Positions 1 to 64,000 of a DNA stretch of 64,000 bases are shown here, piece after piece. Within the stretch, counting starts at the first letter, position 1. Every line of letters begins with the position of its first letter. Source of the DNA: Streptomyces morookaense (GTDB lineage: Bacteria > Actinomycetota > Actinomycetes > Streptomycetales > Streptomycetaceae); NCBI RefSeq assembly GCF_013030945.1, contig NZ_JABBXF010000054.1:1-64000 (forward strand), written 5' to 3'. A program made the translations under genes and the position numbers. The notes under the pieces were generated by a model. The model worked only from the letters and a program-made list of their open reading frames with translations. It was not told where the DNA came from and did not search any database.

Positions 1-858
1 CTGGGCGTCCTCTACCGCTACGGCAAGGCGGCCGACGGGCGCAACGAAACCGGTCTGTGGACGTTCACCAGCAAGGGCCCCGACGGCTTCGACGCTCCCC
101 GCAAGACGTGGGATTCCGGCAAGGACAGTTGGAACTGGGATGCCAGCAAGGTCGTCGCCGGTGACTTCAACGGTGACGGCAAGGCCGACCTCGCCGTTCT
201 GTACAACTACGGCAGGACCTCCGACGGGCGCAACGAGTCCGCCCTCTTCACCTTCACCAGCGACGGCGACGGCTTCAACTCCCCCCGCAAGGTATGGGAG
301 TCCGGCAAGGGCAGCTGGAACTGGAACACCAGCAAGCTCGCCGCGGGCGACTTCAACGGCGACGGCAAGTCCGACCTCGCCGTGCTCTACGGCTACGGCA
401 AGACTGCCGACGGGCGCAACGAGTCCGCTCTCTGGTTCACCGCCAACGACTCCAACGGCTTCAACGAGCCGCGCAAGGTGTGGGATTCCGGCAAGGACAG
501 CTGGGACTGGAACGCCAGCAAGATTGTCGCCGGTGACTTCAACGCCGACGGGAAGACCGATCTCGCCGTTCTGTACAACTACGGCAAGACTTCCGACGGG
601 CGCAACCAGACCGGCCTGTGGGTCTTCGACGGCAGCAAGAACGGCTTCGACGCTCCCCGCAAGGTGTGGGAGTCCGGCAAGGACAGCTGGAGCTGGGACT
701 CGAGTGAGCTGACCGCCGGTGACTTCAACGGTGACGGCAAGACCGACATCGGCGTCACCTACAGCTACGGGCAGGGTGCCGACGGCCGCGTGCAGACCGG
801 CGTGTGGACCTTCGCCGGCAAGACCGGCGGTGGCTTCGAGTCGCCGCGCAAGGTCTGG
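1..858 (+). repeat. Tandem repeat within the FG-GAP coding region, period about 180-190 bp
   Basis: The string gacttcaacg.cgacgg recurs near 164, 350, 533 and 720, and the cgcaaggtgtggga-type string also recurs at matching offsets. The spacing is 180-190 bp, equal to one protein repeat. The nucleotide identity between copies is high, so the repeats may have been homogenised recently. Confidence 0.85.
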
Positions 859-873
859 AACAACAACCTGTAG
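1..873 (+). CDS. FG-GAP/VCBS-repeat protein, 5' end outside window
   Basis: The reading frame is open from base 1 to the TAG at 871-873, so only the last 290 residues are visible. They consist of about five near-identical repeats of roughly 60 residues. Each carries a calcium-loop motif of the GDFNGDGKTDLAV type followed by a YGKTxDGRNE segment and a PRKVW.SGKDSW segment. DxDxDG loops of this kind are typical of FG-GAP/VCBS beta-propeller repeats in secreted Streptomyces proteins, where they usually follow a catalytic domain or serve in binding. The N-terminal part, and hence any enzymatic domain or signal peptide, lies outside the window. A hairpin follows the stop codon. Confidence 0.85.
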   Translation: MGVLYRYGKAADGRNETGLWTFTSKGPDGFDAPRKTWDSGKDSWNWDASKVVAGDFNGDGKADLAVLYNYGRTSDGRNESALFTFTSDGDGFNSPRKVWESGKGSWNWNTSKLAAGDFNGDGKSDLAVLYGYGKTADGRNESALWFTANDSNGFNEPRKVWDSGKDSWDWNASKIVAGDFNADGKTDLAVLYNYGKTSDGRNQTGLWVFDGSKNGFDAPRKVWESGKDSWSWDSSELTAGDFNGDGKTDIGVTYSYGQGADGRVQTGVWTFAGKTGGGFESPRKVWNNNL

Positions 874-883
874 CCGTACCCGG

Positions 884-909
884 ACCCGTGCCCCTGACGG
901 GGCGCGGGT
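884..909 (+). terminator. Hairpin after the FG-GAP gene
   Basis: An 11-bp stem (ACCCGTGCCCC with GGGGCGCGGGT, one G-U pair) closes a TGAC loop, 10 bases after the stop codon. There is no long U tract, as is usual in Streptomyces. It separates this gene from the transglycosylase at 928. Confidence 0.6.
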
Positions 910-927
910 CTCCTTACCGAGGACCCC

Positions 928-2520
928 ATGAAGTTCGCCACCCCCCTCACCCGCCGCGGCCTTTGCGGGGTCGCCCTCGCCGCCTCGCTGTCCACCGCGG
1001 CCGCCGCCGGACCGCTCACCGCCAGTGCCGGCCAGGCCGCTCCCGGGCAGAACAGTGCGCAGGCCGCGCCGTCGCGCGGTGTGCCCAACCTGTCCCTGCC
1101 CGACCTGTGGAAGCCCGGTGCGCAGCCGGGGCCCTCCGCCGCCGGGGATGCCGGGATTCCCGCCACCGCCCTGGACGCGTACAAGAAGGCCGCAGAAGCC
1201 GTCGCGGGCAGTCAGCCCGGCTGTCACATCCCCTGGGAACTGGTCGCCGGTATCGGGCGGGTCGAGTCCGTGCACGCCTCGGGGTACGGGCTGCGCGAGG
1301 ACGGGTCCACCGCGACGCCCATCCGCGGGCCCCGGCTCGACGGAAAACAGTTCGCGCTCATCCGGGACACCGACGGCGGGCGCTGGGACGGGGACACCGA
1401 GTACGACCGGGCCGTCGGGCCCACCCAGTTCATTCCGTCGACGTGGGCCGTCTGGGGTGCCGACGGCAACGGCGACGGGGCCAAGGACCCCAACAACATC
1501 TACGACGCCGCCCTCGGTACCGCCCGCTATCTCTGTGCCGGGGACCGGGATCTCAACCATCCCGCCGACCTCGACAAGGCGATTCTCAGCTACAACAATT
1601 CGCGGGAATACGTGAACGCCGTGCTGCAGTGGATGCGGACGTACCAGGGCGGCCACGCCACCGCGATTCCCGATGACACTCCGGCCACGCCGTACCGGCC
1701 CGATCCGGGGGCTCGCGGGGCGTCGGTCACGTCGTCCGCCAAGGCCGTTGCCGGTGACGGCACTTCGCGGCCGCCGACCCCCGCTCCCCGACCCGAACCG
1801 AAGCCCGAACCGAAGCCCGAGCCCAAACCCGTCCCGGCCCCCGATCTCACCCCCGCCCGCCTCGACGTCCTCGGGCCCGACCGGGTCGGTGCCGAGACCG
1901 GCCAGGTGCTCGGCGACCCGTTCCGCGTCTGGGTCGGCAACCGCAGCGGCCAGGGCGTTCCCCGGCAGGACGTCGTCTTCGAGATCGTCGGCGACGGGAC
2001 CGATGCGCGGTTCCCCGGCGGCACCAGGAACGTCACCGTCCGAACCGACGGCCACGGCGTCGCCGTTGCACCGCCCCTCCACACCGGGGACCGGCCCGGC
2101 ACCTTCGCCGTCCGGGCCCGGGGTGCCGGCCGGGAGGCCGGGGTCCAGGTGGCTCTGCGGCTCTCGCCCACCGCCACCGCCGACAGCCTCCGGATGCTCG
2201 AAGAGAAGCCTCTGCAGGCCGTCGTCGGCGGTGAGTTCCCGGGCGAGGCACGCATCGAGGCGACCCGCTACGGGCAGGCCGCCCTCGGGACGCGGGTCAC
2301 TGCGACCCTCACCGGCGAGGGTGAGGACGCGCCGTACTTCACGGCTGCGGACGGCATCCCCGTCCGTACCCTCGCCCTGCCCGCGCCCGCCTCCGACGGC
2401 GTCGTGACGCTGCCCGCCCTCCGCGCCGGCCGGACTCCCGGTGCGTACGTCCTGCGCCTCACCACCCCCGAAGGCGTCACGCTGGACGTCCCGCTGACGG
2501 TCATGACCGCCGCATCATGA
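928..2520 (+). CDS. Secreted lytic transglycosylase with Ig-like C-terminal region
   Basis: This 530-residue protein probably cleaves peptidoglycan glycan strands outside the membrane. Residues 1 to about 36 form a signal peptide with a TRRGLCG stretch, so Tat export is possible. Residues 75-235 form a transglycosylase (SLT/MltB-like) domain. It contains ELVAGIGRVES with the presumed catalytic Glu, then GPTQFIPSTW, YDAALGTARYLC and AILSYNNS. A linker with several KPEP repeats follows near 285-305. Residues 310-530 look like two beta-sandwich (Ig-like) modules, perhaps for wall binding. The start is ATG 22 bases after the upstream hairpin. The domain assignment is from motifs; the role of the C-terminal modules is inferred. 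Confidence 0.85.
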   Translation: MKFATPLTRRGLCGVALAASLSTAAAAGPLTASAGQAAPGQNSAQAAPSRGVPNLSLPDLWKPGAQPGPSAAGDAGIPATALDAYKKAAEAVAGSQPGCHIPWELVAGIGRVESVHASGYGLREDGSTATPIRGPRLDGKQFALIRDTDGGRWDGDTEYDRAVGPTQFIPSTWAVWGADGNGDGAKDPNNIYDAALGTARYLCAGDRDLNHPADLDKAILSYNNSREYVNAVLQWMRTYQGGHATAIPDDTPATPYRPDPGARGASVTSSAKAVAGDGTSRPPTPAPRPEPKPEPKPEPKPVPAPDLTPARLDVLGPDRVGAETGQVLGDPFRVWVGNRSGQGVPRQDVVFEIVGDGTDARFPGGTRNVTVRTDGHGVAVAPPLHTGDRPGTFAVRARGAGREAGVQVALRLSPTATADSLRMLEEKPLQAVVGGEFPGEARIEATRYGQAALGTRVTATLTGEGEDAPYFTAADGIPVRTLALPAPASDGVVTLPALRAGRTPGAYVLRLTTPEGVTLDVPLTVMTAAS

Positions 2521-2523
2521 CCG

Positions 2524-3288
2524 TCACAGCTTCGAGCCGCCCGTGGCGTCGATCCGCTGACCGGTGATCCAGCGGCCCGCGTCCGACGCGAGGAAGGCGA
2601 TCACGTCGGCGATGTCCTGCGGCACGCCCATCCGCCGGAAGACGGAGAAGGCCGCCAACTGCTCGCGGGCCTCGGGGCTCTGGCGTATCGCCGCGTTCAT
2701 GTCCGTCTCGACGAAGCCGGGGGCCACGCAGTTGACCGTGATGCCCCGGCTGCCGAGTTGCTGGGCCAGGGCCAGGGTCATGACGTCGACGGCGCCCTTG
2801 GTCATCGCGTAGACGATGGCGTCGGGGAAGGCGTGGCGCGTCACCGCCGAGGTGAGGTTGATGATGCGGCCGTTGTCGCGCATGCGCTCCAGGCCCTGCT
2901 GGATCACGAACAGCGGGGCCTTGGCGTTGACGGCCACGAGGTCGTCGAAGTGCTCCGGCGTGACGTCGGCGAGCTCCCGCATCGTGCCGTCGGCCGCGTT
3001 GTTGACGAGAATGTCGAGGCCGGGTTCGGCGCCGAGTTCCTTCAGACCCGTGTCGAAGGCGGCGTACAGCTCCGTCACGGCACCGGGTTCGGCGAGGTTC
3101 GCGCGGACCGGGAAGGCCCGGCCGCCCTCCGCCTCGATCGCGGCGACGGTTTCCCGCGCCGCCGCCTCGTTGCTGCCGTAGTGGACGGCCACGAGGGCGC
3201 CCTGGCGGGCGAGTTCCTCGGCCGTGCTGCGGCCGATGCCGCGGCTGGATCCGGTGACGAGCGCGGTCTTGCCCTGCAGTGCACCCAT
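2524..3288 (-). CDS. SDR-family oxidoreductase (3-oxoacyl-reductase-like)
   Basis: This 254-residue NAD(P)-dependent short-chain dehydrogenase has the Rossmann motif TGSSRGIG near residue 14, the NNAADG element, the catalytic Ser of NLTSA, YAMTKGA (Tyr-x-x-x-Lys), and the VAPGFVETDM segment. The C-terminal WITGQRIDATGG is typical of classical SDRs related to FabG. The ATG at 3288 was chosen because GGGGGA lies about 9 bases upstream; a longer in-frame start at 3339 has no such signal and would run into the palindrome. It is convergent with the transglycosylase, with the two stop codons 3 bases apart. The substrate cannot be told from the sequence. Confidence 0.85.
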   Translation of the reverse strand: MGALQGKTALVTGSSRGIGRSTAEELARQGALVAVHYGSNEAAARETVAAIEAEGGRAFPVRANLAEPGAVTELYAAFDTGLKELGAEPGLDILVNNAADGTMRELADVTPEHFDDLVAVNAKAPLFVIQQGLERMRDNGRIINLTSAVTRHAFPDAIVYAMTKGAVDVMTLALAQQLGSRGITVNCVAPGFVETDMNAAIRQSPEAREQLAAFSVFRRMGVPQDIADVIAFLASDAGRWITGQRIDATGGSKL

Positions 3289-3335
3289 GAGTGATGCGTC
3301 CCCCGTGATCGGTGTGTGCGTACGCGGCCGGAATG

Positions 3336-3353
3336 ACAAACCGGCCGGTCAGT
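3336..3353. promoter_or_regulatory. 18-bp palindrome upstream of the SDR gene, TetR-type operator candidate
   Basis: The site reads ACAAACCGGCCGGTCAGT. The outer AC/GT and the inner ACCGG/CCGGT are symmetric about the centre. Its size and GC-rich core resemble TetR-family operators. It lies about 48 bp upstream of the SDR start, a position suited to repression. No TetR gene is adjacent, so the regulator would be encoded elsewhere. Confidence 0.45.
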
Positions 3354-3381
3354 ATCTTATGGCGCCTTCACATGTATGCAG

Positions 3382-3412
3382 GTGAACCCCGCCCGGTCCG
3401 GGCGGGGTTCAC
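3382..3412 (-). terminator. Strong hairpin after the LAXTG surface protein gene
   Basis: A perfect 14-bp stem (GTGAACCCCGCCCG with CGGGCGGGGTTCAC) closes a 3-base loop, 13 bases beyond the stop codon of the gene at 3425. It should stop transcription before the SDR gene, which lies downstream on the same strand. Confidence 0.8.
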
Positions 3413-3424
3413 AGGCGGGCGGCG

Positions 3425-4321
3425 TCAGCCGCGCGAAGCGGAGCGGCGGCGGGCCGCGACGACCATGCCGGTGCCCGCCACGAGGGCGGCGGCGCTGCCG
3501 GCGATCAGCCACGGCGTCTCGCTGCCGGCACCGGTGGAGGCCAGCTGGGTGGTGTCACCGCCGTTGGCGGTGGTGTTGCTGTCGCCGGTGCCGGCGGCGG
3601 CAGCGGGGCTGGGGCTCGCCGAGGCGGTGGCGCTCGCGCTGGCGGTCGGGCTGGGCTTGGGGCTCGGGGACGGGCTCTGCTTGGCCGGGGAGGGGGACTC
3701 CGAGGCCTTGTGGTCCTTGTCTCCGCCGTGCTCGGCCGGCTGGGGCGAGGGGGACGTGGCCTGGCCCTCCACGGCGATGGTCGGAAGCTCTGTACGCGCC
3801 ACGCCGGAAACCACCACCGTCGCGGTGGCCTTGGGGAACACCGGGAAGTCGGCATCCAGGCGGATGTGCAGCTTGATGGTGCGCCTTTCGCCCTTCTCGA
3901 GCTTCCCATCCTCCACTCTGCCGAACACGGAACCGTAGGCGGAGGGCTGGTAGACCGATCGCCACGACCCGTCCGCGCCCTGGTACTCGATCTCCGGCTT
4001 GTCCGTCTTGGAACCGTCCCTCTTATCCAACACGGCGTTGAGAATGAACGTGAGCGAGAAGTCCTTGACGGCATCGCCCTTGGCGTTGTCGACGACGAAG
4101 GAGAACTCCGTCCAGTTCTTGTCCCCGGTGACAAGCTTCTTGGGGAAGTCCGGGAAGGTCAGGGTGGCCTTGGCCTCCGTCTCCTTCTGCGGCTCCGTGG
4201 CCGTCTGGCCCGCCGGCTGCACGGTGTTGTTGCCGTCGTCGGCGAGCGCCGGCGTGGCGAGGAAGACGGCAGGGGCGAGGGAGACGGCGGCCGCGACCGT
4301 CGCTATTCGGGACAGCTTCAT
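3425..4321 (-). CDS. Cell-wall-anchored protein with LAXTG sorting signal
   Basis: This 298-residue surface protein has an N-terminal signal peptide (MKLSRIATV... to the Ala-rich site ending ALADD). An extracellular, probably beta-rich region covers residues 45-185. A Ser/Pro/Ala-rich spacer is followed by the C-terminal motif LASTG, a hydrophobic segment and an RRR tail. LAXTG is the signal of class E sortases in Streptomyces, so the protein is likely joined covalently to peptidoglycan. The ATG at 4321 has AGAGG 8 bases upstream; a longer in-frame start at 4366 is less likely. The function of the exposed domain is not recognised. Confidence 0.8.
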   Translation of the reverse strand: MKLSRIATVAAAVSLAPAVFLATPALADDGNNTVQPAGQTATEPQKETEAKATLTFPDFPKKLVTGDKNWTEFSFVVDNAKGDAVKDFSLTFILNAVLDKRDGSKTDKPEIEYQGADGSWRSVYQPSAYGSVFGRVEDGKLEKGERRTIKLHIRLDADFPVFPKATATVVVSGVARTELPTIAVEGQATSPSPQPAEHGGDKDHKASESPSPAKQSPSPSPKPSPTASASATASASPSPAAAAGTGDSNTTANGGDTTQLASTGAGSETPWLIAGSAAALVAGTGMVVAARRRSASRG

Positions 4322-4421
4322 GCGAGCAACCTCTGTGGGTGAGGAGTGTGTGACGAGACGGGACACTTGGTACGGGGGTGATGGTAATGGCCGTATAAAC
4401 GCCGCGCCGCGCAGATCGCAC

Positions 4422-4990
4422 TTACTGTCGGTACGCGTACGGATCCCCGTAACCGCCCTCCGGAGGCGCCCAGCTCAGCGGCTCGATGTGCGCGTTGAAC
4501 GGCACCCCGTCGTCCCGCGTCATCGCCGGCCGCGGGTGGTCGAGGTGCAGCAGTGTGTCCTCGTACCGGACCACCGGTGCCGCGGCGCCCAGCCGGGCGA
4601 CGACGTCGTCGTCCTCGCCGCCCCAGCCCTCGAACCGCTCGTCGAAGCCGCCGACTTGGCGGAAGACATCGTTCCGCACCCACACGCAGCCGCCCGGCGG
4701 CTCCCGCAGCAGCAGCCCGCGCAGGCCGCCGCCCTCGCGGTCGCGGAACGGGATGACGATGTCGGCGGCCGCGGGCCCGGGCCGGGTGGTGGTGTGGGGT
4801 CGGCGCACAGCGCCTTGTACGCGGCTGCCGCGTCACCGGTGACGAAACCGGACAGCAATCCGTCGACCGTCCGGTAATGCGGCTCGCTCGCTTCCCAGTA
4901 GTCGGCGGCGATGCCGGGGACGGCCGGGTCGCGGACGAGGACGGCGTGGGCGGTGAGGCGCTCGGCGAGCGGGGTGGTGGTGTCGGGCAC
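4422..4990 (-). pseudogene. Frameshifted glycosyltransferase-like gene
   Basis: Two overlapping frames carry protein-like sequence. From a GTG at 4990 with AGGAG 7 bases upstream, one frame reads plausibly for about 65 residues (LTAHAVLVRDPAVPGIAADY...). It then degenerates into Arg/Ser-rich shadow text. Sequence resembling the C-terminal part of galactosyltransferase-type GT-A enzymes resumes in the other frame: GGCVWVRNDVFRQVGGFDE followed by an acidic GWGGEDDD motif, ending at 4422. The switch falls in a run of C/G around 4765-4808. Either the gene is a pseudogene or the assembly has an indel here. The usual N-terminal nucleotide-binding half of the family is missing, so the gene may also be internally truncated. 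Confidence 0.5.
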
Positions 4991-5021
4991 GTACGGGCTC
5001 CTGGGCAGTGGGCAGTCGGGT

Positions 5022-5864
5022 TCAGGTCCGCATCCCCGGCGGGCCGCTGCCCGCCCCGCGGACCGTACGGGCGTACCACCCAGGGCCGACGCCCACGATC
5101 CGTTTGAAGTTCCTTGCCAGGTGCGACTGGTCGCAGAATCCCGTGCTCGCGGCCACCTCGGGTGCGGCCCGGCCCTCCAGCAGGAGCCGGCGGGCGCGGT
5201 CGACGCGGCAGGCGGTCAGGTACTGGTGCGGGGCGATGCCGAATTCGCGGCTGAACGCCCGGACGAGATGGGCGGGATGGGCGTGCAGCAGGGTTGCCGC
5301 CTCCTGGAGGGACAGGCCCTCGGGGACGTGCTCGTCGAGGAGGTCGCGCAGCCGGTGGGCCAGGCCGACCCGGTCCGGGCGGGGCGGGGACGGGGGGACG
5401 AGGCGGCTCGGGTGCCCCAGGTGTCCCAGGATGCGTTCGCAGATGAGGGCGAGGCGGGATTCCGCCTCCAGGTCCTCGCCGGGTTCGGCGAGCACGGTGT
5501 GCAGTTGGTGGATGCGGCGCCGTAACAGCGGGTCGGCCAGCGCCGGTCCGTCCACGGCCCGCCCGATGTGCTCCACGCCCAGCACGTCCGCGTCCAGGTA
5601 CAGGACCCGCTTGCGGAAGCCGTGCGGCGTCACCGGGCAGCCGTTGTGCGGCACATGCGGGGGGAGCAGAGTGACGAGGTCGCTGAGGGCGCCGTGCTCG
5701 TGGCGGTCCAGGTCGTAACGGACCATGCCGTCGTCGACGATGAGGAGCGTCCACGTGTCGTGCGCGTGCATGGGGTAGACGTGGTCGGTGAAGTGGGCGT
5801 GGAGGACTTCGGCGACCCCGGCCACGGCCGGCCGCCACGCCGTGAGGTCGGGGCGGGCAACCAT
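5022..5864 (-). CDS. AraC-family transcriptional regulator
   Basis: This is a regulator of about 280 residues. The N-terminal half is a cupin-like AraC sensor domain (HAHFTDHVYPMHAHDTW), and the last 100 residues hold two helix-turn-helix motifs. The second includes EVAASTGFCDQSHLARNFK, the AraC signature. The ATG at 5864 was taken; a TTG at 5879 is an alternative, and neither has a clear ribosome site. It is divergent from the DUF2000 gene at 5915 with only 50 bp between them, so it probably controls that gene. Codon 114 is TTA (complement of 5523-5525), so translation may depend on the bldA tRNA. Confidence 0.85.
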   Translation of the reverse strand: MVARPDLTAWRPAVAGVAEVLHAHFTDHVYPMHAHDTWTLLIVDDGMVRYDLDRHEHGALSDLVTLLPPHVPHNGCPVTPHGFRKRVLYLDADVLGVEHIGRAVDGPALADPLLRRRIHQLHTVLAEPGEDLEAESRLALICERILGHLGHPSRLVPPSPPRPDRVGLAHRLRDLLDEHVPEGLSLQEAATLLHAHPAHLVRAFSREFGIAPHQYLTACRVDRARRLLLEGRAAPEVAASTGFCDQSHLARNFKRIVGVGPGWYARTVRGAGSGPPGMRT

Positions 5865-5914
5865 GCAAAGATCGTACAAGACCGGGGTCGTTGCAGCGGG
5901 TCACAATCCGGTGC

Positions 5915-6346
5915 ATGGAAACCGAGAACGCCCCCGTCCGCTTCGACACCAAGATCGCTGTCCTGCTGCGCGACGACCTGCACACCTGGCAGCGCCTGAA
6001 CGTCACGGCCTTCCTGGTCAGCGGGATCGGCACCGCGCTTCCCGAGGTGATCGGCGAGCCCTACGGGGACGCCGACGGCACGGAGTACCTGTCGATGTTC
6101 CGGCAGCCCGTGCTCGTCTTCGAGGGGTCGAAGGAGCTGCTGACGACGGCGCACGGCCGGGCCCTGGGCCGCGGGATCCCGCTGTCCGTCTTCACCTCGG
6201 ACCTGTTCACCACCAACAACGACCGTGACAACCGCGCTGCGGTGCGTGCCGTGGGCAAGGACCAGCTCGACCTGGTCGGCATCGCTCTCTACGGTCCGCG
6301 CAACGGCGTGGACAAGGTGCTCAAGGGCGCCACGATGCACCCCTGA
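5915..6346 (+). CDS. DUF2000-family protein
   Basis: This small 143-residue protein has no signal peptide. It contains the DUF2000 pattern: KIAVLLRDDLHTWQRLNVTAFL near the start, a central FEGSKELL segment and a C-terminal LVGIALYGPRN. The family is of unknown function and is often placed next to AraC-type regulators, as here. The ATG at 5915 was preferred to a non-ATG start at 5891 because the family homology begins after it. It is followed 58 bases later by the exporter gene on the same strand and may be cotranscribed with it. Confidence 0.75.
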   Translation: METENAPVRFDTKIAVLLRDDLHTWQRLNVTAFLVSGIGTALPEVIGEPYGDADGTEYLSMFRQPVLVFEGSKELLTTAHGRALGRGIPLSVFTSDLFTTNNDRDNRAAVRAVGKDQLDLVGIALYGPRNGVDKVLKGATMHP

Positions 6347-6404
6347 CCCTGCATCGCCGAACCGGCCGAACCACCAGACGGACCGTCAGACTGGAGCGAG
6401 CAGC

Positions 6405-7400
6405 GTGTCCGAGACGACCGCGCAACGACGTGACCCTGTCGATGCCCACCTCTACCTGCTGGCCACGATGGCGTTCTTCGGAAGTGCCTTCACCAGTTCC
6501 AAGGTGGTCGTGGGACATGTCCCGCACCAGGTGGCGGCGGCGCTGCGGTTCGGAGGCGGGGCCGTGATCCTGCTGCTGATCCTGGCCGTGGCCGGGCGCA
6601 GGTCCGGTCCCTTCGTGTGGCGGGAGGCCGTACGGGCCGGTCTCGTCGGGCTGTTGGGCGTCTTCGCGTACAACCTCTTCTTCTTCTGGGGGCTCTCGCT
6701 TGCGCCGTCCGTCGACGGCAGCATCATCGTCCCGGTGCTCAGCCCGGTCCTCACGACCACCGCGCTGCTCGTGATGGGCAAGGAGACCGCGTCCGTCCCG
6801 CGCATCGCCGGCCTGGTGCTCGGCGTGGCCGGGGCCGTGGTCTTCTTCCTCGGCATCGGCGACGCGGCCGGGGGCGTGAGCGGGCAGCGGCTGACGGGAG
6901 ACCTCGTCTATCTGCTGGGCGCCGCCGCCTGGGCGGCCTACAGCATCACCTCGAAGCGGGTGCTGGCCGGCATCGAGCCGTTGCGCGCCACCACGTACGG
7001 CACCGTCGCCGGCTCACTCGGACTGGTGCTGCTCGCCCTTCCGGCCGTGCCGGACACCCACTGGAGCAGCCTCCCCGCGAGCACCTGGGCCAACGTCGGC
7101 TACCTGGCGGTCGGTCCGACTGCCATCGCCTATCTCTGCTTCTACCGGGGCCTGCGCAGTGTCAGTCCCTCGACGGCCACGGTGATGATGTTCGCGGTCC
7201 CGGTCTTCGGGGTGACCAGCTCGGTGCTCTTTCTGGACGAGTCGTTCACGGCGACCCAGGTGGCGGGCGGTGTCGTCATGCTGGCCGGCGCCGTGCTGGC
7301 CGTGACCCAGGGACGGTTCGCGCGTGCCGGACGGAAGGCGGCGCCGGCACCGCAGGCCTCCCCGTCGGCCGTTGCTCCGGAAGGTGCACGGGCGAACTGA
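6405..7400 (+). CDS. EamA/DMT-family membrane transporter
   Basis: This 331-residue integral membrane protein has about ten hydrophobic segments arranged as two EamA halves (roughly 20-150 and 165-300). It fits the drug/metabolite transporter superfamily, whose members export amino acids, nucleosides or drugs by proton exchange. The GTG start at 6405 has GGAG about 9 bases upstream. Typical family elements include FFGSAFTSSKVV near the first helix and YLCFYRGLR in the second half. The substrate is unknown. It is convergent with the LysR gene. Confidence 0.85.
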   Translation: MSETTAQRRDPVDAHLYLLATMAFFGSAFTSSKVVVGHVPHQVAAALRFGGGAVILLLILAVAGRRSGPFVWREAVRAGLVGLLGVFAYNLFFFWGLSLAPSVDGSIIVPVLSPVLTTTALLVMGKETASVPRIAGLVLGVAGAVVFFLGIGDAAGGVSGQRLTGDLVYLLGAAAWAAYSITSKRVLAGIEPLRATTYGTVAGSLGLVLLALPAVPDTHWSSLPASTWANVGYLAVGPTAIAYLCFYRGLRSVSPSTATVMMFAVPVFGVTSSVLFLDESFTATQVAGGVVMLAGAVLAVTQGRFARAGRKAAPAPQASPSAVAPEGARAN

Positions 7401-7426
7401 ACGGTCCGGACGGCCCTCGTGCGCCC

Positions 7427-8353
7427 TCAACGGCCGCTCACGGCACCGGGGCCGTCCGGATCCGGGGCGCGGGCGACCCTCGCGTGCCGGACCAGCACCT
7501 CGACGAACCCGGCGACCACCGGGCCGGGGGTGGCGGCGGTGTACGCGAACAGAGGCTGCCGGACCGGTGGGTCGGGCAGCCTGGTGCGTCCGGTGAAGCT
7601 CGGCGGCAGCAGGTAGGCCGGTACGAGGGCGGGGCCCAGTCCCGAGGCCGCGAGCCAGGGTGTCGCCGCGCTCTGCTCGGCCTGCACGGCTGTCCTCGGA
7701 GTGAAACCGGCCGTCGCACAGGCCTCGTCGAGGACGGCGCCGAGGGTGTTGTCCGGTGCCAGGCGCACCCAGGCCCGGTCTGCGAGGTCGGCGAGGGGCA
7801 GGGCCTCCCCGGCGGCGTGTTCCGCGGCCGTGTCCCCGGGCGGCAGCACCACCACGAATTCGGCCACGCCGATCAGGCGCCGACTCCCGTGCCAGCCGTC
7901 GAGCGCGGGGCCGATGGCGATGTCGGCGCGGCCCTCTCCGAGCGCGGCCATGAGGTCCTTCGTGCGGCGGTGTTCGGCCAGCCGCACCTCCATCGCGGGA
8001 TGGCTCTCGTGCCAGGCGCGCAGCACGGGCGGCAGCAGCCCGAGGCTGATCGAGTCCATTGTGGCCAGCTGCAGTTCGCCCCGGAGCCCGCTCACCGCCC
8101 TCGCCGCCGCCGGACGGATCCGGCCCGCTTCGGTCACGGCGGCGCGCACGTGGGGATGTATCGCCTGCCCCAGGGCTGTCAGCCGCAACGGTCGCGCGTC
8201 GCGTTCGACGAGCAACCCGCCGCAGAACCGCTCCAGAGCCTGTAACTGCCGTGATAGGGCGGGCTGAGAGATGTGCAGCCGCTGTGCAGCCCGCGTGAAG
8301 GAGCCTTCCTCCACGATGGCGAGCATGTACTGGAGCTGCCGCAGGGTCACCAT
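7427..8353 (-). CDS. LysR-family transcriptional regulator
   Basis: This 308-residue regulator has an N-terminal winged helix-turn-helix (LRQLQYMLAIVEEGSF.RAA, then HISQPALSRQLQALE). A periplasmic-binding-protein-like effector domain covers residues 90-295. It is convergent with the DMT exporter and divergent from the SARP gene, with a 403-bp gap. LysR proteins usually act on a divergent neighbour, so a role in SARP control is possible but unproven. Confidence 0.88.
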   Translation of the reverse strand: MVTLRQLQYMLAIVEEGSFTRAAQRLHISQPALSRQLQALERFCGGLLVERDARPLRLTALGQAIHPHVRAAVTEAGRIRPAAARAVSGLRGELQLATMDSISLGLLPPVLRAWHESHPAMEVRLAEHRRTKDLMAALGEGRADIAIGPALDGWHGSRRLIGVAEFVVVLPPGDTAAEHAAGEALPLADLADRAWVRLAPDNTLGAVLDEACATAGFTPRTAVQAEQSAATPWLAASGLGPALVPAYLLPPSFTGRTRLPDPPVRQPLFAYTAATPGPVVAGFVEVLVRHARVARAPDPDGPGAVSGR

Positions 8354-8756
8354 GATCAGAAGTTATACGACCATGCCGACTAGGACTTGGACTGGAAGCC
8401 GTGCGTCCGGCAGGGTCGTGATGTCAGCGGTGAAGGCCGTCCTCACCAGGACGGCGGGACCGGCGCGGAGGCCCACCGGCTGCCTCGCGGGCTGGCGTTC
8501 AGCACTGCATGTCTTTGCACCTGCATCGTCTGCATCTCTGCTTCTCTGCAACTGCACCGCCGTTCCGCGTACTCGCACCGCCGCCGCTCTCCGGTCCCCT
8601 CTCCGTTCCGTTCTTCCGGACCGTGTTCCGTGCACCGGCGGCGGAGGCGAGCCGCTTCGCCCCCTCATCGGCTCGAATCCCTGCTGTCCGGCCGCCCGTT
8701 GCCGTTCTCCGGCGCCCGGACCCCCTCTCGCACAGTATTCGAAGGTTGGCGTGCCT
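8354..8756. other. 403-bp intergenic region between LysR and SARP genes, with CTGCA cluster
   Basis: No gene is supported here; open frames that extend the SARP gene upstream to 8271 are fortuitous. Between 8505 and 8557 the pentamer CTGCA occurs five times (8505, 8521, 8530, 8546 and 8552), with the near-copies TTGCA at 8515 and CTGCT at 8538, and many CT steps between. No convincing -10/-35 pair was identified. The stretch could hold regulator sites for the SARP gene or simply be a simple-sequence leader. Confidence 0.4.
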
Positions 8757-10703
8757 ATGTCTGTTGCCGAATTCCGGGTCCTCGGACCGCTTTCCTTATC
8801 GATATCCGGGCAGTCCGTCCAGCTGCACGGCGCGAAACAGCAAGTCATCCTCGGCACACTGCTGTTGTGCCACGGCCGGCGGGTCTCCCTGGACCGGCTG
8901 GCGGACACCGTCTGGGAACACCATCCGCCGGCCACCGCGCGCAAACAGATCCGCAACGCCGTCTCCGGGCTCCGGGGCGTGCTGCAGGCGGCCGGAGCCG
9001 CCGTCCGCCACGAGAGCGACGGCTACCGGCTGGACCTCGGCGACGCCGCCCTCGATGCGCGGACGTTCCAGGAGCACTGCGGCCGGGCCCGGTTCTGCCT
9101 GGAGCAGGGCCAGGACGGTGATGCCAGGACGGAGCTGCGCGCGGCGCTGTCCCTCTGGCAGGGCCCCGTCCTGTCCGGCCTCGAGCGGTCCGGGCTGCGG
9201 GCGCAGACCGCAGTCCTGGAGGAGCAGCGGCTGGCGGTCCTGGAGGAGTGGGCGGAGCTGGAGCTTGCCCGGGGCCGACATGCCGCCGTGATCGGCGAAC
9301 TGTCGGCAGCGGTGGCCGAACACCCGCTCCGGGAGCGGCTGGTGGCGCAGTTCGTCCTGGCCCTCTTCCACTCCGGGGACCGGGCCCGCGCCTTCGCCGT
9401 CCACGAGCGCACCCGCCGGAAGCTCGCGGACACCCTCGGCCTGGATCCCGGCCCGGAACTCCAGGAGGCCCACCAGCGCATGCTGGCCGACGACATGTGC
9501 GTCCCGGGCCCGGCCACCGCACCGCTCCCGGAGCGCACCGCCGTCCCCCGGGCGCAGCTGCCCGGCAACCTGCCCGCAGACCTCGGGCACTTCACCGGCC
9601 GGGCTGCCGTCCGCCGCCGGCTGCTCGGGCTCACCGGCGAGGACGACGGCCCGGGGGCGGTGCGCACCGCCCTGATCGAAGGGATGGCCGGGGTGGGCAA
9701 GACCGCGCTCGCCGTGCACGCCGCCCACCGCCTCGCGCCCCGGTACCCGGACGGCGCCCTCTTTCTCGACCTGTGCGGGCACAGTGCCGCTGCGCAACCG
9801 CTGCCCCCCGCCGCGGCACTGGCGCAACTGCTGCGCGCCGCAGGCGTGGAGACGGGCGGAATCGACGTGCCGGAGGGGCTTTCGGTGACGGAACTGTCGG
9901 GCCTGTGGCGCTCCTGGCTCGCCGGACGCAGCGTGCTGCTGGTCCTGGACGACGCGGCCGGCACCGACCAGATCCGCCCGCTGCTGGCCGACAGTCCCGG
10001 CTGCCTCACCCTCGTCACCAGCCGCCGCAGCCTGACCGGCCTGTCCGCGGCCCGCCCGCACTTCCTGGGCCCCTTCTCGCGCGAGGAGTCCCGCGAGCTG
10101 TTCCACCGCCTGGCCGACGACGGCTCCGGCCGGTTCGCCGGACGGCAGGAGGTGCGGCCCGACGAGCTGGACGGGCTGCTCGGGCACTGCGACGACCACC
10201 CGCTCGCCGTCGCGGCCGCCGCCACGAAACTGGGCCACCGGCCCGCCTGGAGCATCGGATACCTCGCCGCCCGCCTCGCCGACCCGGGTCGGCGCCTGGC
10301 CGAACTGCGCACCGAGGACGGCGGCCTGCTGCACCGCATCGACCTCTCCTACGGCGGCCTCCACCCCGACCAGCAGCGGCTGTTGAGACTGCTCGGTCTC
10401 ATGGCCACCCCGGTGGTGAGCGCCCACAGCGCCTCGGCGCTGTGCGGCCTTCCGGTGCAGCGCACCGAGGAACTGCTGGAGGGGCTGGTGGACGAACACC
10501 TGCTGCAGCAGCCCGAGGCCGGCCACTACCGGGTGCTCGGCCTCGTGCAGGCCTACTGCCGGCAGCTGTCGTGCCGACTGGACACCCCCGAGGCCCGCGA
10601 GTCGGCGCTCAAGGGTCTGCACGACTTCTACATGGAACGGCAGTTGATCCTCTCCTACGCGGGCGACCCCTGCCCCCTCCAGCCTTCTTGGGATTCGATA
10701 TGA
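8757..10703 (+). CDS. SARP-family activator with NB-ARC ATPase domain, TTA codon
   Basis: This 648-residue pathway regulator has an OmpR-like winged helix at about 5-95 (FRVLGPLSL..., LLLCHGRRVSLDRLADTVW) and a bacterial transcriptional activation domain at 100-245. An NB-ARC nucleotide-binding module follows, with P-loop GMAGVGKTAL near residue 310 and LLVLDDA as Walker B. It is shorter than AfsR because no TPR tail follows. ATG 8757 was chosen; GTG 8751 is also possible, with GAAGG upstream. Codon 14 is TTA (8796-8798), which makes translation dependent on the bldA leucyl-tRNA. Its stop overlaps the antiporter start (ATGA), so the two are coupled. It probably activates the leuA-to-cupin operon. 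Confidence 0.9.
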   Translation: MSVAEFRVLGPLSLSISGQSVQLHGAKQQVILGTLLLCHGRRVSLDRLADTVWEHHPPATARKQIRNAVSGLRGVLQAAGAAVRHESDGYRLDLGDAALDARTFQEHCGRARFCLEQGQDGDARTELRAALSLWQGPVLSGLERSGLRAQTAVLEEQRLAVLEEWAELELARGRHAAVIGELSAAVAEHPLRERLVAQFVLALFHSGDRARAFAVHERTRRKLADTLGLDPGPELQEAHQRMLADDMCVPGPATAPLPERTAVPRAQLPGNLPADLGHFTGRAAVRRRLLGLTGEDDGPGAVRTALIEGMAGVGKTALAVHAAHRLAPRYPDGALFLDLCGHSAAAQPLPPAAALAQLLRAAGVETGGIDVPEGLSVTELSGLWRSWLAGRSVLLVLDDAAGTDQIRPLLADSPGCLTLVTSRRSLTGLSAARPHFLGPFSREESRELFHRLADDGSGRFAGRQEVRPDELDGLLGHCDDHPLAVAAAATKLGHRPAWSIGYLAARLADPGRRLAELRTEDGGLLHRIDLSYGGLHPDQQRLLRLLGLMATPVVSAHSASALCGLPVQRTEELLEGLVDEHLLQQPEAGHYRVLGLVQAYCRQLSCRLDTPEARESALKGLHDFYMERQLILSYAGDPCPLQPSWDSI

Positions 10704-11980
10704 CCGGGCACCTTCAGACGGATTTCTTCCTCGCCCTGGCCCTCGCCCTCACCGCCGCCCGGCTCTGCGGCGCGGCGGCCCGGCGGATCGGACAGCCTCC
10801 GGTGGTCGGCGAGATATTCGCCGGTATTCTCCTCAGCCCCACCGTGCTGACCGCGCCGGTGAGCCACGCACTCATTCCGGGCAGCGTGCGGCCGCTCCTC
10901 GAAGGGCTGGCCAATATCGGCCTCGCCATTTTCATGTTCACGGTCGGATACGAACTCGACCTCGCCCTGCTGCGGGGACGCAGACGGACCGCGCTCACCC
11001 TGGCGGCGGGGTCGGTCGTCGTCCCGCTGGCGGCCGGCGTGCTGCTGGCCCTGCCGCTGGCCGGTACGTACGCGCCGGGGAACCGCACGGGCTTCGTGCT
11101 GTTCCTCGGGGTGGCCATGTCCGTCACGGCCTTCCCCGTGCTGGCCCGCATCCTCACCGACCGCGGCCTCAACTCCCGGCCGCTCGGCGGGATCACGCTC
11201 GCGGCGGCGGCCGTCGGCGACGTGGCGGCGTGGCTCTGCCTCGCGGCCGTCGTGGCGTTCTGCGGTGCGACGGGGCAGTGGCACGTGATGTTCCTGCCCC
11301 TCTACGCGGCCGTCCTCTGGTGCGCCGTACGCCCGCTGTTCCGGCGGCTGTCGGCGGGCCCCGGACTCGGCGGCGAACTGCCCGCAGGGCTCCTCCCGGC
11401 GCTGACCGTGGCGCTGGCCGCGTCGTGCGCGGCCACCGAATGGATGGGCGTGCACTTCATCTTCGGCGCCTTCGCCCTCGGCGCGGTGCTGCCGAAGACG
11501 GGGCCGGAGCAGGTGCGCACCCGGCTCGTCGAGCAACTGGAACACGCCGGTTCGCACTTCCTGCTGCCGCTGTACTTCATCGTGGCCGGCACCAAGGTCG
11601 ACCTCTCCGGGGTCGGCCCCGGGCTGCTCGGCACGCTGGCGGCGGTGGTGGCGGTCGCGGTGGCCTCCAAGGCGGCGGGTGCCTATGCCGGGGCACGGTT
11701 GTCGGGCACGGGGCACCGGATGGCGCTGCCCATCGCGGTCCTCATGAACACGCGCGGCCTGACGGAGATCGTCATCGTCACCGTCGGACTGCAGATGCAC
11801 CTCATCGACGGGCGGTTCTACTCGATCATGTTGATCATGGCCGTGGTCACCACGGCCATGACCGGCCCGCTGCTCAACCTCGTGCGTGACGGCGCCCGGC
11901 GCGGCCCGGACACGGCCGCGACCGGAGCGCTCTCCGCGCCGCGGCCGGCCGGGGCCGTGTCGAGGACGGGACGGGGCTGA
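10700..11980 (+). CDS. CPA2-type cation/proton antiporter (Kef-like)
   Basis: This 426-residue membrane protein has about twelve hydrophobic segments of the sodium/proton exchanger type. VVGEIFAGILLSPTVL in helix 2 and FGAFALGAVLPK are diagnostic of CPA2 antiporters. No C-terminal TrkA-N or USP domain follows. The start overlaps the SARP stop by ATGA, so it is made together with the regulator. In this setting it could export or resist the cluster product or balance ions. Similar antiporters lie in other Streptomyces clusters, but no direct evidence is visible. Confidence 0.82.
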   Translation: MTGHLQTDFFLALALALTAARLCGAAARRIGQPPVVGEIFAGILLSPTVLTAPVSHALIPGSVRPLLEGLANIGLAIFMFTVGYELDLALLRGRRRTALTLAAGSVVVPLAAGVLLALPLAGTYAPGNRTGFVLFLGVAMSVTAFPVLARILTDRGLNSRPLGGITLAAAAVGDVAAWLCLAAVVAFCGATGQWHVMFLPLYAAVLWCAVRPLFRRLSAGPGLGGELPAGLLPALTVALAASCAATEWMGVHFIFGAFALGAVLPKTGPEQVRTRLVEQLEHAGSHFLLPLYFIVAGTKVDLSGVGPGLLGTLAAVVAVAVASKAAGAYAGARLSGTGHRMALPIAVLMNTRGLTEIVIVTVGLQMHLIDGRFYSIMLIMAVVTTAMTGPLLNLVRDGARRGPDTAATGALSAPRPAGAVSRTGRG

Positions 11981-11991
11981 GGCGGGGACGG

Positions 11992-12046
11992 GCGGGACGG
12001 GCCGGGGAGACGGCGGGGACAGATCGGGGACGGGCCTTCCTACGGT
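11992..12046 (+). promoter_or_regulatory. SARP-type direct-repeat array and -10 element before leuA
   Basis: Heptamers sit at exact 11-bp intervals: GCGGGAC (11992, imperfect), CGGGGAG (12003), CGGGGAC (12014) and CGGGGAC (12025). The last ends 9 bp before TACGGT (12041-12046), a fit to the TANNNT -10 element. SARP proteins are known to bind heptameric direct repeats of 11-bp period placed about 8 bp upstream of a -10. The neighbouring SARP gene makes it the obvious ligand. Confidence 0.65.
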
Positions 12047-12117
12047 CGTCGTGTCACTCACCGACCACCTGACACACCCGTCGACGGGCATCCCGCCCGA
12101 CGCCCAGGGAGGCAGGA

Positions 12118-13914
12118 ATGCCCCAGATCCCTCCGTCCCCGCACACCGCCCCCCGACTCCGCCGCCCCTCCGGCCCCTCCCGGACCGGTCAGCCGTGGTG
12201 GAACACCCAGCGGGCGTCCGCGATGCCCGTCCACCGCTACGTCCGCACCGGATCCCGGCTGCCGGAGCCGCCGGCCGAGCGCGTCTGGCCCGGCCGGCAG
12301 CTCGACCGCGCGCCCCTGTGGGCCTCGGTCGACCTGCGGGACGGTAACCAGGCGCTGGCCAACCCCATGGACATCGAGCGCAAGAGCCGGATGTTCGACC
12401 TCCTGGTGGGGATGGGCTTCAAGGAGATCGAGGTCGGCTACCCCTCGGCCAGCGACGCCGACTTCGCCTTCGTGCGCCGCCTGATCACCCGGGACCTGGT
12501 GCCCGACGACGTCACCATCTCCGTCTTCACGCCGGCCCGGCCCGAGTTGATCGACCGGACCTTCCAGGCCGTCGCGGGGGCCGATCGTGCCGTGGTGCAC
12601 CTGTGCCACGCCACGGCCTGCCTGTGGCGCGAGGTCGTCTTCGCCATGACCCCGGCCGAGGTGCGGCGGATGGCGGTCTCCTCTGCCCGGCACGTCGCCC
12701 GGCGTGCCGACGCGGCCAAGGGGGCGCGACTGCGCTTCGAGTACTCGCCGGAGACGTTCAACGTCACGGAACCGGAGTTCGTCCTCGAACTCTCCCAGGC
12801 CGTCGCATCCGTCTGGGACGCATCCCCCGACCGGCCCGTCACCCTCAACCTGCCGACCACCGTCGAGACGGACACCCCGGACGTCTTCGCCGACCAGGTC
12901 GAGTGGATGCACCGCAACCTGGACAACCGCGAGTCCTTCATCCTCTCCGTGCACCCGCACAACGACCGCGGCACCGCCGTCGCATCCGGCGAACTGGCCC
13001 TGATGGCCGGCGCCGACCGGGTCGAGGGCACGCTCTTCGGCAACGGCGAACGGACCGGCAACGTCTGCCTGGCGACCATGGCGCTCAACCTCTTCAGCCA
13101 GGGCGTAGACCCCCAGCTCGACTTCTCCGACATCGACGGCATCCGTGCCACCGTCGAGCACTGCAACCAGATCCCCGTGCACACGCGCCACCCCTACGCC
13201 GGTGATCTGGTCTACACCGCCTTCTCCGGAACCCACCAGGACGCCATCGCCAAGGGCCTGGCCGCCGTGGAGGCCCGGGCCGCGGCCGCCGGGGTCCCCG
13301 CCCGGGACACCCGCTGGGAAGTGCCCTACTTGCCGATCGACCCCAAGGACGTGGGGCGCAGCTACGAATCCGTGGTGCGGGTCAACAGCCAGTCCGGCAA
13401 GGGCGGCATCGCCCACATCCTCAAGAACGTGTACGGCCTGGACATCCCCCGCGGGCTGCGCGTGGAGCTGGCCCGCACCGTGCAGAAGGTCGCCGATGCC
13501 GAGGGGATCGAACTGACCTCGCGCGACCTGTGGGCCGTTCTCAGGCGCGAGTACCTCGAACAGCGTCCGCTGGGCCTGCTGCTGAAGGAGTTCCGGACGG
13601 AGGCGCGCGGCGGGACGACCCTGGTGCAGGCCTCCGTCGTGGAGGCCGACGGCCGTGAGACGTCCGTCGAGGGCACCGGCGCGGACGCCGCGGACGCCTT
13701 CGCCACCGCCGTCGCCCGGCTCGGCCTCGACGTCGCCCTCGTCACCGTGACGCACCACCCGCTCGCCGACAACCACGGCGAACGCACCGTCGCCTACGCG
13801 GAGATGAACGTCGGCGGGGTGACCGTCCATGGCGTCGGGCTCGACCCGGCACCCGAGACGGCTCTGGTCAACTCCGTGCTCTCGGCCGTCAACCGGGTGC
13901 TGGACCCGTCGTAG
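12118..13914 (+). CDS. leuA: 2-Isopropylmalate synthase paralogue, cluster-associated
   Basis: This 598-residue homologue of LeuA would condense acetyl-CoA with 2-oxoisovalerate, or another 2-oxo acid, to begin one-carbon chain extension. It has the full layout: SVDLRDGNQAL with the Arg-Asp pair near 75, the metal-binding HPHNDRG motif near residue 280, GTLFGNGERTGN, and a C-terminal LeuA dimer/regulatory domain from about 470. It starts with ATG after GGAGGCAGGA. Placement as first gene of the NRPS/halogenase operon, away from other leu genes, suggests a secondary-metabolism copy. It may supply leucine or an extended analogue to the AvtA-like enzyme. LeuB and LeuCD would have to come from primary metabolism. 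Confidence 0.9.
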   Translation: MPQIPPSPHTAPRLRRPSGPSRTGQPWWNTQRASAMPVHRYVRTGSRLPEPPAERVWPGRQLDRAPLWASVDLRDGNQALANPMDIERKSRMFDLLVGMGFKEIEVGYPSASDADFAFVRRLITRDLVPDDVTISVFTPARPELIDRTFQAVAGADRAVVHLCHATACLWREVVFAMTPAEVRRMAVSSARHVARRADAAKGARLRFEYSPETFNVTEPEFVLELSQAVASVWDASPDRPVTLNLPTTVETDTPDVFADQVEWMHRNLDNRESFILSVHPHNDRGTAVASGELALMAGADRVEGTLFGNGERTGNVCLATMALNLFSQGVDPQLDFSDIDGIRATVEHCNQIPVHTRHPYAGDLVYTAFSGTHQDAIAKGLAAVEARAAAAGVPARDTRWEVPYLPIDPKDVGRSYESVVRVNSQSGKGGIAHILKNVYGLDIPRGLRVELARTVQKVADAEGIELTSRDLWAVLRREYLEQRPLGLLLKEFRTEARGGTTLVQASVVEADGRETSVEGTGADAADAFATAVARLGLDVALVTVTHHPLADNHGERTVAYAEMNVGGVTVHGVGLDPAPETALVNSVLSAVNRVLDPS

Positions 13915-14008
13915 CGGACGGCGGCGGAACGGCATCGAGAACTTCCGCCCGACCCTGGCCCCGCCCCTGCCGCTGCCGCCGGTGCGGATGCCGGAAAGGA
14001 ACCCCTGA

Positions 14009-15580
14009 ATGACTCTGAAGGGCCTGCGCACGCCGCTGCCCGACGACACCGCCGTCCACCGCGTCGTCGAGGCACACGCCCGCAGAACTCCCCTCGCCAC
14101 CGCCCTCACCTGCGGCGACGAGGAGCTCACCTATGCCGAACTCAATGCGCGGGCCAACCGGTTCGCCCACCACCTGCGCGGCCTCGGCGTCGGCCGCGGC
14201 ACGGTCGTCGGCGTCTGCCTGGACCGTACGCCGGAGCTGATGACCGCCGTCCTGGGCATCCTCAAGTCCGGTGCCGCCTACTCCCCGCTGGACCCGACCT
14301 ATCCCCGCGAGCGGCTGGACCTGATGCTCGCAAACCTCGGCCGGCTCGAACTCACCGTGGTCTCACCGGCCACCCAGGACCTCATCGGGCACGACCACAC
14401 CAAGGTGCTCGACATCGAGGCGCTCGCGCCCCGCCTGGACGCCCTGCCCGCCGAGGACCCGCAGACCGACGTGACCGGCGACGACCTGTGCTACGTGGTC
14501 TTCACCTCGGGCTCCACCGGCACCCCCAAGGCCGTCGCGGTCCGCCACGAAGGCTGGTACAACCTGCTCAACTGGCTGGCCCTGGAGTACGGGCTGGACG
14601 AGCGGTCGAGCGGCCTGAGCGTCAGCTCGTTCGGCTTCGACATCAGCCAACGCGGGCTGATGGCACCGCTGTTCACGGGTGCGCCGCTGCACCTGCTGCC
14701 CAGCCGCAGCTTCGACGTCGCCATGGCCCACCGCATCATCGGCAGGCGCAGGGTCCGCACGCTCCACTGCGCCCCCAGCACGCTCTACCTGCTGGCCGAG
14801 CGGGACCTGGCCGAATCGCCGCGGGGCGGCCCGCTGACCGGCGTCGACCATGTCTTCATCGGCGGTGAGCCGTTGTCCGTCCCCCGCATCGAGGAGTGGG
14901 CGGCCCTGGAGGGCAACACCTGCACCCTCCTGCACCAGTACGGCGTGGCCGAGTGCACCGATGTGGCCTCCTCGTACGCCCTCCACGACTACCCCCGCCA
15001 CCGCACCGGTTCCGCACCGGTCGGCCGTCCGGTGTACAACACCGAGATCCGTCTCATGGACGAGACCGATGACGGCCTCGCCGAGGTGCCGGACGGGGAG
15101 ACCGGCGAGATCTGCATCTCCGGGACCAGCGTCGGCGAGGGCTATCTCAACGCCTCGCCCGAGGATGCCGAACGCTTCACCACGTTCGACACGGGCGACG
15201 GACAGGTGCGCCTCTACCGGACCGGTGACCGCGGATACGCCGACGCCGACGGCAATCTCGTCGTCGTCGGACGGGTCGACGCCCAGGTGAAGATCCGCGG
15301 CATGCGCATGGACCTGGGGGACGTCGAACACGGCGTGCGCGCGAGCGCCGCGGTGGAGGACGCCGTCGTCCTCGCCCTGCCCGGCGGTGACGGCGGGGCC
15401 CGGCTGGTGGCCTTCGTCGTCCCGGCCGCCGCCCCGCTCGACACCAGGGCCCTGCGCGCCGGGCTGCTGGCCGTACTGCCGCGGAACATGGTGCCCGAGC
15501 AGTTCGTCGAGCTGTCCGCCTTCCCCCTGAACCCCAACGGAAAGATCGACCGCAAGGCGCTCGCCGCCTCGGCCGTATGA
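14009..15580 (+). CDS. Stand-alone NRPS adenylation domain
   Basis: This 523-residue amino-acid-activating enzyme forms an aminoacyl-AMP and loads the carrier protein encoded at 16607. Core motifs are present: A3 FTSGSTGTPK (165-174), A4 FDIS (210-213), A5 QYGVAE (310-315), A7 YRTGDRG, A8-like GRVDAQVKIRG, and the A10 lysine in NPNGKIDRKAL. There are no condensation or carrier domains. By eye against GrsA, the binding-pocket code reads about D I R H F G Q D V K. The first Asp indicates an alpha-amino acid. I do not recognise the code; its H F G part resembles Glu-type pockets. The start ATG at 14009 follows GGAAAGGA. Confidence 0.9.
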   Translation: MTLKGLRTPLPDDTAVHRVVEAHARRTPLATALTCGDEELTYAELNARANRFAHHLRGLGVGRGTVVGVCLDRTPELMTAVLGILKSGAAYSPLDPTYPRERLDLMLANLGRLELTVVSPATQDLIGHDHTKVLDIEALAPRLDALPAEDPQTDVTGDDLCYVVFTSGSTGTPKAVAVRHEGWYNLLNWLALEYGLDERSSGLSVSSFGFDISQRGLMAPLFTGAPLHLLPSRSFDVAMAHRIIGRRRVRTLHCAPSTLYLLAERDLAESPRGGPLTGVDHVFIGGEPLSVPRIEEWAALEGNTCTLLHQYGVAECTDVASSYALHDYPRHRTGSAPVGRPVYNTEIRLMDETDDGLAEVPDGETGEICISGTSVGEGYLNASPEDAERFTTFDTGDGQVRLYRTGDRGYADADGNLVVVGRVDAQVKIRGMRMDLGDVEHGVRASAAVEDAVVLALPGGDGGARLVAFVVPAAAPLDTRALRAGLLAVLPRNMVPEQFVELSAFPLNPNGKIDRKALAASAV

Positions 15581-15617
15581 CCCGCCCCCCGTTTCCGTCA
15601 AAGGAGTTGACTCCCGC

Positions 15618-16571
15618 GTGACCACAGCCCAGCACCCCGAGCCGGCCGCCCAGATCTCCGGCAACGCCGTGGTGCCAGACGACATCAAGGCAGACATCGA
15701 GCAGTTCGGCCGCGACGGCTTCATCGGCCCGATCAAGCTCTACGAGCCCGAGGAGGCCGCGGAGCTGATCCGCGAGATCCGGATCAACAACCACGTCACC
15801 GACCGGGCGTTGTACAAGAACAGCGTCAACTACGACCGCCACTTCGACATCCCGCAGCTGACCCGGCACGTCACACACCCGACGATCGTCAAGTACCTCA
15901 ATGCGATCCTGGGCCCGGACGTCCTGTTGTGGCGCACCGAGTGGTTCCCGAAGTTCCCCGGCGCCAAGGCCACCGAGTGGCACCAGGTCCGCGACTACAG
16001 CTACGCGAACGGCAAACCGCAGCTGCTGCCCACCGAGTCGGACTGGAACGCCTACATCGACATCACCGTGTGGACCACCTTCACGCCGGCCACCAGGGAC
16101 CGGGCCTGCATGAAGTTCGTGCGCGGCTCGCAGCGCGAGTGGATCTTCGACGAGCACAAGGCGACGCAGAGCGGCCGCAGCGACGACTACGACGTCGCCC
16201 ACGCCGACACCGGCTTCTTCGGCTACAACTTCTCGGACTTCGCGGTCGACCCCCACTGGGAGCCGCGGCCCGAGGACGTCGTGGAGCTGGAGATGAAGCC
16301 GGGCGAGGCGGTCATCTTCACCGCCTCGTGCGTGCACGGCTCCACGCCCAACCTCACCGAGCGCGAGACGCGTTTCGCCATCGCCGGGCGCTACGTGCCG
16401 ACGCACGTCCGCGTCTACCCGGACCAGAACTCCTTCACCGCACACGGCGCCACCTTCGACCTGTCGGAGTACGGCAGCGTGCTCGTCTCCGGCGAGAACA
16501 CCTTCGACCACAACCGGATCCGTACGGAGAACAACCACGGCGAGGCGTTCGCCCTCCGCACGGCCCGCTGA
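15618..16571 (+). CDS. SyrB2-like Fe(II)/2-oxoglutarate halogenase homologue with HxV motif
   Basis: This 317-residue member of the phytanoyl-CoA dioxygenase superfamily is closest, from memory, to SyrB2/CytC3 chlorinating enzymes that act on carrier-bound amino acids. Shared elements are GFIGPI, LLWRTEWFPKFPG, WHQ, GKPQ, ITVWTTFTPA, GFFGYNF and RYVPTHVRVYPD. Predicted iron ligands are H122 and H240, with R258 binding 2-oxoglutarate. In hydroxylases the residue two after the first His is Asp/Glu, and in halogenases Ala/Gly. Here it is V124, so no carboxylate ligand is present. That favours halogenation, but Val is unusual. The GTG start has AAGGAG upstream. It lies between the adenylation and carrier genes, its likely partners. 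Confidence 0.85.
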   Translation: MTTAQHPEPAAQISGNAVVPDDIKADIEQFGRDGFIGPIKLYEPEEAAELIREIRINNHVTDRALYKNSVNYDRHFDIPQLTRHVTHPTIVKYLNAILGPDVLLWRTEWFPKFPGAKATEWHQVRDYSYANGKPQLLPTESDWNAYIDITVWTTFTPATRDRACMKFVRGSQREWIFDEHKATQSGRSDDYDVAHADTGFFGYNFSDFAVDPHWEPRPEDVVELEMKPGEAVIFTASCVHGSTPNLTERETRFAIAGRYVPTHVRVYPDQNSFTAHGATFDLSEYGSVLVSGENTFDHNRIRTENNHGEAFALRTAR

Positions 16572-16606
16572 CCCCCGACCCCGCACTCCGCAGAGAGGAC
16601 CGCAAG

Positions 16607-16834
16607 GTGATCGCCGAGACGATCCACGGCATCTGGAGCCGTGAGCTGAAGCTGGAGAGCTTCTCGAACGACGACGACTTCTTCGAACTGGGCGGCCATT
16701 CACTGATCATGACCAGGATCCAGCAGGCCATCGCCGCCGAGCTGGGCACCGAGGTCCCGATGGACGAACTGTTCCGCAAGTCGACGGTCGCGGGCATCGC
16801 GGCCCACATCGAGGCGCTCCAGCAGGTCGCCTGA
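16607..16834 (+). CDS. Peptidyl carrier protein
   Basis: This 75-residue free-standing carrier has the phosphopantetheine site DDFFELGGHSLIMT, with Ser32 as attachment point. It probably holds the amino acid loaded by the adenylation enzyme while the halogenase homologue acts on it. The GTG start at 16607 was chosen from GAGAGGA about 8 bases upstream; the longer open frame before it is a shadow of the preceding gene. It is much shorter than usual ORF cut-offs, so it is easily missed. Confidence 0.9.
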   Translation: MIAETIHGIWSRELKLESFSNDDDFFELGGHSLIMTRIQQAIAAELGTEVPMDELFRKSTVAGIAAHIEALQQVA

Positions 16835-16895
16835 ACCTCCGCGGGCCCTGTCACGGGGCAGGGCCCGCCCTCACCGGGGAACGGAAACCCAACCG

Positions 16896-18164
16896 ATGCA
16901 GCTCTCCAGCTGGGGCACCACCATGTCCCGCCTGTCCGGCATCCGCAGCATCATGGACGACATCGCCGCCACGGCCGGCCGGCAGTCGGACGGCGCGTGG
17001 TGCAACCTCAGTCCGGGCAATCCGGCGCACATCCCGGAAGTCGTCGACACCTGGCGCCGCCTGGCCGGCGAGGCCCTGCACGAGGACTTCTTCACGGCCG
17101 GCGGCCAGTACGGTCCGTCGCGCGGTGCGAACGCGCTCGTCGACGCGGTCGTCCGGTACTTCAACGCCGCCTACGGATGGGAGATCGGCCCGGAGAACGT
17201 CGCCGTCGGCCCCGGCAGCCAGTTGCTCGCCTACATGGCCGTCAACGCCTTCACCGGCCCCGCGGCCGGCGGGGACCGCGAGCTGGTCCTGCCCTGTGTG
17301 CCGGACTACACCGGCTACCAGGGCCTGAGCATGGCCGAGGGCGGCACCGCGGGCGTCGAACCCGTGGTGGTGCACGAGGACGAGCGGCGCTTCCGGTACG
17401 CCGTCGATCTGGACGCCGTACGCCGCCGCACGTCCATGGGCGCGATGCTCATCTCCAGCCCGGGCAACCCGACGGGCCGCTGCCTCGACGCGGCCGAGCT
17501 GAACGGGCTGATCGCCATCGCCGAGGAGCGCGGTGTCCCGCTGATCGTCGACCACGCCTATGGGCAGCCCTTCCCCCGTGTCGTCGACGCGCCGTCGGCA
17601 CCGGTGTTCCACCCCCACGTCGTCAACTGCTTCACCTTCTCCAAGGCCGGACTGCCCGGCGAGCGACTCGGGTTCGCCATCGGCCCCGCCGAAGTGATCG
17701 ACGTCCTGGTGTCGTTCACGGCCAACGCGGCGCTGCACGCCCCGCAGCTCGTGCAGATGGCCGCCGCGCGGGCTCTCGACAGCGGCGAGATCGACGTCCT
17801 GGCGGCGAAGACCATCAACCCCTACTACCGGGCCAAGCGCCGCACGGCCGAGGAGCTGCTGCACGACCGCCTGCCGGAGTCCGTGGACTGGCGGCTGCAC
17901 TCCGGTGACGGAGGCATGTTCTGCTGGCTGTGGATCGACCATCCCTGGTTCGACGACCTCGACGCCTACCGCGCACTCAAGAACCGGCAGGTGTTCGTCG
18001 TGCCCGGACGGCACTTCTTCGTGCCCCCGCTCGACACGCCCTTCCTCGCCGGGCACGGCAGGCGCTGTGTCCGGCTGAGCCTGAGCGGCGAGGAGGACGT
18101 GATCGCCCGCGGGATCGCCCGCCTCGGCGAGGTGCTGACCGAGCTGCAGCGGAACGCCTCATGA
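16896..18164 (+). CDS. AvtA-like (valine-pyruvate) aminotransferase
   Basis: This 422-residue class I/II PLP-dependent transaminase resembles E. coli AvtA along its length: an early LSPGNPA.IPE motif, SSPGNPTG near 187-194, IVDHAYGQPFP with Asp219, FSKAGLPGERLGF with Lys250 as the PLP Schiff base, and the C-terminal VVPGRHFF. AvtA exchanges amino groups between alanine or valine and 2-oxo acids, including 2-oxobutyrate. Here it could aminate the 2-oxo acid made through the LeuA paralogue. It starts with ATG after GGGAACGG. Its stop overlaps the thioesterase start (ATGA). Confidence 0.85.
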   Translation: MQLSSWGTTMSRLSGIRSIMDDIAATAGRQSDGAWCNLSPGNPAHIPEVVDTWRRLAGEALHEDFFTAGGQYGPSRGANALVDAVVRYFNAAYGWEIGPENVAVGPGSQLLAYMAVNAFTGPAAGGDRELVLPCVPDYTGYQGLSMAEGGTAGVEPVVVHEDERRFRYAVDLDAVRRRTSMGAMLISSPGNPTGRCLDAAELNGLIAIAEERGVPLIVDHAYGQPFPRVVDAPSAPVFHPHVVNCFTFSKAGLPGERLGFAIGPAEVIDVLVSFTANAALHAPQLVQMAAARALDSGEIDVLAAKTINPYYRAKRRTAEELLHDRLPESVDWRLHSGDGGMFCWLWIDHPWFDDLDAYRALKNRQVFVVPGRHFFVPPLDTPFLAGHGRRCVRLSLSGEEDVIARGIARLGEVLTELQRNAS

Positions 18165-18946
18165 GTACGGGAAGGTGGCTGCGGCGCCATGCCGTCGAGG
18201 GCCGGCACACCGCCGCCCGGCTTGTGTGCTTCCCGCACGCCGGCGGCACGGCCGCCGCCTTCCAGGGCTGGCCCGCCCGGCTGCCCGCGGACGTCGAGAT
18301 CCTCGTGGTGCAGTACCCCGGCCGGCAGGACCGGATCGGTGAGCCGTGCATCGAGGACATGAGGGAGATGGCCGACCGCGTCACCGCGGAACTCCTCGAC
18401 CGCTGCGACGTGCCGCTGGTCCTCTTCGGCCACAGCATGGGCTCGGGCCTTGCCTACGAGGTGGCCGGACGACTGGAACGGGACCACGGGACCGTCGTCT
18501 CACGCCTGTTCGTCTCGGCCCGGACAGCACCCCACCACGTGCACGGCGAGAAGCGGCACCTGCTCTCCGACGAGGACCTCGTCGCCTCGATGCGATCCCT
18601 GGGCGGTCCGGACGCCGAGGTCTACGACCACCCGCAACTGCTGCCGCTCATCCTCCCGCCGCTCCGCGCGGACCTGCGCCTGCTGGACGCGTACCGGCCC
18701 GAGCGGGCCGGGCTGCCCCGGATCCAGGCCCCCGTCACCGCCTGCGGGGGCGACAGCGATCACACCTGCCCCACGGCCGACCTGGCCCTGTGGGAGGAAC
18801 TGACCACGGCGGGGGCCGAGGTTCGGATCTATCCCGGCGGGCATCACTTCCTGCGGACGCATGAGGCGGATGTGGCGGGCGTGGTGTCCAAACATCTGCT
18901 GACCCTGGTACAGACCCGAGGAGACACGACCCATGGCCCGTCCTGA
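18161..18946 (+). CDS. Type II thioesterase
   Basis: This 261-residue alpha/beta hydrolase of the GrsT type has CFPHAGGTAAAF near residue 23, VQYPGRQDR, the nucleophile motif GHSMGSG with Ser92, and GGHHFL with the catalytic His near the C terminus. Such enzymes release acyl groups from carrier proteins. With no NRPS module in the operon, this one may free the tailored amino acid rather than only edit, as proposed for CytC4. It is translationally coupled to the aminotransferase (ATGA) and overlaps the cupin gene by 14 bases. Confidence 0.9.
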   Translation: MSTGRWLRRHAVEGRHTAARLVCFPHAGGTAAAFQGWPARLPADVEILVVQYPGRQDRIGEPCIEDMREMADRVTAELLDRCDVPLVLFGHSMGSGLAYEVAGRLERDHGTVVSRLFVSARTAPHHVHGEKRHLLSDEDLVASMRSLGGPDAEVYDHPQLLPLILPPLRADLRLLDAYRPERAGLPRIQAPVTACGGDSDHTCPTADLALWEELTTAGAEVRIYPGGHHFLRTHEADVAGVVSKHLLTLVQTRGDTTHGPS

Positions 18947-19313
18947 CAAGCCGGTCAACCTGGCGGAGAAGCTCGAGAAACTGGAGGAACTCGACGCCTA
19001 CTGGACCCCGAGGACCGTCATGGAGGTGAACGGGCTCGAGCTGAAAGTCTCCAGGTTCAAGGGCGAGTTCGTCTGGCACAGCCACACCGAGGGCGACGAG
19101 CTCTTCCTCGTGCTCCGCGGCACGCTCACGATAGAACTGCGCGACCGGGACGCCGTGCGGCTGGGCCCCGGCGAGTTGTTCGTGGTCCCCAAAGGCGTCG
19201 AGCATCGGCCGGTGACCCCCGAGGGCTGCGACGTCGTCCTCCTGGACCCGGAGGGCGCACTGAACACGGGCGATGCGGGGGGCGCGCTGACACGCGACGC
19301 GGAGTGGCTCTGA
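18933..19313 (+). CDS. Small cupin protein
   Basis: This 126-residue single-domain cupin contains WHSHTEGDELFLVLRG (metal-binding His-x-His...Glu) and a second motif with GPGELFVVPKGVEH. Metal-binding residues are intact, so it may be an enzyme or a product-binding protein. It overlaps the thioesterase by 14 bases and is the last gene of the operon, followed by a strong hairpin. The reaction is unknown; acting on the halogenated amino acid after release is only a guess. Confidence 0.82.
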   Translation: MARPDKPVNLAEKLEKLEELDAYWTPRTVMEVNGLELKVSRFKGEFVWHSHTEGDELFLVLRGTLTIELRDRDAVRLGPGELFVVPKGVEHRPVTPEGCDVVLLDPEGALNTGDAGGALTRDAEWL

Positions 19314-19322
19314 TGCTGCATC

Positions 19323-19346
19323 GTCCCGGGGGGCAACCCCCGGGAC
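19323..19346. terminator. Bidirectional hairpin between the cupin gene and dasR
   Basis: A perfect 10-bp stem (GTCCCGGGGG with CCCCCGGGAC) closes a GCAA tetraloop, a stable GNRA type. It lies between convergent genes and marks the end of the biosynthetic operon. Confidence 0.8.
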
Positions 19347-19373
19347 CCCGGCCGGTCCTGGGTACGGGCCGTG

Positions 19374-20141
19374 CTACCCCGCCGGCCTCTGCAACCGTGC
19401 CACGAACTTGTAGCGGTCCCCCCGGTACACCGACCGTACCCACTCCACCGGCCGGCCCTCCGCGTCGAGCGAGTGGCGGGAGAGCATCAGCATCGGCAGG
19501 CCCACGTCCGTGCCCAGCAGGCCCGCCTCGCGCGGGGTCGCCAGGGACGTCTCGATGGTCTCCTCCGCCTCCGCCAGGTGCACGTCGTACACCTCCGCCA
19601 GCGCGGTGTACAGCGACGTGTACTTCACCAGGCTCCGGCGCAGGGCCGGAAACCGCTTCGCCGAGAGATGCGTCGTCTCGATGGCCATCGGCTCGCCGCT
19701 CGCCAGCCGCAGGCGTTCGATGCGCAGGACGCGTCCGCCCGGCACGATGTCCAGCAGCCCGGCCAGCCGGTCGTCCGCGGTGACGTAGCCGATGTCGAGG
19801 AGCTGCGAGGTGGGCTCCAGGCCCTGGGCCCGCATGTCCTCCGTGTAGGACGTCAGTTGGAGCGCCTGCGAGACCTTGGGTTTCGCGACGAATGTCCCCT
19901 TGCCCTGGATGCGTTCCAGTCGTCCCTCGACGACCAGTTCCTGTAGGGCCTGCCGCACGGTGGTGCGGGAGGTGTCGAATTCGGCGGCGAGTGTGCGCTC
20001 CGGCGGCACGGGAGTGCCCGGGGGCAAGGTTTCGGTCATCTCCAGCAAGTGACGTTTGAGGCGGTAGTACTTGGGAACGCGGGCCGTCCGCGCACTGCTC
20101 GCGGCGCCGCCGCTCTCCGCCGTACCACCCTCGGCTGCCAT
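19374..20141 (-). CDS. dasR: GntR/HutC-family global regulator DasR
   Basis: This 255-residue regulator of GlcNAc and chitin metabolism and of antibiotic onset is nearly identical to my recollection of S. coelicolor Das[17 protein letters not shown], the helix-turn-helix [38 protein letters not shown] and the C-terminal UTRA effector domain. DasR releases DNA when bound to GlcN-6-P or related phosphosugars. The start at 20141 is preceded by GGAAGG; an upstream in-frame start at 20177 is less likely. It is divergent from dasA with DasR boxes between. Confidence 0.95.
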
Positions 20142-20309
20142 GGCGTGCCTTCCCGAGTCCGTTCCTGCTGCCGTCACCGGCTCCTCCGTTTATCGCGGTC
20201 ACATGGTGGCACGGGCAGAGCCCGACAGGCCCGTGGACGACCGGGCCGGCCTCAGGTGTCGGTCCGGTAACGGAGCCGACAGCGACTCTTATACACCCTT
20301 GACACCCCA

Positions 20310-20325
20310 AAAGGTCTAGGCCAAG
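20310..20325. promoter_or_regulatory. DasR box (dre), weaker copy
   Basis: AAAGGTCTAGGCCAAG matches 11 of 16 positions of the known dre consensus ACTGGTCTAGACCACT, with the core GGTCTAG intact. It overlaps a possible promoter for dasA (TTGACA at 20299, CAAGCT at 20323), so binding would block initiation. Confidence 0.6.
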
Positions 20326-20333
20326 CTGCGGGC

Positions 20334-20349
20334 ACTGGTCTAAACCATT
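20334..20349. promoter_or_regulatory. DasR box (dre), strong copy
   Basis: ACTGGTCTAAACCATT matches 14 of 16 positions of the dre consensus. It lies 33 bp upstream of the dasA start and 24 bp from the weaker copy, allowing two DasR dimers to bind near the dasA promoter. Confidence 0.85.
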
Positions 20350-20381
20350 AAAGACCACATTCGGTCCCTGAGGAGAGTGCC

Positions 20382-21653
20382 GTGAGGCGAGGGCTCATAG
20401 CGGCGACGGGAGTCGCGGCAATGTTGGTGAGTGTTGCTGCCTGTGGGTCCAGCGACAGTGACAAGGATTCGGGTGGAAACGGTTCCCGGGCGAAGAGTCT
20501 GACCGTCTGGTTCATGGACGGCTCGAATCCGCCGGGCTGGACCAAGTCCGTACAGGCCGAATTCGAACAGAAGACGGGCGCCAAGCTGGACATCCAGGTC
20601 CAGAAGTGGAACGGCATCCAGCAGAAGCTCACCACCGCCCTGTCCGAGTCCGCTCCGCCGGACGTCGTCGAAGTGGGCAACACCCAGACCTCCTTCTACG
20701 CGCAGACGGGCGGCATCGCCGACCTCGGCGACCTGAAGAAGGAGATCGGCGCCGACTGGACCGATTCCCTCAACAAGCCGTCCGTCTTCGAGGGCAAGCA
20801 GTACGCCGCCCCCTGGTACGCCGCCAGCCGCGTCGTCATCTACAACAAGAAGATCTGGGCCGACGCCGGCATCACGGACACGCCGAAGACGCGCGCCGAA
20901 TTCTTCAAGGACCTCGACGCCATTCAGAAGAAGGGCGACGCCGAGCCGCTCTATCTGCCCGGCCAGAACTGGTACTTCTTCGACGGCCTGACCATCGGCA
21001 CCGGTGCCGACCTGGTGAAGAAGGACGGCAGCAAGTACGTCTCCAACCTCGGCGACCCCAAGGTCGCCAAGGCCATGGACATCTACAAGCAGTACCAGGC
21101 CTTCAGCAAGGCCCCCAAGGACAAGGACGAGGCCACCCCGCAGCAGGCCGACGTCTTCGCCAAGGGGAAGACCGGCGCCTTCATCGGCATGGGCTGGGAG
21201 GCGGCCACCGCCATCAAGGCGAACCCGGAGATCGAGAAGGAGATCGGCTACTTCACCATTCCCGGTGAGACGGCCGACAAGCCCGAGGGCGTCTTCCTCG
21301 GCGGCTCCAACCTCGCGGTCGCCGAGGGCAGCAAGAAGAAGGAACTCGCCAAGGAATTCCTGAAGATCGCGCTGTCCGACAAGAACGAGGCCGCGCTGTC
21401 CAAGGAGGTCGGCTCGATCCCCAACAAGGACTCCCTGCTCTCCAGCGTCAAGGGCAACCCGGCCGCCGAGGCCGCGGCACCCGCCGCCAAGGGCGGCGGC
21501 ACCACCCCGCTCATCCCCGAATGGGCCGCCGTCGAGAACGCGCCGAACCCCATCAAGGCCTATATGACGGCCGTCCTCGAAGGAAAGTCCGCGGACGAGG
21601 CCGCCAAGCAGGTCGAGGGCGACATGAACAAGCGCCTCAGCCAGAAGCAGTGA
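20382..21653 (+). CDS. dasA: Chitobiose ABC transporter solute-binding lipoprotein DasA
   Basis: This 423-residue family 1 solute-binding protein binds N,N'-diacetylchitobiose outside the membrane and delivers it to DasBC; the ATPase (MsiK) is encoded elsewhere. The lipobox VAAC places the lipid-modified Cys at residue 21. The sugar-binding fold begins with SLTVWFMDGSNPPGW. The GTG start at 20382 follows AGGAGAG. It is divergent from dasR and preceded by two DasR boxes. The order dasA-dasB-dasC-dasD matches S. coelicolor. Confidence 0.93.
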   Translation: MRRGLIAATGVAAMLVSVAACGSSDSDKDSGGNGSRAKSLTVWFMDGSNPPGWTKSVQAEFEQKTGAKLDIQVQKWNGIQQKLTTALSESAPPDVVEVGNTQTSFYAQTGGIADLGDLKKEIGADWTDSLNKPSVFEGKQYAAPWYAASRVVIYNKKIWADAGITDTPKTRAEFFKDLDAIQKKGDAEPLYLPGQNWYFFDGLTIGTGADLVKKDGSKYVSNLGDPKVAKAMDIYKQYQAFSKAPKDKDEATPQQADVFAKGKTGAFIGMGWEAATAIKANPEIEKEIGYFTIPGETADKPEGVFLGGSNLAVAEGSKKKELAKEFLKIALSDKNEAALSKEVGSIPNKDSLLSSVKGNPAAEAAAPAAKGGGTTPLIPEWAAVENAPNPIKAYMTAVLEGKSADEAAKQVEGDMNKRLSQKQ

Positions 21654-21732
21654 TCCGGTGGGGTTGTGCGGTGCGAATCGCACAACCCCGGCAGCACGCA
21701 CCACAGTTCTACAGGGGAGATGGCGGACGACG

Positions 21733-22707
21733 ATGTCAGCTCAGACCGAAGAGGCGGCCGTGACCGCCCCCCGGACCGGCAAAGGCGGCGCCCCGCCGCC
21801 CGGCACACCGTCCCGCAGGGCCGCAACCGCCGCCCCCTATCTGCTGATTCTCCCCGCAGCCGCCGTCATCGTCCTGCTGCTCGGCTGGACCCTGGTGAAG
21901 AACGGCATGCTGTCGTTCCAGAACCTCAACCCGCGCCAGCTGATCCGGCACGTCACCGAGTGGAACGGCGGCGAGAACTACACCAGGACGCTGGGGAGTT
22001 CCGAGTTCTGGCGCGTCACCGGCAGGTCCGTCGCCTTCACCGCGGCCAACGTCGTCCTCATCATGGTGCTCGGCTGCCTCGTCGGGCTGCTGCTCGCCCG
22101 GCTCGGCAAGAAGATGCGGCTGCTGCTCTCGCTCGGCCTCGTCCTCGCCTGGGCCATGCCGGTCGTCGCCGCCACCACCGTCTTCCAGTGGCTGTTCGAC
22201 CAGCGCTTCGGCGTCGTCAACTACCTGCTGGACCAGCTCGGCCGGCACTCCATGCACGGCTACAACTGGACCAGCGGCCAGCTCTCCACCTTCTTCGTGA
22301 TCACCGTCCTGATCGTCTGGCAGTCCATCCCCTTCGTGGCGATCAACCTCTACGCGGCGACGACCACGATCCCCAAGGAGCTCTACGAGGCCGCCTCGCT
22401 GGACGGCGCGGGCACCTGGACCACGTTCACCTCGGTGACCTTCCCCTTCCTCAGGCCCTTCTTCCTCGCGACGACCTTCCTCGAAGTCATCTGGGTCTTC
22501 AAGGCGTTCACCCAGGTCTTCGCGATCAACGAGGGCGGCCCCGACCGGCTCACCGAGACCCTGCCCGTCTACGCCTTCGTCGAGGGCATGGGCAACCAGC
22601 ACTTCGGCATGGGCGCCGCGATCTCCATCCTCACCATCGTGATCCTGCTCGCCCTGACCGCGTACTACCTGCGCATCGTGCTCAAGCAAGAGGAGGACGA
22701 ACTGTGA
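21733..22707 (+). CDS. dasB: Chitobiose ABC transporter permease DasB
   Basis: This 324-residue MalF-type inner-membrane permease has six predicted transmembrane segments. The EAA loop (YEAASLDGAGTWTTF) contacts the ATPase. The ATG at 21733 was chosen by homology and the GGGGAG at about 12 bases; the open frame extends further but not convincingly. The 79-bp gap from dasA contains no obvious terminator. Its stop overlaps the dasC start (GTGA). Confidence 0.92.
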   Translation: MSAQTEEAAVTAPRTGKGGAPPPGTPSRRAATAAPYLLILPAAAVIVLLLGWTLVKNGMLSFQNLNPRQLIRHVTEWNGGENYTRTLGSSEFWRVTGRSVAFTAANVVLIMVLGCLVGLLLARLGKKMRLLLSLGLVLAWAMPVVAATTVFQWLFDQRFGVVNYLLDQLGRHSMHGYNWTSGQLSTFFVITVLIVWQSIPFVAINLYAATTTIPKELYEAASLDGAGTWTTFTSVTFPFLRPFFLATTFLEVIWVFKAFTQVFAINEGGPDRLTETLPVYAFVEGMGNQHFGMGAAISILTIVILLALTAYYLRIVLKQEEDEL

Positions 22708-23534
22708 GGCGCTCACTGCTCGGCCGCATCTGGCCCGGGGCGACGGCGGCCGTCCTGTTCGTCGTCTTCGCCTTCCCCGTGTACTGGATGTTCGCCACGG
22801 CCTTCAAGGCCAACAAGGACATCGTCAGCGACACCCCCGTCTGGTTCCCCAAGGCCCCCACGCTCGGCCACTTCACCAAGGCCGTGCACGCCGACGGCTT
22901 CTGGACGTTCGTCGGCAACTCCTTCACCGTCACCCTGATCGCCGTCGGGCTCTCGCTCGTCATCGCGCTGCTGGCGTCCTTCGCCGTCGCCCGCATGCGC
23001 TTCAAGGGGCGCAAGAGCTTCATCCTCGTGATGATGATGGCCCAGATGGCCCCCTGGGAGGTCATGGTCATCGCCTACTACATGATCGTGCGCGATGCGG
23101 AGATGCTGAACAGCCTGGTGCCGCTCACCGCCATCTACACCGTCATGGTGCTGCCCTTCACCGTCCTGACGCTGCGCGGCTATGTTGCCGCCGTGCCCAA
23201 GGAGCTGGAGGAGTCGGCCATGGTGGACGGCTGCACGCGCACGCAGGCGTTCGTCCGGGTGATCTTCCCGCTGCTGGCGCCCGGCCTGATGGCCACCTCG
23301 CTCTTCGGCTTCATCACCGTCTGGAACGAGTTCCCGATGGTCCTCATCCTCAACAAGGACCCCGGCTCCCAGACGCTGCCGCTCTGGCTCACCGGCTTCC
23401 GCAGCACCTTCGGCGACGACTGGGGGGCCACCATGGCCGCCTCCTCGCTCTTCGCCGTCCCCATCCTCGTCCTCTTCGTCATCCTCCAGCGCAAGGCGGT
23501 CGGAGGCCTCACCTCCGGCGCAGTGAAGGGTTAG
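22704..23534 (+). CDS. dasC: Chitobiose ABC transporter permease DasC
   Basis: This 276-residue MalG-type permease has six predicted membrane segments and an EAA loop reading LEESAMVDGCTRTQAF. It pairs with DasB to form the channel for chitobiose. The GTG start overlaps the dasB TGA, implying translational coupling. Ten bases separate it from dasD. Confidence 0.92.
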   Translation: MRRSLLGRIWPGATAAVLFVVFAFPVYWMFATAFKANKDIVSDTPVWFPKAPTLGHFTKAVHADGFWTFVGNSFTVTLIAVGLSLVIALLASFAVARMRFKGRKSFILVMMMAQMAPWEVMVIAYYMIVRDAEMLNSLVPLTAIYTVMVLPFTVLTLRGYVAAVPKELEESAMVDGCTRTQAFVRVIFPLLAPGLMATSLFGFITVWNEFPMVLILNKDPGSQTLPLWLTGFRSTFGDDWGATMAASSLFAVPILVLFVILQRKAVGGLTSGAVKG

Positions 23535-23544
23535 CACTGCATCC

Positions 23545-25017
23545 ATGGACACGCTCACGCGCGACGCCCTGACCGTTCTCCAGCCCGGCTTCACCGGCAC
23601 CACCGCTCCCGACTGGCTGCTGCGCCGGCTCGGCGAGGGCCTGGCCTCCGTAGGACTGTTCGGCCGCAACATCGAGTCGCCGGAGCAACTCGCGGCACTG
23701 ACCGCGCAGTTGCGGGCGGAGTATCCGGATGTCCTCGTCGCCATCGACGAGGAGGGCGGCGACGTCACCCGCCTCGAAGTCCGCACCGGCTCCTCCTTCC
23801 CCGGCAACCTCGCCCTGGGCGCCGTCGACGACACCGAGCTCACCCGGGCCGTCGCCCGCGAACTCGGCCGCCGGCTCGCCGCCTGCGGCGTCAACCTCAA
23901 CTGGGCGCCCTCCGCGGACGTCAACTCCGACCCCGACAACCCGGTCATCGGCGTACGGTCCTTCGGCGCCGACCCGCAGCTGGTCGCCCGGCACACCGCG
24001 GCCTATGTCGAGGGCCTGCAGTCCGCCGGGGTCGCCGCGTGCACCAAGCACTTCCCGGGGCACGGCGACACCGCCGTCGACTCGCACCACGACATGCCGC
24101 GCATCGACGCGGACCTCGGCACGCTCCACGCCCGCGAACTGGTGCCGTTCCGGGCAGCGGTGGCCGCCGGCACCAAGGCGGTGATGAGCGCGCACATCCT
24201 GCTGCCCGCCCTCGACCCGCAGCTGCCGGCCACGCTCAGCCCGGCCGCGCTGCACGGCCTGCTGCGGGCCCCCGTCGCCGACGGGGGACTCGGCTTCGAC
24301 GGCCTGATCGTCACCGACGGCATGGAGATGCGGGCCGTCGCGGGCACGTACGGCATCGGGCGGGGGAGCGTCATGGCCATCGCCGCGGGCGCCGACGCGA
24401 TCTGCGTCGGGGGCGGACTGGCCGACGAGGACACCGTGCTGCGGCTGCGCGACGCGCTCGTCGACGCGGTGCGGGGCGGTGAACTGGCGGAGGAACGGCT
24501 CGCCGACGCGGCGGCGCGGGTACGGGCGCTGGTGGCGCCGGTCGGCACGCCGCCCGTTCCGGCGGCCCCCGGGATCGGCCTTGCGGCCGCCCGCCGGGCG
24601 CTGCGGGTCACGGCGGCGCCGGGCTGGAAACCGCTGGACGGGGCCGTGTACGTGGCGGCGTTCGCGCCGGTGGCGAACATCGCCGTGGGCGACGAGACAC
24701 CGTGGGGCGTGGGCGCCGAACTGGCCCGGCTGCTGCCGGGCACGACGACGGCGACGTACGGGCCCGGGGCGGACGCGGCCACGGTTCTGGCGGCTGCCGG
24801 GAACCGCCGCGTGGTGGCCGTCGTCCGCGACGTCCACCGCCACCCGTGGATGGCGGATGCGCTGCGCGCGCTGCTGACGGCGCGCCCGGACACGGCAGTG
24901 GTGGAGATGGGCCTCAACCAGGCGCCTCCGGCGGGTGCGTTGCACGTTGCCACTCATGGCGCGGCCCGCGTCTGCGGCACGGCCGCCGCGGAAACACTGG
25001 TGCGGGGCGCCCCGTAA
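23545..25017 (+). CDS. dasD: Family 3 beta-N-acetylglucosaminidase DasD
   Basis: This 490-residue cytoplasmic glycoside hydrolase should split chitobiose into GlcNAc units after uptake. The GH3 signature KHFPGHGDTAVDSHHDMP (about 166-183) carries the Asp-His dyad of NagZ-type enzymes, and VTDGMEM holds the nucleophile Asp. The last 120 residues form a second domain of the GH3 C-terminal type. No signal peptide is present, in line with intracellular action. It follows dasC by 10 bp and is convergent with nagB. Confidence 0.9.
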   Translation: MDTLTRDALTVLQPGFTGTTAPDWLLRRLGEGLASVGLFGRNIESPEQLAALTAQLRAEYPDVLVAIDEEGGDVTRLEVRTGSSFPGNLALGAVDDTELTRAVARELGRRLAACGVNLNWAPSADVNSDPDNPVIGVRSFGADPQLVARHTAAYVEGLQSAGVAACTKHFPGHGDTAVDSHHDMPRIDADLGTLHARELVPFRAAVAAGTKAVMSAHILLPALDPQLPATLSPAALHGLLRAPVADGGLGFDGLIVTDGMEMRAVAGTYGIGRGSVMAIAAGADAICVGGGLADEDTVLRLRDALVDAVRGGELAEERLADAAARVRALVAPVGTPPVPAAPGIGLAAARRALRVTAAPGWKPLDGAVYVAAFAPVANIAVGDETPWGVGAELARLLPGTTTATYGPGADAATVLAAAGNRRVVAVVRDVHRHPWMADALRALLTARPDTAVVEMGLNQAPPAGALHVATHGAARVCGTAAAETLVRGAP

Positions 25018-25046
25018 GGGGCGCTGGGAGGTGCCCCCAGCGCCCC
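25018..25046. terminator. Hairpin between dasD and nagB
   Basis: An 11-bp perfect stem (GGGGCGCTGGG with CCCAGCGCCCC) with a 7-base loop starts right after the dasD stop. A second C/G-rich inverted element follows to about 25079 before nagB. The sequence belongs to the dispersed CCCCAGCGCCCC/GGGGCGC repeat family seen elsewhere in the window. Confidence 0.7.
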
Positions 25047-25079
25047 TGCGGGGCGCACCTGGTCGCGCGGGACCAGGGG

Positions 25080-25865
25080 CTAAAGCCCCTGCCAGGTCGG
25101 CTTGTTGGTGTACGTGTGGCGGAAGTAGTCCGCCAGCTTCAGCTTCGAGGCCGCGGCCTCGTCCACCACAACCGTCGCATGCGGATGCAGCTGCAGCGCC
25201 GACGCCGGGACCACGGCCGCCACCGGCCCCTCCACGCTCTGCGCGACAGCGTCCGCCTTGCCCTCGCCCGTCGCGAGCAGCACCAGGTGACGGGCCTCCA
25301 GGATGGTGCCGATGCCCTGGGTGATGACGTGGTGCGGCACCTGGTCGATGTCGCCGTCGAAGAAGCGCGCGTTGTCGACGCGCGTCTGTTCCGTCAGCGT
25401 CTTGATGCGGGTGCGCGAAGCGAGCGAGGAGCACGGCTCGTTGAAGCCGATGTGCCCGTCGGTGCCGATGCCGAGCAGCTGCAGATCCACGCCGCCGGCC
25501 TCGGAGAGCGCGCGGTCGTACGCCTCGCAGGCCGCCTGGACGTCCGCGGCGGTGCCGTCGGGGCCCATGAACGAGTCCGCGGTCAGGCCGAGCGGCTCGA
25601 CGACCTGGCGCAGCACGGTGGAGCGGTAGGACTCGGGGTGGTCGGCGGGCAGCCCGACGTATTCGTCGAGCTGGCAGATGCGGGCCCGCGAGGCGTCCAC
25701 CGCTCCGGCCCGGACCTTGCCGGCGAGCGCCTCGTAGACGGGCAGCGGCGTCGAGCCGGTGGCCACACCGAGCAGGGCGTCGGGCTTGCGGCGCAGCAGA
25801 GCGGCCATGGCCTCGGCGATGATCTCGCCGCCTGCCTTGGCGTCCGGGACGATGACAACTTCCAC
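25080..25865 (-). CDS. nagB: Glucosamine-6-phosphate deaminase NagB
   Basis: This 261-residue enzyme converts GlcN-6-P to fructose-6-P and ammonia, feeding chitin-derived sugar into glycolysis and lowering the DasR effector. Motifs include ATGSTPLPVYE (phosphate binding), LDEYVGL with the catalytic Asp, and GIGTDGHIGFNEP. The GTG start at 25865 gives the family N terminus VEVVIV; the longer frame to 25913 would run into the DasR box. A box lies 24 bp upstream. Confidence 0.93.
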   Translation of the reverse strand: MEVVIVPDAKAGGEIIAEAMAALLRRKPDALLGVATGSTPLPVYEALAGKVRAGAVDASRARICQLDEYVGLPADHPESYRSTVLRQVVEPLGLTADSFMGPDGTAADVQAACEAYDRALSEAGGVDLQLLGIGTDGHIGFNEPCSSLASRTRIKTLTEQTRVDNARFFDGDIDQVPHHVITQGIGTILEARHLVLLATGEGKADAVAQSVEGPVAAVVPASALQLHPHATVVVDEAAASKLKLADYFRHTYTNKPTWQGL

Positions 25866-25888
25866 GCTGGGCCTGCCGATCTGGAGAG

Positions 25889-25904
25889 GGTGGTATAGAC
25901 CAAT
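25889..25904. promoter_or_regulatory. DasR box upstream of nagB
   Basis: Read on the minus strand it is ATTGGTCTATACCACC, matching 13 of 16 dre consensus positions. It is 24 bp from the nagB start, so DasR should repress nagB directly. Confidence 0.75.
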
Positions 25905-26013
25905 TCTAACCATCTGGTGGCCGCAGCGCCCGGCCGGGACCCTCGGCCCGGCCGGCGCCGCGGCCGGTCGCTCCGCCCCCTGTGCGGGAGGGGCGGGCTC
26001 TTTGCCTTTTCAT

Positions 26014-26029
26014 TGTGGACTAGACCATT
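26014..26029. promoter_or_regulatory. Second DasR-box-like site between nagB and pdtaS
   Basis: TGTGGACTAGACCATT; its complement AATGGTCTAGTCCACA matches 13 of 16 consensus positions with GGTCTAG intact. It is 149 bp from nagB and about 95 bp upstream of the pdtaS start, so it may serve either gene or form a loop with the nagB box. Confidence 0.6.
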
Positions 26030-26123
26030 CGGCGGTGTCCATGACCGGCCGGCGACTTCTCCCCGAACTTCCGGCGGCCCGTGGGCGGCGGGCGCCCGGG
26101 TACGCCCGGGTAGGCTCGGGACC

Positions 26124-27602
26124 GTGCCGTCCATGAACGATCTCGTACGCCAGCACACCGCCCTCGACGACTCGGACCTCGAGTGGCTCCACCTGCTGGT
26201 CTCGGAGTGGCAGCTGCTCTCCGACCTGTCCTTCGCCGATCTCGTCCTGTGGATCCCCACCCTGGACGGCACCCGCTATGTGTCCGTGGCCCAGATGCGG
26301 CCCAACACCGGCCCGACCTCGTACCAGAACGACATGGTCGGCCACCTGGTGCCGCGCGGCCGCCGGCCGATGCTGGACGCCGCCCTCGACGAGGGCCGCA
26401 TCGTGCGCGAGGGCGACCCGGAGTGGCGCGAGGAGGTGCCGGTCCGGGTGGAGTCCATCCCGGTCCGTCGCGAGGGCCGGGTCCTGGGCGTGATCGCCCG
26501 GAACACCAATCTGCTGACCGTGCGCACCCCCAGCCGGCTGGAGCTCACCTACCTCCAGAGCGCCTCCGACCTCGCCCAGATGATCGCGAACGGCACCTTC
26601 CCCTTCCCGGGGCAGCAGGTCGACATGGATGCCTCGCCGCGCGCCGGCGACGGGCTGATCAGGCTCGACGCCGACGGCATCGTCCAGTACGCCAGCCCCA
26701 ACGCACTGTCCGCCTACCATCACCTCGGCCTCGCCGCCGATCTCGTCGGACATCATCTGGGCGAGACCACCGCTCAGTTGGCGCCCTCGCGCACCCCGGT
26801 GGACGAGGGCCTGGCCAAGCTCGCCAGCGGCTGGGCGCCGCGCGAGTTCGAGGTCGAGGCCAACGACGGGGTCATCCACCTGCGGGCCATCCCCCTCAAG
26901 CCCAAGGGCACGCACATCGGTTCGCTCGTGCTGCTGCGCGACGTCACCGAACTGCGTCGGCGCGAACGCGAGTTGATCACCAAGGACGCCACCATCCGGG
27001 AGATCCACCACCGGGTGAAGAACAACCTCCAGACGGTGGCGGCCCTGTTGCGGCTGCAGGCGCGCCGGATCTCCTCGACGGAGGGCCGTGAGGCGCTGGA
27101 GGAGGCCGTCCGCCGTGTCGGTTCGATTGCGATCGTGCACGAGACGCTGTCGCAGAACCTTGACGAGCGCGTCGAGTTCGACGAGATCGCCGACCGGGTC
27201 CTGGCCATGGTCGCGGAGATCTCCCCGGGCCGCGTCCGCACCCGCCGCACCGGCCGCTTCGGGGTGCTCGACGCCGAGGTGGCCACTCCGCTGTCGATGG
27301 TGCTGACCGAACTGCTGCAGAACGCCCTGGAACACGGCTTCGGTCCGGGCGAGTCGGGAACGGTCGAGGTCACCGCCGTGCGCGGCGGCACCCGCAGCGA
27401 CTCCCGGCTGCTGATCTCGGTGCAGGACGACGGGCGCGGACTGCCCGAGGGCTTCGACCCGCAGCAGGCCGGCAATCTGGGCCTGCAGATCGTACGCACC
27501 CTGGTGGAAGGGGAGTTGGGCGGAACGTTCGACATGCTGCCCGCTTCCGGGCAGGGGACGCGCGTCACCCTCGACCTCCCGGTGCGCGCCGAGAAGCCCT
27601 GA
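26124..27602 (+). CDS. pdtaS: PdtaS-type sensor histidine kinase
   Basis: This cytoplasmic kinase of about 492 residues has an N-terminal GAF-like domain (EWQLLSDLSFADLVLW), a PAS domain near 180-270 (DGIVQYASPNALSAYHHLG), and a HisKA_2 region with IREIHHRVKNNLQTVAALLR holding the phosphorylated His. The HATPase domain has LTELLQNALEHGF and GLGLQIVRTL-like motifs. This matches mycobacterial PdtaS, whose partner PdtaR is an ANTAR antiterminator; no partner lies here. A TAGGCT -10 at 26111 ends 7 bases before GTG 26124, suggesting a leaderless mRNA; ATG 26133 is the alternative start. Confidence 0.88.
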   Translation: MPSMNDLVRQHTALDDSDLEWLHLLVSEWQLLSDLSFADLVLWIPTLDGTRYVSVAQMRPNTGPTSYQNDMVGHLVPRGRRPMLDAALDEGRIVREGDPEWREEVPVRVESIPVRREGRVLGVIARNTNLLTVRTPSRLELTYLQSASDLAQMIANGTFPFPGQQVDMDASPRAGDGLIRLDADGIVQYASPNALSAYHHLGLAADLVGHHLGETTAQLAPSRTPVDEGLAKLASGWAPREFEVEANDGVIHLRAIPLKPKGTHIGSLVLLRDVTELRRRERELITKDATIREIHHRVKNNLQTVAALLRLQARRISSTEGREALEEAVRRVGSIAIVHETLSQNLDERVEFDEIADRVLAMVAEISPGRVRTRRTGRFGVLDAEVATPLSMVLTELLQNALEHGFGPGESGTVEVTAVRGGTRSDSRLLISVQDDGRGLPEGFDPQQAGNLGLQIVRTLVEGELGGTFDMLPASGQGTRVTLDLPVRAEKP

Positions 27603-27605
27603 CCC

Positions 27606-27667
27606 TGCACGACCTGCAGGTCGTGCACAGCACTGAGCCCCGGACCTGATGTTCAGGTCCGGGGCTC
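27606..27667. terminator. Double hairpin between pdtaS and wblE
   Basis: A 22-bp perfect palindrome (27606-27627, halves TGCACGACCTG and CAGGTCGTGCA) is followed by a 15-bp stem with 3-base loop (27635-27649 with 27653-27667, GAGCCCCGGACCTGA). It should terminate transcription from both convergent genes. Confidence 0.85.
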
Positions 27668-27769
27668 AAAGCTTCACTGTGCTGATGCACTCCCGGATGC
27701 CAGGGGAGCTCCGGGGTTACTGCGCGCTGCGGCTCGGGGGCCGAGGGCCGTCGTGAGACAGCAGGGGGG

Positions 27770-28027
27770 TCAGGCGGTCGCGTTGCGCGCCCGGTTGCGG
27801 GCAGCGCGGCGCTTCATCGCACGACGCTCGTCCTCGCTGAGGCCACCCCAGACGCCGGAGTCCTGGCCGGACTCGAGCGCCCACTGCAGGCACTGCTCCA
27901 TGACGGGGCAGCGGCGGCAGACGGCCTTGGCTTCCTCGATCTGCAGCAGCGCAGGACCGGTGTTGCCGATGGGGAAGAACAGCTCGGGGTCTTCCTCGCG
28001 GCAAACGGCGTTGTGACGCCAGTCCAT
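27770..28027 (-). CDS. wblE: WhiB-like iron-sulphur regulator WblE
   Basis: This 85-residue WhiB-family protein has four cysteines (9, 37, 40 and 46) in the C...CxxC...C pattern that binds a 4Fe-4S cluster. It also has the GVWGGLSEDERR turn and a basic tail (KRRAARNRARN) that contacts DNA. WblE is the orthologue of mycobacterial WhiB1, a nitric-oxide-sensitive regulator. Adjacency to pdtaS is the same as that of whiB1 and pdtaS in mycobacteria. The start is ATG at 28027 with GAGGAG upstream; a longer frame to 28084 was rejected. Confidence 0.93.
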   Translation of the reverse strand: MDWRHNAVCREEDPELFFPIGNTGPALLQIEEAKAVCRRCPVMEQCLQWALESGQDSGVWGGLSEDERRAMKRRAARNRARNATA

Positions 28028-28349
28028 GGCTGCTCCATCTCCTCGTGTTACGGCTACGTGGCTTGTGAATGTGAACGCTTTCACGAATCCCCCCGCAAGG
28101 GAAGGGCCGACTGCCAGTCATAAGACTGGTGTGGTCCATGAAGTGAAGGAGGGGGTTCGGGCTCTCAGAGGAAGCCTTGATGGAGGGCTGTCCCGATCGC
28201 CAGGAAGAGCCTCGCAAACCTCGGCGACGGATACAACCCCTTCCGGAAAGTTTTTTTTGATTCCTCGGTGTCGGCTAGGTCACAGCCGTACTTCCAGGGG
28301 GTGCAACCCAGTCTAAACGTTCGAGTGGAAGGACTTTAGGCCCTGGCAC
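28028..28349. other. 322-bp intergenic region upstream of wblE
   Basis: No gene is supported. The stretch holds the wblE leader/promoter. The imperfect palindrome GTGAACGCTTTCAC (28071-28084), with a central CG, resembles operators of the LacI type. CAGTCTTATGACTG lies near 28115, and a run of eight T occurs around 28252. I could not settle a -35/-10 pair. Confidence 0.4.
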
Positions 28350-29318
28350 TCACACAATCACACGCAGTGCACGGCGAACGCCTGTGAACGTCACGCTCGT
28401 GCGCAGTCCGAGGTGGTCGCCGTCCATCTGGAACGGGAGAGGGGCCTGCGATTGCAAGGTGAACGAGTCCTGGTCATGCAGTGACACAGCGTGTTTGCCG
28501 TGCGGGCCGCGCTCGGGGGTGGACATGAGCAGCTGGGTGCCGTGGCGGCCGGCCGTCAGCGTGCTCAGCTTGGTGAATCCGAGCACGTCAAGGGCCGTGT
28601 CGAAGGACGCGTCCGGCAGCGCGTAGACCGGGCGGTTGCCCAGATAGGTCCACGGGGCCGTGTTGCAGATTATCGACATGACGAGATTGCGGAGTGGCTC
28701 CTCGCCCGGCCGTTCGAGAGTGATCGTGCCCTGCCGGCGGTGGTGTTCGCCGAAGAACTGACGGGCCACCTGTCGCACGTACAGGGAGTGGGTCGAACGC
28801 TTGCCGCGCTCGCGCTGCTGCTCCACCCGGCCCACGACGCCCGCGTCGAAGCCGAAGCCCGCGCAGAACGTGAACCAGCGCTCCGGGACCCCCTCGTCCT
28901 CGGTGCCCGGGGTTCCGGCCGCCAGACCGAGGCCGACCGTACGTTCACGGCCCTCGCGCAGGGCGTCCAGCAGGGCGCCCGTCGCCTCCACGACGTCGTT
29001 GGGCAGGCCCAGCGCGCGGGCGAAGACATTGGTGGACCCGCCGGGCACCACCGCCAGCCGGGGCAGCTGCTCCGGGGCCGGGCCCGCGTGCAGCAGGCCG
29101 TTGACGACCTCGTTGACCGTGCCGTCGCCGCCGAGCGCGACCACCAGCTCGGTGTTCCCGCTCTCCACGGCGGCCCGGGCGAGGTCGCGGGCGTGCCCGC
29201 GGTACTCGGTGGTGGCGACCTCCAGCTTGAGGTCGCTGGCCAGGGCGTGCGCCAGGACATCACGGGTACGGGCACTGGTGGTGGTGGCCGAAGGGTTGAC
29301 CACGAGAAGCGCACGCAT
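28350..29318 (-). CDS. Diacylglycerol/lipid kinase family protein
   Basis: This 322-residue DAGK-catalytic-domain protein phosphorylates a lipid substrate. It shows VNPSATTTSARTR, the glycine-rich GGDGTVNEVVNGL and PGGSTNVFARALGLP. The C-terminal beta-rich half holds FTFCAGFGFDAGVV and QMDGDHLG. The ATG at 29318 is 7 bases from a TAGGCT -10 element, suggesting a leaderless mRNA; a start at 29348 would precede that promoter. It is divergent from the membrane protein gene at 29401. Confidence 0.88.
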   Translation of the reverse strand: MRALLVVNPSATTTSARTRDVLAHALASDLKLEVATTEYRGHARDLARAAVESGNTELVVALGGDGTVNEVVNGLLHAGPAPEQLPRLAVVPGGSTNVFARALGLPNDVVEATGALLDALREGRERTVGLGLAAGTPGTEDEGVPERWFTFCAGFGFDAGVVGRVEQQRERGKRSTHSLYVRQVARQFFGEHHRRQGTITLERPGEEPLRNLVMSIICNTAPWTYLGNRPVYALPDASFDTALDVLGFTKLSTLTAGRHGTQLLMSTPERGPHGKHAVSLHDQDSFTLQSQAPLPFQMDGDHLGLRTSVTFTGVRRALRVIV

Positions 29319-29400
29319 GCGCGCCAGCCTACCTACCTGCCGGTACATGAACGGTCCCAGGTCGGCCTTTTACGAGCAGGCCTACAGCTACCCTGCTGGG

Positions 29401-29865
29401 GTGAGCAGCAAGCAGTCCGCCCCGAAATCCGCCCGTACGACCCAGGCGGGGAGCACGCCGCCCGTGCCCGCCGGTCCCCGGCCGCGCCGGCTGACCGCCG
29501 CCGCCGTGCTGTCCGGCGCCGAGGGTGCCGTGCTCGTCGCCGGCGGGCTCTACCTGCTGGTCATGGGCCTGCTGGGGCGGCCGGACAGCCCCCGGCAGGC
29601 GGAGATGGGCGGGCTGACCGTGCTCGTCCTCGCCGCGCTGCCGCTCGTCGCGGCGCGCGGGCTGTGGCTGCGACGGCGGTGGAGCCGGGGGCCGTCGCTG
29701 GCGACGCAGATCATGGCGTTGCCGGTCGCCTGGACGCTGGCCAATGCGGGCGGGGCGTTGCTCGCGGCCGGGGTCGCGGTGGCGGTCGTGGCGGTGGCCA
29801 CGCTTGTCCTGCTGGTCAACCCGACCGCCACCGAGGCGCTCGGTATCGGGCCTCGCGACGCCTGA
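29401..29865 (+). CDS. Integral membrane protein, unknown function
   Basis: This 154-residue protein begins with a charged and Pro-rich cytoplasmic stretch of about 45 residues. Four hydrophobic segments follow (about 48-75, 85-105, 112-128 and 130-148), and the protein ends with TATEALGIGPRDA. I know the pattern from conserved Streptomyces membrane proteins next to the lipid kinase gene, but not a function. The GTG start at 29401 lies 6 bases after a TACCCT -10, implying leaderless translation. Confidence 0.7.
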   Translation: MSSKQSAPKSARTTQAGSTPPVPAGPRPRRLTAAAVLSGAEGAVLVAGGLYLLVMGLLGRPDSPRQAEMGGLTVLVLAALPLVAARGLWLRRRWSRGPSLATQIMALPVAWTLANAGGALLAAGVAVAVVAVATLVLLVNPTATEALGIGPRDA

Positions 29866-29910
29866 CAGCTCGGGCGGTTGCAGCTCGCCGGCGAGTGCGG
29901 GCCGGGTGTG

Positions 29911-29970
29911 GTTGCTCGCGCAGTTCCTCCCCCAGCGCCCCTTACGGGGCGCCCCTGAACGGGGCGCGCC
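29911..29970. repeat. Dispersed intergenic palindromic repeat copy
   Basis: The element reads gttgctcgcgcagttcc, then cccccagcgcc and cttacggggcgcccctgaac. Related copies stand at 25010-25079, 48107-48352, 52850-52900 and 57488-57680. It lies between the membrane protein gene and the sigma factor gene and can fold as a hairpin, so it may act as terminator for the convergent pair. Confidence 0.65.
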
Positions 29971-29974
29971 CGCG

Positions 29975-30895
29975 TCACTCCTCGATCAGCAGGCGGTCCC
30001 TGAGCTGGGCCAGGGTGCGGGCCAGCAGGCGGGAGACGTGCATCTGGGAGATGCCCACCTCCTGGGCGATCTGGGACTGGGTCATGTTGCCGAAGAAGCG
30101 CAGCAGCAGGATCTTCTTCTCCCGCGGCGGCAGGTCCTCCAGCAGCGGTTTGAGGGACTCCCGGTACTCGACGCCCTCCAGCGCCTCGTCCTCCGCGCCG
30201 AGGGTGTCCGCCACGGCCGGGGACTCGTCGTCCGTGTCCGGCACGTCCAGCGAGAGCGTGCTGTAGGCGTTCGCCGACTCCAGGCCCTCCAGCACCTCCT
30301 CCTCGGAGATGCTCAGGTGCTGGGCCAGCTCGTGCACCGTGGGCGCGCGGCCGTGCCGCTGGGAGAGCTCGGCGGTGGCCGTGGTCAGGGCCAGCCGCAG
30401 CTCCTGGAGCCGGCGCGGCACCCGCACCGCCCAGCCCTTGTCGCGGAAGTGCCGCTTGATCTCGCCGACGACCGTGGGCGTGGCGTATGTGGAGAACTCG
30501 ACCCCGCGCTCCGGGTCGAACCGGTCCACGGACTTGATCAGGCCGATCGTGGCGACCTGGGTGAGGTCGTCCAGCGGCTCGCCGCGGTTGCGGAACCGCC
30601 GGGCCAGGTGCTCCACCAGCGGCAGATGCATCCGCACCAGGTGATTGCGCAGCTCGGCCCGCTCCGGCGAGCCCTCCGGCAGTGCACGCAGCTCGACGAA
30701 CAGGGCCCGGGCACCGCTGCGGTCGTGCGGACCGCCGTGCTGCTGCCGGTGCTGGACATGATCCATGTGGTCCGCCCGCTCTGATGGGTCGCCCGCCTGG
30801 ACCGGCAGCGGATCCGCCGGGTTCCCCGGGCGGGGCCGGGCAGGCTGCTGCGGGATGGCCGGGGTACGCACTCCCCGCGGTGACGCAGTACTCAC
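29975..30895 (-). CDS. sigH: SigB/SigF-family stress sigma factor (SigH)
   Basis: This is a 306-residue sigma factor of the SigB/F/G type. After a 60-residue disordered, Gln/Pro-rich N-terminal extension come region 2 (LTQVATIGLIKSVDRFDPERG, FSTYATPTVVGEIKRHFRDK), region 3 (HGRAPTVHELAQHL) and region 4 (LPPREKKILLLRFFGNMTQ). The upstream anti-sigma gene 16 bp away and the synteny identify it as S. coelicolor SigH, an osmotic-stress and development sigma factor whose N terminus is made in several lengths. The GTG start at 30895 has a GAGGGGG site. Internal starts could yield shorter forms. Confidence 0.85.
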   Translation of the reverse strand: MSTASPRGVRTPAIPQQPARPRPGNPADPLPVQAGDPSERADHMDHVQHRQQHGGPHDRSGARALFVELRALPEGSPERAELRNHLVRMHLPLVEHLARRFRNRGEPLDDLTQVATIGLIKSVDRFDPERGVEFSTYATPTVVGEIKRHFRDKGWAVRVPRRLQELRLALTTATAELSQRHGRAPTVHELAQHLSISEEEVLEGLESANAYSTLSLDVPDTDDESPAVADTLGAEDEALEGVEYRESLKPLLEDLPPREKKILLLRFFGNMTQSQIAQEVGISQMHVSRLLARTLAQLRDRLLIEE

Positions 30896-30911
30896 GGAGC
30901 CCCCTCTTCCG

Positions 30912-31328
30912 TCACGGCTGCCCGGGGCCGGCGCCGCGCTTCTTGTGCAGGCTGATGCTGACCGTGCGGTCCTCCGCGACGGTGGAGTCGACCTCGCCGG
31001 CCAGGGCGGAGAGCACCGTCCAGGCGAAGGTGTCGCGCTCGGGCGCGCGGCCGTCGGTGGTGGGTGCCGAGACGGTCACCCGGAGCGCGTCCCCGACGAG
31101 GCGGAAGACGCAGCTGAGGACGGAGCCCGGAACGGCCTGCTGGAGCAGGATCGCGCAGGCCTCGTCGACGGCGATGCGCAAATCCTCGATCTCGTCGAGG
31201 GTGAAGTCCAGACGGGCCGCGAGGCCGGCTGTCGCCGTCCGCAGCACCGACAGGTAGGCACCCGCAGCGGGCAGCCGGACTTCCACGAAGTCCTGGGTCG
31301 TCCCAGGCTCGCCTGCGATGGGGGACAC
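30912..31328 (-). CDS. prsH: RsbW-like anti-sigma factor (PrsH/UshX type)
   Basis: This 138-residue ATP-binding protein of the GHKL/RsbW family has the helix LDEIEDLRIAVDEACAILL with the N-box region. It should bind and silence SigH until released by anti-anti-sigma proteins. The GTG at 31328 was chosen because GGAGG lies 5 bases before it. The longer open frame to 31433 has no such site. The two genes form an operon, anti-sigma first, as in S. coelicolor. Confidence 0.85.
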   Translation of the reverse strand: MSPIAGEPGTTQDFVEVRLPAAGAYLSVLRTATAGLAARLDFTLDEIEDLRIAVDEACAILLQQAVPGSVLSCVFRLVGDALRVTVSAPTTDGRAPERDTFAWTVLSALAGEVDSTVAEDRTVSISLHKKRGAGPGQP

Positions 31329-31538
31329 CCTCACCTCCAAGGTGGCACAAGCTTCTTGAGCTGTAACGGGGCACGGTCCCGCGGCCCCCCGGCCGGAGAA
31401 CGGACGGGGGAGAAGCGGGCCGGTGCGGCACATGGTCCGGCTGAGACGCTATCGCGATCTGCGGGTCCGCGCCGCAGCCCCGCGACTGTCACTCATGGTA
31501 AGCCCATGAGTACGCACAGTGGCTAGGGTTGTGCGGTC

Positions 31539-32084
31539 TCAAATCGAAAGAGAAATCGCCCTGTTGGGATTTTCGTCACTCTGCGCGAGCGCCGCAAGAG
31601 TCTGGAGCGGCTCTCCCGACATCCGGTGCACCGTCCACTCGCTCAGGGGCTCGGCACCGAGCGACTTGTAGAAGGCGATCGAGGGCTCGTTCCAGTCCAG
31701 CACTGACCATTCGAAACGCTCGTAGCCGCGGTCCGTGCAGATCTTGGCGAGGGTCGCGAGAAGCGCCCTGCCGTGGCCCGCACGGCGCGCGTGCGGCCGG
31801 ACGTAGAGGTCTTCGAGGTAGACACCGTGCGTGCCCGTCCAGGTGGAGAAATTGCGGAACCAGAGTGCGAAGCCGACCGGTTCGCGCTCGGCGCGGCCGC
31901 CGTCGGGCGTCGTTTCGTCACTCTCCGCTATCAGGACGAAGGCCGCCGGATGCTCCCCGAAGAGCGCCTCGCGCAGCTGCTCCTCGCTCGCCTTCGCGTG
32001 CTCCAGCGCCCGTTCGTACGCGGCGAGTTCACGGATCATCGCGTGGACGGCGGGCACGTCGCCGGGCGTCGCGGATCGGATCAT
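31539..32084 (-). CDS. GNAT-family N-acetyltransferase
   Basis: This 181-residue acetyltransferase is close to diamine/spermidine N-acetyltransferases. IRSATPGDVPAVHAMIRELA begins the fold. EDLYVRPHARRAGHGRALLA is the acetyl-CoA binding motif A, and WSVLDWNEPSIAFYKSLGA is motif B. The ATG at 32084 lies 6 bases from a TAGCAT -10, again suggesting a leaderless mRNA. The substrate (polyamine or similar) is inferred from the WNEPSIAFYK motif. Confidence 0.82.
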   Translation of the reverse strand: MIRSATPGDVPAVHAMIRELAAYERALEHAKASEEQLREALFGEHPAAFVLIAESDETTPDGGRAEREPVGFALWFRNFSTWTGTHGVYLEDLYVRPHARRAGHGRALLATLAKICTDRGYERFEWSVLDWNEPSIAFYKSLGAEPLSEWTVHRMSGEPLQTLAALAQSDENPNRAISLSI

Positions 32085-32188
32085 GTGTGCATGCTAGCGG
32101 GCCCCGCCGACAGAGCCCCCGGAACCGGCGCCCCCGCCGGGGGCATGCGCGGGGGCGTGCGGGCGGCGCCCGCTCCGGGGAGCGGCGC

Positions 32189-32449
32189 TCACACGAGGTG
32201 CCGGTCCACGAAGCACCAGCGCCACGTCTGCCCCGGTTCGTGACTGCGCATCACCGCGTGGCCGGTCTCCTCGAAGTGCCCGGTGGCGTGCCGGTACGGC
32301 GAGGAGTCGCAGCAGCCCACGTGCCCGCACACCAGGCACATCCGCAGCTGCACGGGGTGGCTGCCGGCTCTTTCGCACTCCGGGCAGGTCGCACTCGCCG
32401 GCGCCGGCTCGGGGCGCGGTAGCGCATCGACATGCGTGCACTCGATCAT
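32189..32449 (-). CDS. UBP-type zinc-finger protein
   Basis: This 86-residue protein is made almost wholly of a ZnF-UBP domain: CPECERAG, CLVCGHVGCCDSSPYRHAT and HFEETGHAVMRS give the Cys/His ligands, and WRWCFVDRHLV ends it. In eukaryotes the fold binds the ubiquitin C terminus; in actinobacteria the ligand is unknown. The ATG at 32449 lies 7 bases after a TACCCT -10 (leaderless). It is divergent from the antiporter gene, 49 bp away. Confidence 0.85.
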   Translation of the reverse strand: MIECTHVDALPRPEPAPASATCPECERAGSHPVQLRMCLVCGHVGCCDSSPYRHATGHFEETGHAVMRSHEPGQTWRWCFVDRHLV

Positions 32450-32498
32450 GATTGCCAGGGTAGTTCGCACGCCCGCACTCCGAGGGATGGCCGGACAC

Positions 32499-34097
32499 AT
32501 GAATGTCATGCCGCTGTTGCTGCTGGTCGCCGGCAGCACCGCCGTCGCGGGCGCCGCCCGCCGCACCCCCGTTCCGGCGCCCCTGCTGCTCGTCGCCGCC
32601 GGGCTGGTCGCCTCGTACGTGCCGGGCGTACCGGACTACACGCTCGAACCGGACGTCGTGCTGCCCCTGGTGCTCCCGCCGCTGCTGCACACCGCCGCGC
32701 TCGACAGCTCGTACCTCGGCCTGCGGGCCAACTGGCGGCCGGTCGCCCTGCTCTCGGTCGGGTACGTGCTCTTCGCGACGCTCGTCGTCGGGTACGTGGC
32801 CTTCCTCGTCGTGCCCGGACTGCCCGCTGCGGCGGCGCTCGTGCTGGCCGCCGTCGTCGCCCCGCCGGACGCGGTGGCCGCAACGGCCATCGCGCGCCGC
32901 CTGCGGCTGCCGTCGCGGCTCACGACGATCCTGCAGGGCGAGTCCCTGGTCAACGACGCGACCGCCATCACCGCCTACCGCGTGGCCCTCGCCGCCGCGG
33001 TCGGCGCGGGCGCCACCTGGGCCGAGGGCGCCCGGGAATTCACGGTCGCCGCGGTCGGCGGCATCGGCGTCGGCCTGGTCCTCATGGTGCCGCTGCACTG
33101 GCTGCGCAAGCGGCTGCGCGAACCGCTGCTGCAGAACACCCTCTCGCTCCTCATCCCGTTCGTCGCCTACGGCGCCGCCGAGGAGGTCGGGGCGTCCGGC
33201 GTGCTCGCCGTGGTCGTCGTCGGCCTCTTCCTCGGACACCGGTCCTGGCAGGTCGACTTCGCCACCCGGCTGCAGGAGGAGGCGGTGTGGCGGATGGTCG
33301 CCTTCGTCCTGGAGTCGGCCGTCTTCGCCCTCATCGGGCTCCAACTCCCGGTCGTGCTGCGGGACCTGGGGACGTACGGGCCGGGATCGGCGGCCTGGTA
33401 CGCGGTGGTGCTGTTCGCGGCCGTGGTGGTGACGCGCTTCGCCTGGGTCTATCCCGCGGCCTTCGTTCCGCGGGCGCTCTTCGCCGGGATCCGCGAGCGC
33501 GAGCCGGACACCGATGCCCGCGGGGTGTTCGTCATCGGCTGGGCCGGCATGCGCGGCGTCGTGTCCCTGGCCATCGCCTTCTCGATCCCCGTCACCACGC
33601 ACAGCGGGGCGCCGTTCCCGGCGCGGAGCCTGATCCTGTTCCTGGCGTTCACGACGGTGATCGGCACCCTGGTGGTGCAGGGCCTGACCCTGCCGCCGCT
33701 GATCCGCCGGCTGCGGCTGCCGCGTCCCCCGGCCGAGGCGCTGACGCTGGTCGAGGCCCAGGCACAGAGCGAGGCGTCCGCGGCGGCGGAACGGCGGCTG
33801 GAGGAGCTCCTCGCGGACGAGCACAACTCCCTTCCCGCTCCGCTCGCGGACCGATTGCGTGCGGTTCTGGAACGCCGCCGCAATGCGGTGTGGGAGCGGC
33901 TGGGTGTCGTCGACGAGCAGACGGGCGAGACGGCGGACGACACGTACCGCCGGCTGACGCGGGAGGTGATCGGCGCGGAGCGCCAGGTGTTCGTGCGGCT
34001 GCGGGACGAGCGGCGGATCGACGACGAGATGCTGAGGGTGTTGCTGCGCAGGCTGGACCTGGAGGAGGCGGCCGCCTATCGGGAGGAGCAGGCCTAA
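32499..34097 (+). CDS. CPA1-family sodium/proton antiporter
   Basis: This 532-residue membrane protein has about twelve hydrophobic segments. It contains the CPA1 core LAAVVAPPDAVAATAIARRL with its conserved Asp, GESLVNDATAITAY, and WAGMRGVVSLA. A 120-residue charged, partly coiled cytoplasmic tail follows from about 410 (EAQAQSEASAAAERRLEEL). It expels Na+ or K+ for protons. ATG 32499 was chosen; 32487 and 32508 are also possible. Its stop codon overlaps the stop of the opposing gene by 4 bases. Confidence 0.85.
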   Translation: MNVMPLLLLVAGSTAVAGAARRTPVPAPLLLVAAGLVASYVPGVPDYTLEPDVVLPLVLPPLLHTAALDSSYLGLRANWRPVALLSVGYVLFATLVVGYVAFLVVPGLPAAAALVLAAVVAPPDAVAATAIARRLRLPSRLTTILQGESLVNDATAITAYRVALAAAVGAGATWAEGAREFTVAAVGGIGVGLVLMVPLHWLRKRLREPLLQNTLSLLIPFVAYGAAEEVGASGVLAVVVVGLFLGHRSWQVDFATRLQEEAVWRMVAFVLESAVFALIGLQLPVVLRDLGTYGPGSAAWYAVVLFAAVVVTRFAWVYPAAFVPRALFAGIREREPDTDARGVFVIGWAGMRGVVSLAIAFSIPVTTHSGAPFPARSLILFLAFTTVIGTLVVQGLTLPPLIRRLRLPRPPAEALTLVEAQAQSEASAAAERRLEELLADEHNSLPAPLADRLRAVLERRRNAVWERLGVVDEQTGETADDTYRRLTREVIGAERQVFVRLRDERRIDDEMLRVLLRRLDLEEAAAYREEQA

Positions 34098-35032
34098 GGG
34101 GCGCTCGTGTACGGGGCGTCCGTGTGCGGCGCGCCCGTGATGACGGCCACCACGTTCGTACCGGCGGGAAACGCCCCCGCCTCCGCCAGTGCCGTCAGGC
34201 CGAACAGCAACTTGGCCACGTACACCCGCTCCACGGGCACCCCGTGCCGGCTCCCGAAGTCCTCCGCGAACTGCTCCAGCTCGGCAGAGCTCCTCGCGTA
34301 CCCCCCGAAGTGGAACCGCTCGTCGAGCGTCCAGTCCCCGCGCCGCCCCCCGAACGCCTCCCGCTGGAGGCGCTCCACCTCGGCGCCGAGGAAGCCGCCC
34401 TTCAGCACCGGGAAGCCGATCGCCCGCTGACCCCCGGCCAGGCCGGCCGCCAGACCGGCGAGCGTGCCGCCGGTCCCGCAGGCCACCCCCACCACATCCG
34501 CCACCCCGTGCAACTCCCGTCCCAGCGCGGTGCAGCCCCGTGCGGCGGCCGCGTTGCTGCCGCCCTCCGGGACGACGAACGCCCCTTCGGGAGCCAGCCG
34601 TGCCAGCACCTCCGGCTCGGTCTTGCGCCGGTACGTACCCCGGTCGACGAACCGCAGCTCCATCCCGTCCGCAGCGCACTGCGCGAGCGACGGGTTGAGC
34701 GGCCGGTCCGCCAGTTCCTCGCCCCGGACGACGCCCACCGTGGCGAAGCCGAGGAGCCTGCCGGCGGCGGCCGTGGCCCGCAGGTGGTTGGAGTAGGCGC
34801 CGCCGAAGGTGAGCAGGGTGCGCCGCCCCGCCGCCGCCGCGGCGTTCAGATTCGGCTCCAGCTTGCGCCACTTGTTGCCCGGAAGGTCCGGGTGTATCAG
34901 ATCGTCCCGCTTGAGCAGCAGACGCAGCCCGCGCCGGGCGAACCGCGCGTCGGCCACCTCGGCGAGCGGCGACGGCAGCACGGGCCGGAGGGCGGCGAGT
35001 CCGGCCGCGCCGGGGGGATTGTCGCTGGTCAT
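34094..35032 (-). CDS. PLP-dependent ACC deaminase/D-cysteine desulfhydrase family enzyme
   Basis: This 312-residue fold-type II PLP enzyme has the lysine motif LPGNKWRKLEPNL and the TFGGAYSNHLRATAAAG segment that binds the substrate carboxylate. VACGTGGTLAGLAAGL cups the phosphate. Family members act on D-cysteine or ACC and cannot be told apart here. The ATG at 35032 was taken, with an in-frame ATG at 35041 immediately next to a TACAAA element. It is divergent from the glutaminase gene, with 55 bp between starts. Confidence 0.82.
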   Translation of the reverse strand: MTSDNPPGAAGLAALRPVLPSPLAEVADARFARRGLRLLLKRDDLIHPDLPGNKWRKLEPNLNAAAAAGRRTLLTFGGAYSNHLRATAAAGRLLGFATVGVVRGEELADRPLNPSLAQCAADGMELRFVDRGTYRRKTEPEVLARLAPEGAFVVPEGGSNAAAARGCTALGRELHGVADVVGVACGTGGTLAGLAAGLAGGQRAIGFPVLKGGFLGAEVERLQREAFGGRRGDWTLDERFHFGGYARSSAELEQFAEDFGSRHGVPVERVYVAKLLFGLTALAEAGAFPAGTNVVAVITGAPHTDAPYTSAP

Positions 35033-35087
35033 GTCACCCATTTTGTACGCTGGCCCGGCCAGCGAGGAGAAACAGGAAGCACACCAC

Positions 35088-35999
35088 GTGGACTACCAGG
35101 CCGTACTCGAAGAGGTCACCGCCTTCGCGCGGCCGTTGGTCGGCCGGGGACAGGTCGCCGACTACATCCCGGCGCTCGCCGAGGTCGACATCAACCACTT
35201 CGGCATGGCGGTCGCCGACGTCGACGGCGGCGTGTACGGAGTGGGGGACTGGGAACGGCCGTTCTCGGTCCAGTCCATCTCCAAGGCGTTCGGTCTCGCG
35301 CTGGTCCTCGCCGAGGGCGGCGAGAAGATCTGGGAGCGCGTCGGCACCGAGCCGTCCGGCAACCCGTTCAACTCGCTGGTGCAGCTGGAGTACGAGAACG
35401 GGATCCCGCGGAACCCGTTCATCAACGCCGGTGCGCTCGTCGTCACCGACCGGCTGCAGACGCTGACCGGCGACGCGAGCACCACGATGCTGGAGTTCCT
35501 GCGCGCCGAGAGCGGCAACCCGGACGTCTCCTTCGACGCGACGGTCGCCAGGTCCGAGACCGAGCACGGCGACCGCAACGCGGCGCTGGCCCACTTCATG
35601 GCCAGTTACGGCAACCTCGACAACCCCGTACCGACGGTCCTGGAGCACTACTTCTGGCAGTGCTCGATCCGGATGAGCTGCGGCGACCTCGCCCGCGCCG
35701 GCAGCTTCCTGGCCCGGCACGGCCTGCGCGCCGACGGCTCCCGGCTGCTGCCGCGCCGCGAGGCGAAGCAGATCAACGCCGTGATGCTGACGTGCGGCAC
35801 GTACGACGCGGCCGGCGACTTCGCCTACCGGGTCGGTCTGCCCGGCAAGAGCGGTGTGGGCGGCGGCATCGTGGCGGTGATACCGGGCCGCTGCACGCTG
35901 TGCGTGTGGAGCCCGGGCCTGGACGCCCGGGGCAACTCGGTGGCGGGTGTCGCCGCGCTGGACCATTTCACGACGCTGACCGGTTGGTCGGTGTTCTGA
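35088..35999 (+). CDS. glsA: Glutaminase A
   Basis: This 303-residue serine-type glutaminase of the beta-lactamase-like fold hydrolyses glutamine to glutamate and ammonia. The catalytic Ser-x-x-Lys is in SVQSISKAFGL. NPFINAGALVV, GNLDNPVPTVL and GLPGKSGVGGGI are family motifs. The GTG at 35088 with AGGAAG upstream gives the usual length; earlier in-frame codons overlap the divergent gene. The protein has no export signal. Confidence 0.9.
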   Translation: MDYQAVLEEVTAFARPLVGRGQVADYIPALAEVDINHFGMAVADVDGGVYGVGDWERPFSVQSISKAFGLALVLAEGGEKIWERVGTEPSGNPFNSLVQLEYENGIPRNPFINAGALVVTDRLQTLTGDASTTMLEFLRAESGNPDVSFDATVARSETEHGDRNAALAHFMASYGNLDNPVPTVLEHYFWQCSIRMSCGDLARAGSFLARHGLRADGSRLLPRREAKQINAVMLTCGTYDAAGDFAYRVGLPGKSGVGGGIVAVIPGRCTLCVWSPGLDARGNSVAGVAALDHFTTLTGWSVF

Positions 36000-36050
36000 G
36001 ACCGGACCGCGGGGTGGCGCCCCCGACAGGGGTACCGCATGGTGGGGTGC

Positions 36051-36272
36051 ATGAACCACGAACTCCGCGCCGAGTACATCGACGGCCGCGCGGCGGCGGA
36101 CCCGCGGGCCGAGGTCAAGGTCTGGCACGTGGTGCGGCAGGAGGAGTCGACGGCCATGTGCGGACGCGAGCTGGAATCGGCCGCCGAGGTCCGCTCCGCG
36201 GACGACTGGGGGACGCCGGGCGTCCCCATCTGTCACTCGTGCGGGGCCCTGTACCTGCGGGAACAGCCGTAG
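36051..36272 (+). CDS. Small Cys-containing conserved protein
   Basis: This 73-residue hypothetical protein contains MCGRELESAA and, near its end, ICHSCGALYLREQ. The CxxC and a lone Cys suggest a zinc-ribbon-like fold. I remember similar small proteins in many Streptomyces genomes, all without assigned function. ATG 36051 was preferred, with GGTGGGG upstream; ATG 36039 is possible. It ends 10 bp from the convergent KAS III gene. Confidence 0.6.
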   Translation: MNHELRAEYIDGRAAADPRAEVKVWHVVRQEESTAMCGRELESAAEVRSADDWGTPGVPICHSCGALYLREQP

Positions 36273-36282
36273 GCGGCTGCCG

Positions 36283-37221
36283 CTACGGGCACTCCACGAC
36301 CATCCCCGCGTACGACAGGTTCCCGCCGAACCCGAACAGCAGGACCGGGGCGCCGGGCTCCACCCGGCCGGAGGCCACCAGCTTCGACAGCGCGAGCGGG
36401 ATGCTCGCCGCCGACGTGTTGCCGGACTCCGTCACGTCTGTGGCGATCACGGCGTTCACCGCGCCGATCCGGCGCGCCACCGGTTCGATGATGCGCAGGT
36501 TCGCCTGGTGCAGGACCACCGCCGCCAGGTCCTCCGGCCGCACCCCGGCCCGTTCGCAGGCGCTGCGGGCGATCGGCGGGAGGGTCGTGGTGGCCCAGCG
36601 GTAGACGGACTGGCCCTCCTGGGCGAAGCGCGAGGGGGCGCCCTCGATGCGTACCGCGTGGCCCATCTCGGGGACGGAGCCCCACACCACGGGGCCGATG
36701 CCGGGTTCGGGGGAGGCGGTGACCACGGCGGCCCCGGCGCCGTCGCCGACCAGGACGCATGTGGTGCGGTCCGTCCAGTCGGCCACGTCGCTGAACTTCT
36801 CCACGCCCACGACCAGGGCGTTGGTGGCCGCTCCCGCGCGGATCGCGTGGTCGGCCTGGGCGAGGGCGTGCGTGAAGCCGGCGCAGACGACGTTGACGTC
36901 CAGGACCGCGGGGGCGGCGAGGCCCAGTGCGGCGGCGACGCGTGCCGCCGTGTTGGGGCTGCGGTCGACGGCGGTGCAGGTGGCGACGAGGACGAGGTCG
37001 ACGGCCTCCGGCGCGAGGCCGCTGTTGGCGAGGGCCTTGGCGGCGGCCTGGGCGGCCATCGAGGCGACCGTCTCGTCGGGCGCGGCGATGCGGCGTGTCC
37101 GGATGCCCACCCGGGAGCTGATCCACTCGTCGCTGGTGTCGACCATGGTGGCGAGCTCGTCGTTGGTGAGCACCCGGGACGGCTGGTAGTGGCCCATGGC
37201 CAGTACACGAGACCCGGACAT
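36283..37221 (-). CDS. Beta-ketoacyl-ACP synthase III (FabH-like)
   Basis: This 312-residue KAS III enzyme condenses acyl-CoA with malonyl-ACP. The Cys-His-Asn triad is intact: DVNVVCAGFTHA, LHQANLRI and SGNTSAAS. It begins with VLAMGHYQPSRVLTNDEL and ends with GFGGNLSYAGMVV. The ATG follows AGGAGGA. It stands alone without fabD, fabC or fabF, so it is a secondary copy that may supply unusual starter units or acylate a small metabolite. Confidence 0.9.
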   Translation of the reverse strand: MSGSRVLAMGHYQPSRVLTNDELATMVDTSDEWISSRVGIRTRRIAAPDETVASMAAQAAAKALANSGLAPEAVDLVLVATCTAVDRSPNTAARVAAALGLAAPAVLDVNVVCAGFTHALAQADHAIRAGAATNALVVGVEKFSDVADWTDRTTCVLVGDGAGAAVVTASPEPGIGPVVWGSVPEMGHAVRIEGAPSRFAQEGQSVYRWATTTLPPIARSACERAGVRPEDLAAVVLHQANLRIIEPVARRIGAVNAVIATDVTESGNTSAASIPLALSKLVASGRVEPGAPVLLFGFGGNLSYAGMVVECP

Positions 37222-37459
37222 GGCGGTTCCTCCTGGGCGCGCGAGCGGTGCGGGTGACCAGTCTCGACGCTTCCTGGCCGGATCCCGGTGCGTGATCCGC
37301 CAATGTTGTGCCGGAACTACTGTCGCAACCCCATCACGCCGGCTGGTCGTGCGACGGCATGCGTGAAAGCCCGCGGTGCGCAGCCTTCCGGTGCCGGCCG
37401 GGACGTGTCCCGGTCCGCAGGAGGCTCACCACGGGCTGATTTCCCCCCAGGGGGGCGGC

Positions 37460-37726
37460 TCAGCGCGCGCTGTCGGCGGTGCTGCCGTTGGGGGAGGAGG
37501 GGTGCACGATGCCGCTGACCGGGGCGGCGGCGGTGTCGCTCGCGGCGCCCGTGTTCGCGGGTGCGGTGCCGCCCTCGTCCTTCATCGCCTTGGCCTCGCT
37601 CTTGAGGATGCGCATGGACTTGCCCAGTGCGCGGGCGGTGTCGGGCAGCTTCTTCGACCCGAACAGGACGACAACCACGAGCACGACCACCAGGAGGTGC
37701 CAGGGTTCCAGGGCGTTGCGCAGCAT
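37460..37726 (-). CDS. tatA: Twin-arginine translocase subunit TatA/TatE family
   Basis: This 88-residue protein has one N-terminal membrane helix (PWHLLVVVLVVVVLFGSKK), the hinge FGSKKLP and an amphipathic helix (DTARALGKSMRILKSEAKAM), then an Ala/Ser/Pro-rich tail. This is the standard TatA layout, forming the pore for folded proteins. It is not next to tatC, so it is an extra TatA-type gene. It is divergent from the LCP gene. Confidence 0.88.
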   Translation of the reverse strand: MLRNALEPWHLLVVVLVVVVLFGSKKLPDTARALGKSMRILKSEAKAMKDEGGTAPANTGAASDTAAAPVSGIVHPSSPNGSTADSAR

Positions 37727-37885
37727 GGCCGCCCACCTCTCTTTCCGCTTGCTCCGGCTCGGATGCCATAACAGCTTTCCCCACCATACTTGCTAGATTG
37801 CGCAAATGGACAACCAAAGCCCATGGCCAATCGTCTAACCGGGCGTGAACAAACGGGCGGCGGGGGAGTGGAACGAGGCGCGCAT

Positions 37886-39397
37886 ATGAGTGGCAAGCGG
37901 GGCAAGCGCCCCGAGGGGATATCCCCGGGGAAACCCGCGAAGCGCGGGAAGATGCGGGGGGCCACCATCGTCGCCGTGGCCTTCCTGGTGCTGGTGACCG
38001 CCGGTGCGGGCTGGCTGTACCTGAAGCTCAACGGCAACATCAACACCTTCGGCGCCGACGGTCTCTCCAAGAACCGTCCCCCGGCCAACGCCGCCGGGCA
38101 GAACGTCCTGGTGATCGGTTCGGACTCGCGGGCGGGCGGCAACGCCAAACTGGGCGGCGGCACGGGCGACGTGGGCCGCTCGGACACCGCGTTCATCCTG
38201 CACGTCTACGGTGACGGGAAGCACGCGATCGGCGTCTCCATACCCCGGGACAGTCTCGTGGACGTACCGCCGTGCAAGCTGCCCAACGGCAGCTGGACGT
38301 CCGGGGAGCACCACGCGATGTTCAACTCGGCCTTCTCCGTGGGCGACACCGCCAAGGGCAACCCCGCCTGCACCCAGAACACCGTCGAGCAGCTGACCGG
38401 GCTGCGCGTGGACCACACCGTCGTGGTCGACTTCTCGGGCTTCTCCGCGATGACCTCCGCCGTGGGCGGCGTCGAGGTCTGCGTCCCCAAGGACCTCTAC
38501 GAGGGCGACCTCAACCCCAACCTCGGCTCGCGCGGAGAGCTGATCTTCCCCAAGGGGCCGCAGAAGGTCTCCGGGCAGAAGGCGCTGGACTACGTCCGCG
38601 TCCGGCACGGCATAGGCGACGGCTCCGACATCGGGCGCATCCAGCGCCAGCAGGCCTTCGTCTCCTCGATGATCAAGAAGGTCAAGTCGCAGGGCCTCAA
38701 CCCCACCACGCTGCTGCCGCTGGCCGACGCCGCCACCAAGTCGATGACCGTCGACCCCGGGCTCGGCAGCGCCGACAAGATGATCTCCTTCGCGATGGCG
38801 ATGAAGAACATCGACCTGCACAACATCAAGTTCGTCACGATGCCCTGGCAGTACGACGGCGCCCGCGTCGCCGTGAAGCAGCCCGACGCCAACGCCCTGT
38901 GGGCCTCCCTCAAGGCCGACCGGACCATCGACGGCAAGGACGCCGGAAAGGACGGTCACGGGTCCGAGCCCTCGCCCTCGGCATCCTCCTCCGAGGCCGT
39001 CGACGGCGCCGGCGTCAAGGTCTCCATCGCCAACGGCACCACGGTCCCCGGCCTCGGCGCCCGCGCCGCCGGACTGCTCCAGCAGCACGGCTACACCGTC
39101 ACCGGCACCTCGAACTCCCGGCTGCGCGGCGAGGCCACCACCGTGATCGAATTCGGGCCCGGCGAGGCGGACCACGCCAGGACCCTCGCCAAGCTCTTCC
39201 CCGGCTCGTACGTCCGGGGCGCCTCGGCGAGCGGCATCTCGGTCACGCTCGGCAAGGACTACGCGGACGCCCCCGCGGGCGGCCCGGCAGCGAGCCCGTC
39301 GGCCTCGGCCTCCACGCCGGACGCGGTGTCCTCGGAGGTCGCGGACAAGGCCCGCTCCGCCGACGACGACCCGTGCGCCAACCTCTCCTACGGGTGA
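37886..39397 (+). CDS. LytR-CpsA-Psr family glycopolymer transferase
   Basis: This 503-residue cell-envelope enzyme attaches lipid-linked glycopolymers to peptidoglycan. It has a basic cytoplasmic start and one membrane helix (ATIVAVAFLVLVTAGAGWLY). The LCP domain follows: GSDSRAGG, RSDTAFILHV, IPRDSLVDVP, YVRVRHGIGDGSDIGRIQRQ. From about 370 a LytR_C domain (VKVSIANGTTVPGL) follows, then a Ser/Ala-rich tail. ATG 37886 has GAGG upstream; GTG 37868 is the alternative. Confidence 0.88.
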   Translation: MSGKRGKRPEGISPGKPAKRGKMRGATIVAVAFLVLVTAGAGWLYLKLNGNINTFGADGLSKNRPPANAAGQNVLVIGSDSRAGGNAKLGGGTGDVGRSDTAFILHVYGDGKHAIGVSIPRDSLVDVPPCKLPNGSWTSGEHHAMFNSAFSVGDTAKGNPACTQNTVEQLTGLRVDHTVVVDFSGFSAMTSAVGGVEVCVPKDLYEGDLNPNLGSRGELIFPKGPQKVSGQKALDYVRVRHGIGDGSDIGRIQRQQAFVSSMIKKVKSQGLNPTTLLPLADAATKSMTVDPGLGSADKMISFAMAMKNIDLHNIKFVTMPWQYDGARVAVKQPDANALWASLKADRTIDGKDAGKDGHGSEPSPSASSSEAVDGAGVKVSIANGTTVPGLGARAAGLLQQHGYTVTGTSNSRLRGEATTVIEFGPGEADHARTLAKLFPGSYVRGASASGISVTLGKDYADAPAGGPAASPSASASTPDAVSSEVADKARSADDDPCANLSYG

Positions 39398-39508
39398 GTC
39401 CACCGGTGAGTCCATGCGTGAGGAACCTCGTGACCGTTCGGCCCGTTTTGTTGGTGAGCGAAGAGTAAAGCCATGACCCTCATGAGCCCTTCCTGGAGGA
39501 GCAACGCC

Positions 39509-40867
39509 ATGTCCGCCACTCCCCGGGCCCTGGCAAGGCCGCTCGCGGCTCTCGCCATCGCCCTGTTCGCGTTGGCAGGCGCGGCGTCGTACGCTCCCGC
39601 CGCGCACGCCGACACCGGCACGGACACCGGCCTGAAGGCCGTGGCCGACGGGCTGAAGAAGAGCCCGGTCTACGTCGACCCGAGGGCGAGCTCGCAGCTC
39701 TCCGACGCCGACGCCAAGGATCTCGCGAAGAAGATCGAGGACGCGGGCAAGCCGGTGTTCGTCGCGGTGCTGCCCAACGCGCCCGAGTTTCCCCAGCAGA
39801 CCATCCTGAAGAACCTGCGCACCCTCGTCGGCATCAGCGGCGTCTACGCCGTCCACCTCGGCGACAAGTTCAACGCCGACGCGGACAGCAAGGTCATGTC
39901 GCGGAACTCCGTCCGCAACCTGGTCGGCGCCGTCCGGGCGGAGGGCGGCGACACCAAGACCGTGGTCGGCAACTTCGTCGACCAGGCCGACAAGCAGGCC
40001 AAGGGCCACGCCCCCGATTCCTGGGGCGGTGGCAGCGGCGACGCCGCCACCACCGGGCTGCTGGTGATCGGCGGCGTCGTGGTGGCCGGCGGCGCCGGCG
40101 GCTACGCGCTCTACCGGCGCAACAAGAAGCGGCGCGAGGAGCGCGAGCGCGCCGAGCTGCAGGCGCTGCGCGTCGTCGTCGACGAGGACATCACCGCCTT
40201 CGGCGAGGAGCTCGACCGGCTGGACTTCAAGCCGTCCGAGCCCGGTGCCACCGACGAGATGCGCCACGACTACGAGCAGGCCCTCGACGCCTACGAGGAG
40301 GCCAAGACCCGGATCGCCGCGGCCACCAGGCCGCAGGAGGTCACGGGCGTCACCGACTCGCTCGACAAGGGCCGCTTCGCCCTGGCCACCCTCGCCGCCC
40401 GCCGCACCGGGGCCCCGCTGCCCGAGCGCCGGATGCCCTGCTTCTTCGACCCGCGGCACGGGCCGTCCGTCCAGGACGTGGCCTGGGCCCCGCCGGGCGG
40501 CGCGATGCGCACCGTGCCCGCCTGCGCGGCGGACGCGGCCCGGCTGGCCGACGGCCAGGAGCCGATGTCCCGCACCGTCCAGACCGAGGCGGGCCCCCAG
40601 CCGTACTGGAACGCCGGACCGGCGTACGGGCCCTGGGCCGGCGGCTACTTCGGCGGCGGCATGCTGCCGGGGCTGCTCGCGGGCACGCTGCTGGGCAGCA
40701 TGCTGAGCGGCCCGTCGGCCTGGGCGGCCGAGCCGTCGTACGACCCCGGTGTCGACGGCGGCGACTACTCCGGCTCGGACTTCAACCCGAACGACTTCGG
40801 CGGCGGGGACTGGGGCGGCGGCGGAGACTTCGGCGGCGGGGGCGACTTCGGCGGCGGCGACTGGTAA
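39509..40867 (+). CDS. Secreted, membrane-anchored protein with Gly-rich tail
   Basis: This 452-residue protein has a signal peptide ending near AAHADT. An extracellular alpha/beta domain covers 20-140 (VYVDPRASSQLSDADAK, VFVAVLPNAPEF), resembling TPM-like domains. A Gly-rich membrane segment (TGLLVIGGVVVAGGAGG) is followed by an RRNKKRREERER stop and a cytoplasmic helical domain. The C terminus repeats GGG(D)(F/W) units. GGAGGAG 7 bases before ATG 39509 sets the start. No enzymatic function is recognised. Confidence 0.75.
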   Translation: MSATPRALARPLAALAIALFALAGAASYAPAAHADTGTDTGLKAVADGLKKSPVYVDPRASSQLSDADAKDLAKKIEDAGKPVFVAVLPNAPEFPQQTILKNLRTLVGISGVYAVHLGDKFNADADSKVMSRNSVRNLVGAVRAEGGDTKTVVGNFVDQADKQAKGHAPDSWGGGSGDAATTGLLVIGGVVVAGGAGGYALYRRNKKRREERERAELQALRVVVDEDITAFGEELDRLDFKPSEPGATDEMRHDYEQALDAYEEAKTRIAAATRPQEVTGVTDSLDKGRFALATLAARRTGAPLPERRMPCFFDPRHGPSVQDVAWAPPGGAMRTVPACAADAARLADGQEPMSRTVQTEAGPQPYWNAGPAYGPWAGGYFGGGMLPGLLAGTLLGSMLSGPSAWAAEPSYDPGVDGGDYSGSDFNPNDFGGGDWGGGGDFGGGGDFGGGDW

Positions 40868-40885
40868 ACCGGCTTCGCCGGAACA

Positions 40886-40920
40886 CGGCCCCGCTCCCCG
40901 TAAGGGGCGCGGGGCCGTTT
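40886..40920. terminator. Hairpin between the Gly-rich protein gene and the P-type ATPase gene
   Basis: The arms CGGCCCCGC and GCGGGGCCG pair, with an inner CCCC/GGGG pair and a GTAA loop. TTT follows on the plus strand. It suits bidirectional termination of the convergent genes. Confidence 0.75.
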
Positions 40921-40940
40921 CGCCATGCGGCTCCGCCGCC

Positions 40941-43544
40941 CTACGGGGCGCGGTCGAACCGCGCCCGCGCCGCCGCGAGGCCAACGGCGTACAGCGCCAG
41001 CACCACCGCCAGCAGCGCGTAGTACATCGCCGGCAGTACCGCCATCCCCAGCAGCGGCCCCATCGGGGACAGCGGCAGCAGCAGACCCACCACGGCGAGG
41101 CCTGCCGTCGCCCACCGGATCGGCCCGGGCGTGCCGCCCTCCGCCAGCTGCCGGCCGGACCGCAGGAGCAGCATCACCATCGCCTGCGTCAGCAGGTTCT
41201 CCGTGAACCACCCGGCGTGGAACGCCTCCTGGCCGTCCTCGCCCAGCGAGTGCACGGCCAGCAGCAGCACCCCGAAGGTGGCCAGGTCGGCGGCCGCGTT
41301 CAGCAGACCGAAACCGGTGACGAAGCGCAGCAGCGCGCGCGGGCGCAGCACCACCGGGCGGTTGTGGGCGACGGGGTCGGGGCGGTCGAAGGCGAGGGCC
41401 AGCTGGGCCGCGTCGAAGCACAGGTTCTGCACCAGCACCTGGGCCGGGAGCATCGGCAGGAACGGCAGCATCAGCCCGGCCACCAGCATCGCGACGACGT
41501 TGCCGACGTTCGACGACAGGGTGATCCGCAGATAGGCCGCGATGTTGGAGGTGCTGCGCCGTCCGGCGACGATGGCCCGGTCCAGGGCGGTGAGGTCCTT
41601 CGAGGCGAGCACGACATCGGCCGCCTCGCGCGCGACGTCGACCCCGTCGCGCGGGCAGATCCCCACGTCGGCGGCGTGCAACGCGGCCAGGTCGTTGACC
41701 CCGTCGCCCAGGAACCCGACGGTGTGCCCGCCGGAGCGCAGCGCCTGGACGATGCGGGCCTTGTGCTCGGGGGTGCAGCGCGCGAAGACGGTCGTCCCGG
41801 CGGCGAGTTGCTTCAGCTCCTCCTCGTCGGTGAGGGCGTCGATGCGGTCGGCGGTGACGGGCACGCCGGGGTCGCCGCCCAGTTCGCGGCAGACCCGGGC
41901 GGCGGTGCCCGGGTGGTCGCCGGTGAGGAGCTTCACGGCGACGCCGCCGCGGGCGAGCTCGGCGATGGCCTCGGCGGCGGTCGGGGCGAGCGCGTCGCGC
42001 AGCCCGACGAAGCCCGTGAAGGCCAGGCCGCGCTCGACGGCGTGGGTGTACGGGCCGGAGCACGCGGGGCGTTCGGCGACGGCCACCGCCAGCACCCGCA
42101 GCCCGTCGGCGGCCAGGGCGGCGGCGCGGCCGGCCAGCTGCTCGCGCTCCGTGTCGTCGAGGGCGCAGCGGTCCAGGACGTCCTCGGGGGCGCCCTTGAC
42201 GACCAGGGTGTGGGTGTTCGCGAGGGCGAACCGGGAGTCGCCGGGCAGTCGGACGACGGCGGTGGAGATGCGGCGGCCCGGACCGCAGGGCAGCGAGGCG
42301 ACGCCGTCGTAGTCGTCGAACGCCCCGGTGCACGCCGCCGCGCCCGCCTCCTCGTCGGCGTCCAGCAGCGCCTCGTCCAGGGCGTCGGGGACGGGCACTT
42401 CGGCCAGGTGCAGGGTCCACAGGGCGTTGACCGCGGCCCAGCGCAGCACGGCCGGGTCGGGCTCGCCGTCCGCGTCCACCGAGCACTCGACGACCGGGCG
42501 GTCCTGGGTGAGGGTGCCGGTCTTGTCGACGCACAGCACGTCGACCGCGCCGAGGTCGTGCAGCGCGGGCAGCCGCCTGACGATCACCTCGCTGTCCCGC
42601 GCGAGCAGCGCCGCGCCGCGCGCCAGCGCGGACGTGACGATGACGGGCAGCATCTCGGGCGTGAGCCCGACCGCCACCGCGACCGCGAACGGCAGTGTCT
42701 CCAGGCCGCGTCCGCGCAGCAGCGCGCTCGCGACCAGCACGAGCGGGGCGGTGAGCAGCATGAACCGGATGAGGGTCCAGGCGATCCCGTTCACGGACCG
42801 GTCGAAGGGCCCGCGCGGTGTGTGCGTCCGCAACGACGAGCCGGCCAGGGCGCCGGAGAGCAGGGTGCCGCGGCCGGTGGCGACGACGACGCCGCTGCCG
42901 CTGCCGGAGACGACGCTGCTGCCCTGGAAGCACAGGTGCCGGCGGTCGTCCGGGGCACCCTCGGCCGCCGGGGCGCTCTTGTCGACCGGCGCCGACTCGC
43001 CGGTCAGGGCGGCCTCGTGGACGGTCAGGCCCGTCGTGCGCAGCAGCCGCAGGTCGGCCGGGACCAGGTCGCCGGGGGAGAGGAGCACCAGGTCGCCCGG
43101 GACGAGCTGGTCGACCGGGACCTCGCGGGCCGTCGGGGGCGAGGTCTCCGTGGCCCGGCGGCGGACGGTGGCCGTGGTGGCGACGAGCTCGCGCAGGCCG
43201 GCCGCCGAGCGGTCGGCGCGGTGCTCGCCCGTCGCGCGCAGCACGCAGCTGACGACCACCAGCACGACGATGACGCAGGTCGTGGCCCAGCTCGCGAGCA
43301 CGGCCGAGACCAGGCCCAGGCACACGAGGACGGCGGTGAAGGGGTCGCGCAGGCTGCGCGCGAAGCGCAGCGGCAGGGGTTCGGGGCGGCGGCCGGGAAA
43401 GACGTTCTCCCCGTGCCGCAGGAGCCGTTCCTCCGCCTCCGCCTCGACCAGTCCGCGCGGTCCGCTCTCCAGCGCGCGCAGGACCTCCAGGTTCGTACCG
43501 CCGCCCCCCGCGGCCGTACGCGAGGCCTCAGGCGCCCAGGCCAC
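40941..43544 (-). CDS. MgtA-like P-type cation ATPase
   Basis: This 867-residue P3B-type pump is probably for Mg2+ uptake. It has an N-terminal cation-ATPase domain, ALTGES in the actuator domain, the phosphorylation site CVDKTGTLT, LLTGDHPGTA, and FLGDGVNDLAALHAADVGI in the hinge. About ten membrane segments are visible. The membrane motif VGLTPEMLPVIVTSALARGA fits MgtA. The GTG start at 43544 overlaps the end of the ArsR gene by 17 bases, so the two are coupled. The metal (Mg, Ni or other) cannot be fixed from sequence. Confidence 0.85.
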   Translation of the reverse strand: MAWAPEASRTAAGGGGTNLEVLRALESGPRGLVEAEAEERLLRHGENVFPGRRPEPLPLRFARSLRDPFTAVLVCLGLVSAVLASWATTCVIVVLVVVSCVLRATGEHRADRSAAGLRELVATTATVRRRATETSPPTAREVPVDQLVPGDLVLLSPGDLVPADLRLLRTTGLTVHEAALTGESAPVDKSAPAAEGAPDDRRHLCFQGSSVVSGSGSGVVVATGRGTLLSGALAGSSLRTHTPRGPFDRSVNGIAWTLIRFMLLTAPLVLVASALLRGRGLETLPFAVAVAVGLTPEMLPVIVTSALARGAALLARDSEVIVRRLPALHDLGAVDVLCVDKTGTLTQDRPVVECSVDADGEPDPAVLRWAAVNALWTLHLAEVPVPDALDEALLDADEEAGAAACTGAFDDYDGVASLPCGPGRRISTAVVRLPGDSRFALANTHTLVVKGAPEDVLDRCALDDTEREQLAGRAAALAADGLRVLAVAVAERPACSGPYTHAVERGLAFTGFVGLRDALAPTAAEAIAELARGGVAVKLLTGDHPGTAARVCRELGGDPGVPVTADRIDALTDEEELKQLAAGTTVFARCTPEHKARIVQALRSGGHTVGFLGDGVNDLAALHAADVGICPRDGVDVAREAADVVLASKDLTALDRAIVAGRRSTSNIAAYLRITLSSNVGNVVAMLVAGLMLPFLPMLPAQVLVQNLCFDAAQLALAFDRPDPVAHNRPVVLRPRALLRFVTGFGLLNAAADLATFGVLLLAVHSLGEDGQEAFHAGWFTENLLTQAMVMLLLRSGRQLAEGGTPGPIRWATAGLAVVGLLLPLSPMGPLLGMAVLPAMYYALLAVVLALYAVGLAAARARFDRAP

Positions 43545-43965
43545 GGAGGCGTCCGGCCACGGAGGCGGTGCCGGTCTCCGGCTCGCGGGAGGCCAGCTGC
43601 TTCAGCATGAGCCGGACCATGGCCACGACATGGGGGTCGTCCACCAGGTAGACCACCCGGCGCCCCTCGCGCCGGGAGCGCACCAGGCCGCCCAGCTTGA
43701 GCTTGGCCAGGTGCTGGCTGATCGCGGGCAGCGCACCGCCGACCCGCTCGGCCAGCCCGCTCACGTCGCTCTCGCCCTGGGCCAGGGCCCAGACCAGGTG
43801 CAGCCGGGCGGAGGAGGCGAGCAGCCCGAACGCGGCAGCGGCCTCGGCCAGCAGCTCCGCCGGGGGATCCGCGGGCGGGTCGGCCGGGTCGGACAGGCCG
43901 TAGGGGTCGTAGTGGTCGTCGAAAGACCCTTCGATGCTGTCGAAGTTCCCGACGCCTGCCGTCAC
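43528..43965 (-). CDS. ArsR-family metal-responsive repressor
   Basis: This 145-residue regulator has a winged helix (LLASSARLHLVWAL, DVSGLAERVGGALPAISQHLAKL, VRSRREGRRVVYLV). An acidic His/Asp-containing N-terminal arm (DDHYDP) may help bind metal, and DPHVVAMVRLML in helix 5 holds a possible Asp/His site like those of NmtR or KmtR. The GTG at 43965 was chosen, with GGAGAGGG upstream; 43986 is an alternative. It is transcribed first in an operon with the P-type ATPase and probably represses it. Confidence 0.82.
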   Translation of the reverse strand: MTAGVGNFDSIEGSFDDHYDPYGLSDPADPPADPPAELLAEAAAAFGLLASSARLHLVWALAQGESDVSGLAERVGGALPAISQHLAKLKLGGLVRSRREGRRVVYLVDDPHVVAMVRLMLKQLASREPETGTASVAGRLRGLGA

Positions 43966-44048
43966 AGCCCTCTCCCGTCCCCGCACTCGGGCGCCGGTCG
44001 TGCGCCCGGGAAGTCACCAGTCTAGGCAACCGGGAGAAGTCGGGCGGG

Positions 44049-44636
44049 TCAGCGGGGGGCCGGAGGGTCGGGGAAATCGGTGGGGAAGCCGGTGGGGAAG
44101 CCGGGCGGCGGACCGGAGGGGAGCGACGGGAGCGGCGGGATCGCGGGCGGACGGTTGTCGTCCGGTTCGGTCATCTTGTGGGCGATGGTGAAGAAGAGCG
44201 TCGCGATCGTGACGCATATCAGCGTGAAGATGCAGAGGAACCCGATCCGCACGCGGGCCCCGGCCCTGGTCCCGCGGTCACCGGGCGGGACGGCCGTGGC
44301 CTGGTCGGGCCGCCCGGGCGGATGTCGGACGACGACCGTGTCCCCCTCGAAGACCGTCGCCGGTCCCGCCTCCTCGAAGCGCCGGCGCTGTCCGTCGGCG
44401 TCGGTGAACTCGTAGACGTGTTTGTGGTGGCTGCTCGACGAGACGGGCCGGTGGCCGCGCATCGTCGTGGTGTTGACGATGTACGACCGCACACAGCGGG
44501 CCTCGAACTCGATGCCGCTGGTCCAGGCGGCCCGGAAGCGGCGCTGTTTGCGGACCGCTCCGACGATGCCGGCGACCGAGCCGGCCGCCATGAGGCCGGG
44601 TACGGCGGGGAAGAGGAACTCGAACGCGGCGAACAT
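44049..44636 (-). CDS. DUF3592-type membrane protein
   Basis: This 195-residue protein has two membrane segments (about 5-25 and 130-155). Between them lies a small beta-rich domain (GIEFEARCVRSYI, HKHVYEFTDADGQRRRFEE, GDTVVVRHPPGRP) typical of DUF3592. The C terminus is a Pro-rich tail with PPGFPTGFPTDFPDP repeats. ATG 44636 with GAGGG upstream was taken over the start at 44684. No function is known. Confidence 0.7.
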   Translation of the reverse strand: MFAAFEFLFPAVPGLMAAGSVAGIVGAVRKQRRFRAAWTSGIEFEARCVRSYIVNTTTMRGHRPVSSSSHHKHVYEFTDADGQRRRFEEAGPATVFEGDTVVVRHPPGRPDQATAVPPGDRGTRAGARVRIGFLCIFTLICVTIATLFFTIAHKMTEPDDNRPPAIPPLPSLPSGPPPGFPTGFPTDFPDPPAPR

Positions 44637-44731
44637 GTGACCCTCGGGAGCTGCCGGACAAGTGGTGATCTTGGAGTGGATCACTATCCGGCGCTGCGGG
44701 AGGTTTTGTCCAGACCAATTCCGCAGGCCGT

Positions 44732-45451
44732 TCAGGCCGCTGCCTCCTGCTCCACCAACTTCTCCATCGGGTCGGCGGCCGCCCCGCCTCCGACGACCAT
44801 CGCCGCGACGAAGGCGACCCCGAAGAGCACGTTGCCCAGCCAGGCCATCACGTCGGGGGACAGGGTGTAGGCACCGACGACCCGGGCGACGGCCTCGATC
44901 AGCAGCGCACCGCCCCAGATCGCCGAGAACCGCCGCTCCAGCCGCCGGAACCGCGCGGACCCCTCCGACAGCCGCTCCCAGGCGGCCTCCTTGGCCGGTA
45001 CCCCCTTCGTGGCGAACGGCTTGAGCCCCGCACTCATCAACGGCCGCCCGGCGAAGGCGGCGGCGAGCACCACGAGCCCGAACACCCCCGTGCCGGCACT
45101 GTCCTTGGCGAGCATCAGCCGGACGTCACCGGCGACCATGCTGAGCAGCACCCCGGCGACGTTCAGCACGAGCATCACCGCGGCGAGCCCGTTCACCTTC
45201 CGCTCCTTGGCGATGCCCCAGACGGTCCGCACGAGCGGCACGACACCGCTCCACGCCAGCGCGGCCATCGTGCTCATGCCGCAGCCGCGGGTGAGCACGT
45301 AGTACGCGGCCATGGGGATGCCGGCGTCCACGACCAACGGCTTGAGACTCTGCACCAGCGCCCGGCGCTGCGCGGCGGCCTCGTCGGCGGACACCGGCTG
45401 CGGGGTGGCGGTCTCGGTGGCGGTCGTGGGTTCGGTGGTGGTCTGGAACAT
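44732..45451 (-). CDS. VC0807-like integral membrane protein
   Basis: This 239-residue protein has a Thr-rich N terminus and about six hydrophobic segments. Recognisable pieces are DAGIPMAAYYVLTRG, ALAWSGVVPLVRTVWGI and VVLAAAFAGRPLM. They match the VC0807-type family found in many Streptomyces. The ATG at 45451 follows GGGGGAC; the upstream frame to 45616 was rejected. The function is unknown. Confidence 0.65.
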   Translation of the reverse strand: MFQTTTEPTTATETATPQPVSADEAAAQRRALVQSLKPLVVDAGIPMAAYYVLTRGCGMSTMAALAWSGVVPLVRTVWGIAKERKVNGLAAVMLVLNVAGVLLSMVAGDVRLMLAKDSAGTGVFGLVVLAAAFAGRPLMSAGLKPFATKGVPAKEAAWERLSEGSARFRRLERRFSAIWGGALLIEAVARVVGAYTLSPDVMAWLGNVLFGVAFVAAMVVGGGAAADPMEKLVEQEAAA

Positions 45452-45590
45452 GGTCGGAGTCCCCCGTCTCGTGGTGCGGTGCATCCCGTTCTGCGGATGC
45501 GTCCAGCTTCGCGGTCGGGACGGTGGCGGAGGCAGTGTGGGCTGTCCACGGCTCACGGTGACTTTTGTCAGGTGAGCCGGCGCGGGCATG

Positions 45591-45638
45591 AAACCGCCCC
45601 CGGTGGCGTGGCGCACCGGGGGCGGGATCGTGAAGGCG
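45591..45638 (-). ncRNA. sodN 3'UTR with terminator, s-SodF-like small RNA candidate
   Basis: Right after the sodN stop on the minus strand is a short unstructured stretch. A 12-bp perfect stem follows (CCGCCCCCGGTG at 45594-45605 with CACCGGGGGCGG at 45614-45625), with an 8-base loop and then TTT. In S. coelicolor the sodN 3'UTR is processed into s-SodF, which silences sodF under nickel. The same architecture is seen here; pairing to sodF cannot be tested because sodF is outside the window. Confidence 0.5.
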
Positions 45639-46034
45639 TCAGGCCTTCTTGGTCTCCCAGAAGATCCGGTCGATCTCGGCGATGAGCTCCAGCGCCTTCT
45701 CGCCCGTCTTCGGGTCCGTCGACGCCTTGGCGGCGCTCAGGGCCTTGAGGGTGTCGTTGACCAGCTGGTGCAGCTGGGGGTACTTCTCGAAGTGCGGGGC
45801 CTTGAAGTAGTCGCTCCAGAGCACCGAGACGTGGTGCTTGGCCAGCTCCGCGCGCTGCTCCTTGATGATGGTGGCGCGGGCGCGGAAGTGGGGGTCCTCG
45901 TTGGCCTGGAACTTCTCCTGGACGGCCTTGACCGACTCGGCCTCGATGCGGGCCTGGGCCGGGTCGTACACGCCGCAGGGGAGGTCGCAGTGGGCGCTGA
46001 CCTTCACCTTGGGGGCGAACAGGCGGGAAAGCAT
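45639..46034 (-). CDS. sodN: Nickel superoxide dismutase SodN
   Basis: This 131-residue precursor is processed after residue 14 to expose His15. The mature N terminus HCDLPCGVYDP is the nickel hook, with His15, Cys16 and Cys20 as metal ligands. The remaining four-helix protein forms a hexamer and removes superoxide in the cytoplasm. The length and sequence match the Streptomyces family. It is divergent from sodX, its maturation protease. Confidence 0.97.
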   Translation of the reverse strand: MLSRLFAPKVKVSAHCDLPCGVYDPAQARIEAESVKAVQEKFQANEDPHFRARATIIKEQRAELAKHHVSVLWSDYFKAPHFEKYPQLHQLVNDTLKALSAAKASTDPKTGEKALELIAEIDRIFWETKKA

Positions 46035-46177
46035 GTGCTGTCCTTCCTCGTGATCGTCTTCTCGGGTGCGAGATTACTCGGTGCGGGAAGGCTTTTCCCG
46101 GGCGGCCCGGGGGGATTGGGTCAAAAGGCCGGTGACGGTCTGGGACCGTGGACGGAGAGGACGACGGAGGTGCCGTG

Positions 46178-46639
46178 GTGCAGGTGGGACTGGACGAACG
46201 CGGGCAGGAGCTGGACCGCGAGCGTCGCGGGCTGCTGCGGATCGGGCTGGCCGAGGTCTACAACCCGTCGATGGTGCCGACGCTGAACCCCGGTGACCAG
46301 CTGCTCGTGCAGTACGGGGCGACCGTGCGGCCGGGCGACGTGGTGGTGCTGCGGCACCCGTTCCGGCAGGACCTGCTGATCGTCAAGCGCGCCGTGGAGC
46401 GGCGCGCGGGCGGCTGGTGGGTGACCGGGGACAACCCGCTGGTCGAGAACGACAGCCGGGAGTTCGGGGTGGTGCCGGAGGAGCTCGTGGTGGCCCGGGC
46501 GCGGCTGCGGCTGCGCCGGCCGCCGGAGCGGGGTCAGCGGTCGGTGAGGGCCTGGCTGTCCTGGGCCTTCTCGGCGGTGCGGCCGTTGCGGGGGGCGGTC
46601 TCCGAGCGGGCGCTCTCCAGGCGCTTGCGGGCCCGGTAG
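46178..46639 (+). CDS. sodX: Nickel SOD maturation protease SodX
   Basis: This S26-family peptidase-like protein of about 153 residues has the Ser nucleophile in NPSMVPTLNPGD and the Lys in IVKRAVERR, as in signal peptidases, but no membrane helix. It is thought to remove the SodN propeptide. GTG 46178 was chosen with GGAGG 7 bases upstream; GTGs at 46175 and 46148 are also open. Family homology ends near RLRLRRPPE. The last 40 residues or so are an unusual tail that lies antisense to the end of the CGNR gene, with a 106-bp overlap. Confidence 0.85.
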   Translation: MQVGLDERGQELDRERRGLLRIGLAEVYNPSMVPTLNPGDQLLVQYGATVRPGDVVVLRHPFRQDLLIVKRAVERRAGGWWVTGDNPLVENDSREFGVVPEELVVARARLRLRRPPERGQRSVRAWLSWAFSAVRPLRGAVSERALSRRLRAR

Positions 46640-47172
46640 GCGGCCACGTTCGCGCGGGTGGCGCAGCGGTCCGAGCAGTAGCGGCGGGAGCGGTTGGTGG
46701 AGGTGTCGAGGTAGGCGTTGCGGCAGGGCGCGGCGTGGCAGATGCCGAGCCGGTCGACGCCCAGTTCGGTGAGGTGGACGGCCAGGCCCATGCAGGCGGT
46801 GGCGGTGTACGAGGCACCGGCGTTGGCCGCGTGGTCGGCGATGTGCATGTGCCAGTCGGGGCGGCCGTCCTCGTCGCGCTGCTCGTGGCCGGAGATCTGC
46901 GGGCTGACGGGGAACTCCATCATCAGGGCGTTGAGCAGGTCCACCGCCCGGACCTCGTCGCCCTCGTCCGCCGCCTCGAAGACGGCACGCAGCCGGATCC
47001 GTACCGCGCGCAGCCGGGTCAGGTCGCCGTCGGTGAGCCGGCGGGCCATCTGGGTGCTGGAGCCGCACAGTTCACGGACGGCGTCGAGCGACGTGAGGGT
47101 GTCCGTGCCGCGTGCGGGTTCTTCGGTGTTGACCAGCCGCACGGCGTAGTCCGAGTAATAAGCCAGTTCCAC
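46534..47172 (-). CDS. CGNR zinc-finger regulator (ABATE domain)
   Basis: This 212-residue protein has an N-terminal ABATE/stress-related domain and a C-terminal CGNR-type zinc finger: GICHAAPCRNAYLD, RYCSDRCATRANVAAYRAR with four Cys. Such proteins are probable transcription factors. The GTG start at 47172 has AAGGA upstream. The 3' end overlaps sodX tail to tail by 106 bp. It is divergent from the methyltransferase gene. Confidence 0.85.
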   Translation of the reverse strand: MELAYYSDYAVRLVNTEEPARGTDTLTSLDAVRELCGSSTQMARRLTDGDLTRLRAVRIRLRAVFEAADEGDEVRAVDLLNALMMEFPVSPQISGHEQRDEDGRPDWHMHIADHAANAGASYTATACMGLAVHLTELGVDRLGICHAAPCRNAYLDTSTNRSRRYCSDRCATRANVAAYRARKRLESARSETAPRNGRTAEKAQDSQALTDR

Positions 47173-47329
47173 TTGTGGTCCTTACGCGGCGAGGTCTATG
47201 GTGCGGGGCATCGATCAGTAATGGCCGGTCCTGCTTCGAGGGTATTACATGTGTTCGCTTCGCAGGGGCCCGGCCCGTAGGCATGTGCGACCGCGTTGCC
47301 GCGGCGCATTCGATGAGCGGAGCTGAAAG

Positions 47330-48103
47330 ATGTCCGAGACGTCCGAGACCATGGCGACCGCCCCGGACTGGAGCGCCTGGCAGACCAGCTGGGACCGGCA
47401 GCAGGAGTGGTACCTGCCCGACCGCGAGGAGCGGTTCCGGGTCATGCTCGACATGGTCGAGGCCTGCGTCGGCGCCGAGGCCCGGGTCCTGGACCTCGCC
47501 TGCGGCACCGGATCGATCTCCCAGCGGCTGCTGGAGCGCTTCCCCAAGGCCACCGTCACCGGGATCGACCTCGACCCCGCCCTGCTGACCATCGCCCGCG
47601 GCACCTTCGAGGGCGACGACCGCGTGGAGTTCGTGACCGCGGACCTCAAGGACCCGCACTGGACGGACCGGCTGCCGCACGCCGAATACGACGCCGTGCT
47701 CACCGCCACCGCCCTGCACTGGCTGCACTCCACCGATCTGCGCGTCCTCTACGGGCAGATCGCGGGCGTGGTGCGCACGGGCGGCGTCTTCATGAACGCC
47801 GACCACATGCCGGACCCGGCCACCCCGCGCATCAACCAGGCCGAGCGCGCCCTGCGCCACACCCGCCAGGAACGCGCCCGCGCCGCGGGCGCCCTGGACT
47901 GGCGCGACTGGTGGCAGCTCGCGGCCGCCGACCCGGTCCTGGCCGAGCCGACCGCCGAGCGCTTCCGGATCTACGGCGAGCACGCCGACGGTGACACGCC
48001 TCCCGCAGGGTGGCACGCGGCCACCCTGCGGGAGGCGGGGTTCGGTGAGGCGCGGACCGTGTGGAGTTCGCCGTCCGATGCGATGGTGCTGGCGCTGAAG
48101 TGA
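47330..48103 (+). CDS. Class I SAM-dependent methyltransferase
   Basis: This 257-residue enzyme has motif I VLDLACGTGSISQ, an acidic GIDLDP loop that binds the SAM ribose, and post-motif segments ATALHWLH and GGVFMNADHMPD. It resembles the trans-aconitate/biotin-type methyltransferase group. The start follows GGAGCTGAAAG. The substrate is unknown and no neighbours help. Confidence 0.8.
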   Translation: MSETSETMATAPDWSAWQTSWDRQQEWYLPDREERFRVMLDMVEACVGAEARVLDLACGTGSISQRLLERFPKATVTGIDLDPALLTIARGTFEGDDRVEFVTADLKDPHWTDRLPHAEYDAVLTATALHWLHSTDLRVLYGQIAGVVRTGGVFMNADHMPDPATPRINQAERALRHTRQERARAAGALDWRDWWQLAAADPVLAEPTAERFRIYGEHADGDTPPAGWHAATLREAGFGEARTVWSSPSDAMVLALK

Positions 48104-48106
48104 CGG

Positions 48107-48352
48107 GTGACCGCGCCCCGTAGGGGCGCGGGGAACTGCGCGCTCAGCCGTGACGCGCCCGCGGTCGAGGTTCCCGGGGCTGCGCCCCGGACCCCGAGGC
48201 GGTGCGTCGGCTGCGGGCCGGCTGTGGCCGGTCGCGCAGTTCCTCCCCCAGCTACCGCTGGGGGTACCCCCAGCGCCCCTGACGGGGCGCCGTGGTCGCG
48301 CCCACGCGGCGGAGCCGCATATCGAACGGGGCCCCGCGCCCCTGACGGGGCG
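48107..48352. repeat. Cluster of dispersed intergenic repeats
   Basis: This 246-bp gap between convergent genes is made of several inverted elements: GCGCCCCGTAGGGGCGC at 48113, a CCGGGGCTGCGCCCCGG hairpin near 48175, gtcgcgcagttcctcccccagc, CCAGCTACCGCTGG, and ccagcgcccctgacggggcgc repeated near 48272 and 48335. It resembles the copies at 29911, 52850 and 57488. It likely provides bidirectional termination. No gene is seen. Confidence 0.65.
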
Positions 48353-49114
48353 CTACAGCACCTTCGACAGGAACGACTTCGTCCGCTCGTGCTGCGGATT
48401 CGTCAGCACGTCCCGCGGCGCTCCCGACTCCACCACCACGCCGTCGTCCATGAAGACGACCGAGTCGCCGACCTCGCGGGCGAAGCCCATCTCGTGCGTG
48501 ACCACGATCATCGTCATGCCGTCCTCGGCGAGGCCCCGCATGACGTCCAGCACGTCGCCCACCAGCTCCGGGTCCAGGGCCGACGTCGGCTCGTCGAAGA
48601 GCATCAGCTTCGGCTCCATCGCCAGCGCCCGCGCGATGGCGACGCGCTGCTGCTGGCCGCCGGAGAGCTGCGAGGGGTAGTTGCCCGCCTTGTCGGCCAG
48701 GCCGACCCGGTCCAGCAGCTTCAGCGCCCGCTCGCGGGCGACCGCCTTGGTCTCGCCCTTGACCTGGACGGGGGCCTCCATGACGTTGGCCAGCGCCGTC
48801 ATGTGCGGGAAGAGGTTGAAGCGCTGGAACACCATGCCGATGTCCCGGCGGTTCTGGGCGACTTCGCTGTCCTTGAGCTCGTAGAGCCGGTCGCCCTTCT
48901 GCCGGTAGCCGACGAGTTCGCCGTCGACGTACAGCCGGCCCGCGTTGATCTTCTCCAGGTGGTTGATGCACCGCAGGAACGTCGACTTGCCGGAACCCGA
49001 GGGGCCGATGAGGCAGAACACCTCACGCGGTGCGACCTCCAGGTCGATGCCCTTGAGGACCTGTGTGGCGCCGTAGGACTTGTGGACGCCCTCGGCCTTG
49101 ACCATGGCGCTCAT
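48353..49114 (-). CDS. Polar amino-acid ABC transporter ATPase (GlnQ-like)
   Basis: This 253-residue ATPase has Walker [10 protein letters not shown], the family insertion [15 protein letters not shown], signature LSGGQQQR, Walker [13 protein letters not shown] and the switch His in VTHEM. The start overlaps the permease stop (ATGA). It completes a three-gene import system with the permease and lipoprotein upstream. Confidence 0.93.
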
Positions 49115-50094
49115 GCGCTGACGCCTCCCTTGGTGCGGTTGCCGAGACCGGCCAGATTCGTCCTGATCTTCTGCCAGGGCGTGAGCGGCAGGCTGCGCAG
49201 CGAACCGCGTGCGTAGTACCGCTCCAGGTAGAACTGTCCGACGCTGAAGACGCTGGTGAGGATCAGGTACCAGGTGGCGGCGAGGAACAGCATCTCCACC
49301 GTCGCACCGGTGGTCTGCCCGATGTCGGAGGTGGAGCGCAGCAGTTCCAGGTACTGTGCGGCGCTCGCGGCCAGCGACGAGGTCTTGAGCATGTTGATGA
49401 ACTCGTTGCCCGTCGGCGGCACGATCACGCGCATGGCCTGCGGCAGCACGATCCGGCGGAGCGTCCTGCCCTGGCTCATGCCGAGCGCGTGCGCGGCCTC
49501 GGTCTGTCCCTCGTCCACCGACTGGATGCCGGCCCGCACGATTTCGGACATGTACGCGGCCTCGTTGAGCCCGAGACCGAGCAGCGCGGCCATGAACGGC
49601 GTCATGAACGAGCTCATGTAGTCACGGTAGATGGGGCCGAGATTGATCTCCGGGAAGATCAGCGCGAGGTTGAACCACAGCAGCAGCTGGACGTAGACCG
49701 GGGTGCCGCGGAAGAACCAGATGTAGAGCCAGGAGACGGACGACGTCACCGGGTTCTTCGACAGCCGCATCACGGCCAGCACGATGCCGAGGACGAGACC
49801 CAGCAGCATGGCGAGGAGCGAGATGAGGACGGTCTTGCCGAGGCCGGAGACGACGGAGGAGTCGAAGAGGTAGTCGGGGATGGCGCCGTAGTGGACGTTC
49901 GCGGAGGCGAACGCGTTGACCAGCAGTCCCAGCAGCGCGATCACGACGGCGGCGGCGACCCAACGCCCGTAGTGCCGTACGGGTATGGCCCGTATGACAT
50001 CGGGCTCGGGCTGCCCGGGCTGCCCGGTCTGCCCGTCCTTCCCGTCCTTCTCCGGATTCTGCGGCTTCTCCGGCTTCTCTGGGGAGTCAGTCAT
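49111..50094 (-). CDS. Polar amino-acid ABC transporter permease
   Basis: This 327-residue membrane protein has a 35-residue Pro/Lys/Gln-rich cytoplasmic lead ([12 protein letters not shown]) and about five to six membrane segments. The EAA-type loop ([20 protein letters not shown]) contacts the ATPase. HisM/GlnP-type motifs include [12 protein letters not shown] and [15 protein letters not shown]. The start lies 39 bp from the lipoprotein stop. The same protein may form a homodimer, as no second permease is present. Confidence 0.9.
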
Positions 50095-50133
50095 GGAAAC
50101 GACCTTTCAACGGTCAGTGCGAGGGAAGGAAGG

Positions 50134-51105
50134 TCAGGAACCGCCGTTGATCTTCGGTTCCTTGATCGTTCCGGCCTCGACACCCCAGGTCTTCATGACC
50201 TTTGCGTAGTCGCCGTTCTTGATGATGGCGTCCAGGGCCTCCTTCAGGGCGTCGCGCAGTTGCGTGTTGCCCTTGGCGACGGCGATGCCGTACGGAGCGG
50301 CCTCCACCTGGTCGCCGACGATCTCGAAGTCGTTGCCGCCGCCCGAGGTCTTGACCGCGTAGGCCGCGACCGGGAAGTCGCTGGAGACGGCGTCGACGCC
50401 GCCGGCCTTCAGCCGGGTCTGGGCCTCGAGGTCCGTGTCGAACGCCTCGATGCCGATCTTGTCCTTGTCGGCCTTCTCGCACTTGTCCGACTCGGACTTG
50501 GCCATGTCGTCCGAGACCGTGCCGCGCTGCACGGCGATCTTCTTGCCGCAGAGGTCGTCCCAGGACTTGATGTCCTTGGTGTCGCCCTTCTTCGTGTAGA
50601 TCGACACGCCCGCGGTGAAGTAGTCGACGAAGTCGACGCCTTCGCCCACCTTCTTGTGGGTCTTGGAGTCGACGCCCTCCTGCCGGTCCTTGGTGTCGGT
50701 CATCGCGGACATCGCCATGTCGTAGCGCTTGGAGCGCAGACCGGTCAGCAGCGTGTCGAACGTGCCGTTGTTGAACTCGAAGGTCACACCGAGCTGCTTG
50801 CCGAGCGCGGCGGCGATGTCCGGGTCGATGCCGACGGTCTTGCCGTCCTTCTTGAACTCGACCGGCGGGTAGGCGATGTCGGAGCCGACCTTGATGACGC
50901 CCGCGTCCTGGACGGACTTGGGCAGCTTGGCGAAGAGCGGCGCCGAGGACGAGCCCTTGGCGGTGGCCTCCCCGCCACCGTTGCCGGACTTGCCGCGCTG
51001 GTCGCCGCAGCCTGTCAGCAGCAGGGCGCCGGCGACCGCGATCGCGCCGGCCGCGGCCAAACGACTCCTGGCGGCAACCGGGCGGGGGGTGGTGCTTGCG
51101 GTCAT
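50134..51105 (-). CDS. Amino-acid-binding lipoprotein of ABC transporter
   Basis: This 323-residue family 3 solute-binding lipoprotein has lipobox LLTGC (Cys near residue 33). The fold begins VIKVGSDIAYPPVEFKKDGK, with later YDMAMSAMTDTKDRQ and VQRGTVSDDM. It should bind a polar or basic amino acid. The ATG at 51105 follows AGGAGGA; a frame to 51153 was rejected. It is the first gene of the operon. Confidence 0.9.
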   Translation of the reverse strand: MTASTTPRPVAARSRLAAAGAIAVAGALLLTGCGDQRGKSGNGGGEATAKGSSSAPLFAKLPKSVQDAGVIKVGSDIAYPPVEFKKDGKTVGIDPDIAAALGKQLGVTFEFNNGTFDTLLTGLRSKRYDMAMSAMTDTKDRQEGVDSKTHKKVGEGVDFVDYFTAGVSIYTKKGDTKDIKSWDDLCGKKIAVQRGTVSDDMAKSESDKCEKADKDKIGIEAFDTDLEAQTRLKAGGVDAVSSDFPVAAYAVKTSGGGNDFEIVGDQVEAAPYGIAVAKGNTQLRDALKEALDAIIKNGDYAKVMKTWGVEAGTIKEPKINGGS

Positions 51106-51594
51106 TGCTGGTTCCTCCTGCGGGTGAGGGGGGGTAAGCCGACTGGTCAACACTGCGTGTGGTTCACAAGCGGTAACGCGTTACCCGAGGTGCACAGGGG
51201 TACCGAAGAGGTCCGGTGCGCCGTGTGTGCGGTCGCGACCTCGTGCGGTCTGCGCATCTTGCCATCCGGAGTGCCCCATTCGGGGGCCCAGCTATATCAA
51301 AATCGGATAACGGGTCGTCCGCATGCGCTACTGGTCGGTAAGGAACCGGTCGGGCTTGGCATGTTTTTGTCACCAGGAATCGCCCATACCCGCAGAACGC
51401 CCGGGAACTCGCTCGTCCGCGCTCGCACTCATCCGGTAGAAAGGCACGGGACCCCTCACCCGGGGCTCAGGGCGCGCCGTTTGCAGCGCGCGCCCGGTGT
51501 CCGTACCACCCCTGTCACGGACGCGGCGTCCGACCCGCTCCGCATCCCGGGGCGGCTACCCTCGACAGCAGTTACGACAAAGGGGTCAACAACA
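51106..51594. other. 489-bp intergenic region between the ABC operon and malic enzyme
   Basis: No gene is supported. It holds divergent promoters. GGTAACGCGTTACC at 51172-51185 is a perfect 14-bp palindrome about 67 bp upstream of the lipoprotein gene. TACCCT at 51557-51562 is a likely -10 for the malic enzyme, predicting a leader of about 26 bases. The stretch 51290-51400 is A/T-richer than its surroundings. Confidence 0.5.
51172..51185. promoter_or_regulatory. Perfect 14-bp palindrome upstream of the amino-acid ABC operon
   Basis: GGTAACGCGTTACC, symmetric about the central CG, resembles operators of LacI- or GntR-type regulators. Its distance from the start suggests control of the transporter operon. 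No regulator gene is adjacent. Confidence 0.5.
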
Positions 51595-52818
51595 GTGTCA
51601 GCGGAGATTGTGAATCCTCGGAGCGACAGGAGCGACAGCGGTCAGGACGGAGATGCTCACGGCGAGCTCTTCGACCCGGCCTTCGCGCTGCACCGTGGCG
51701 GCAAGATGGAGATCCGGGCGACGGTCCCGGTCCGGGACCGGGACGACCTGTCCCTCGCCTACACGCCCGGTGTGGCCAAGGTGTGCAGCGCGATCGCCGA
51801 GCAGCCCGAACTCGTCCACGACTACACCTGGAAGTCCCAGGTCGTCGCCGTGGTGACGGACGGCAGCGCGGTCCTGGGCCTGGGGGACATCGGCCCCGAG
51901 GCGTCGCTGCCCGTCATGGAGGGCAAGGCCATCCTCTTCAAGCAGTTCGGCGGCGTCGACGCGGTGCCGATCGCGCTCGACTGCCGCGGTGTCGACGAGC
52001 TCGTCGACACCGTCGCCCGGCTCGCGCCCTCCTTCGGCGGCATCAACCTGGAGGACATCTCGGCGCCGCGGTGCTTCGAGATCGAGCGCCGCCTCCAGGA
52101 GCGCGTGGACATCCCCGTCTTCCACGACGACCAGCACGGCACCGCCGTCGTCACCCTCGCCGCCCTGCGCAACGCGGCCCGCCTCACCGGCCGCGAGCTC
52201 GGCGACCTGCGCACCGTCATCTCCGGCGCGGGCGCGGCCGGCGTGGCCATCGCCCGCATCCTGGTCGAGGCCGGCATCGGCGACGTCGCCGTGTGCGACC
52301 GCAAGGGCATCGTCTCCCGGGACCGCGAGGACCTCACCGACGTCAAGCGCGAACTGGCCGGATTCACCAACAGGTCCGGTCTCTCCGGCTCGTTGGAGAC
52401 CGCGCTCGACGGCGCGGACGTCTTCATCGGCGTCTCCGGCGGCACGGTCCCGGAGAGCGCCGTGGCCACGATGGCCGACAATGCGCTCATCTTCGCGATG
52501 GCGAACCCCACGCCGGAGATCCACCCGGACGTCGCCCACAAGTACGCGGCCGTGGTCGCGACCGGCCGCAGCGACTACCCGAACCAGATCAACAACGTCC
52601 TCGCCTTCCCCGGCATCTTCGCCGGCGCGTTCCAGGTGCGGGCCACGCGGATCACCGAGGGCATGAAGCTGGCGGCCGCCGAGGCGCTGGCCGCTGTGGT
52701 GGCCGATGAGCTCAGTGCGGAGTGCGTGATTCCGTCGCCGTTCGATCCTCGGGTCGCGCCCGCCGTCACCGCCGCCGTGGCGCTTGCCGCGCGGAAGGAC
52801 GGGGTTGCGCGGCGCTGA
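51595..52818 (+). CDS. Malic enzyme, NAD(P)-dependent
   Basis: This 407-residue enzyme decarboxylates malate to pyruvate. The N-terminal malic domain includes [13 protein letters not shown] with the catalytic Tyr and [25 protein letters not shown] carries metal-binding acids, and the Rossmann domain has [15 protein letters not shown]. No phosphotransacetylase extension follows. The GTG start at 51595 has AAAGGGG upstream. Synteny with the S. coelicolor malate oxidoreductase gene supports it. Confidence 0.93.
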
Positions 52819-52863
52819 GCCGAGGTGTGGTTCGGCGGCTGCGGGTCGTTCGTGGTTGCTCGC

Positions 52864-52900
52864 GCGGTTCCCCGCGTCCCTACGGGGCGCGGGGAACCGC
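52864..52900 (+). terminator. Perfect long hairpin after the malic enzyme gene
   Basis: A 13-bp perfect stem (GCGGTTCCCCGCG with CGCGGGGAACCGC) has an inner CCC/GGG pairing. It follows the malic enzyme stop by 45 bp and is preceded by gtggttgctcgc, the shared head of the dispersed repeat family. Confidence 0.75.
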
Positions 52901-52972
52901 TTGGACGGACGCGGCGCGTGTCACATGCGTTTGCGGTTCCGCCGCGGGCGCGGCCCCGGCTAGGTTCTGATC

Positions 52973-53935
52973 ATGTTCGCTGCCTATGCCGCACGCATCG
53001 ACCGTGACCAGCCGCTGAACGGCCTCGAGTTGGGGGAGCGCCCCGAGCCCGAGGTGCGGCCCGGCTGGACGACCGTCACCGTCAAGGCCACCTCCCTCAA
53101 CCACCACGACCTGTGGTCGCTGCAGGGTGTGGGCCTGTCCGAGCAGGCCCTGCCCATGATCCTCGGCTGTGACGCGGCCGGGATCGACGAGGACGGCAAC
53201 GAGGTCGTCCTGCACTCCGTCATCGGCCAGACCGGCCACGGCGTGGGCCCGGACGAGCCCCGCTCGATCCTCACCGAGCGCTATCAGGGCACGTTCGCCG
53301 AACGCGTCGCCGTGCCGGCGTGGAACGTGCTGCCGAAGCCGAAGGAGCTGTCCTTCGAGGAGGCGGCCTGCCTGCCGACCGCGTGGCTGACCGCCTACCG
53401 GATGCTCTTCACCAACGCGAATGTGCGGCCGGGCCAGAGCGTCCTGGTGCAGGGCGCCGGAGGCGGCGTGGCCACCGCGGCCATCGCGCTGGGCGCGGCC
53501 GCCGGACTGCGGGTCTATGCGACGAGCCGCGACGCGGCCAAGCGGGAGCGCGCCGTGGAACTGGGCGCGGTCGCGGCGTTCGAGACGGGCGCGCGGCTGC
53601 CGCAGCGCGTGGATGCGGTCATCGAGACGGTGGGCGCGGCGACGTGGTCGCACTCGGTCAAGTCCCTGAAGCCCGGGGGCACTTTGGTCATCTCGGGCGC
53701 GACCAGCGGGCCCAACCCGCCCGCGACCGAGCTCAACCGCATCTTCTTCCTGGAGCTGAAGGTCCTCGGCTCGACGATGGGCACGAAGGACGAGCTGGCG
53801 GACCTGCTCGACTTCTGCGCGGCGACCGGGGTCCGGCCGGTGATCGACTCGGTCCTGCCGCTTGACCGGGCGCGGGAGGGCTTCGAGAAGATGGCGGGCG
53901 GAGACCTGTTCGGAAAGGTGGTCCTGACCGTCTGA
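52973..53935 (+). CDS. Zinc-type alcohol dehydrogenase-like oxidoreductase (MDR family)
   Basis: This 320-residue medium-chain dehydrogenase/reductase is of the quinone reductase type. It has the MDR opening ATSLNHHDLWSLQG, GCDAAGI, the nucleotide motif VLVQGAGGGVATAAIALG and a final LFGKVVLTV. The structural Zn cysteine lobe is absent. Substrate unknown. TAGGTT at 52961 lies 6 bases before the ATG, suggesting a leaderless transcript. Confidence 0.85.
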   Translation: MFAAYAARIDRDQPLNGLELGERPEPEVRPGWTTVTVKATSLNHHDLWSLQGVGLSEQALPMILGCDAAGIDEDGNEVVLHSVIGQTGHGVGPDEPRSILTERYQGTFAERVAVPAWNVLPKPKELSFEEAACLPTAWLTAYRMLFTNANVRPGQSVLVQGAGGGVATAAIALGAAAGLRVYATSRDAAKRERAVELGAVAAFETGARLPQRVDAVIETVGAATWSHSVKSLKPGGTLVISGATSGPNPPATELNRIFFLELKVLGSTMGTKDELADLLDFCAATGVRPVIDSVLPLDRAREGFEKMAGGDLFGKVVLTV

Positions 53936-53956
53936 GCCCCGCAGGGGAGGTACCGG

Positions 53957-55063
53957 GTGTTACGCGCGGTCCTGGCGGCCTTGTTGGTGGCCGTGGCACC
54001 GGCCCCGCCCCCGGCGGGGCCGGTCCCGCTCCGTGGCTGGAACGTCGAGGACAAGACCCACCGCGGCCCCGACGCCCTCCGGGACATCACGGAACGCCAC
54101 TTCCGCGACCTTTCCGCCCACGGTTTCACCTTCGTTCGCCTGCTGGTGTTCTGGGACGATCTGGAACCGGTTCCCGGCCATTACAGCGAGCGATATCTCG
54201 CCCGAATCGAGCGCATTCTGGACTGGGCGCACCGGTATCGCCTCCGCGTGCTCCTGGATGCCCATCAGGACGTCTACGGACCGGCTTTCGGCGGCCACCG
54301 CGGCATTCCGGAATGGGCCACGCGCACGGACGGCCTGCCGTATACGCCGCATCCCGGCGACTGGTTCTCCGAGTACTACGAGCCCGCCGTACAGGCCGCG
54401 TTCGAGCACCTTTACCAGGATGCGGATCTGCGGAATGCGCAGGCCCGCATGTGGCAGGTGCTGGCCGCCCGGTTCGTACGGCATCCGGCGGTTCTCGGCT
54501 ACGACCTGATGAACGAGCCGATGGGAAAAGTGCGCCCCGGCGAGGACTTCCCCGCCGCGGCGCGCCGCATCGAATCGACGCAACTGACGCCGATGTACGG
54601 GCGTATTGCCGCGGCGATCCGCCGCGTGGACCGGCGGAACTGGCTGTTCGTGGAGCCGACCCCCGCCGCCGGCGAGGGCCTGCCCACCGGGCTCGGCCGG
54701 ATCGCCGACCCGAAGGTGGTGTACGCGCCGCATCTGTACGACGCGGCGATGGAGGCGGGACGGGACTACGACCCCGCCTCCGGCTGGCTCGCGCGGTTCG
54801 AGGCCGCCGTGGTGCGGTACGCGCGGGAGTACAAGGTCCCCGTCGTGGTGGGCGAATGGGGCTCGCCCCGCAGCGAGTTGCCGCACATGCGGCGGTTCTA
54901 CCGCGACGCGCTGGCGTCGATGGAGCGGTACACCTCCGGCTGGGCGAGCTACACCTGGTGCTACGGGGCCGGGTACTGCGCGGTGGACACGGCGGGCCGG
55001 TTCCTGCCGAACAAGGAGCTCACCGCGCGCCCGTTCACTCCTTCCGGCCCCGCCCTCGACTGA
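53957..55063 (+). CDS. GH5-family glycoside hydrolase, TTA codon at position 2
   Basis: This 368-residue secreted hydrolase has a short signal peptide (LRAVLAALLVAVAPAP) and a GH5-type TIM barrel. FTFVRLLVFWDDLEP, LDAHQDVYG, DLMNEPMGK (acid/base Glu) and VVVGEWGSP (nucleophile Glu) are present. The spacing resembles endoglycoceramidase-like or cellulase-like GH5 members. GTG 53957 follows GGGGAGG. The second codon is TTA (53960-53962), implying bldA dependence and production after growth slows. It overlaps the PadR gene end by 29 bp. Confidence 0.85.
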   Translation: MLRAVLAALLVAVAPAPPPAGPVPLRGWNVEDKTHRGPDALRDITERHFRDLSAHGFTFVRLLVFWDDLEPVPGHYSERYLARIERILDWAHRYRLRVLLDAHQDVYGPAFGGHRGIPEWATRTDGLPYTPHPGDWFSEYYEPAVQAAFEHLYQDADLRNAQARMWQVLAARFVRHPAVLGYDLMNEPMGKVRPGEDFPAAARRIESTQLTPMYGRIAAAIRRVDRRNWLFVEPTPAAGEGLPTGLGRIADPKVVYAPHLYDAAMEAGRDYDPASGWLARFEAAVVRYAREYKVPVVVGEWGSPRSELPHMRRFYRDALASMERYTSGWASYTWCYGAGYCAVDTAGRFLPNKELTARPFTPSGPALD

Positions 55064-55751
55064 GCACGGCGCCGATGCCGGCCGCCGCCTCCGTCAAGTG
55101 GGCCCGTACCTCCGCCAGCTGATCGGCCGTCACGCCGTGGTCCCGGGCCGTGTCCCGCACCTCGTCGCGGAACCGGTCGAGCAGCCGCTCGAGTTCGCGG
55201 CCGGCGTCCTTCCACGACTGCCGGGCCCGCCGGCTCTCCTCCTTGGCCCGCCGGGCCTGCTCCTTCCACTCCTCCTTCGCGCGCCGCAACTCCTCCCTGG
55301 CGCCCGCGAAGTAGTCGGTGAACGCCTCGGCGCCGCCCGGTCCGCCGCCCGCCCCGTTGCCCGCGCGGGCCCGCAGTGCGGCCTCGCGCATCTCGCGGCG
55401 CAGGTCGCCGGCCGCGCCGCGGACGTCCTCGCGGATGTCCGCGGCCAGCGCGGCGACGGATTCGCCGATCTCCAGCTCCAGCTCGGCCAGTTCGCCCTGC
55501 CGGTCGGCGAGTTCGGCGCGCCCGGCGTCCGTGATGGAGTAGACCTTTCGGCCGCCCTCCGTCGCGTGCGTGACGAGCCCCTCGGCCTCCAGCTTGGCCA
55601 GCCGCGGGTACACCGTGCCGGCCGACGGCGCGTAGAGCCCCTGGAAGCGCTCCTCCAGCTGCCGGATGATCTCGTACCCGTGGCGCGGCGCCTCGTCGAG
55701 GAGCTTGAGCAGATAGAGCCGCAGCCGGCCGTGGGCGAAGACGGGGGCCAT
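55035..55751 (-). CDS. PadR-family regulator with long coiled C terminus
   Basis: This 238-residue protein has an N-terminal PadR winged helix (RLYLLKLLDEAPRHGYEIIR, YAPSAGTVYPRLAKLEAEGL, YSITDAGRAELA). A long helical, charged region follows from about 85 (REELRRAKEEWKEQARRAKEE), probably a coiled coil. The start shares one base with the stop of the DUF4097 gene (TGATG), so both are cotranslated. It probably binds the 26-bp inverted repeat upstream of that gene. Confidence 0.85.
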   Translation of the reverse strand: MAPVFAHGRLRLYLLKLLDEAPRHGYEIIRQLEERFQGLYAPSAGTVYPRLAKLEAEGLVTHATEGGRKVYSITDAGRAELADRQGELAELELEIGESVAALAADIREDVRGAAGDLRREMREAALRARAGNGAGGGPGGAEAFTDYFAGAREELRRAKEEWKEQARRAKEESRRARQSWKDAGRELERLLDRFRDEVRDTARDHGVTADQLAEVRAHLTEAAAGIGAVLSRGRGRKE

Positions 55752-56614
55752 CAGAGCACCTTCCCTTCCACCGGACCGGGGCCCGGTTCCGCGGATTCCG
55801 CCGGCCGGCGCAGGAGCGCCACGCCGCCGGACACCGTGGTGATCTTCAGGCGGCCGTTGCCCGTCCCCAGCCGCCCGGTGATGCGCTTGGCGCCCCACTG
55901 CCCGCCGACCCGCAGGTCCTCGAAGGCGCAGGAGACCGGGCCGCTGGCCGTGTTGGCCTCGACCTCGGCGTCGACCGGGTGCGGCAGCCGGATGGCGATC
56001 TCGCCGGAGACGCTGGTGAGCGTGAGCGAGGGGTTCGTCCCGGCGGTGCCGGAGAGGTCGACGAGCATGTCGCCGCTGACGGAGTCGGCCTTGACCGTGC
56101 CGCCCTCGGTCTCGACCAGCGTGAGGCTGCCGGAGACGGAGTTGAAGCGCAGCTCGCCGCCGAGCGACTGGGCCTCCAGGCGGCCGGAGACCGTGTCGGC
56201 CCGGACCGCGCCCGTCAGGCCGACGAGCGTGGCCTCGCCGGAGACGGTGGCGATCTTGGCGTCGCCGGAGGTGCGGGAGACGACGGCGCCCGCGGAGACG
56301 GTGCCGACGTCGACGGGCGTGGCCGTCGGGACGGTGAGCGTGACGGTGACCCTGCGGTACCGCTCCTTGGGGTCGAACCACTTGAGGAAGCCCGCCCACG
56401 GCACGTCGTCATATGTGACGGTCAGGGTGCCGCTCGTGTGGGTGACGGTGAGCGGGGGGCCCTCGATCTCCGTCAGCTCCAGCCGGGCGGGCCCGGTGTC
56501 CGTGCCGACGACGTTGACCGTGCCGGCCACGAGGCGCACCTTCAGGGCCGTGACCGGCTCGTCGAAGGTGAGCTTCTGTGGCGCGGTCAGTGACCACTTC
56601 GACTGGGTGGGCAT
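55751..56614 (-). CDS. DUF4097-family beta-helical protein
   Basis: This 287-residue protein has about nine short repeats of the form SVSG-x-(6-8)-V (for example TVSGEATLVGLTG, DTVSGRLEAQSLGG, NSVSGSLTLVETEG), predicting a beta-solenoid. There is no signal peptide. ATG 56614 follows AGAGGAGG. Such proteins commonly accompany PadR regulators, as here. The function is unknown, possibly related to membrane-stress sensing. Confidence 0.8.
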   Translation of the reverse strand: MPTQSKWSLTAPQKLTFDEPVTALKVRLVAGTVNVVGTDTGPARLELTEIEGPPLTVTHTSGTLTVTYDDVPWAGFLKWFDPKERYRRVTVTLTVPTATPVDVGTVSAGAVVSRTSGDAKIATVSGEATLVGLTGAVRADTVSGRLEAQSLGGELRFNSVSGSLTLVETEGGTVKADSVSGDMLVDLSGTAGTNPSLTLTSVSGEIAIRLPHPVDAEVEANTASGPVSCAFEDLRVGGQWGAKRITGRLGTGNGRLKITTVSGGVALLRRPAESAEPGPGPVEGKVL

Positions 56615-56643
56615 TCCGGGCCTCCTCTGACCAAGGACGCAAC

Positions 56644-56669
56644 ATATCGCGTCTTGCAAGACACGATAT
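56644..56669. promoter_or_regulatory. 26-bp inverted repeat upstream of the DUF4097-padR operon
   Basis: Left arm ATATCGCGTCTTG and right arm CAAGACACGATAT are complementary except for one base. It is 30 bp upstream of the operon start, overlapping the likely promoter. PadR proteins bind inverted repeats with AT-rich ends, so this is the expected autoregulatory site. Confidence 0.7.
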
Positions 56670-56719
56670 ATCGCGGCCGGTGGAAGTCAAGTGCCGCCGC
56701 CGTGGCTTAGCGTTGACGC

Positions 56720-57487
56720 ATGTCCGCAACTGATCACAGCCGGGCGGCGGGGGTTCTGCTGCTCTGCCGGGCCGAGCCCGACCGCGTCCGACCTTCCGCG
56801 CAGCTCCTGCGCGAACCGCTCCTCCTGGCCCCGGCGGGCGAGGGGTGGAGCGTGCTCGTGCCGGGTGAGGAGGCCTGGCGCGAGGAGGGCTCGCAGATCG
56901 CCGCCATGACGGCGGACTGGGCACACGCGCTGACCGTCGCCGAGACCTGGCCGGCGGTCGGGCTGTGGTGGGACGAACAGGGCGCGGGCTTCGTGGTGGC
57001 GTCCGGCTTCCGCCGCACCGTCGGCTACACGTGGCTCGCGGACGGTACGCCGCTGGGCGGCGAGGACGCGATGACCGCGCTGCGGGCGCGGCTCGGGCTC
57101 GATCCGGTGCTGGACGCCGAGGCGTTCGACCGGCTCACGGAGGCGGACTCCGACGCGGATGCCGCTGCGCGGGTGCTCGGACTGATCGCGGTGCTGTCGC
57201 GGGCGGGGCTGGACCTGGGCCCCGGGCTGGCCCCCGGCGCCGGGGCGGAGCGGCTGCGGGCCGCGGCCGGGTCCCTGCCGGAGGCGGAGCCGGTGGAGTG
57301 GCCGGGGTGGCGGGCCGCCGTGCGCGGGCCGCGGGCCCGGGCGCTGGGGGTGGCCGAAGTGGCCGTCGGCGCGGGCCTGCTGCTGTGGGGGCGGCGGCGC
57401 CCCCGGGTCCGCCTGGCGGGTGCGCTGCTTGTCGCGGACGGCGCTCTGACCATCGCGTACGACACGTGGCGGGCGCGTAAGGGCTGA
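56720..57487 (+). CDS. Conserved hypothetical protein
   Basis: This 255-residue protein has no signal peptide. WSVLVPGEEAWRE, VGLWWDEQGAGFVVASGF and SDADAAARVLGLIAVLSRAG are its most distinct parts. The last 60 residues contain two hydrophobic stretches flanked by Arg. I recognise no family. TAGCGT lies 6 bases before ATG 56720, so it is probably leaderless. It is divergent from the DUF4097 gene. Confidence 0.65.
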   Translation: MSATDHSRAAGVLLLCRAEPDRVRPSAQLLREPLLLAPAGEGWSVLVPGEEAWREEGSQIAAMTADWAHALTVAETWPAVGLWWDEQGAGFVVASGFRRTVGYTWLADGTPLGGEDAMTALRARLGLDPVLDAEAFDRLTEADSDADAAARVLGLIAVLSRAGLDLGPGLAPGAGAERLRAAAGSLPEAEPVEWPGWRAAVRGPRARALGVAEVAVGAGLLLWGRRRPRVRLAGALLVADGALTIAYDTWRARKG

Positions 57488-57689
57488 GGTTTCCGGGGCT
57501 GCGCCCCGGACCCTGCTCCGTCGTCGGCTGCGGGCCGTCCGGGGCTGGTCGCGCAGTTCCCCGCGCCCCTTCGGGGCGCAGACGTCTCTCGTCTGCTGCG
57601 GACCGTCGGTGGCGGGGGCATGCGCCCCGTAAGGGGCGCGGGGAACTGCGCGAGCAACCGCAGCGGACCCGCAGCCGACGACGCAACCC
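57488..57689. repeat. Cluster of dispersed intergenic palindromic repeats
   Basis: A CCGGGGCTGCGCCCCGG hairpin at about 57495, ggtcgcgcagttccccgcgcc near 57546, GCGCCCCTTCGGGGCGC, GCGCCCCGTAAGGGGCGC near 57622 and its inverted companion ggggaactgcgcgagcaacc form a mirrored pair of repeat units. It lies between convergent genes. No gene is seen. Confidence 0.65.
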
Positions 57690-57869
57690 CTACTCGTCGT
57701 CCTCGTCGTCCAGCCGCGCCAACCACGTCGCGAGACGTTCCACCGGCACCTCGAAGTCCGGGTTGAGGTCCACGAACGTGCGGAGCTGTTCGGCGACCCA
57801 GCCGAGGGTGACCTCGTCCTCGCCCCGCCGGTTCTCCAGCTCCTCGATGCCGCGGTCGGTGAAGTACAA
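57690..57869 (-). CDS. 59-residue conserved actinobacterial protein, TTG start
   Basis: Reading the minus strand gives a 59-residue acidic protein beginning LYFTDRGIEELENRRGEDE, with WVAEQLRTFVDLN and ending in LARLDDEDDE. I recall this as a widespread small Streptomyces family (DUF6104 type) that normally starts MYFTDRGIEEL. Here the start codon is TTG at 57869 with GGAGAG 5 bases upstream. It is divergent from the Trypco1 gene and easily missed because of its size and start codon. The function is unknown. Confidence 0.75.
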   Translation of the reverse strand: MYFTDRGIEELENRRGEDEVTLGWVAEQLRTFVDLNPDFEVPVERLATWLARLDDEDDE

Positions 57870-57978
57870 CGCACTCTCCGTCAGTGATAGTCAGCGATGG
57901 TCACGCATTACGGGTAGAGGCCCCAGGATAGGTCCGACTAGCCTGCTGCATCATCGCGGCTAGCGGGGGGTGGGACGC

Positions 57979-58359
57979 GTGGCTCAGGGGATCACTCAGG
58001 TCCGCCTGGACGACGGCACCGTCGTCTGGGCACGGATCACGGAAGCGCACGAACTCGGCGAGGACGACACGGCGGACGACGGCGGCTACGCCGACTCCAG
58101 CGCCGTGCGCCGCGTCGCCGACATGACCGACGGCCTGTCCGACGTCGTCCGCGGCGTCGTCGGCTCGCTCCGCATGGGCCTCGCGGCAGCGGCCCCGCAG
58201 GAGGTCGAGGTCGAGTTCGGGATCGAGCTGTCGGCCAAGGCCGGCAAGGTCATCAGCCTGCTCGCGGACGGCGAGGGCAAGGCGTCGATCACGGTACGGC
58301 TCACCTGGAACCAGGCGGAACGAGCGGAGCCCGCCGCCGCGACCCCGGCCGCTCCTTGA
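57979..58359 (+). CDS. Trypco1/CU044_2847-family protein
   Basis: This 126-residue protein begins with QVRLDDGTVVWARI and has VEVEFGIELSAKAGKVISLL, which matches the trypsin-co-occurring domain 1 family as I know it. These proteins are encoded next to trypsin-like proteases in conflict-type operons and may modulate the protease. GTG 57979 was chosen from homology; 57970 is possible. The stop overlaps the protease start (TTGA). Confidence 0.75.
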   Translation: MAQGITQVRLDDGTVVWARITEAHELGEDDTADDGGYADSSAVRRVADMTDGLSDVVRGVVGSLRMGLAAAAPQEVEVEFGIELSAKAGKVISLLADGEGKASITVRLTWNQAERAEPAAATPAAP

Positions 58360-60506
58360 GCGCCTGGGACGGCCCCGCGCGCCGGTCGGTCGTACGCATT
58401 TCCGCGCCGGGCGGAGGGTATGAGCGAAGCGGCACCGGGTTCTGGGGCAGTGGCTTCTTCATCGCACCGGGGTGGGTGCTGACCTGTGCCCATGTCGTGG
58501 GGAACGGGGGTGGCGGCGTGCTCGGCGGCAGTACGGCCATCGACATCACCGACGCGGACGAGCGCACGGTGCAGGGCCGCGTCGCGCTGGTCCTGCCCGG
58601 ACCGGCCGACCCGGACGCGCCGCCGCGCCGCTGGCCCCTGCCGGACCTCGCGCTGGTGGAGGTGGCGGACGCGGACGGCGCCGACTGCCTCTGGCTGAGC
58701 GACCGTTCGACGATCGTCCCCGCCCCGGTCAGCCTGCACGGCTGGTCGCTGGAGACCGGCGAGCTGGCCCTGCGCTTCGGCGTCGGCATCGCGGCCGGCG
58801 GCGACGGCACCGAGGGCAATGCGATGCTGCTGCGCGGCGAGATCCCGGTGGCCGGCTGCTCGGGCGGGCCCGTGGTGGACACCGCCCGCGGCGCGGTGAT
58901 CGGGATGAGCAAGGGCCGCGGCAAGGACACCGCGGGCCTGGCCGTGCCCATCACGGCGCTGCGCCGCATCGCCGACGACGCCCCCGGCCGCAGCCTGCTG
59001 CACTCCGTCGTCCGGGCCCACGACCGCCACCACTTACGGCGCTACCGCACCCTGGGCATGCGCAGCTGGACGGGCCTGCAGCAGGATCACCGCCCGCACG
59101 CGGCCGACAGCTTCACGCCGGTGCTGCGCGCCCATCTCTTCGCCCGGCTCGCGGAGTTGCCGCCGCCCGGCACGCCCGCCGAGGTCATGGCGCTGGTGGA
59201 CCGGGCCAAGCGCCGGGTGATCCAGGGGCCGTACCAGCCGGGGGTCGAGCACGACCCGCGCAGCTGGCGCGAGGGCGTGGGCCTGCTCTACGACGTGCGC
59301 GCCGGCGACGATGCCGACGGCCGCGACCCGGGCCGCGGCCCCGGGCGGGACCTGGAGCTGGAGGCCGTGCTGCTGTACACGGCCCTGGTGGTGGCGGAGC
59401 TCGGCCGGCCGGGGCGGCCGGGCCCGGCTGTGGACGGGCAGCTGCTGCGCGACGTCGGCACCTGGCTGGAGAACCACGCCGAGCCGCTCACCGACGTCAT
59501 ACGGTGGGAGATCGACGACATCCTGCACGGCGGCGCCCCCGACGGCCCGGTGCCGTTCCGCCGGCCGCGGCCCGACACCGTCGACCTGGACAAGCGCCCG
59601 TCACGCCCCGTCGCACCCGCCGCCACCCCGGCGCGCGCCCGCGCCGATGTGATCGTCGAGGTCGACGACGTGCTCTACGGCACCCGCTACCCCTGGCGCG
59701 TCAAACTCCTGCTGGAGGACGACCTGGTGACCCCCCTCAAGTTCGACGAGGAGGGCGTGCCCCGGGCCCTGCTGCGCGAGGCGCTGCGCGAGCCGATCGC
59801 CGAGGCGCTGAGCCTGGGGGACGTGGGGGAGCATCTGGCCGCCCTGCACGTGGTGTTGCCGCGCGAACTGTTCGACGAGCCGCTCGACACCTGGCAGTTG
59901 ACCCCGCCGGGCCGCGCCGCCTCCGGCATCGACCCGCACACCATGCCGCTGGGACAGCGCAGAGTGGTCGTCGTACGCGACCGGCGCCGCCGGGACTTCC
60001 CCGCGATACCGGAGTGGCGCCGCCGCTGGAAGGCCGCGGCCGCGGGCCCGCTGACGGCCGTCTCGCTGCGCAAGGAGGTGCCGGAGCCGGGCCACGACAG
60101 CCCGCGCCGGGAGACCGGGCACGCGACGTACCGGAGACTGTCGTTCGTGGCCGACACCGCGGTGCCGGTCTACTGCGGCGAGGCCGCGGCGGGCGCGGGG
60201 GCCGCCGCGATGGAGGCGGCGCTGGCCGCCGGGCACGCGGTGGCGATCTGGCGGCGCTGCGCCCCGGACCACCGCGACTGCGCGGACTTCCACGACCAGG
60301 TCTCCCGGCTGGTGAGCGAGGCCGGCACGGCCGAGGGGCTGCCCCACCGGATACGCGAACTCCGCATCGCCTGCGGGGATCCCGACGAGATCGACCCCGG
60401 CGCGCGGTGGGCGCAGTCGATCGCCCTGCTCCTCGACTCGCCGGACCATCCGCCGCTGCCCGACACGCCGTTGTACGCCCCCGGCACATGGCCAGGGGTG
60501 TCGTGA
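58356..60506 (+). CDS. Trypsin-like protease with VMAP-type C-terminal region, TTA codon
   Basis: This 716-residue protein has an N-terminal trypsin-like domain: LTCAHVVG (His46), LPDLALVEV (Asp97) and GCSGGPVVD (Ser169), so the triad is complete. No signal peptide is present, so it acts inside the cell. From about 215 a helical middle region leads to a C-terminal domain with AVPVYCGEAAAG and AVAIWRRCAPDHRDCADF, matching the VMAP C-terminal type of vWA-MoxR-associated proteins. The start is TTG, overlapping the stop of the preceding gene. Codon 227 is TTA (59034-59036). It probably cleaves targets when licensed by the MoxR/vWA pair. Confidence 0.8.
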   Translation: MSAWDGPARRSVVRISAPGGGYERSGTGFWGSGFFIAPGWVLTCAHVVGNGGGGVLGGSTAIDITDADERTVQGRVALVLPGPADPDAPPRRWPLPDLALVEVADADGADCLWLSDRSTIVPAPVSLHGWSLETGELALRFGVGIAAGGDGTEGNAMLLRGEIPVAGCSGGPVVDTARGAVIGMSKGRGKDTAGLAVPITALRRIADDAPGRSLLHSVVRAHDRHHLRRYRTLGMRSWTGLQQDHRPHAADSFTPVLRAHLFARLAELPPPGTPAEVMALVDRAKRRVIQGPYQPGVEHDPRSWREGVGLLYDVRAGDDADGRDPGRGPGRDLELEAVLLYTALVVAELGRPGRPGPAVDGQLLRDVGTWLENHAEPLTDVIRWEIDDILHGGAPDGPVPFRRPRPDTVDLDKRPSRPVAPAATPARARADVIVEVDDVLYGTRYPWRVKLLLEDDLVTPLKFDEEGVPRALLREALREPIAEALSLGDVGEHLAALHVVLPRELFDEPLDTWQLTPPGRAASGIDPHTMPLGQRRVVVVRDRRRRDFPAIPEWRRRWKAAAAGPLTAVSLRKEVPEPGHDSPRRETGHATYRRLSFVADTAVPVYCGEAAAGAGAAAMEAALAAGHAVAIWRRCAPDHRDCADFHDQVSRLVSEAGTAEGLPHRIRELRIACGDPDEIDPGARWAQSIALLLDSPDHPPLPDTPLYAPGTWPGVS

Positions 60507-60606
60507 TGGCGGTGCGCACGGCTCCGGCGGCCGGTACCTTCGTCCCGGGAGCGGCGCCGGCCCATCGGACACCCCTGAGGTCACCATCAGCCGTGAGGAG
60601 CCACGC

Positions 60607-61611
60607 GTGAACGATTGGCGCATCTACCGAGGGGCGGGCCTGCCGCACGACGGGATCCGGCGGCTGCCGCCGCCCCCGCCCTGGCGGGACTTCGCCGCGA
60701 CGGCGCCCGACGCGGGGGCCGCCACCGATCCCAGCGCCGCGCGCCGGCTCGGGGTGCTGCGCCGGCTGGTGGAGAACCACCACCCGCGCCCCGAGGAGGT
60801 CGAGGCCGTCAACGCCGCGCTCTACCTGCGCCGCCCGCTGCTGGTGACGGGCAACCCGGGCACCGGCAAGTCGACGCTGGCGCACGCCGTCGCCCATGAG
60901 CTGGGCCTGGGCAGGGTGCTGCGCTGGCCGATCGTCAGCCGCTCCACGCTGCGCGACGGGCTGTACCACTACGACGCCATCGCCCGCCTCCAGGACGTCC
61001 AGCTGGAGCGGGCCGGGGGCGACGGCGGGGAGCGGCGCTCCATCGGCTCGTACGTCCGCCTGGGCCCGCTCGGCACGGCGCTGCTGCCGGCGGAGCAGCC
61101 GCGGGTGCTGCTCGTCGACGAGCTCGACAAGAGCGACCTCGACCTGCCCAACGACCTGCTCAACGCCCTGGAGGAAGGGGAGTTCCACCTTCCGGAGCTG
61201 GAGCGGATCGCCGACCGGGAGCCCGAGGTCGAGGTGCTCACCGACGACGGCGGGCGGGCCGTGATCCAGGGCGGGCGGGTGCGCTGCACCACCTTCCCGC
61301 TGATCGTGCTCACCTCCAACGGCGAACGCGACTTCCCCGCGGCCCTGTTGCGGCGCTGCATCCAGCTCGACCTCAAACCGCCCGGCGAGGAGCAGCTGAC
61401 CGCGATGGTGCGGGCGCACCTGGGGGACGACGCCGTGACCGACGGCGACGCCCTCATCCAGCGCTTCCTGGACCGCGAGCCGGGTGAGGTCATCGCCGCC
61501 GACCAGCTGCTGAACGCCCTCTTCCTCACCCAGCACGCGCCGCGCACGGAACGGGTCACGCGGGACCGGCTCGCCGAAATGCTGATGCAGCCACTCGACC
61601 GTCCGAGGTGA
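60607..61611 (+). CDS. MoxR-type AAA ATPase
   Basis: This 334-residue AAA+ ATPase has Walker A TGNPGTGKST (81-90), Walker B VLLVDELDKSD near 168, sensor motif LTSNGERDFPAALLRRC and the lid domain. MoxR ATPases work with vWA proteins to remodel partners, and here the next gene encodes a vWA-like protein. The GTG start follows a GAGGAG site. It follows the protease gene by 100 bp, and the next ATG is 5 bases past its stop. Confidence 0.88.
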   Translation: MNDWRIYRGAGLPHDGIRRLPPPPPWRDFAATAPDAGAATDPSAARRLGVLRRLVENHHPRPEEVEAVNAALYLRRPLLVTGNPGTGKSTLAHAVAHELGLGRVLRWPIVSRSTLRDGLYHYDAIARLQDVQLERAGGDGGERRSIGSYVRLGPLGTALLPAEQPRVLLVDELDKSDLDLPNDLLNALEEGEFHLPELERIADREPEVEVLTDDGGRAVIQGGRVRCTTFPLIVLTSNGERDFPAALLRRCIQLDLKPPGEEQLTAMVRAHLGDDAVTDGDALIQRFLDREPGEVIAADQLLNALFLTQHAPRTERVTRDRLAEMLMQPLDRPR

Positions 61612-61615
61612 TGAC

Positions 61616-64000
61616 ATGACGGCGCCGCCCCCCGAGCAGCCGCTGGGGCAGCTGGTCGCCCGCCTGCGCGCCGCCTCCTGGGAGCTCACGGCGGAGGAGC
61701 TCGCGGACGCGGTGTGGCTGGCCCGGTGGACGGGCCCGTACCCCGCGGAGCAGGGGCACGGGGCGGAGAGCGAACCGGAGCCGCCGCGCCCCGCGTTCGC
61801 CGACGGCGGCGTGCACAGCGCCGTCGAGGCCCCGGAGGCCCGCCCGCCCGGGCGGGACGACGGTGCGCCGCCGGCGGAGCGGTCCGGTGCGTCGCGGCTC
61901 GCCGAGCGCACCGGTCCCGTGCAGCTGTACGCCCGCGGCGGCCGCACCGGCGGCGGCGTCGACGCCTTCCCGATACGGATCCCGATGGCCGCCTCCCTGC
62001 CCGGACTGCTCGGCCTGCAGCGGGCGTTGCGGCCGCTGCGGGGCTACCGGCCCGCGGCGGCGCGCGCCCGGGGGCCGCTGGACGAGGACGCAACCGCCGA
62101 GCGCGGCGCCTGCACGGGCGTCCTGTACCCCGTCTTCCGGCGGGGCGGGCGGCGGGCGGCGTCCATGCAGCTGCTGATGGACGCCTCGCCCTCCATGGTG
62201 GTCTGGGAACGGATGCTGGAGGAACTGCGGCAGACCTGCGCCCAGCTGGGCGTCTTCCGGGACGTCCAGGTGCGCTATCTGCACCGGGCGGACGACGGCA
62301 CGCCGCTCGTCGGCACCTCGGCCTCGCCCGCCGCGGCACGCCGGCAACGACCGCGGCCCGCCGACCAGTTCCGTGACCCGACCGGGCAGCGGCTCACGCT
62401 CGTCATCAGCGACTGCGTGGGGCCGCTGTGGCAGGAGGGGCGGGCACAGCGGCTGTTGCACCACTGGTCGCGGAGTTCGCCGCTGGCCGTCGTGCAGCCG
62501 CTGCCGCCGCGGATGTGGCCGCGGACGGCGCTGCCCGCGGGAGGCGGCACGCTGGTGCGCGACCCCGGGCCCGGCGGCCGGCTGGGCTTCGAACCCGAGG
62601 GCTACGGCCCGTTGCCCGCCCCGGGCGCGCTGCCCGTGCCCGTCCTGCTGCCCACGCGCGAGGCGCTGGGCAGCTGGGCGCGGCTGCTGTCCGGCCCCGG
62701 CCGGACGACCGTGCACGGCGCCGCGGGCTGGCTGCTGCCGGACCACCCGGCCCGGCCGGTGCCGCCCGGGTGCACCGGCCGCGACGCCGACCAGCTGCTC
62801 CGGACGTTCCGGGCGGGCGCCTCGCCCGGGGCGCTGCGGCTCGCCGTGCACCTGGCCGCCGTTCCGCTGACGCTGCCGGTGATGCAGGTGGTGCAGCGCG
62901 CGATGCTGCCCGACACCGGGCCCATGGAACTGGCCGAAGTCCTGCTGGGCGGGCTGCTGCAGCGCGTCCCCGACCCCCGGGACGACGGGTTCCCCGGCGT
63001 GGACGCGGCCTCGTACTGGTACGAATTCGCCGACGGCGTGCGGGAGATGCTGCTCCGCAACCTCGACCGCGGCGCGGCGGCCCTGGTGCTCAAGCACTGC
63101 TCGGACTATGTGGAACGGCACTTCGGCAAGGGCGCCCGCAACTTCGCCGCCCTCGCGGCCGCGCAGCTCGCGGGCGACGAGCCCGTGGCGCCGGGCCCCG
63201 AGCGGCTGCTGTCGGGGGCCGCCGAGCCCGAGCTGTTCGCGGAGATCCCCGCCCGCGTGGTGCGCTGGTACCGGCCCGTGCCGGTGGGCAGCGGCCCCGT
63301 GGGCGAGGCGGAACGGCTGCTGCGCCTGTGGCGGGTCCAGGCCGACCCGACCCTGCTGCACCGCGCCCGCACCCTGGCCCGCCCGGCGGCCGGCGCCCCG
63401 CTCGCCGTGGAGGGGGACGCCGACGGCATAAGGGCCAGGATCGTCCTGGGCGAGGTGCTGCTGGCCCTGGCCGGCACCGAGGCCGTGCGCGGCGACGCAC
63501 AGGCGTGCCGCAGCGTGCTGGAGGAGGCCGTCGACCTGCTGGACGAGGTCCACGCCCACACCCCCGCGGGCAGCCCCCGGCACACGGAGGCGGCCCTGGA
63601 ACTGGCCGCGGCCCACCACGCCTGCTGGAAACAGCACGGCGGCGACCACCACCTGCTGACCGCCGCCCGCATACTGCGCGCCCTCCCCGGCGGCCGCCCG
63701 GCCCGGCATCTGCGCCTGGGCCGCGTCCTGCTGGACCTGGGCGCCGCGCACGCGGCCGAGGCCGCCGCCGAACTCCGCATCGCCTGCGACCTCCTGGACA
63801 CCACGGAGGCCCCGCCCGCACAGCGCTGCGCGGCCCTGCTCGACCTGGCCGGGGCGCTGCGCCTGGCACAGGCCCCCGCCACGGAGTCGCTCGCCGTCCT
63901 GGCCCGCGCCTCGGCCTCGGCCACGGACGACCTGCAGCGGCTGGCCTGCCTGGCGGAACAGGCCCGCGCCCATGACTCCGCCGGGGCGCCGGCCGAGTCG
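61616..64000 (+). CDS. SAV_2336/vWA-like protein, 3' end outside window
   Basis: The frame from ATG 61616 is open to the last base (795 codons), so the protein is longer than 795 residues. A N-terminal SAV_2336-like region (LVARLRAASWELTAEELADAVWLA) is followed by a vWA-like domain with LLMDASPSMVVWE, an Asp-x-Ser-x-Ser metal site at Asp189/Ser191/Ser193. Later come a TLVISDCVGPLW strand and long helical repeats (TPR-like, residues 550-795). It directly follows the MoxR gene, so the two likely form a chaperone pair. Shorter open frames in the other phases are shadows. Confidence 0.8.
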   Translation, partial: MTAPPPEQPLGQLVARLRAASWELTAEELADAVWLARWTGPYPAEQGHGAESEPEPPRPAFADGGVHSAVEAPEARPPGRDDGAPPAERSGASRLAERTGPVQLYARGGRTGGGVDAFPIRIPMAASLPGLLGLQRALRPLRGYRPAAARARGPLDEDATAERGACTGVLYPVFRRGGRRAASMQLLMDASPSMVVWERMLEELRQTCAQLGVFRDVQVRYLHRADDGTPLVGTSASPAAARRQRPRPADQFRDPTGQRLTLVISDCVGPLWQEGRAQRLLHHWSRSSPLAVVQPLPPRMWPRTALPAGGGTLVRDPGPGGRLGFEPEGYGPLPAPGALPVPVLLPTREALGSWARLLSGPGRTTVHGAAGWLLPDHPARPVPPGCTGRDADQLLRTFRAGASPGALRLAVHLAAVPLTLPVMQVVQRAMLPDTGPMELAEVLLGGLLQRVPDPRDDGFPGVDAASYWYEFADGVREMLLRNLDRGAAALVLKHCSDYVERHFGKGARNFAALAAAQLAGDEPVAPGPERLLSGAAEPELFAEIPARVVRWYRPVPVGSGPVGEAERLLRLWRVQADPTLLHRARTLARPAAGAPLAVEGDADGIRARIVLGEVLLALAGTEAVRGDAQACRSVLEEAVDLLDEVHAHTPAGSPRHTEAALELAAAHHACWKQHGGDHHLLTAARILRALPGGRPARHLRLGRVLLDLGAAHAAEAAAELRIACDLLDTTEAPPAQRCAALLDLAGALRLAQAPATESLAVLARASASATDDLQRLACLAEQARAHDSAGAPAES

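What the first reader, a model, noticed from the sequence alone, without database searches (positions are those of the whole stretch)
8757..19313. Compact, apparently condensation-free cluster predicted to make a halogenated free amino acid
SARP, antiporter, LeuA paralogue, stand-alone A domain, SyrB2-like enzyme, free carrier protein, AvtA-like transaminase, type II thioesterase and cupin occur together. A carrier-loading trio plus halogenase plus thioesterase without any condensation domain is the arrangement of CytC1-CytC4, which yields a dichlorinated aminobutyrate. The LeuA and AvtA homologues add on-site supply of a chain-extended or branched amino acid. I do not recognise this exact gene set from any described cluster.
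Basis: partly seen in the sequence, partly recalled or inferred. Interest (0 to 1): 0.85.

Follow-up and report, generated by a model that had tools for sequence, protein, structure and literature searches.

The report
Gene cluster for a leucine-mimicking amino acid
A compact bacterial gene cluster appears to build a small fake leucine on a carrier protein, using a halogenase-like enzyme whose active site differs from that of the characterised relatives it was compared with, so it may reveal new chemistry and the genes behind natural leucine look-alikes.

Summary
Observation confirmed: every named gene is present, and no condensation domain lies on the contig (20 of 20 genome hits are elsewhere). 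The conserved unit is larger, about 5022-19313. A free, carrier-processed amino acid is likely; the CytC/dichloroaminobutyrate parallel is weak, and chlorination is not assured. (1) The SyrB2-like enzyme has His-Gln-Val where SyrB2, CytC3 and CmaB have His-Gln-Ala. It belongs to a subfamily (38 of 69 rows) in which V118/A231/C233 always co-occur, one side of one branch. (2) Relatives carry LeuC and a fused LeuD-LeuB near LeuA, so the module extends a keto acid. (3) Pseudomonas/Xenorhabdus homologues share the nine A-domain code positions but use an acetaldehyde dehydrogenase/aldolase pair; 7 of 8 loci carry a stand-alone LeuRS-editing-domain protein, a plausible protection against mischarged tRNA-Leu. 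The window genome lacks one. Best reading: a C5 leucine-mimic antimetabolite of gamma-chloronorvaline/gamma-hydroxynorvaline type. Product, halogenation and resistance are inferred; nothing was assayed.

The parts
5022..5879 (-). AraC-type regulator, left edge of the conserved unit
   Evidence: PF12833/PF02311; 57-65% identical homologue beside DUF2000 in L007, L008, L009, L040-L042 and L090
5915..6346 (+). DUF2000 protein (solved relative 2gax)
   Evidence: PF09391 5.3e-48; 2gax 8.1e-32; family present in 42 of 61 genomes of the window's genus, so not specific to this cluster
6225..7400 (+). EamA/DMT exporter (true start probably after 6346); likely amino-acid efflux
   Evidence: PF00892 3e-39; TIGR00950 and YddG-like matches below cut-off; homologues in L007-L009, L011, L012, L040-L042, L090, L092
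8751..10703 (+). SARP/AfsR-like pathway regulator
   Evidence: BTAD 1.4e-36; NF053617 below cut-off
10700..11980 (+). CPA2-type cation:proton antiporter
   Evidence: TIGR00932 4.8e-40, below cut-off; not matched in L090
12118..13914 (+). LeuA paralogue (2-isopropylmalate-synthase family) with altered keto-acid pocket (F, C at Mt L143, Y169)
   Evidence: NF002991 over cut-off; pocket comparison; another copy elsewhere in the genome
14009..15580 (+). Stand-alone adenylation domain, code DIRHIGQDV (nine positions)
   Evidence: TIGR01733 over cut-off; code
15618..16571 (+). SyrB2-family Fe/2OG enzyme with His122-Gln-Val124 (HXV), Ala236, Cys238, His240, His276
   Evidence: TIGR01762 over cut-off; PDB hits CytC3 3gja and SyrB2 2fct; model vs 2fct Z 37.5, rmsd 2.0, 288 aligned; residue map
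16607..16834 (+). Free peptidyl carrier protein (75 aa)
   Evidence: PF00550 2.9e-16; 60-74% identical homologues in L007-L012, L040-L042, L090, L092, 48% in L013
16896..18164 (+). AvtA-like PLP aminotransferase
   Evidence: NF006967 402.8 vs cut-off 402; no close second copy in the genome, other matches 27-33% identical with E 3e-12 or weaker
18161..18946 (+). Type II thioesterase
   Evidence: PF00975 2.2e-46 on the ORF that contains it
18933..19313 (+). Small cupin keeping an HxH...E...H metal-ligand pattern (motif recalled)
   Evidence: PF07883 4.1e-12; homologues in L007-L012 and L040-L042

Best explanation
The cluster makes and exports a small leucine-mimicking amino acid as an antimetabolite. 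LeuA (with LeuC, D and B, encoded near it in relatives and supplied by primary metabolism here) lengthens a short 2-oxo acid by one carbon, and the AvtA-like enzyme aminates it to a C5 amino acid. The two candidates are norvaline (from 2-oxobutyrate) and gamma-hydroxynorvaline (from the 2-oxo acid of threonine, isosteric with 2-oxoisovalerate); the second is also what the Pseudomonas DmpFG-type pair plus a transaminase would give. The A domain loads it onto the free carrier protein, the HXV SyrB2-family enzyme modifies an unactivated carbon (chlorination most likely), the thioesterase frees it, the cupin may finish it, and the EamA transporter exports it. Products of the gamma-chloronorvaline type would fit. 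Shown by sequence: gene set, absence of a condensation domain on the contig, altered LeuA and SyrB2-family active sites, identical A-domain code, LeuCDB and LeuRS-editing-domain genes in relatives. Inferred: substrate, chlorination, product, role of the cupin, resistance role.
For: Gene set. No C domain on C188. LeuC and fused LeuD-LeuB after the cupin in 3 of 3 plasmid regions read, of 4 plasmid hits; LeuDB begins at the same place in L008 and, cut by the contig end after 138 bases, in L007; a 192-base piece in L090. Cluster LeuAs (6 of 6 rows aligned) have F143/C169 and keep R80, D81, H285, H287. A-domain code identical in window, L007, L008, L009, L011 and L014-L020, though window and L014-L020 are 38-45% identical. 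LeuRS-editing-domain protein in 7 of 8 Pseudomonas/Xenorhabdus loci (two of the 7 from one strain) and in L012. In G271 a homologue of that protein sits 1.2 kb from an EamA 62% identical to the window's, with no biosynthetic query matched in the 20 kb. LysE-type exporters in the Pseudomonas clusters. Gamma-chloronorvaline is a known Streptomyces leucine analogue (passages of PMC8659048).
Against: HXV in place of HXA and loss of S231 question chloride binding. The window genome has no stand-alone LeuRS-editing protein; in actinobacterial loci only L012 carries one, and G046, whose cluster resembles L012's, gave no match at 1e-30 (3 candidates scored per genome). L020 (Xenorhabdus) lacks it too. 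The polar A-domain code (R, H, Q, D) fits norvaline poorly, while a LeuA route to gamma-hydroxynorvaline is unprecedented as far as I know. The window lacks LeuCDB and its genome has one close LeuC. L010 and L013 have neither LeuA nor a close AvtA and differ in code at three and two positions. The related-loci scan returned no record titled S. griseosporeus, so the gamma-chloronorvaline link is unproven.
Confidence: 0.5

Rival explanations
1. The HXV enzyme is not a chlorinase. With Val, Ala and Cys lining the former chloride pocket, iron uses another third ligand (a different anion, the substrate hydroxyl, or Cys238), and the outcome is desaturation, ring or epoxide formation, or another radical transfer on the carrier-bound amino acid.
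For: V118/A231/C233 together in 38 of 38 rows and A118/S231 in 31 of 31; H272 in 34 of 38; one change on a tree built without those columns, SH-aLRT 98. No carboxylate at position 118 to make a normal hydroxylase site.
Against: H116, H235, R248, R254, T143 and W145 are all kept in the 38 rows. TIGR01762 over cut-off. Val cannot ligate iron, so the site may still be open to chloride (inference).
Confidence: 0.3
2. LeuA only boosts leucine supply and the enzyme chlorinates leucine itself, as the barbamide enzymes do (recalled).
For: LeuA family match over cut-off; leucine-type elongation genes in relatives.
Against: Pocket changes F143/C169 in 6 of 6 cluster LeuAs aligned. Pseudomonas clusters with the same A-domain code use an aldolase pair instead. 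Code contains R, H and D.
Confidence: 0.15
3. CytC-like: the A domain loads 2-aminobutyrate (or threonine), the enzyme chlorinates it, and LeuA/AvtA act after release to lengthen the chlorinated keto acid.
For: Gene content resembles CytC1-C4 (recalled); CytC3 is the best PDB sequence hit.
Against: Enzyme lies outside the CytC3/SyrB2 side of the tree; CytC1 is far from the top of the A-domain matches; the aldolase pair in Pseudomonas fits an upstream role (inference).
Confidence: 0.12
4. The amino acid is a building block for a peptide assembly line elsewhere in the genome.
For: Barbamide precedent (recalled); the genome has condensation domains on other contigs; HXV relatives sit in NRPS-like settings in Nostoc and Pectobacterium.
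Against: The unit is conserved across two families with its own exporter and regulators, and no NRPS beyond the A domain and carrier protein is among the 26 features annotated around the L040 plasmid copy. Condensation domains were not searched for in the other loci.
Confidence: 0.1

Closest known systems
CytC1-CytC4 (gamma,gamma-dichloroaminobutyrate, cytotrienin producer)
   Same: Stand-alone A domain, carrier protein, SyrB2-family enzyme and thioesterase making a free amino acid (cluster contents recalled); CytC3 is the top PDB sequence hit
   Different: Enzyme about 38% identical and outside the CytC3 side of the tree; HXV instead of HXA; LeuA, AvtA, cupin and exporter added; A domain nearer many other A domains than CytC1
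SyrB1/SyrB2 (4-chlorothreonine, syringomycin)
   Same: Fold (Z 37.5 to 2fct, rmsd 2.0 over 288), both iron histidines, 2OG arginine
   Different: A118V, S231A, L233C, Y272H, N123Y; stand-alone pathway, not an NRPS
Barbamide BarA-BarD (trichloroleucine)
   Same: Carrier-bound modification of a leucine-type amino acid by SyrB2-family enzymes, then release (recalled)
   Different: No LeuA module in bar (recalled); HXV here
Coronamic acid cma cluster
   Same: A domain, SyrB2-family enzyme and alpha/beta hydrolase; an alanyl-tRNA editing gene lies beside it on a Pseudomonas tremae plasmid, a parallel to the LeuRS-editing gene in the homologous clusters
   Different: CmaC is VOC/glyoxalase-like; tblastn with CmaC hit only L074 and L036 among the loci searched; CmaB has HXA
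gamma-Chloronorvaline of Streptomyces (J. Antibiot. 1980, 33, 1249)
   Same: A free chlorinated C5 amino acid called a leucine analogue (seen as passages and a reference in PMC8659048; original paper not seen)
   Different: I found no gene cluster for it: one paper in the library holds the word; link to this cluster is inference

Membership tests
SyrB2-type carrier-dependent Fe(II)/2OG halogenase | Sequence and fold relationship | tested here: met
   TIGR01762 291.7 bits vs 226.3; 2fct Z 37.5
SyrB2-type carrier-dependent Fe(II)/2OG halogenase | Two iron histidines and 2OG arginine | tested here: met
   H122, H240, R252 align with H116, H235, R248
SyrB2-type carrier-dependent Fe(II)/2OG halogenase | Ala or Gly at the carboxylate position (HXA/G) | tested here: not met
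   Val124; Val in all 38 rows of its subfamily
SyrB2-type carrier-dependent Fe(II)/2OG halogenase | Dedicated A domain and carrier protein | tested here: met
   Adjacent A and CP genes
SyrB2-type carrier-dependent Fe(II)/2OG halogenase | Chloride-dependent C-Cl formation | not testable with these tools
   Needs protein chemistry
CytC-type dichloroaminobutyrate cluster | CytC3-clade enzyme | tested here: not met
   CytC3 groups with L063 inside the A118 side; window is on the V118 side
CytC-type dichloroaminobutyrate cluster | No condensation domain; A, CP, TE present | tested here: met
2-isopropylmalate synthase (LeuA) | Family match and catalytic residues | tested here: met
   NF002991 over cut-off; R80, D81, H285, H287 kept
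2-isopropylmalate synthase (LeuA) | Housekeeping keto-acid pocket (L143, Y169) | tested here: not met
   F and C in 6 of 6 cluster LeuA rows aligned; the other LeuA of this genome has L and Y
Coronamic-acid-type cyclopropane pathway | CmaC-like VOC enzyme | tested here: not met
   No glyoxalase match among the cluster genes scanned; tblastn with CmaC hit only L074 and L036 among the loci searched (the window itself was not in that database)
Cluster with LeuRS-editing self-protection | Stand-alone PF13603 protein in the window genome | tested here: not met
   Only two hits, in 1021- and 876-aa open frames, the first spanning the whole domain; such proteins are in homologous clusters only

The most novel reading that the evidence does not exclude
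A wide subfamily of SyrB2-like enzymes (Actinomycetota, Pseudomonadota, Bacteroidota, Cyanobacteria) has swapped the chloride-site residues for a conserved Val/Ala/Cys(/His) set and carries out a non-chlorinating, carboxylate-free Fe/2OG reaction on carrier-bound acids. In this cluster that reaction makes a leucine mimic, which the homologous Pseudomonas clusters neutralise with a captured LeuRS editing domain acting on mischarged tRNA-Leu.
Probability: 0.25. Interest if true: 0.85.

Novelty: new variant of a known kind. Interest (0 to 1): 0.62.

Why it matters
If right, the cluster gives a candidate genetic basis for leucine-analogue amino acids such as gamma-chloronorvaline, reported in 1980 and without a gene cluster that I could find. 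It also makes a mechanistic question testable: what does a SyrB2-type iron site do when Ala is Val and the chloride-pocket serine is lost? Separate recruitment of LeuABCD in actinobacteria and an aldolase pair in Pseudomonas around one identical A-domain code would be a clean case of convergent precursor supply. The tRNA-editing genes offer a resistance-guided handle for finding further amino-acid antimetabolites.

Tried and rejected
Known product by literature: in the listings of ten paper searches I saw no paper describing this gene set, an HXV halogenase (0 occurrences of 'HXV' in the 8 papers) or a gamma-chloronorvaline cluster; the library lacks most subscription journals. Papers were seen as listings, except passages of PMC8659048, PMC3662646, PMC9396626 (largimycin halogenase, no active-site motif in the passages) and PMC13244439 (BesD/SyrB2 mechanism). 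Furanomycin (SBW25) considered and dropped: an isoleucine analogue, and no furanomycin gene cluster in the passages read.

Coronamic-acid-like cyclopropane: rejected, no CmaC-like gene found. DUF2000 as tRNA-linked self-protection: considered on fold grounds (recalled) and left open, because the family is in 42 of 61 genomes. Third iron ligand from D of HQVRD: rejected, not conserved (D in 22 and N in 8 of 38 rows). First numbering of SyrB2 was off by three (tagged construct) and was corrected. The carrier-protein query was in the wrong frame (as was the print); one search used the right one. Coordinates of the structure model are not readable in the Python box, so Cys238/His276 distances to iron could not be measured. 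Promoter/terminator scan gave 0 promoter-like sites and 6 terminator-like sites vs 3.3 expected: uninformative. Loci L093 and L094 were fetched and not used.

Rows dropped: 45 match places in 40 of 392 genomes were listed and 30 fetched (L044-L073); L044, the window itself, was left out, so residue 118 is unknown for 15 places. One of four plasmid clusters (H2) was not fetched. L021 (interrupted reading frames) entered the 69-row alignment as one unmended stretch; it was left out of alignment A1 and the code table.
Full report
Observation. A whole-genome search for condensation domains gave 20 matches, none on contig C188, which holds the window. A second LeuA, 54% identical, lies on another contig. 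An AraC gene (5022-5879, -), a DUF2000 gene (5915-6346) and an EamA exporter (ending 7400) precede SARP. The same neighbour order recurs in L007, L008, L009, L040-L042 and L090 (in L009 the half with the SyrB2-like enzyme is on the other strand, and in L090 the antiporter was not matched), so the unit is about 5022-19313. DUF2000 alone is common (42 of 61 genomes of the genus) and says little.

Relatives. A scan of genome contigs with the SyrB2-like protein gave 31 loci; tblastn of the cluster genes over them shows the LeuA-type cluster in Streptomyces and Actinoplanes, with reduced versions in Microbispora (L010) and Actinoplanes TFC3 (L013). In the 20.9 kb seen, L012 lacks A and LeuA. Among 392 genomes of the window's genus, 40 have a SyrB2-like match at 1e-40, but only 3 (own, G090 86%, G046 70%) are above 60% identity. 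Copies whose enzyme is 86% identical to the window's sit on four Streptomyces plasmids. In the three that I read, LeuC, a fused LeuD-LeuB (543 aa in L040; PF00694 + PF00180) and a phosphopantetheinyl transferase follow the cupin. LeuDB also begins there in L008 and L007 (both cut by contig ends), and a 192-base piece matches in L090. The window has no such copies, and its genome has one close LeuC (88%), so LeuCDB would have to come from primary metabolism here.

LeuA. Six of six cluster LeuA rows aligned have Phe and Cys at the positions of L143 and Y169 of the mycobacterial enzyme, where the window genome's other LeuA has Leu and Tyr; R80, D81, H285, H287, H167, S216 and E218 are kept (the pocket roles of these residues are recalled). 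A changed keto-acid substrate is likely; which one is inference.

Pseudomonas/Xenorhabdus clusters. L014-L021 share A domain, HXV enzyme and TE, but have an acetaldehyde-dehydrogenase/4-hydroxy-2-oxovalerate-aldolase pair instead of LeuA, two LysE-type exporters and a cupin (L014 ends early on its contig; in L021 several frames look interrupted). L018 also holds a LeuA, but with M and Y at the two pocket positions, unlike the cluster LeuAs. The nine A-domain code positions are identical (DIRHIGQDV) in the window, L007, L008, L009, L011 and L014-L020, although window and L014-L020 are only 38-45% identical overall (positions placed with a recalled PheA reference). L010 differs at three positions and L013 at two. 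The same substrate is therefore likely in both groups. The aldolase pair would give 4-hydroxy-2-oxovalerate, hence gamma-hydroxynorvaline after transamination; LeuABCD acting on the keto acid of threonine would give the same, and on 2-oxobutyrate would give norvaline (pathway logic, not tested).

Self-protection. Seven of the eight Pseudomonas/Xenorhabdus loci (L018 and L021 are one strain; L020 lacks it) and L012 carry a stand-alone protein of about 480-510 aa whose middle matches the LeuRS editing domain (PF13603 9.9e-18 and 1.2e-14; Thermus LeuRS 1h3n 3.6e-14). The alignment keeps the Asp in the PAH..D stretch (editing role recalled), but the threonine-rich stretch is not recognisable. In 392 genomes of the genus one match at 1e-30 was found (G271; 3 candidates scored per genome), and G046, whose cluster resembles L012's, had none. 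In G271 it lies 1.2 kb from an EamA 62% identical to the window's, with no biosynthetic query matched in 20 kb, which looks like a resistance-only locus. The window genome has none. A cma locus has an alanyl-tRNA editing gene beside it, so such genes beside halogenase clusters may be a recurring theme.

The SyrB2-like enzyme. In 69 rows, 38 have Val at SyrB2 position 118, always with Ala231 and Cys233, and His272 in 34 and Tyr123 in 34; 31 rows, including SyrB2, CytC3 and CmaB, have Ala118 and Ser231, with Leu233 in 27. On a tree built without these columns the two sets lie on the two sides of one branch, SH-aLRT 98 (quick tree, midpoint root, several long branches, among them L048 and the stem of L053/L056/L066). 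Iron histidines, 2OG arginine, R254, T143 and W145 are kept in all 38. The model of the window protein (mean pLDDT 87.8) matches SyrB2 2fct at Z 37.5, rmsd 2.0 over 288 residues. So the fold is SyrB2's, but the halide site is not. Neither hydroxylation by a normal 2-His-1-carboxylate site nor chlorination can be taken for granted. NCBI's label 'chlorinating enzyme' reflects a family model that this HXV protein passes; it is not evidence of activity. HXV relatives also occur in NRPS-like settings: beside a Pectobacterium A-KR-carrier protein and in Nostoc between two large A-domain-containing proteins.

Product. A free C5 leucine mimic is the reading that fits most observations. Gamma-chloronorvaline is a known Streptomyces leucine analogue (passages of PMC8659048). 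The polar A-domain code argues somewhat for a hydroxylated substrate, such as gamma-hydroxynorvaline, whose CH3-CH(OH) end is that of threonine, SyrB2's substrate. I cannot choose between them with these tools.

Verdict. Real, conserved and not found described in the library searched; a new variant of the carrier-bound halogenase-family amino-acid pathway, with a distinctive active-site subfamily.

Noticed in passing
L043 (Salmonella enterica plasmid pSA20021456.1), 6157-13287: A conjugative IncI1 plasmid carries a mini-cluster: A domain, carrier protein, SyrB2-family enzyme of the HXA type, DMT exporter, alpha/beta hydrolase and, further on, a PPTase; no NRPS is annotated in the 17 kb seen.
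   Followed up: no
L089 (G271), 10920-14599: A LeuRS-editing-like protein, an SDR and an EamA exporter stand together with none of the searched biosynthetic genes within 20 kb: a possible resistance-only locus.
   Followed up: partly
L026 11782-15504 and neighbours: In Pectobacterium the HXV enzyme sits near an A-KR-(two carrier) protein, which suggests that an alpha-hydroxy or alpha-keto acid may be the carrier-bound substrate there.
   Followed up: no
L031, L032, L037: Pandoraea/Burkholderia HXV loci share an A domain (code DMWLSGAIY) and, by clustering, homologues of a second PhyH protein, an FAD-NAD protein and an MFS transporter; families were scanned only in L031. A different amino-acid pathway.
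   Followed up: partly
L040 11580-12233; L007 7583-8236; L008 7558-8226: A 217-222 aa protein between LeuA and the A domain in several relatives, not matched in the window; only a weak N-acyl amino acid synthase FeeM match in L008 (0.0033). It could be an N-acyltransferase.
   Followed up: partly
window 7427-8353 (-): A LysR regulator lies between EamA and SARP in the window; not matched at that place in the related loci searched.
   Followed up: partly
L018 and L021 (Pseudomonas sp. FEN): One strain holds two copies of the Pseudomonas cluster; in L021 several reading frames (aldehyde dehydrogenase, aldolase, A domain, start of the enzyme) look interrupted.
   Followed up: no
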